From assembly GCA_003511885.1 (NCBI GenBank), contig DOIX01000342.1, forward strand, positions 29,647 through 46,521: a stretch of DNA of 16,875 nt. Reading direction: 5' to 3'. Shown here in pieces: positions 1-16,875 of this stretch. The notes under the pieces are model-generated. The model was not told the DNA's origin and searched no databases. It worked only from the letters and a program-made list of their open reading frames with translations. This DNA comes from Cyanobacteria bacterium UBA11153 (GTDB taxonomy: Bacteria; Cyanobacteriota; Cyanobacteriia; Cyanobacteriales; Coleofasciculaceae). Position 1 is the first letter of the stretch. Every line of letters begins with the position of its first letter. Position numbers and translations under genes: made by a program.

Positions 1-375
1 GGGTGTAGGGTGTGGGGATATACAAATTAAATGCGTAGCAGCTTAACAGGTTGTGCTGACTGGATTAACCCGAGGATATTCTCCGATGGGGGCGATTGCT
101 CTAATTTTGTGCGATCGCACAAAATTAGCTAAAATAGTCATAGCCATAACGACTTTGACTTATTGAGACCAAAATGGCAGCGAAATTGCCTGCCGAGGAG
201 GAAGCATCCCCTGAAGGTAAATTTGTCGTGCGGGCAAGATGCCCGTCACAGAAACACCAAAGCAAGATGCTCCCACTCGTAGATTTGCCGAATTGGGATG
301 CTCCCGCTGAGGATGTTAGCTGGACTTCCAGACTAAATTAAGGTTAACTATTTAAGATTAGAGGGAATCGATGAC
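1..375. other. Gene-free leader with repeats and palindromes
   Basis: No convincing gene lies here. The first 14 bases are two copies of a GGGTGT(A/G) heptamer, probably the edge of a short tandem repeat. A perfect 28-bp palindrome sits at 101-128 (separate entry). Around 231-247 there is a compact hairpin (GGGCA-AGA-TGCCC) of a type scattered between cyanobacterial genes, and TGCTCCC recurs near 268 and 300. A 55-codon open frame (174-341) crosses these repeats but has no good ribosome binding site and I do not call it. GAGGGA at 361-366 is the likely ribosome binding site of the gene starting at 376. Confidence 0.5.
101..128. repeat. Perfect 28-bp palindrome centred on HIP1
   Basis: The left arm CTAATTTTGTGCGA is followed immediately by its exact reverse complement. 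The centre is GCGATCGC (111-118), the cyanobacterial HIP1 octamer. As RNA it could form a stem of about 12 bp with a GAUC loop. No U-tract follows on either strand, so an intrinsic terminator is doubtful. It could be a dimeric protein-binding site or a mobile palindromic repeat. Confidence 0.7.
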
Positions 376-921
376 ATGGTGAAAATAGTTGGCATAGCCG
401 GGAGTTTACGACCTAAATCTTATAGCCATCAGGCATTAGCTTCAGCAACTCAGCGACTCGAAGCTTTAGGTGCGTCAGTGGAAGTATTAGACTTGCGTCA
501 GATGCAGTTACCGTTTTGTATCGGCAGCGATGATTATCCCGGTTATCCTGATGTGGTGCGCTTGCGGGAAACTGTCCAAGCAGCAGATGGCTTAGTTTTG
601 GTTTCTCCAGAATATCATGGCAGCCTCAGTGGGGTGATGAAAAATGCCCTAGATTTGATGACTTTTGACCATTTATCAGGAAAAGTGACGGGATTGATTA
701 GTATTTTAGGGGGTCAGCATAATAGTAATGCTTTAAATGATTTACGGATAATTATGCGTTGGGTTCATGCTTGGGTGATTCCGGAACAAATTGCTATTGG
801 TCAAGCTTGGCAGGTATTTGGTCAGGATGGTAAACTTTTAGATGAAAAATTGTCAAAGCGATTCGATCAGTTTGCAGAAAGTTTAGTGGAAAACACTCGC
901 AAGTTACGCGGTGTTTTATAG
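376..921 (+). CDS. NAD(P)H-dependent FMN reductase (flavodoxin-like fold)
   Basis: A 181-residue protein of the NADPH-dependent FMN reductase family (ChrR/YieF/azoreductase type). These small cytosolic flavoproteins reduce quinones, chromate, azo dyes or other acceptors using FMN. The N-terminal beta strand VKIVGIAGS leads into the FMN phosphate-binding loop GSLRPKSYS (residues 9-17). The second FMN-contact segment SPEYHGSLSGVMKNALD (77-93) is the family signature, and the GGQ turn at 112-114 fits the third flavin loop. Length is normal. The ATG at 376 is supported by GAGGGA nine bases upstream. The physiological substrate cannot be told from sequence. It is transcribed alone and converges on hsp20, with a palindromic terminator-like element between the two stop codons. 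Confidence 0.9.
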   Translation: MVKIVGIAGSLRPKSYSHQALASATQRLEALGASVEVLDLRQMQLPFCIGSDDYPGYPDVVRLRETVQAADGLVLVSPEYHGSLSGVMKNALDLMTFDHLSGKVTGLISILGGQHNSNALNDLRIIMRWVHAWVIPEQIAIGQAWQVFGQDGKLLDEKLSKRFDQFAESLVENTRKLRGVL

Positions 922-955
922 GTTAGTAGTAGGCGCTTAAGCGCCTACTACTAAC
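922..955. terminator. 34-bp perfect palindrome between convergent genes
   Basis: GTTAGTAGTAGGCGCTT is followed immediately by its exact reverse complement, giving 17+17 bases. It starts right after the FMN-reductase stop codon (919-921) and ends two bases before the hsp20 stop codon (958-960, minus strand). The position suggests a bidirectional terminator or 3'-end stabiliser shared by both transcripts. Neither strand has a real U-tract, so it may not be a classical intrinsic terminator. The core GTAGGCGCTTAAGCGCCTAC resembles interspersed palindromes seen in filamentous cyanobacteria (from memory). Confidence 0.6.
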
Positions 956-957
956 AT

Positions 958-1410
958 CTAAGCAGCGGCTTGATTGATACTAACTTTCACAACCTTACTC
1001 TCTTCCTCTACCATCTTGGGTAGTCTCAAATTCAAAATTCCATCTTTGTACTCCGCCTCAACCTTAGTATGTTGAATTTTGGAGGGTAGGGAAATGACGC
1101 GGTGGAATTTGCCGTATTGGAATTCGCTCTTAGTTACGCCTTTTTCCTCAGACTTGGTTTCCGATTTGCGATCCCCGCTAATAGACACAGACTCCTCAGT
1201 TACTTGCACATCTAAGTCTTTGGCCTCCATTCCCGGCACTTCCAGTTTCAGATTAATCGCATCTGGAGTTTCTTGGATTTCGGCTGCAGGAATTCTAGAG
1301 AAACTCTTTTTCAAACTATTGTTTGGTACTAGCACTTCATCAAATAAACTATTGAGTTGGTGTTGTAGGGTGTCGATTTCTTGCCAGGGATTCCAACGAA
1401 CTAATACCAT
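958..1410 (-). CDS. Small heat-shock protein, Hsp20/alpha-crystallin family
   Basis: An ATP-independent holdase chaperone of the HspA (Hsp17) type, which in cyanobacteria binds unfolding proteins and thylakoid membranes under heat or light stress. The N-terminal VLVRWNPWQEIDTLQHQLN segment is the usual cyanobacterial HspA opening. The alpha-crystallin domain runs from about IPAAEIQETPDAINLKLEVPG to DGILNLRLPK, and a short tail carries an IxI-like V-S-I motif for oligomer assembly. I chose the ATG at 1410 (150 residues) over a TTG three codons upstream: AAGGAG (complement of 1422-1427) lies 11 bases before the ATG but only 2 before the TTG, and family members begin with M-x-LVRW. No CIRCE element is visible upstream. 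Confidence 0.93.
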   Translation of the reverse strand: MVLVRWNPWQEIDTLQHQLNSLFDEVLVPNNSLKKSFSRIPAAEIQETPDAINLKLEVPGMEAKDLDVQVTEESVSISGDRKSETKSEEKGVTKSEFQYGKFHRVISLPSKIQHTKVEAEYKDGILNLRLPKMVEEESKVVKVSINQAAA

Positions 1411-1769
1411 ATCTTTCAAGGCTCCTTAATTGTTTGTTTTGGTTTTTTGCGTTTCTTGATTTTTATAGTAGGCAAAATAATCGGGACTGTAAATTCGGTT
1501 ATAACTACTAAGTCACTGATGATTACCGAACTAAATAATCATTTATTTGTGCAGTAGGGTAAACTGAATAATTTTGGTTCGGTTAACTAGATCTAGCGTT
1601 AAAAGATCCACATTTACCTATCCCCTTTTTGTTTGGTGCAGATAGAATTGCCTATCGGAGATTACAAAGTAATGTTCCAGGTGTATTCGAGGGAAATTGG
1701 TAATTTCGGTTATACTTTATAACTCTAAGTTAGAATAGTTTTATATCTAATTATTTAGGAGGCACGATT
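1411..1769. promoter_or_regulatory. Divergent intergenic region between hsp20 and Uma2 gene 1
   Basis: A 359-bp AT-rich region that must hold the promoters of hsp20 (leftward) and the first Uma2 gene (rightward). An imperfect inverted repeat has arms ACCGAAC (about 1525) and GTTCGGT (about 1579). Near the Uma2 gene, TATACTTTATAAC (about 1713) is a plausible -10 area but lacks a convincing -35. TTAGGAGG at 1755-1762 is an unusually strong ribosome binding site. No gene or CIRCE box seen. Confidence 0.4.
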
Positions 1770-2381
1770 GTGGTAATTGCCCAAACTAGCCCGCCAAACC
1801 TTACCTCAGATACGACAAAGACTCGTCTGACATTAGATGAGTATCGGGAGATTGAAGAAACGGCTGAGGAACGCCATGAATACCGCAATGGAGAGATAAT
1901 TACTATGCCTGGAGGTTCCCCCGCCCACAGCCGCATCGCCGTAGACATTACTACTTTTCTCAATATTAATCTCCGAGATACGAACTTTCAAACCTATAAT
2001 AGCGATTTGCGTATCTGGATTCCTAGCTTCAATCACGGAACTTATGCTGACGTTTTCGTAATTGATGGAGAACCAGAATTTAATGGCAATCGTAATGACG
2101 AAATTCTCAATCCTCTTCTTATTGTTGAAGTTTTATCTCCCTCTACTGAAGCTTACGATAGAGGTGAAAAATTCAGAAAATATCGCTCTATTCCTAGCTT
2201 TTGTGAATATCTAATTGTCAGCCAAACTGAACCATATATTGAACAATATCATAACTTAGAACCGAACAGTAAAGATCGCTGGGAATGGCAAGTTCACGAT
2301 GGTTTAGATCGATCGATTATTCTGCACAGTTTAAATGTAGAAATTCCTCTGTATGAAATCTATCGCCGGATTAATTTTTAA
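1770..2381 (+). CDS. Uma2 family (DUF820) putative endonuclease, copy 1
   Basis: A 203-residue Uma2/DUF820 protein. The family has a restriction-endonuclease-like PD-(D/E)XK fold and is greatly expanded in cyanobacteria; cellular function is mostly unknown. The order of family motifs is complete: ERHEYRNGEIITMPGGS (35-50), the conserved His in HSRIA (53), the acidic residue in YADVFV (D94), then LIVEVLSPSTEAYDRGEKFRKY (E120, D130, K134). The GTG at 1770 is chosen because TTAGGAGG ends seven bases upstream. An 11-residue insertion-like loop around NGNRNDEILN precedes the catalytic strand. It faces away from hsp20 and converges on copy 2. It is clearly more distant from copies 2 and 3 than they are from each other. 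Confidence 0.88.
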   Translation: MVIAQTSPPNLTSDTTKTRLTLDEYREIEETAEERHEYRNGEIITMPGGSPAHSRIAVDITTFLNINLRDTNFQTYNSDLRIWIPSFNHGTYADVFVIDGEPEFNGNRNDEILNPLLIVEVLSPSTEAYDRGEKFRKYRSIPSFCEYLIVSQTEPYIEQYHNLEPNSKDRWEWQVHDGLDRSIILHSLNVEIPLYEIYRRINF

Positions 2382-2529
2382 TCGCGTTATCAAGATGGGG
2401 TATATTTAGCGATTCAGTAAACTAACTTGCCACATATTATTTTTCTTCGTAAAAATCCCTATACTATTGCCCAAATTATCAATTCTAATTTTTTGGTTAA
2501 TCCAGTCCTGTCAGAAGAATAACTATAAG

Positions 2530-3099
2530 TTATCTGCCTTGGAGAATTTGAGCCGCAGTTAGTGTCAGATTACCCAAAATCGGAGAAACAATAGTATTAT
2601 CACCTTGATAGACTTTTTCCTCATATAATCCTTCTACCCACTCTAATATTGTCACCTGTTGCAATATCGGATCGACAATCCAATATTCGGCAATGCCTCT
2701 CGCCCCATATTCACTTCTTTTATAGCGATAGTCGCGCTTTTCTTGATTGGGGCTGACTACTTCTACTACTAACAAAGGTGGTGGCATATCCATTAAGACA
2801 ATGGAGCGAGATGCTCCTTCCAAAACTACAGCCAACTCTTCAGATAATATCATCAAATCTGGCACTCGCACCGAAGCCTGCACACCACTTACTACCACCT
2901 CAGTTTTCATTGTGAGTCGGTGCGAAGGAATTCCCAACTGAAGAAAATAGGCAAACAAAAATGTGGCAATTCGACGATTGATTTCGCTTTCAGCAGGCAT
3001 TTTGATAAGTTCTCCGTTTTCTAATTCATAACTGGTATCAGTGCCATCGTTGTAGTTGAGAAATTCTGCTAGTGTCATTTTCACTGCTGTAACTGTCAT
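2530..3099 (-). CDS. Uma2 family putative endonuclease, tandem duplicate (downstream copy)
   Basis: 189 residues. The N-terminal element MTLAEFLNYNDGTDTSYELENGELIKMP, the acidic residue in VPDLMIL (D81) and VVEVVSPNQEKRDYRYKRSEY (E113, D123, K127) are the Uma2 core in the right order. The usual SPST signature is SPNQ here. By my alignment it shares 158 of 189 residues (about 84%) with the gene just upstream on the same strand (3141-3710). Residues 93-141 are identical, while 23 of the 31 differences fall between 36 and 92. GAGGAGG (complement of 3107-3113) seven bases before the ATG is a strong ribosome binding site. The 41-bp gap suggests co-transcription with its twin. Confidence 0.88.
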   Translation of the reverse strand: MTVTAVKMTLAEFLNYNDGTDTSYELENGELIKMPAESEINRRIATFLFAYFLQLGIPSHRLTMKTEVVVSGVQASVRVPDLMILSEELAVVLEGASRSIVLMDMPPPLLVVEVVSPNQEKRDYRYKRSEYGARGIAEYWIVDPILQQVTILEWVEGLYEEKVYQGDNTIVSPILGNLTLTAAQILQGR

Positions 3100-3140
3100 C
3101 GCCGTACCTCCTCTTGCTGTAAAGTTGATTATTTATTAAG

Positions 3141-3710
3141 CTATCTGCTTTGGAGAAGTTGAGCCACAGTTAGTGTCAGATTACCTAATATTGGAGAAAC
3201 AATAGTATTATCCCCTTTATATACCTTTTCTTCATATAATCCTTCTACCCACTCTAATACCGTCACCTGTTGCAATATTGGATCAATAATCCAATATTCG
3301 GCAATTCCCCTTGCCCCATATTCACTTCTTTTATATCGATAATCTCGCTTTTCTTGATTGGGGCTGACTACTTCTACTACTAACAATGGTGGTGGCATAT
3401 CCATTAATACAATCGAGCGAGATGCTCCTTCTAAAGCCACAGCTAACTCTTCAGATAAGACTACCAAATCCGGTAAACGAACAGATGCACTAGCACTGCT
3501 GACAGCTAACTCTATACCAATTCTCAGCCGATAGCTGGGAATTCCCAGTTGGCTCAAATATATGAGCAGAAACATAGCAATTCTCTGATTTAGATCGCTT
3601 TCAGATGGCATTTTAATAAGTTCCCCATTTTCTAATTCATACTTGGTATCAGTACCATCGTCGTAGTTGAGAAATTCTGCCAGGGTCATTTTCACTGCTG
3701 TCACAGTCAT
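3141..3710 (-). CDS. Uma2 family putative endonuclease, tandem duplicate (upstream copy)
   Basis: 189 residues, the first gene of the tandem pair. It has the same Uma2 core (D81 in LPDLVVL, E113 in VVEVVSP, D123, K127 and the AEYWIIDP strand) as its neighbour and the same SPNQ variant. The ATG at 3710 is preceded by GGGAG eight bases upstream. The two copies keep near-identical catalytic and C-terminal parts but differ in the helix and strand region 36-92. That fits either relaxed or diversifying change in one segment, or gene conversion that homogenised the rest. Substrate and role are unknown. Confidence 0.88.
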   Translation of the reverse strand: MTVTAVKMTLAEFLNYDDGTDTKYELENGELIKMPSESDLNQRIAMFLLIYLSQLGIPSYRLRIGIELAVSSASASVRLPDLVVLSEELAVALEGASRSIVLMDMPPPLLVVEVVSPNQEKRDYRYKRSEYGARGIAEYWIIDPILQQVTVLEWVEGLYEEKVYKGDNTIVSPILGNLTLTVAQLLQSR

Positions 3711-4094
3711 CCTCTTATCTCCCGTACAGTAACTATATTAATATTATACTCATAGATCCTCTTTTCCAACTGAGAAAATATAGCCCAACCTACTGAATAA
3801 GTCAGCCATATTGCCTGTCAAGTAGACCTGAGTTCGACGCAAGAGCGGAAGCTGAAAGCCAGTAAACAAAAGCTTTACAGCATTTTAAAATCAAATCTCT
3901 TAGGCAAGAAATCGATATTACGAGCGAAATTTTGGTAACTATCATGAAAAAAGTCAAGGGAAAACACCGAACTCCGAACTCCGAACTCAGGTCAAGTAGA
4001 TTTCTATTTCATCTATCGATTTGTAGAATCGGATTTGATTTAGCCAGAAAAATAAGGCGATGCCTCTGGCGAGATTTGCGATCGCATTATTTCC
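3711..4094. other. Gene-free region with CCGAACT heptamer repeats
   Basis: A 384-bp spacer between two minus-strand Uma2 genes. It holds three perfect tandem copies of CCGAACT (3967-3987), a typical cyanobacterial short tandem heptamer, and a HIP1 octamer at 4078-4085. The promoter of the tandem Uma2 pair should lie in the AT-rich stretch just after 3723. Open frames crossing this region are short and lack ribosome binding sites. I see no RNA gene. Confidence 0.4.
3967..3987. repeat. Short tandem heptamer repeat (CCGAACT)x3
   Basis: Three exact consecutive copies of CCGAACT followed by a partial one. Heptameric short tandemly repeated repetitive (STRR) sequences are a known feature of filamentous cyanobacterial intergenic DNA. 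Confidence 0.75.
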
Positions 4095-4676
4095 TTAATT
4101 GTTTGCAGCTTCTACTTCAAACTCCACTTGTCGATACAAATCGCTAATTGCAATTTCCACATTCACCGATTCTAGCTGCAAGCTTTCACCCAAACCATAC
4201 TCCGATAGCACCCATTTCCCCTGTTGGTTACGCCGAAATACTTCCACTCCTGGTTGTTCAACTTGGACTAACACGTATTCTTGCAGTGTGGCAAATCTTC
4301 GGTATTTAGCAAACTTTGTACCTCTATCAATTGCTTCAGTAGAAGGCGATAAAACTTCGATAATTAAGCAGGGAAATTGCACTAATTGTGGATCTCGATC
4401 CCGTTCATCGCAAGTCACTACTACATCCGGATAAAAATACTTTCGTCCCGGTTCCACCTGCGCTTTTACATCTACAATGTAAACTTCACAGGGGCAATCG
4501 GCAAGGGCATCATCTAGAAGCTTGAAGAAATTTCCGGAAACTCGATTGTGATTGCGGGTTCCGCCACTCATAGCTACTACTTCGCCATCCCAAAATTCGT
4601 AGCGTTGCTGTTGGGTGGGTTCCCACGCCAGGTATTCCTCTGCTGTCATTAATAAGCGATCTGATAAAGCAACCAT
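4095..4676 (-). CDS. Uma2 family (DUF820) putative endonuclease, copy 4
   Basis: 193 residues. Family motifs in order: MTAEEYLAWEPTQQQRYEFWDGE (10-32), GGTRNHNRVSGN with the conserved His (43), D84 in YFYPDVVVTCD, then LIIEVLSPSTEAIDRGTKFAKYR (E107, D117, K121). This is the canonical Uma2 version with an intact SPST signature, closer in motif style to the 1770 gene than to the tandem pair. The start is the ATG at 4676, followed by VALSDRLLMT. No strong ribosome binding site is visible before it. An upstream in-register hairpin (CTATC/GATAG near 4698-4714) could mark its leader. Confidence 0.88.
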   Translation of the reverse strand: MVALSDRLLMTAEEYLAWEPTQQQRYEFWDGEVVAMSGGTRNHNRVSGNFFKLLDDALADCPCEVYIVDVKAQVEPGRKYFYPDVVVTCDERDRDPQLVQFPCLIIEVLSPSTEAIDRGTKFAKYRRFATLQEYVLVQVEQPGVEVFRRNQQGKWVLSEYGLGESLQLESVNVEIAISDLYRQVEFEVEAANN

Positions 4677-4804
4677 AGTTAGATCGGGGCATAGTCTATC
4701 TTTCTAGGATAGCTAAAAGATCGCAATTGCCTGCGGTATCAGCAAAGCTAATTCCTACTTCAGGCAATCGAGAGTAACCTTGTCGCCATATACAGCTTGG
4801 AATC

Positions 4805-4824
4805 CCCCTCCATTTATGGAGGGG
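4805..4824. terminator. Stem-loop downstream of phoD
   Basis: CCCCTCCA and TGGAGGGG form an 8-bp GC-rich stem around a TTTA loop, five bases after the phoD stop on its strand. A strong hairpin here suits a terminator or 3' barrier, but no U-tract follows on the minus strand. Confidence 0.45.
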
Positions 4825-4828
4825 AGAG

Positions 4829-6529
4829 TCAAGCATCTGTGATGTCTTCTATTAAAACGCGATCGCGCGGTACTCGAAAAACTTTAAGAGTTGAGAGATT
4901 TCCCTGTGATGTGGTAATATCACTAACGGCTTTCAAGGTGCAAGTTAATGCTTTTGGTGTTACTTCAACTAGGTTGTAACCGTGGGCTGTTGAGTTAAAG
5001 TATTGAATGTGGGGATTGCTATCTTTGAGCATTTGAGTCATCATTTCAATTGGTGGATGACTTAACTCTTGTGGACTTGAACTATGAGTCTCTGCAAAGT
5101 TGGAGGAAGCAGTCGATCCCACGAGAAACTCTACTCCGATTGGCTCATCTTCTGGATCGTCAAAGTTTATTTTTTGATAGCCAGTAACAAAGGTGTGGAA
5201 ATCTCCGGTAATGGTGACAAAGTTTTTCACCCCAGCTTCTTTGATGGTGCTAAATAATAAAGATCTCTCCGCCGGATAACCATCCCATTGATCTAAGGAT
5301 ACAAATAACTCTGGGCTTGATTCTCCTACAAGCTTCGTAGCAAATTCTGATAAGTATTTCAGTTGCATAGTCATAACTTCGTTCCCCCAGATTTTCCAGG
5401 TGGCAGGAGAATTGATGATTGTATCGCAGAACCACTGTCGTTGTGCATTGCCCAGCATACTTCGGTTTGGAGCCTTCCGTTCCACAGAGTCTGCTACCAT
5501 ATATCGCTGTTGTTTCAGATATTGTTGTTGCTGTGCCTCAAGATTGTCATAAGGAGGACCATCCCGATAGAGGCGTTGATCCGTCATGATTAGTTCTAGC
5601 AGATTGCCAATTTTGAAGGTGCGATAGATTTGCAGGGCACTGAGGGGATGTTTGTCAGGCTCGAAAGTAATCCTGGTGGGGGTGTATTCAGCCCATGCCT
5701 GACTTGCCCACTGCCGAAGCTTTGCTTTATAGAATGGAACTTGTTCTGGGGTATTTGTACCGAAGTTATCACCAGCAAATTCATGATCGTCCCAAATACT
5801 GATGAAGGCAAAATTTTCCCGCAGCTTTTGTAAATCGCGATCGCTTTTGTAGGTTTGATAGAGGAATCGATAGTCTTGAAGGCTACTTGCAACTGCTTGA
5901 CCGCTAGGTAGCTGAATCGGACGGATACCACGTTGGAAGCTGGGGTCTCCCACGCTCTCATATATATAATCGCCCAAAAATACGACAAAATCAATATCTT
6001 CTTCTGCTAAAAAGCGATGGCTGTTGTAGTAGCCGTTAGTGTAATCTTGGCAACTGACGTAAGCAAAGCGAACTTTATTTACCTCCATGTTAGGATCGGG
6101 TAAAGTCTTAAAACGACCTCTTCTACTGGCTGTTCCTTGGCAAATGAATCGATAGTAGTAGGTGGTAAAAGGTTGGAGACGGGGGGAATCAACATGAACT
6201 TTAACAGTGTAATCCTTCGAGCCATCTGTTTGTGCTACACCGCGTAATGCGATCTCGTTAAACTCAGAATCTCTAGCAATCTCAAAACCTAATTCAATTA
6301 AACCTTGTTGTGGCGAAACTACGCGAGTCCAAAGAGTAATTCCCTGGGGCTGGGGATCTCCTGATGCCACACTCTGTGGAAAAATAGATGAGCTAGCAGT
6401 GGCAGATTTTACAGCAAATAACTCTTTAATTTTTTCTTCACTTCTGACCAATTGTTTTGGCAGTTTATCATCAGGCCAAATGATAAAACCCATTGCTAGC
6501 GAGTAATTGAGAAATGTTCGTCTGTCCAT
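4829..6529 (-). CDS. phoD: PhoD-like alkaline phosphatase/phosphodiesterase
   Basis: A 566-residue PhoD-family metallophosphoesterase. PhoD enzymes hydrolyse phosphomono- and diesters outside the cytoplasm and carry iron and calcium in the active site. The N-terminal PhoD domain begins at ASGDPQPQGITLWTRV (55-70). The catalytic domain shows YVSCQDYTNGYYN (metal-ligand Cys160), FLGDYIYE (D187), SIWDDHEFAGDN (244-255), MLGNAQRQWF and TGDFHTF. The start RRTFLNYSLAMGFIIW has the twin arginines of a Tat signal, but its hydrophobic stretch is short and no clear cleavage motif follows, so it may be a membrane anchor or a weak signal. TATAAT (complement of 6541-6546) lies close upstream. I see no convincing Pho-box array. 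It stands alone, 282 bp from the transporter gene. Confidence 0.9.
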   Translation of the reverse strand: MDRRTFLNYSLAMGFIIWPDDKLPKQLVRSEEKIKELFAVKSATASSSIFPQSVASGDPQPQGITLWTRVVSPQQGLIELGFEIARDSEFNEIALRGVAQTDGSKDYTVKVHVDSPRLQPFTTYYYRFICQGTASRRGRFKTLPDPNMEVNKVRFAYVSCQDYTNGYYNSHRFLAEEDIDFVVFLGDYIYESVGDPSFQRGIRPIQLPSGQAVASSLQDYRFLYQTYKSDRDLQKLRENFAFISIWDDHEFAGDNFGTNTPEQVPFYKAKLRQWASQAWAEYTPTRITFEPDKHPLSALQIYRTFKIGNLLELIMTDQRLYRDGPPYDNLEAQQQQYLKQQRYMVADSVERKAPNRSMLGNAQRQWFCDTIINSPATWKIWGNEVMTMQLKYLSEFATKLVGESSPELFVSLDQWDGYPAERSLLFSTIKEAGVKNFVTITGDFHTFVTGYQKINFDDPEDEPIGVEFLVGSTASSNFAETHSSSPQELSHPPIEMMTQMLKDSNPHIQYFNSTAHGYNLVEVTPKALTCTLKAVSDITTSQGNLSTLKVFRVPRDRVLIEDITDA

Positions 6530-6540
6530 TTGCTTATCTT

Positions 6541-6546
6541 ATTATA
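6541..6546 (-). promoter_or_regulatory. Candidate -10 element of phoD
   Basis: A perfect TATAAT on the minus strand ends 11 bases before the phoD ATG. There is no good TTGACA at 17 bp upstream, so an activator would be needed. The implied leader is only a few bases long, which makes this tentative. Confidence 0.35.
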
Positions 6547-6567
6547 CTGACTTCATTTGCTAATGCG

Positions 6568-6621
6568 ATTCTCAGAAGGGGCTTTGACAAGAGGCTGCCA
6601 TCCCCTTTTTAATCTGAGAAT
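6568..6621. repeat. 54-bp imperfect inverted repeat upstream of phoD
   Basis: Arms ATTCTCAGA (6568-6576) and TCTGAGAAT (6613-6621) match perfectly, and inside them AGGGG (6577-6581) pairs with CCCCT (6602-6606). It lies just upstream of the candidate phoD -10 and downstream of the EamA gene on the same strand. It could end the upstream transcript or act as an operator for phoD. No T-run follows. Confidence 0.5.
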
Positions 6622-6726
6622 GTTCTAACTAACCCAAGTTGTTAGTTATCAGCCACTCAGGAGCGAAAATAGCTAACAGCTAATTGCTAATTGTCAATTA
6701 TGAAAAATATTATCTCGCTCTTATGT

Positions 6727-6761
6727 GATTAGCGATTAGCGATTAGCGATTAGCAATTAGC
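6727..6761. repeat. Short tandem heptamer repeat (GATTAGC)x4 plus one variant
   Basis: Four perfect copies of GATTAGC (6727-6754) followed by AATTAGC (6755-6761). Degenerate relatives such as GCTAATT and AGCTAAC flank it on both sides (6670-6700 and 6777-6805), so most of the 282-bp gap between the transporter gene and phoD is built of this repeat type. Confidence 0.8.
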
Positions 6762-6811
6762 AGCCCTCACAAGGTAACTAGCAACTTACGTTAACTAGCG
6801 ATTGCTATCTT

Positions 6812-7828
6812 TCAGAAACTTGGCTCCATATCATTGACATCTTTTGGTTCGATTTGTTCAGAATTAGACTTTTTCTCCGCGCCTTTACCAGTTTTTCCTA
6901 GATAAATACCTACCATGATTATGGCAAAACCCAACCAATTCACCAGACTTAATTGCTCTGAGAAAAGTATCCAAGCCAGAGTTGCCGCAATCACTGGATC
7001 CAGTAAATATACCATCAGGACGAAGGTGGAGGAAAATCTTTTCAAGCTATACACTGTTAATCCGTGACCTAATGCCTCACAAACAACAGCTAGGGAAAAT
7101 ACGATTAACCACCCTGACAAAGAACTTGGGAATAATTGATTTTCAGAAGTCAGGACGAGGGGTAATGTTAATATAGTCCCAACAGAACACCTCCACATTA
7201 GCACTGTTTCTACTGAAAATTTACTGCGAAGATATTCCAGGATTAGGTAAGTAGCTGCATATAATATAGCACACCCAAGAGCAGCCAAATCGCCAATCAG
7301 ACCATGCTTAGATACTATTAGGTCATCCAATCCTAAAACTATTGCTCCTAGTATTGCCACTACCAATCCGATCAAAAATCTACGGTCAAAAATCTGCTTG
7401 AATAATAGCCATGCCCCCAAGGTAGTGAAGACTGGACTTAAACCACCAATTACGTTAGCATTAGCTACGCTAGTTTCAGTTAAAGACCAAGTCCAAAGGA
7501 GACGACCTACCATATAAGCTACAGATGCTCCCAGCAAAAGTCCATAGTCACGAGTTTCGTTGCGTTTCTTTAGGATGAATTGCTCGTCTGATTGTTGAAT
7601 GCGTAATTGATAGAAACCATTCCACAATCCAAATACTATAGCAGCGATCCAAGAGCGATTGAATAGTGTTTCATTGACACTCATTTCCCTCAAGGAAAAT
7701 TTCACCAATATCCCTGTTAAAGCCAAAGCAAACAAGGCTATAATTAACAAGACAAATGGGATAACTTCTGCTGGGATTGATGTGTGTTTTGTGTGATTGT
7801 CTAGTCCTACTTCTTTGTTAGGGATCAT
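6812..7828 (-). CDS. EamA/DMT-superfamily membrane transporter
   Basis: A 338-residue integral membrane protein with about ten hydrophobic helices arranged as two EamA halves (roughly residues 22-165 and 178-312), the drug/metabolite transporter layout. Members typically export or exchange small metabolites such as amino acids, sugars, nucleotide sugars or amines. The first half ends with ANANVIGGLSPVFTTLGAWLLFKQ, whose conserved proline and loop match the EamA repeat. The second half has LMVYLLDPVIAATLAWILFSEQLS at the equivalent place. N- and C-termini are charged and cytosolic-looking. The ATG at 7828 has only a weak ribosome binding site. It is the last gene of the six-gene minus-strand run, 93 bp after the glucokinase-like gene, and could export the product. 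Confidence 0.88.
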   Translation of the reverse strand: MIPNKEVGLDNHTKHTSIPAEVIPFVLLIIALFALALTGILVKFSLREMSVNETLFNRSWIAAIVFGLWNGFYQLRIQQSDEQFILKKRNETRDYGLLLGASVAYMVGRLLWTWSLTETSVANANVIGGLSPVFTTLGAWLLFKQIFDRRFLIGLVVAILGAIVLGLDDLIVSKHGLIGDLAALGCAILYAATYLILEYLRSKFSVETVLMWRCSVGTILTLPLVLTSENQLFPSSLSGWLIVFSLAVVCEALGHGLTVYSLKRFSSTFVLMVYLLDPVIAATLAWILFSEQLSLVNWLGFAIIMVGIYLGKTGKGAEKKSNSEQIEPKDVNDMEPSF

Positions 7829-7872
7829 TGAGGTTTGTCTCTCTAGCAGAAGGCGTGAATGATTCCGTTACC

Positions 7873-7910
7873 ATTGGTGTTTAATGACATTGGTGTTTAA
7901 TGACACCAAT
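7873..7910. repeat. Tandem 16-bp repeat with alternative hairpins between kinase and transporter genes
   Basis: ATTGGTGTTTAATGAC occurs twice in exact tandem (7873-7888 and 7889-7904), followed by ACCAAT. ATTGGTGT (7889-7896, and also 7873-7880) is complementary to ACACCAAT (7903-7910). The single left arm in the minus-strand RNA can therefore pair with either of two right arms. It lies in the 93-bp gap just after the kinase stop codon and might be a terminator, attenuator or processing site. Confidence 0.6.
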
Positions 7911-7921
7911 ATATGGCTTAT

Positions 7922-8899
7922 TTAATGCCTGGAAATAAGCCTTTTGGCATACCAAGCTGCTCCCTGCAAAGATGTGTCTTCATTGAGAATTACATAGACA
8001 GGAATATCAGTTAAAAACTCGCGCATTTTGTCCTTATTTACAAAATTTTCGACGAAGCTGGGATCTCGTAAACTGTTGAGAATTTTGGGAGCCATTCCGC
8101 CCCCAATGTAAATACCCCCTGTACTGAAATACTTGACAGCAGCATTGCCACATTCTGCTGCCAAAATGGATATAAACATTTCCATTGCTTTGACGGATAT
8201 CTGACAGCTACCCTCTTGAGCAGCTTTATTAATCAATGCTGCCTTATCTCCTGTCTCCATTTCTTCTAACAGCGATTTGGGACTTTCACCTAAACCGCTG
8301 TCGCGGAGAAAATCATAAATTTGCACTAAACCCTGCCCGCCTAAAATGACTTCATAGCTGACACGTTTGTATTGCTTTTGGGTGTAACGAATCAGTTCCC
8401 ACTGTAGTTCATCAAACGGACCAAAGTCAGCGTGTCCACCTTCCGTACCTAGTGCGTGAATGTTACCCGCCACCTCTACAAGAATAGCTTCTCCCACGCT
8501 AGTCCCAACTGCGACAACCGCCCGATTGCCCCCTGCTATCTTGCTCCCCTCGTTTAATGTAACTAACTCGTCATCCCGCAATGTTTCCAACCCATAAGCA
8601 TTAGATTCTACATCGTTTAGCAAAGCAACGGGGCTATTAGTAACTTCAGACAGTACGGTAGCATCAACTACTTCCCAAGGTACATTAGTTAACTTACATT
8701 TTCCCTCTCTGATTGGACCTGGTAAACCAAAGCAAGCCGTTGTAATCGGATAATTGTAAGTATCCAGGAATTGGCGGACTATATCATTAAAGCTTTGGTA
8801 CTCTTGACTTTTATATACATCCTGAGCTACTACTGAAAGGTTCTCGTCAAGAAGAGCTAATCGGCTATTCGTTGCGCCAATATCACCTGCTAGAATCAT
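7922..8899 (-). CDS. Glucokinase-family sugar kinase (Glk type)
   Basis: 325 residues of the bacterial Glk (group A) glucokinase family, which phosphorylates glucose with ATP at O6. Recognisable parts: phosphate-1 loop AGDIGATNSRLALLD (4-18), LTNVPWEV (70-77), sugar-binding LNDVESNAYG with the catalytic base D96 (94-103), EGGHADFGP (153-161) and GGIYIGGGMAPKIL near the C-terminus. Two deviations stand out: the first loop has GATN instead of GGTN, and the second nucleotide loop reads VGTSVGEA (131-138) where Glk usually has AGTGLG. So the substrate may be a hexose, aminohexose, hexitol or cyclitol rather than glucose itself. CAGGAG five bases upstream supports the ATG at 8899. It sits 159 bp after the MDR gene. 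Confidence 0.85.
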   Translation of the reverse strand: MILAGDIGATNSRLALLDENLSVVAQDVYKSQEYQSFNDIVRQFLDTYNYPITTACFGLPGPIREGKCKLTNVPWEVVDATVLSEVTNSPVALLNDVESNAYGLETLRDDELVTLNEGSKIAGGNRAVVAVGTSVGEAILVEVAGNIHALGTEGGHADFGPFDELQWELIRYTQKQYKRVSYEVILGGQGLVQIYDFLRDSGLGESPKSLLEEMETGDKAALINKAAQEGSCQISVKAMEMFISILAAECGNAAVKYFSTGGIYIGGGMAPKILNSLRDPSFVENFVNKDKMREFLTDIPVYVILNEDTSLQGAAWYAKRLISRH

Positions 8900-9058
8900 G
8901 CTCTCTCCTGTTGGATCTAGTACTGTGGGATTCCCTGAAAATTATCAAACTTTTTTATTGTAACAGTTCTGGGGAAGAGGTAGTTAATATGCGGCTAGGC
9001 TTGGCACTAAATATTATCTATCTGCCAGAATAGTACTGTTTTCTACCTCAGATTGGAA

Positions 9059-10102
9059 CTATTTGGCAAAATCAATGACCAATCCTCGACAATTGGGTTG
9101 TTGAGAGATATCAACTGCATCAGTTGTCAACTTGGAGAATGGAACATAATGAGTAACGATCGGTCGTAAATCGATTTGTTTTGTCGCGATTAGATCGATA
9201 GCTTGGCGAAAATGATTGGGAACATATCGATAGCTACCGTAAATCTTCAGGGAGCGATAATGGATTAAATTGGGATCCCCTGGAAATGTCGTTCCTGGTG
9301 GTGTGCCTCCAAAACCAACCGCTCTCCCACCACACCGCAGTAAAGTCAATGCCTCTTGATAAGTTTCACCACAACCAACTGCTTCGATAACCACATCAGC
9401 ACCATAACCTTGAGTTTCTGCCATCACCACATCTCGTAGAGACTCAACCTTGACATTAACACCACGATATGCACCCAAAGCTAATGCCTGTTGGAGTGAA
9501 TCGTCATGTTTGCCAGCCACAATAATCTTGGTAGCACCTCGCAGTTGCGCTAGCTGGACAAACACCAATCCCACGCTTCCATCTCCAATAATGACAACAG
9601 TATCGGAGAAAGCAATATGCGACAAGTCCATACCTTGAAGTATGCAGGCGAGTGTCTCAGCATAAGCTGCTTCCTCATATTTAATATCTGAGGGCAGTTC
9701 AAAGATACCGCCAACCAGGGGTGCGGGAACGCAGACAAACTCAGCCATTCCCCCCGGTTTTAACCTTGTCGGATGGATACAATGTCCTAATTCTTCAACT
9801 TGACAGTAGAAACACTCTCCACAGGGACGTTCCGGATTAACAGTAACGCGCATTCCCTCAGAAACTGTGGTAACACCAGAACCCACTGCCACCACATCTC
9901 CAGCCAGCATACGCCCAAAAATTTCTGGAGGGTGGAGTTTAGGATGACCAACCAGGATGGCACGGACGTACATTGTAGAAAAGAAACACTTATTTACCTT
10001 GATGAGGACTTCTCCTGGACCGGGATCTGGTCGTTTCACTTGCTCTAATCTAAAGTTTTCACGACCAGGACCGTACCATACTGCAGCACTCATGGTTGTC
10101 AT
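9059..10102 (-). CDS. MDR-family dehydrogenase lacking catalytic-zinc ligands
   Basis: 347 residues of the medium-chain dehydrogenase/reductase superfamily: GroES-like domain 1-150 and Rossmann domain with IIGDGSVG (171-178). The structural zinc set is complete: C94, C97, C100, C108. The catalytic site is not. Where zinc alcohol and polyol dehydrogenases have C-G-x-C-G-T-D, this protein has C-F-F-S-T-M-Y (39-45), so the metal-binding Cys is Ser42. Where they have G-H-E it has G-R-M (63-65). E-P-L becomes E-T-L (149-151). It is probably a zinc-independent reductase or dehydrogenase, or a non-catalytic partner. The segment after the second Rossmann strand (VAGKHDD) lacks the Asp expected for NAD, hinting at NADP(H). 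It is 53 bp downstream of the HAD gene. Confidence 0.85.
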   Translation of the reverse strand: MTTMSAAVWYGPGRENFRLEQVKRPDPGPGEVLIKVNKCFFSTMYVRAILVGHPKLHPPEIFGRMLAGDVVAVGSGVTTVSEGMRVTVNPERPCGECFYCQVEELGHCIHPTRLKPGGMAEFVCVPAPLVGGIFELPSDIKYEEAAYAETLACILQGMDLSHIAFSDTVVIIGDGSVGLVFVQLAQLRGATKIIVAGKHDDSLQQALALGAYRGVNVKVESLRDVVMAETQGYGADVVIEAVGCGETYQEALTLLRCGGRAVGFGGTPPGTTFPGDPNLIHYRSLKIYGSYRYVPNHFRQAIDLIATKQIDLRPIVTHYVPFSKLTTDAVDISQQPNCRGLVIDFAK

Positions 10103-10155
10103 GATTTTAACCTATTTTTTTTCCAAATTATTGATTTTTCCTTGCCTTTGTCAAG

Positions 10156-10824
10156 TTAAGATCCAATTAAAAACTGATTGAGCCAAGACTTGTCAATCTG
10201 TGTGAGTGAATCCAGCTTGATATCTGCGATCGCAAATCGGGGGTCTTCTCCTTCTGCTGGTGCTGGAACCGCAATACATTCCATGGATGCTGCTTTGGCA
10301 CTGATTATGCCACGAATTGAGTCTTCAAAGGCGACACACTTAGTCGGATGGATCCCGAGGCGATGGGCACTAGTGAGATAGACTGCTGGATGAGGTTTGC
10401 CATAAATCTCTGTTTCTCCAGAATTGATCCCATTGAAGGTATCTTGCAAGCCCAGTTTATTTAACACTATTTCAATTAGATACAGAGAAGATGAAGAGGC
10501 TAATGCTAAAGGCAACTTCATCTGGTGACAGAGTTGTACCACTTCCACAGCACCAGGCATTGGCTGTCCGACTGTCATTATCAGTTCACCAACCCGACTG
10601 ATCAGTTTTTCGGCTACTGCAGACTCATTTGGTTCTGTCCAAGGAAATTTTTTATACCAATAATTGACAACCTCTGAAGTACGCAAACCCATTGTTTGAT
10701 GGCACATACTCTCTTGAAGTGGCACTCCTAAATCATTAAATATCTCCAATTCTGCTTGCCACCACAGAGGTTCGCTATCGATCAGCAAACCGTCCATATC
10801 GAAGATGACTGCTCTATCTAACAT
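10156..10824 (-). CDS. HAD-family hydrolase, probable (amino)sugar or hexitol phosphatase
   Basis: 222 residues of HAD subfamily IA, beta-phosphoglucomutase/2-deoxyglucose-6-phosphatase (HxpB/YniC) type. Motif I is VIFDMDGLLIDSEPLWW (6-22) with nucleophile D9 and acid/base D11. Motif II is ALASSSS (107-113), motif III K143 in YGKPHP, and motif IV CVAFEDSIRG with E167/D168 for Mg2+. A helical C1 cap occupies about 20-90. Relatives remove phosphate from hexose-6-phosphates and hexitol phosphates, or act as phosphoglucomutases; the LWW opening favours the HxpB-like phosphatases. In this cluster it would dephosphorylate an aminated sugar-phosphate intermediate (inference). It lies 63 bp after the zinc dehydrogenase gene and 53 bp before the second MDR gene. 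Confidence 0.88.
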   Translation of the reverse strand: MLDRAVIFDMDGLLIDSEPLWWQAELEIFNDLGVPLQESMCHQTMGLRTSEVVNYWYKKFPWTEPNESAVAEKLISRVGELIMTVGQPMPGAVEVVQLCHQMKLPLALASSSSLYLIEIVLNKLGLQDTFNGINSGETEIYGKPHPAVYLTSAHRLGIHPTKCVAFEDSIRGIISAKAASMECIAVPAPAEGEDPRFAIADIKLDSLTQIDKSWLNQFLIGS

Positions 10825-10887
10825 ACTAACTAGTTCTTGAGAAGTTTGATTTTCTTTGATATCGATCGGACTCTTGGATTGACGATC

Positions 10888-11865
10888 TCAAGTAGTAATA
10901 TTCACGAAGGTGCGCGTACCTGCTTGGGGATTCCAACAAGTCAATTCTTCGGGAAGTTGCTCCAGAGAAATACCTCGACCTAACAATTGTGCAAAAAATG
11001 TTTCGTCGCCCTTGATGTATGAAATTGCTTTTCCCATTGTTTCGTCTGTCGCACCAGCGAAGGATGTCACGACAGCTATCTCCCGCATAAATAGTTCGTA
11101 TGGGGAAATAGGTAGAACAATATCTTGCTTGGGTACACCATAAATACAGACTATACCTGCCTTCCGCACTACACCCAGCGCTGTGGCAAGACCGCTTGGC
11201 GTACCGGAACATTCAATTACCAAGTGTCCTCGATCTGCTTCTGCTTCTGCTACTCGTTCAATCCCCAATTTTTCTGCCCAAGGGATCGGCATTTTAGTGA
11301 TATCATATAGCTTAATTTCGCCATCAAATTCAGGGGAATGAGTCAAGAGGTAAGCAATCAGAGCGCCTGATAGTCCACCTCCAATTACTAAAGTTGTTGG
11401 TCGTGAAACTGATAACAAATTGGCAGCAGCGATAATTCTTCCTACTCCCCTCACCGCACAACTTAAAGGCTCAATTAAGACTCCCAATGCCGGATTACTG
11501 AAGTCAAAGTGGTGTAAAGATTGTTTGGGTACGCGCATCTTTTCGGCATATCCCCCATCCTGGTTAACACCTAATTCCTGTAAATTCTGGCAGTGACTAG
11601 TGAGTCCTTCTTGGCAATAGCTACATTTACCGCAGGAAATCTCGTTATTTAAGGCAAAATAGCCTGATTCGTTAGGGATTTTACAAACTACTTCATGACC
11701 GAGAATACGTTCGCAGTCTAAACCTGCGGCTGTCAGTTGTTGGTCTGTTTTACAGACTCCAACAAATTCTACATCTGCGATGACTTCTCCCTCTTGAGGT
11801 AGAGTTGGTGGGATGACATCACGAATCTCTACTTGGTTTTTTCCGTATAAAACTGCGGCTTTCAT
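10888..11865 (-). CDS. Zinc-dependent MDR dehydrogenase (polyol/alcohol dehydrogenase-like)
   Basis: 325 residues, MDR superfamily with both zinc sites intact. Catalytic ligands are C38 in VGVCKTDQQ and H57/E58 in LGHEV; structural cysteines are C78, C81, C84, C92. The LIEPLSCAVRGV segment (130-141) carries the conserved E-P-L. The Rossmann fold begins at VIGGGLSGAL (160-169). It is short for the family (340-350 is usual), with a compact lobe after GHE (CKIPNESGYFALN). Closest by pattern are threonine 3-dehydrogenase, sorbitol dehydrogenase and 2-deoxy-scyllo-inosamine dehydrogenase-like enzymes, which oxidise secondary alcohols of polyols or aminocyclitols. GutB1, the azasugar-pathway dehydrogenase, is of this broad type. 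It follows the aminotransferase gene after 118 bp that contain a hairpin element. Confidence 0.87.
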   Translation of the reverse strand: MKAAVLYGKNQVEIRDVIPPTLPQEGEVIADVEFVGVCKTDQQLTAAGLDCERILGHEVVCKIPNESGYFALNNEISCGKCSYCQEGLTSHCQNLQELGVNQDGGYAEKMRVPKQSLHHFDFSNPALGVLIEPLSCAVRGVGRIIAAANLLSVSRPTTLVIGGGLSGALIAYLLTHSPEFDGEIKLYDITKMPIPWAEKLGIERVAEAEADRGHLVIECSGTPSGLATALGVVRKAGIVCIYGVPKQDIVLPISPYELFMREIAVVTSFAGATDETMGKAISYIKGDETFFAQLLGRGISLEQLPEELTCWNPQAGTRTFVNITT

Positions 11866-11911
11866 TACACCGATACCTGTTGGCTAACAAATGATAACAA
11901 ATACTTGACAC

Positions 11912-11934
11912 TCCCCTGATTAGAAGTCAGGGGA
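11912..11934. repeat. Stem-loop resembling an IS200/IS605-type end, no transposase
   Basis: TCCCCTGA and TCAGGGGA form a perfect 8-bp stem around the loop TTAGAAG. The context, TTGACAC just before and ATTCC just after, resembles the subterminal hairpins I remember from cyanobacterial IS200/IS605-family elements, but no transposase gene is present. It lies between the aminotransferase and zinc dehydrogenase genes and could also act as an intra-operon attenuator or processing site. Confidence 0.4.
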
Positions 11935-11983
11935 TTCCTAATACATCACGGCCTTAATATCCTGATTGATTGGGTACATTTCC

Positions 11984-13432
11984 CTATCCCAATGTGATTG
12001 GGAAAAGTTTTTCCCCAAGTTTTTCCAGTACCAAATCGAGGATACCAATTGTTCGGTCAATTTCTGAATAGGTTATGTCTAAGTAGGGGGCAAACTTGAG
12101 GGTATTGAGGTCATATCCTCCTGTTTGCAACACCATCCGCCAGGTTTTGTCTTCCCATCTGAAGTTATTGTCTTGGGCGATTGTTGCTGCTAGTTGGGCA
12201 GAATTCTTATAGGGTACACCTTTTTCATCTGCAAAAACCATATTTAGGAGGAGTCCTAACCCATCTACACTATAGACAAACCGATGTCTTCCTTGGAGAA
12301 CTTTCAGTTTTTCCAGAAAGTATGCTCCCTTTGCTGGCACCGATATTTCATAATCCTGTCGTAGCATATACCGCCATGATGCTAATGCGGCTGCGGTTCC
12401 GAGTGGGTGATTGGCAAAGTTGCTGTGGGCATGTCCGGGGGTGAATACTTCTGGATGGACTAAATCTTCTCTCGCCCATACTAAACTAACTGGACTCAAA
12501 CCATTGGTAAAGGATTTGCTCAGAGTAATAATATCTGGCACAATGTCAAAATGCTCAAATGCGAACAACTTTCCTGTGCGGTACATGCCAACTTGAATTT
12601 CGTCGGCGATTACGAGAATTCCACGCTGTTGTAGTTCGGGTATAAAATTACGATAAAAATCTTTTGGTGGAATAGTGTAGCCTCTTCCCTGACAAAGTTC
12701 TATGGCAATAGCGCCTATTTCTGAGCTGGTTTGACTGGCTATTCCATAATATTCGTTGGAAAAAGCCTTGTTAATCATTTTGGCGCAGTACAAATTGCAG
12801 GTTTCTCTTTTCTTTTCATAGAAACACTGGGTGCAGTTGGCGAAGGGAAACATAATCGCCTTGTCTGGAAACTCGTTGTAATATTGTCGATATCGGTGGC
12901 TACTGGAAAGATTTAGTGTCCCTAAAGAACGACCGTGGTAACTACCTGTCATGACAGCCACTTTATTCTTGCCCGTATTTTTACGAACTATCTTCATTGC
13001 ATCTTCTACTACCAGGGAACCACCAACATTGAAGGAGACTCGCCCTTTGATTCCAGTCCTTTCATAGATAGCATCAACCACTATTTTAGCTACTAACAAT
13101 TTCTCTGGATGTAAGAAGTCGCCACAAGCTTGGGGAAGGGTGTTGAATTGTTGGAAAACTTCTGATTCTATTTCGGGATTTCGATACCCAAAGTTACAGC
13201 TTGAGTGCCACATTCCCGTATCAATGTAAGTGTTACCTTCGTTGTCGAAAATTAATCCTCCTTCACAACCACTGATGATGATTGGATTCTCCTGATAATG
13301 AACGGTATCTCCCCAGGAGAGATATTCGCGATCTATTTTGCGAAGTTCTTCACTTTCTCCTGCGGATGATATTTCTAATTCTTGAATATTCTCAGGATTA
13401 GAGGTTAAGCATTGCGACGAACTATTTTGCAT
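11984..13432 (-). CDS. Class III PLP-dependent aminotransferase
   Basis: 482 residues of fold-type I class III aminotransferases (GABA/ornithine/lysine-epsilon type), which move amino groups to terminal aldehydes or to ketones. The PLP lysine is K306 in DIITLSKSFTNG, D277 in IADEIQVG holds the pyridine nitrogen, GSYHGRSLGTL (163-173) stacks on the cofactor, and the phosphate loop is GGSLVVEDAMK (137-147), closer to lysine 6-aminotransferase or GABA-AT than to ornithine aminotransferase. A four-cysteine insert, C200-x2-C203-x8-C212-x3-C216, may bind a metal or Fe-S cluster. A polar leader of about 35 residues precedes the conserved fold. It is the first gene of the six-gene run, with the 911-bp gene-free region upstream. 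Class III enzymes start azasugar synthesis (GabT1) and act in aminoglycoside 6'-amination; the substrate here is unknown. Confidence 0.9.
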   Translation of the reverse strand: MQNSSSQCLTSNPENIQELEISSAGESEELRKIDREYLSWGDTVHYQENPIIISGCEGGLIFDNEGNTYIDTGMWHSSCNFGYRNPEIESEVFQQFNTLPQACGDFLHPEKLLVAKIVVDAIYERTGIKGRVSFNVGGSLVVEDAMKIVRKNTGKNKVAVMTGSYHGRSLGTLNLSSSHRYRQYYNEFPDKAIMFPFANCTQCFYEKKRETCNLYCAKMINKAFSNEYYGIASQTSSEIGAIAIELCQGRGYTIPPKDFYRNFIPELQQRGILVIADEIQVGMYRTGKLFAFEHFDIVPDIITLSKSFTNGLSPVSLVWAREDLVHPEVFTPGHAHSNFANHPLGTAAALASWRYMLRQDYEISVPAKGAYFLEKLKVLQGRHRFVYSVDGLGLLLNMVFADEKGVPYKNSAQLAATIAQDNNFRWEDKTWRMVLQTGGYDLNTLKFAPYLDITYSEIDRTIGILDLVLEKLGEKLFPITLG

Positions 13433-13583
13433 AATTTTGGGTTGTGTGACTATATTTAATCTTGCAGCGCAAGTCCTGTCTGATTTAGAATGAACTCGGA
13501 TTATTTAGTTTTGAACCTTACTAGCGGATATTCTCTAGCAACTTCCACTCGAGTTCTGAAGTTGATGCTGCGATATATTACTG

Positions 13584-13603
13584 TTGATTGCGATCGCAAT
13601 CAA
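13584..13603. repeat. Perfect 20-bp palindrome with HIP1 core
   Basis: TTGATTGCGA is followed by its exact reverse complement; the centre is GCGATCGC. It is shorter than, but built like, the 28-bp element at 101-128. Confidence 0.6.
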
Positions 13604-13972
13604 TCGATTTTCTTCTGGATTCGATTTTATTGACATACTGGATCCGGTTTTTTTCCAGTTGTCTATTTGCCATGAACTTGAGGATCCAATAAACCCTGAA
13701 AAGTAGATGGACAATTATGTGAGTACTTACTCATGTCTATGAGAAGACCTAACATCATAAGTTTTTGATTTTTGTGACTACTCTCTACATGACTTATCAG
13801 TTTCAACCAGATATATATATATATATACACAAAAACTACAGACGGTAGTTATGCAAAACCTTCACAGATATGGAATATAGTAGAGTAAATTAAGTCTTTT
13901 CCTCCTGTGCCGAGCTAGTTTTTGATTAGAGTATTTTTTTGACTACTATCTTTTAGCATATAGATCGCTTTT

Positions 13973-13998
13973 TGGTCAAGCTATTCCTGGTCAAGCTA
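13973..13998. repeat. Direct repeat TGGTCAAGCTA x2
   Basis: Two exact 11-bp copies with a 15-bp period (13973-13983 and 13988-13998). The spacing is compatible with binding on nearly the same face of the helix, or with a leftover duplication. No known motif recognised. Confidence 0.5.
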
Positions 13999-14199
13999 AA
14001 ATCCAATTATTTCTAGAATAGATTTTTTGTAAAATTACTTAATCATTTTATAGAGATATGTCTATATATGTAGGACTTGCCATCCGATCCGGATTTCCAG
14101 CTTTAGAAATTATCAAAATATAGCCAGGGACTAGGGGTTAGGAGCTAGGGAAGAAATCTGTAAAATCAAGGCAAGGGTTTGAGGAATTTACAATGTCTT

Positions 14200-14215
14200 A
14201 ACCGCCCTGGCGGTT
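14200..14215. repeat. GC-rich inverted repeat AACCGCC-CT-GGCGGTT
   Basis: A perfect 7-bp inverted repeat separated by two bases, 129 bp before ntcB. It stands out in AT-rich DNA. It could be a binding site for a dimeric regulator or one of the small dispersed cyanobacterial palindromes. Confidence 0.5.
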
Positions 14216-14321
14216 GCTATACCTCTGATGCGGGAAACTTTGCCTTGGTAAGCGAGTGAATGTATCGCAGTCTACTGAATTTAATTAAGAAATGTATTAT
14301 GTTCAAAAAATTATTACAAAA

Positions 14322-14337
14322 TGTAATCTAGCTTACA
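14322..14337. promoter_or_regulatory. NtcA binding box
   Basis: TGTAATCTAGCTTACA contains GTA-N8-TAC exactly (GTA 14323-14325, TAC 14334-14336), with outer T and A making a 5-bp inverted repeat TGTAA/TTACA. NtcA, the CRP-family global nitrogen regulator of cyanobacteria, binds this consensus. The box ends seven bases before the ntcB ATG. On the minus strand a CATAAT hexamer (14296-14301) follows the box after 21 bases, close to the normal spacing to a -10. On the plus strand a TATTAT candidate -10 (14295-14300) would put the box inside the leader. Confidence 0.7.
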
Positions 14338-14343
14338 TCCACC

Positions 14344-15351
14344 ATGCGCATTGAGCAGTTGCAAGCTTTTCTGGCTGTTGCCGAGACAGGGAATTTCGGA
14401 CAAGCCGCCCGCAAGTGCGGGGTGACTCAATCCACTATCAGCCGTCAAATCCAATCCCTGGAAGCCGACTTGGGTTTGCCACTGTTTCATCGCACCTCTC
14501 AAGCTAAGTTAACTTTGGGCGGAGAAAACCTACTACCTCGCGCCCGCAAAATCTGTCAAGAGTGGCATAATGCTACTCAAGAGTTAGCAGATTTAATCGC
14601 GGGGAAGCAACCGGAACTTTGCGTAGCAGCGATTCCGTCAGTTTTTTCTCACTATTTGCCACCCGTATTACAGAAATTTTGCCGCGACTATCCCGACGTA
14701 CAGTTAAGGATAACTTCTTTGGGGAGCGATCGCGCTCTGAAAGTTTTGCGGGATGGTTTGGTGGATATCGCGATTGTGATGAATAATCGCTTTTTAACTG
14801 CTAGTCCAGAAATGGTGGTAGATGTGCTCTACAATGAACCGATTGAACTATTGATGGCGGCAAATCATCCCCTCACTCAATATCAGCAAGTGCCTTGGAG
14901 CGAGTTGGGGAAATACCCGCAAGTTATGTTTAAAGATGGCTATGGGATGCAACGTCTGGTACAAGACTGGTTCTCTCGACAAGGTATTAATCCCCAAATA
15001 GTCATGGAATTAAATGCTTTGGAGGCTTTTCGGGGAGTTATACGTCATGGCGACTTGATTGCTCTATTGCCTCAATCGGCTCTCTTGGAAGCGAGGCTCG
15101 ATCCTACTTTAGCAATCCGCACGATAGCTGGCACTTCTGGACAGCATATCGGAAATCTGTCCGCTGGATTATCGTCTTCTCACCATCGAGTTGCCAATAT
15201 CTCCACATCAGATGTCAGTCTCACCCGTCAAGTGGTATTAGTAACTACTCAGGATCGGCTCCAAATTCCTCCAATTCAGTACTTTTGTCAACTAATTAGG
15301 CAGTTAGATAAGTCTACAATTAATCCTTCATCCTTAGTTTTGAGTGCGTGA
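14344..15351 (+). CDS. ntcB: NtcB, LysR-type activator of nitrate assimilation
   Basis: 335 residues, LysR family. The winged helix-turn-helix is at 1-60 (MRIEQLQAFLAVAETGNFGQ, then CGVTQSTISRQIQSLE as recognition helix). The effector domain follows from about 90 (PELCVAAIPSVFSHYLPPVL). The sequence agrees closely with what I remember of cyanobacterial NtcB, including AGKQPELCVAAIPS, SDRALKVLRDGLVDIAIVMNNRFLT and RQVVLVTTQDRLQIPP. NtcB activates nirA-nrt-narB genes in response to nitrite under NtcA control. A Ser/His-rich segment at about 262-290 looks like an insertion and makes the protein roughly 25 residues longer than usual. The ATG at 14344 has no Shine-Dalgarno; an NtcA box occupies that position. 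No nitrate-assimilation structural genes are in the window. Confidence 0.85.
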   Translation: MRIEQLQAFLAVAETGNFGQAARKCGVTQSTISRQIQSLEADLGLPLFHRTSQAKLTLGGENLLPRARKICQEWHNATQELADLIAGKQPELCVAAIPSVFSHYLPPVLQKFCRDYPDVQLRITSLGSDRALKVLRDGLVDIAIVMNNRFLTASPEMVVDVLYNEPIELLMAANHPLTQYQQVPWSELGKYPQVMFKDGYGMQRLVQDWFSRQGINPQIVMELNALEAFRGVIRHGDLIALLPQSALLEARLDPTLAIRTIAGTSGQHIGNLSAGLSSSHHRVANISTSDVSLTRQVVLVTTQDRLQIPPIQYFCQLIRQLDKSTINPSSLVLSA

Positions 15352-15681
15352 TTGAAGATAGTTTTGACTAATTAGTTTGGAAGGAGAAAAGCTAATGGCT
15401 AAAAGCTAATGGCTAATGGAAGACTTGAAAAAATACTACAGATAAATATATTAGACATCTCCAGAAAATATTGTATTGACTTGTAGTATTTTGTATGGGC
15501 GTTAGCGAGAGCTATGGGTTAGCCTAGCATAAGGGCGACAATTTCACGGAAAAATCAGAAATCTGGATATCCCTTATACTTCGCCCTGCCCCGATAGGTA
15601 AGCCATAATTTATTTGTTGGAGAGGTCTATTGTAGGATCGTACTGACAAGGAGACAAAACAATAAGCAATGAGCGATCTTT
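15352..15681. other. Gene-free region with GCTAATGG repeats
   Basis: 330 bp between ntcB and the TrpD2-like gene. It contains a degenerate tandem repeat of GCTAATGGCTAA units (15391-15418), related in style to the GATTAGC repeat near phoD. AAGGAG at 15648-15653 is a good ribosome binding site but lies 28 bases before the next gene's ATG and 15 before a six-codon frame (15669-15689). No RNA gene recognised. Confidence 0.4.
15391..15418. repeat. Degenerate short tandem repeat of GCTAATGGCTAA type
   Basis: GCTAATGGCTAAAA is followed directly by GCTAATGGCTAATGG. Probably another cyanobacterial STRR-like tract. Confidence 0.6.
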
Positions 15682-16752
15682 ATGAGTAATACATTTAGAG
15701 AATTACTAAAAAAAGTGGGTAGCGGTACTCACACGGGGAAAGATTTAAGTCGGGAAGAAGCAGAAATAGCCACTCGGATGATGCTATTAGGAGAAGCAAC
15801 TCCCGCACAAATTGGTGCATTTTTGATCGCGCACCGAATTAAACGCCCCACTAGTGAAGAATTAGCAGGAATGCTAGATGCTTACGATCAGATTGGTCCT
15901 CAATTGCAATCTTGGGGAATGGGGAAATTACCAGACTCCTCATCCTCCCATCCTATAACAGTTTTGGGTACACCTTATGATGGACGGGATCGCACTGCGC
16001 CTGTCACTATTTTAACGGCGCTGATGCTGGCTGCGGCTGGAGTGCCAGTCTTGATGCACGGAGGGGATCGGATCGCGACTAAATATGGCATTCCTTTAAT
16101 GGAAATTTGGCAGGGATTGGAAGTTGATTTATCTAAATTAAGCCTGGAAAAAGTTCAGTTATTATTGGAAAAAATAGGTTTGGGATTTATCTATTTACCT
16201 CAACATTTTCCTGAAGCAGAGGGGTTAGTTACCTACCGCGATCAAATTGGAAAACGTCCACCTATTGCGACAATGGAGTTAATTTGGTCTCCCTACCTAG
16301 GTGCAATTCATCAGGTGGCAGGTTATGTTCATCCGCCTACGGAAGTGAGGTTTCGAGAGGTATTTAATATGCGAGGCGTGAATAATTTTACTCTGGTGAA
16401 AGGATTAGAAGGAAGTTGTGACTTGCCTTGCGATCGCACTGCGATTATTGCTATCAGTAATCCCAATACTAGTGAAGGTTTTGAGCGTCTCATTCTCCAT
16501 CCCAGCGACTATGGTTTTGCCGCGAAGGAAGTGCCTTTTGAATCAACTAGCCAACTCATTGGACAACTCCAAGCTGTTTTAACAGGTAAATCCTCAGAAT
16601 TACTTAATGCTGCTATTTGGAATGGTGGGTTTTATCTCTGGCGTTGTGGTGTTTGTGAAGATTTACCAACAGGTTTTGCTAAAGCTCAAAACCTCCTCTC
16701 TGGTGGTTATACTGAAAACAAACTAACCGAAATTAAAAATGCGATTGATTAG
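15682..16752 (+). CDS. Anthranilate phosphoribosyltransferase-like protein (TrpD2/YbiB type)
   Basis: 356 residues with the glycosyltransferase family 3 layout: a helical N-terminal domain (1-70, FRELLKKVGSGTHTGKDLSREEAEIATRMMLLGEATPAQIGAFLIAHRIK) and an alpha/beta domain. Residues that bind PRPP and metal in true TrpD are altered. GTGGDG is GTPYDGR (96-102), KHGNR is LMHGGDR (124-130), and the G-x-D-E metal motif is GLEGSCDLP (241-249). This resembles TrpD2 proteins such as E. coli YbiB, a nucleic-acid-binding protein without proven TrpD activity, so it is unlikely to make tryptophan precursors. The first possible in-frame start after a TGA at 15670 is the ATG at 15682. It lies downstream of ntcB on the same strand, 330 bp away; I infer no firm functional link. 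Confidence 0.8.
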   Translation: MSNTFRELLKKVGSGTHTGKDLSREEAEIATRMMLLGEATPAQIGAFLIAHRIKRPTSEELAGMLDAYDQIGPQLQSWGMGKLPDSSSSHPITVLGTPYDGRDRTAPVTILTALMLAAAGVPVLMHGGDRIATKYGIPLMEIWQGLEVDLSKLSLEKVQLLLEKIGLGFIYLPQHFPEAEGLVTYRDQIGKRPPIATMELIWSPYLGAIHQVAGYVHPPTEVRFREVFNMRGVNNFTLVKGLEGSCDLPCDRTAIIAISNPNTSEGFERLILHPSDYGFAAKEVPFESTSQLIGQLQAVLTGKSSELLNAAIWNGGFYLWRCGVCEDLPTGFAKAQNLLSGGYTENKLTEIKNAID

Positions 16753-16755
16753 CAG

Positions 16756-16798
16756 ATGCCCTGCTGGGGAATAGGAGAGGGAATGCCCTGCTGGGGAA
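16756..16798. repeat. 16-bp direct repeat after the TrpD2-like gene
   Basis: ATGCCCTGCTGGGGAA occurs at 16756-16771 and again at 16783-16798, a 27-bp period, starting four bases after the stop codon. The intervening bases (TAGGAGAGGGA) are purine-rich. It may be a repeat tract or part of a 3' structure. The remaining bases to the window end hold a weak GAGG/CCTC hairpin and no gene. Confidence 0.6.
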
Positions 16799-16875
16799 AG
16801 ATTTGAGGAAATTTAGCCTCTTTAATAAGATACAATTTAACTACACAGCAGCTTCTATAGCAGTGGACAGTTGAC

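What the first reader, a model, noticed from the sequence alone, without database searches (positions are those of the whole stretch)
6812..13432. Candidate small-molecule pathway: aminotransferase, two MDR enzymes, HAD phosphatase, sugar kinase and exporter
Seen: six same-strand genes with gaps of 53-159 bp, in the order class III aminotransferase, zinc MDR dehydrogenase, HxpB-like HAD phosphatase, zinc-less MDR, Glk-family kinase, EamA transporter. Known: Bacillus nojirimycin-type azasugar synthesis uses the same three activities (GabT1 class III transaminase on fructose-6-P, Yktc1 phosphatase, GutB1 MDR dehydrogenase), and kanosamine synthesis uses aminotransferase plus HAD phosphatase plus dehydrogenase on glucose-6-P. 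Inference: the cluster converts a hexose phosphate into an aminated polyol, aminosugar or azasugar and exports it. The phosphatase here is HAD-type instead of IMPase-type, and the extra kinase and MDR would make it a distinct version. An azasugar would be a plausible glycosidase inhibitor against grazers or competitors.
Basis: partly seen in the sequence, partly recalled or inferred. Interest (0 to 1): 0.75.

Follow-up and report, generated by a model that had tools for sequence, protein, structure and literature searches.

The report
Cyanobacterial azasugar-type pathway with fossil gene
This stretch of a cyanobacterial genome holds an uncommon set of genes that most likely builds and exports a nitrogen-containing sugar mimic, and a decayed scrap beside it suggests that it once stood next to the classical genes for such compounds.

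Summary
The six genes are real, open, on one strand and correctly identified. A seventh, a twin-arginine PhoD phosphatase (4829-6529), belongs to the locus. AT-MDR1-HAD-MDR2-GLK recurs at 10 of 23 loci compared (nine cyanobacterial including the window, one Chloroflexota), though the aminotransferase is rare: 3 of 386 cyanobacterial genomes at 80% identity or more. AT and MDR1 also occur fused in one protein.

The aminotransferase is its own clade, 25-31% identical to GabT1-type enzymes and without the published azasugar motif, so this is not a member of the canonical three-gene azasugar cluster. Yet in related loci that canonical pair stands beside it: Brasilonema has intact gabT1- and yktC1-like genes; Cylindrospermum and genome G030 an intact gabT1 plus a yktC1 scrap; G074 a collapsed pair; the window a 24-codon yktC1 relic (13524-13595; 0 of 400 shuffles score as high). 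G030 is the mirror image: gabT1, HAD, GLK, EamA, PhoD kept; AT, MDR1, MDR2 gone.

Best reading: an azasugar-type (or aminated-hexitol) pathway in which an unrelated aminotransferase and a HAD phosphatase stand in for GabT1 and YktC1. The product is unproven.

The parts
11984..13432 (-). AT: class III PLP aminotransferase of a clade separate from GabT1
   Evidence: PF00202; tree of 51 rows; 25-31% to GabT1-type enzymes
10888..11865 (-). MDR1: MDR dehydrogenase with catalytic and lobe zinc ligands intact
   Evidence: natural fusion AT-MDR1 in P0022
10156..10824 (-). HAD: hexitol phosphatase HxpB-like
   Evidence: NCBIfam NF008087 over cut-off, PF13419
9059..10102 (-). MDR2: MDR enzyme without catalytic zinc ligands (GHE reads GRM in 10 of 10 relatives aligned)
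7922..8899 (-). GLK: glucokinase-family kinase of a cluster-specific clade
   Evidence: TIGR00749 over cut-off; 12 of 12 cluster copies apart from 6 of 6 off-cluster copies
6812..7828 (-). EamA: ten-helix type drug/metabolite exporter family
   Evidence: PF00892, two stretches
4829..6529 (-). PhoD: PhoD-like phosphatase with twin-arginine N-terminus (MDRRTFL), locus-specific clade; next to EamA at 4 of 23 loci
   Evidence: PF09423
13524..13595 (-). Relic of the 3' end of a yktC1-like (PF00459) phosphatase gene, with an in-frame stop
   Evidence: 71% over 24 codons; Smith-Waterman 72 against shuffle mean 33.7, max 51, 0 of 400; DNA 83% over 77 nt to Brasilonema, E 4e-16

Best explanation
The locus is an azasugar-type pathway, i.e. 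it makes a nitrogen analogue of a hexose or at least an aminated hexitol, and exports it. Proposed steps, all inferred: the dedicated glucokinase-like kinase or central metabolism supplies a hexose phosphate; AT aminates a keto group of a ketose (or oxidised aldose) phosphate; the HxpB-like HAD phosphatase removes the phosphate; zinc MDR1 oxidises an alcohol so that the amine closes onto the new carbonyl; zinc-less MDR2 carries out a second redox step, possibly reduction of the ring imine; EamA exports; PhoD acts outside the cytoplasm. AT and HAD would do the jobs done by GabT1 and YktC1 in the canonical pathway. Shown: gene content, co-conservation, fusion of AT with MDR1, co-location with canonical azasugar genes in relatives, and decay of these in the window's lineage. 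Not shown: any enzyme activity or product.
For: Recurrence of the set at 10 of 23 loci. AT directly followed by MDR1, or fused to it, is the most constant element: MDR1 is found at 21 of 22 loci with an AT. P0022 joins AT (77%) and MDR1 (64%) in one protein; in Pseudanabaena (L013) HAD and MDR2 lie in one open frame. Gabt1-type enzymes with the published motif blocks SGN-FR-FPN-VPxPYCxRC sit next to the cluster in Brasilonema (with an intact PF00459 phosphatase overlapping by 4 bp), in Cylindrospermum and in G030, 57-68% identical to enzymes of actinobacterial loci, 6 of 7 of which also hold the PF00459 phosphatase and an MDR gene. The relic in the window. Mirror-image loss in G030, where HAD is the phosphatase left beside an intact gabT1. 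Kinases in published and refetched azasugar clusters. Seven relatives carry a nucleotidyltransferase whose predicted fold best matches kanamycin/aminoglycoside nucleotidyltransferases, as expected for an aminosugar-like product. Every enzyme Pfam of the three-gene signature as listed in PMC8382821 is present.
Against: AT is only 25-31% identical to GabT1-type enzymes and lacks the motif. Canonical genes are next to the cluster in a minority of loci, and at L010-L014, L018 and L053 no trace was found. At 4 of 22 AT loci there is no HAD (L002, L015-L017). The G030 pattern is a single genome. Presence of both aminotransferases in Brasilonema and Cylindrospermum fits two separate products as well as redundancy. 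The own genome has no gabT1 and no gabT1 relic was detectable (260 of 400 shuffles as high).
Confidence: 0.55

Rival explanations
1. The set makes an open-chain or pyranose aminosugar (kanosamine-like or an aminohexitol) that is never closed into an azasugar; MDR1 makes the keto group on a hexose phosphate, AT aminates it, HAD removes the phosphate.
For: Same enzymes suffice; the kinase supplies hexose phosphate; the nucleotidyltransferase of relatives resembles enzymes that act on aminosugar antibiotics; co-location with gabT1 could mean two compounds made from one locus.
Against: Linkage with gabT1-yktC1 and mirror-image loss point to the azasugar logic; two MDR genes are more than kanosamine synthesis needs.
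Confidence: 0.25
2. C7N-type or 2-deoxystreptamine-type aminocyclitol pathway (validamycin, acarbose, aminoglycosides), which also use class III aminotransferases, kinases and HAD phosphatases.
For: ValM groups with GabT1 at 40% in PMC8382821.
Against: No sugar-phosphate cyclase in the locus; a PF01761 search of the own genome finds one protein only, which by my reading of its sequence is ordinary AroB; the family scan meant to confirm this failed and was not repeated.
Confidence: 0.06
3. A catabolic or salvage pathway for an amino-polyol or amine, with EamA as importer or detoxifier.
For: MDR, HAD and kinase genes are common in polyol use; in the Chloroflexota locus the set lies beside regulators and a GH2 glycosidase.
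Against: No uptake system in the set; relatives carry MFS or EamA transporters and an aminoglycoside-nucleotidyltransferase-like gene; link with gabT1-yktC1.
Confidence: 0.08
4. Adjacency to gabT1-yktC1 is a hitch-hiking accident within a mobile, recombining island, and the six-gene set is functionally unrelated.
For: The loci are rearranged: GLK stands in three different places and fragments of duplicated genes occur.
Against: The AT is rare (3 of 386 at 80% identity or more), gabT1 rarer (1 of 386), and the only gabT1 found in the phylum sample lies in a remnant of this very cluster.
Confidence: 0.12

Closest known systems
gabT1-yktC1-gutB1 azasugar cluster (Bacillus, Streptomyces; 1-deoxynojirimycin/nojirimycin)
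   Same: Three activities: class III aminotransferase, phosphatase, MDR dehydrogenase; transporter; kinases occur in disordered Streptomyces versions (PMC8466323, section 14 read).
   Different: AT is another clade (25-31%), motif absent, phosphatase is HAD instead of PF00459; the canonical pair survives beside the cluster only in relatives, in the window as a relic.
Chitinophaga/Paenibacillus-type azasugar cluster (DAB-1 in C. pinensis)
   Same: Gene order aminotransferase-dehydrogenase-HAD phosphatase; same Pfam families (PMC8382821, parts 1-3 of 5 read); PF07081 is listed there and is a neighbour gene in many of the loci here.
   Different: Their aminotransferases are 47-48% identical to GabT1 (their Table 1); the window's is not in that range. 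Their sequences could not be fetched here for a direct comparison.
Galactosyrin (gsn) cluster of Pseudomonas syringae
   Same: MDR oxidase (PF00107), phosphatase, transporter, transfer between strains (PMC11844564, passages read).
   Different: gsn has no aminotransferase; it uses a RibD-like reductase on phosphoribosylamine.
Kanosamine pathway ntdABC (recalled, no call)
   Same: Oxidation, amination and HAD dephosphorylation of a hexose phosphate.
   Different: Other enzyme families for the first two steps.

Membership tests
Azasugar three-gene cluster (PMC8382821) | Aminotransferase at least 40% identical to GabT1 | tested here: not met
   25-31% to seven actinobacterial motif-bearing enzymes and 28-29% to two cyanobacterial ones. 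B. velezensis GabT1 itself was not available.
Azasugar three-gene cluster (PMC8382821) | Consensus SGNXFRXXXFPNXXXXXXXLXVPXPYCXRC in the aminotransferase | tested here: not met
   Window AT reads ...SSSHRYRQYYNEFPDKAIMFPFANCTQC; the adjacent gabT1 of relatives has the fixed blocks, with a variable stretch two residues shorter than printed.
Azasugar three-gene cluster (PMC8382821) | Dehydrogenase of PF00107/PF08240/PF16912 nearby | tested here: met
   MDR1 and MDR2
Azasugar three-gene cluster (PMC8382821) | Phosphatase PF00459 or HAD (PF13419, PF12710) nearby | tested here: met
   PF13419 97.9 bits
Azasugar three-gene cluster (PMC8382821) | Azasugar produced | not testable with these tools
   needs metabolite analysis
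C7N / 2-deoxystreptamine aminocyclitol pathway | Dedicated sugar-phosphate cyclase | tested here: not met
   One PF01761 protein in the own genome, 95% complete; sequence read as AroB, not confirmed by a family scan
Hexitol phosphatase HxpB | NCBIfam NF008087 over cut-off | tested here: met
   265.8 vs 191 bits
Housekeeping glucokinase | Groups with off-cluster cyanobacterial Glk | tested here: not met
   34-37% identity and separate clade, 100/99
Canonical zinc MDR alcohol dehydrogenase (MDR2) | Catalytic zinc ligands | tested here: not met
   GHE reads GRM in 10 of 10

The most novel reading that the evidence does not exclude
An azasugar locus caught in the act of changing its enzymes: an unrelated aminotransferase and a HAD phosphatase displaced gabT1 and yktC1, which decayed repeatedly; the zinc-less MDR2 is the imine reductase that makes the 1-deoxy form, a step for which PMC8382821 says no enzyme has been identified; and the cluster kinase, EamA and twin-arginine PhoD form a phosphate-protected export route (phosphorylated and harmless inside, exported, dephosphorylated outside), like the streptomycin phosphate / StrK scheme (recalled).
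Probability: 0.2. Interest if true: 0.8.

Novelty: new variant of a known kind. Interest (0 to 1): 0.6.

Why it matters
PMC8402191 (passages read) states that no nojirimycin has been reported from cyanobacteria, and my paper searches for azasugar or iminosugar genes in cyanobacteria returned only that work (related searches). A widespread though sporadic cluster of this kind would point to cyanobacterial glycosidase inhibitors, give several named strains to test, and offer a candidate (MDR2) for the unidentified reduction step of deoxynojirimycin-type synthesis. The gabT1/AT swap offers a rare natural comparison of two unrelated aminotransferases within one locus.

Tried and rejected
The azasugar motif as a DNA pattern in 345 Enterobacterales genomes gave 3 places; none lies in an ORF that resembles an aminotransferase: chance matches. 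The same in 394 Actinomycetes gave 7 places in 6 genomes, all in aminotransferases of the GabT1 type; 6 of 7 loci hold AT, PF00459 phosphatase and MDR. Plasmid search with AT: no record at 60% or more; 40% relatives in Rhizobium, Agrobacterium, Bartonella and Xanthomonas stand in other contexts (HAD-IB phosphatase, arginase, GNAT, EamA) and were left as a sister group. A gabT1 relic in the window's 911-bp upstream gap: none. Nucleotidyltransferase c7 in the own genome: none. The LysR and glycosyltransferase genes at 14344-16752 are not kept next to the cluster elsewhere and are not counted as part. In the GLK tree three rows that I had labelled off-cluster (L075, L079, L080) proved to be the cluster copies fetched twice, so the call's own group count (4 changes) is of no meaning; the split stated here is 12 cluster against 6 off-cluster rows. 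In the AT tree the own-genome paralogues and the Nocardia row are long branches and their places are unsure; 22 of 51 rows were in no group.
Full report
What is there. The window is part of a 6.65-Mb, 437-contig cyanobacterial assembly. The phosphatase passes the NCBIfam cut-off for hexitol phosphatase HxpB and the kinase that for glucokinase; the aminotransferase is far below every NCBIfam cut-off shown. MDR1 keeps the zinc ligands, MDR2 has lost the catalytic ones in all 10 copies aligned (ligand positions by general knowledge of the family).

Conservation. A profile scan of genome contigs gave 26 loci; 19 carry the same aminotransferase at 56-84% identity. AT, MDR1, HAD, MDR2 and GLK are all present near full length at 10 of 23: the window, L004 Cylindrospermum sp. 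NIES-4074, L006 Microcoleaceae UBA9251, L010 Moorena, L011 Trichodesmium, L013 Pseudanabaena, L014 an Anaerolineae MAG, L018 Oscillatoria sp. PCC 10802, L052 (G074) and L053 (G172). L012 has the same set with a shortened HAD. EamA is near at 8 of these 10, on the opposite strand or elsewhere at some (L010, L018, L053). A second arrangement, SDR-DUF1349-AT-MDR1-HAD-MFS-TIM barrel, is complete at L003, L008 and L019; L002, L005, L007 and L009 show parts of it, several on short contigs. Three Enterobacterales loci (L015-L017) have AT without HAD, and in L017 AT is broken. MDR1 is found at 21 of 22 loci with an AT; in L017 a 101-aa ORF clusters with it. In L019 AT is interrupted, in L053 a methyltransferase gene lies between AT and MDR1. 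P0022 is one protein made of AT and MDR1, and in L013 HAD and MDR2 share one open frame.

Rarity. In a sample of 386 cyanobacterial genomes the AT query (E up to 1e-120) matched 4: the own genome, two at 80-81% with the full set (L052, L053) and one at 42% (G293) with a HAD-type phosphatase beside it but none of the other window families. So the cluster is sporadic, which fits transfer and loss; no formal transfer test was made.

Membership. The published azasugar signature is aminotransferase + dehydrogenase + phosphatase, with an aminotransferase group around GabT1 and a consensus motif; Bacillus and Streptomyces use PF00459 phosphatases, Chitinophaga and Paenibacillus HAD phosphatases in the order aminotransferase-dehydrogenase-phosphatase (PMC8382821, parts 1-3 of 5 read). 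To test relatedness I took actinobacterial loci by the motif: 7 places in 6 of 394 genomes; 6 of the 7 loci hold a PF00459 phosphatase and an MDR gene. The window AT is 25-31% identical to these enzymes and forms a different clade (51-row tree, 98/100 and 100/100 for the two groups). Pfam content and gene order are met, the aminotransferase criteria are not: it may work like an azasugar cluster, but it is not a member as defined.

The link. A second aminotransferase next to the cluster in L001 (Brasilonema sp. UFV-L1) and L004 turned out to be the GabT1 type, 57-68% identical to the actinobacterial ones and with the motif blocks. In L001 it is followed, with 4 bp overlap, by a PF00459 phosphatase 56-63% identical to those of the actinobacterial loci. 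In L004 36 residues of that phosphatase remain, followed by a duplicated piece of gabT1. In L052 the first 120 residues of gabT1, with a stop, run into the last part of the phosphatase. In L006 a 36-nt match (E 0.001) lies just before GLK. In the window the last 24 codons, with a stop, lie at 13524-13595, about 90 bp upstream of AT: protein search E 1e-4, Smith-Waterman 72 against a shuffle maximum of 51 in 400, DNA 83% over 77 nt to L001, E 4e-16. GabT1 left no detectable trace in the window and there is no intact copy in the own genome. At the other full-set loci (L010, L011, L013, L014, L018, L053) no trace was found.

The mirror image. A search with gabT1 found it in 1 of 386 cyanobacterial genomes, G030. 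There it stands with a 27-residue scrap of the PF00459 phosphatase, GLK (79%), HAD (71%), a scrap of c7, EamA (73%), PhoD (75%) and then MDR3-SDR-DeoC-DUF1349 as in L004; AT, MDR1 and MDR2 are absent. So each of the two decayed versions keeps one aminotransferase, at least one MDR enzyme, HAD, GLK, EamA and PhoD. I take this as the best sign that AT does a job comparable to GabT1 and that HAD can serve as the phosphatase; it rests on one genome for the gabT1-only side.

Kinase, phosphatase, exporter. The cluster kinase is not the ordinary glucokinase: 12 of 12 cluster copies separate from 6 of 6 off-cluster copies, 34-37% identity. Six of 12 genomes searched have a separate complete copy; the own genome has only a fragment besides the cluster copy. 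Kinases of the ROK and APH families stand in the two actinobacterial loci that I examined for this and in published disordered Streptomyces clusters (PMC8466323 section 14). PhoD adjoins EamA at 4 of 23 loci (window, L006, L052, L086) and in the Cylindrospermum genome lies some 17 kb beyond the cluster; these five form a clade, 73-75% identical, against 22-32% for seven other PhoD proteins. The own genome has one other PhoD. Relatives carry c7, intact at 7 loci and as fragments at 2; its model (mean pLDDT 84.8) best matches aminoglycoside nucleotidyltransferase ANT(4') and LinB (E 2e-7, TM 0.54). The window's genome lacks it.

Mechanism. Inferred from the above: hexose phosphate, amination by AT, dephosphorylation by HAD, oxidation by MDR1 with ring closure, a second redox step by MDR2, export by EamA, with GLK supplying substrate or protecting the producer and PhoD acting outside. 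The DNA evidence does not fix the order of steps, the sugar or the ring. Aminocyclitol routes are unlikely for want of a second cyclase.

Verdict. What is new is the aminotransferase clade in an azasugar-type setting, the extended locus, and the repeated decay of the canonical pair beside it.

Noticed in passing
1770-2381, 2530-3099, 3141-3710, 4095-4676: Four ORFs that look to me like Uma2-type (DUF820) proteins (family recalled, not scanned); two of them (2530-3099 and 3141-3710) are tandem near-copies.
   Followed up: no
L019 10684-11898: A 404-aa ORF on the opposite strand interrupts AT/MDR1 in Microseira wollei, probably an insertion element.
   Followed up: no
L017 9929-11637: In Candidatus Sodalis endolongispinus the AT is split over two frames and MDR1 is a fragment: decay in an insect symbiont.
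   Followed up: partly
L043, L044, L045: A sister aminotransferase (about 40%) on Rhizobium, Agrobacterium, Bartonella and Xanthomonas plasmids; in Agrobacterium and Xanthomonas with HAD-IB phosphatase, arginase-family, GNAT and paired small EamA genes: another small-molecule cluster not identified here.
   Followed up: partly
L053 7733-9064: In genome G172 a 444-aa protein with a methyltransferase domain stands between MDR1 and AT, and a further HAD-like protein upstream, suggesting tailoring.
   Followed up: no
L004 14186-14365 and L006 9615-9966: Fragments of duplicated GLK and HAD genes show repeated rearrangement inside the cluster.
   Followed up: partly
G000:C40:25252-25518: The own genome's only other glucokinase match is a short stretch with a stop; the cluster kinase may be its only complete glucokinase-family enzyme.
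   Followed up: partly
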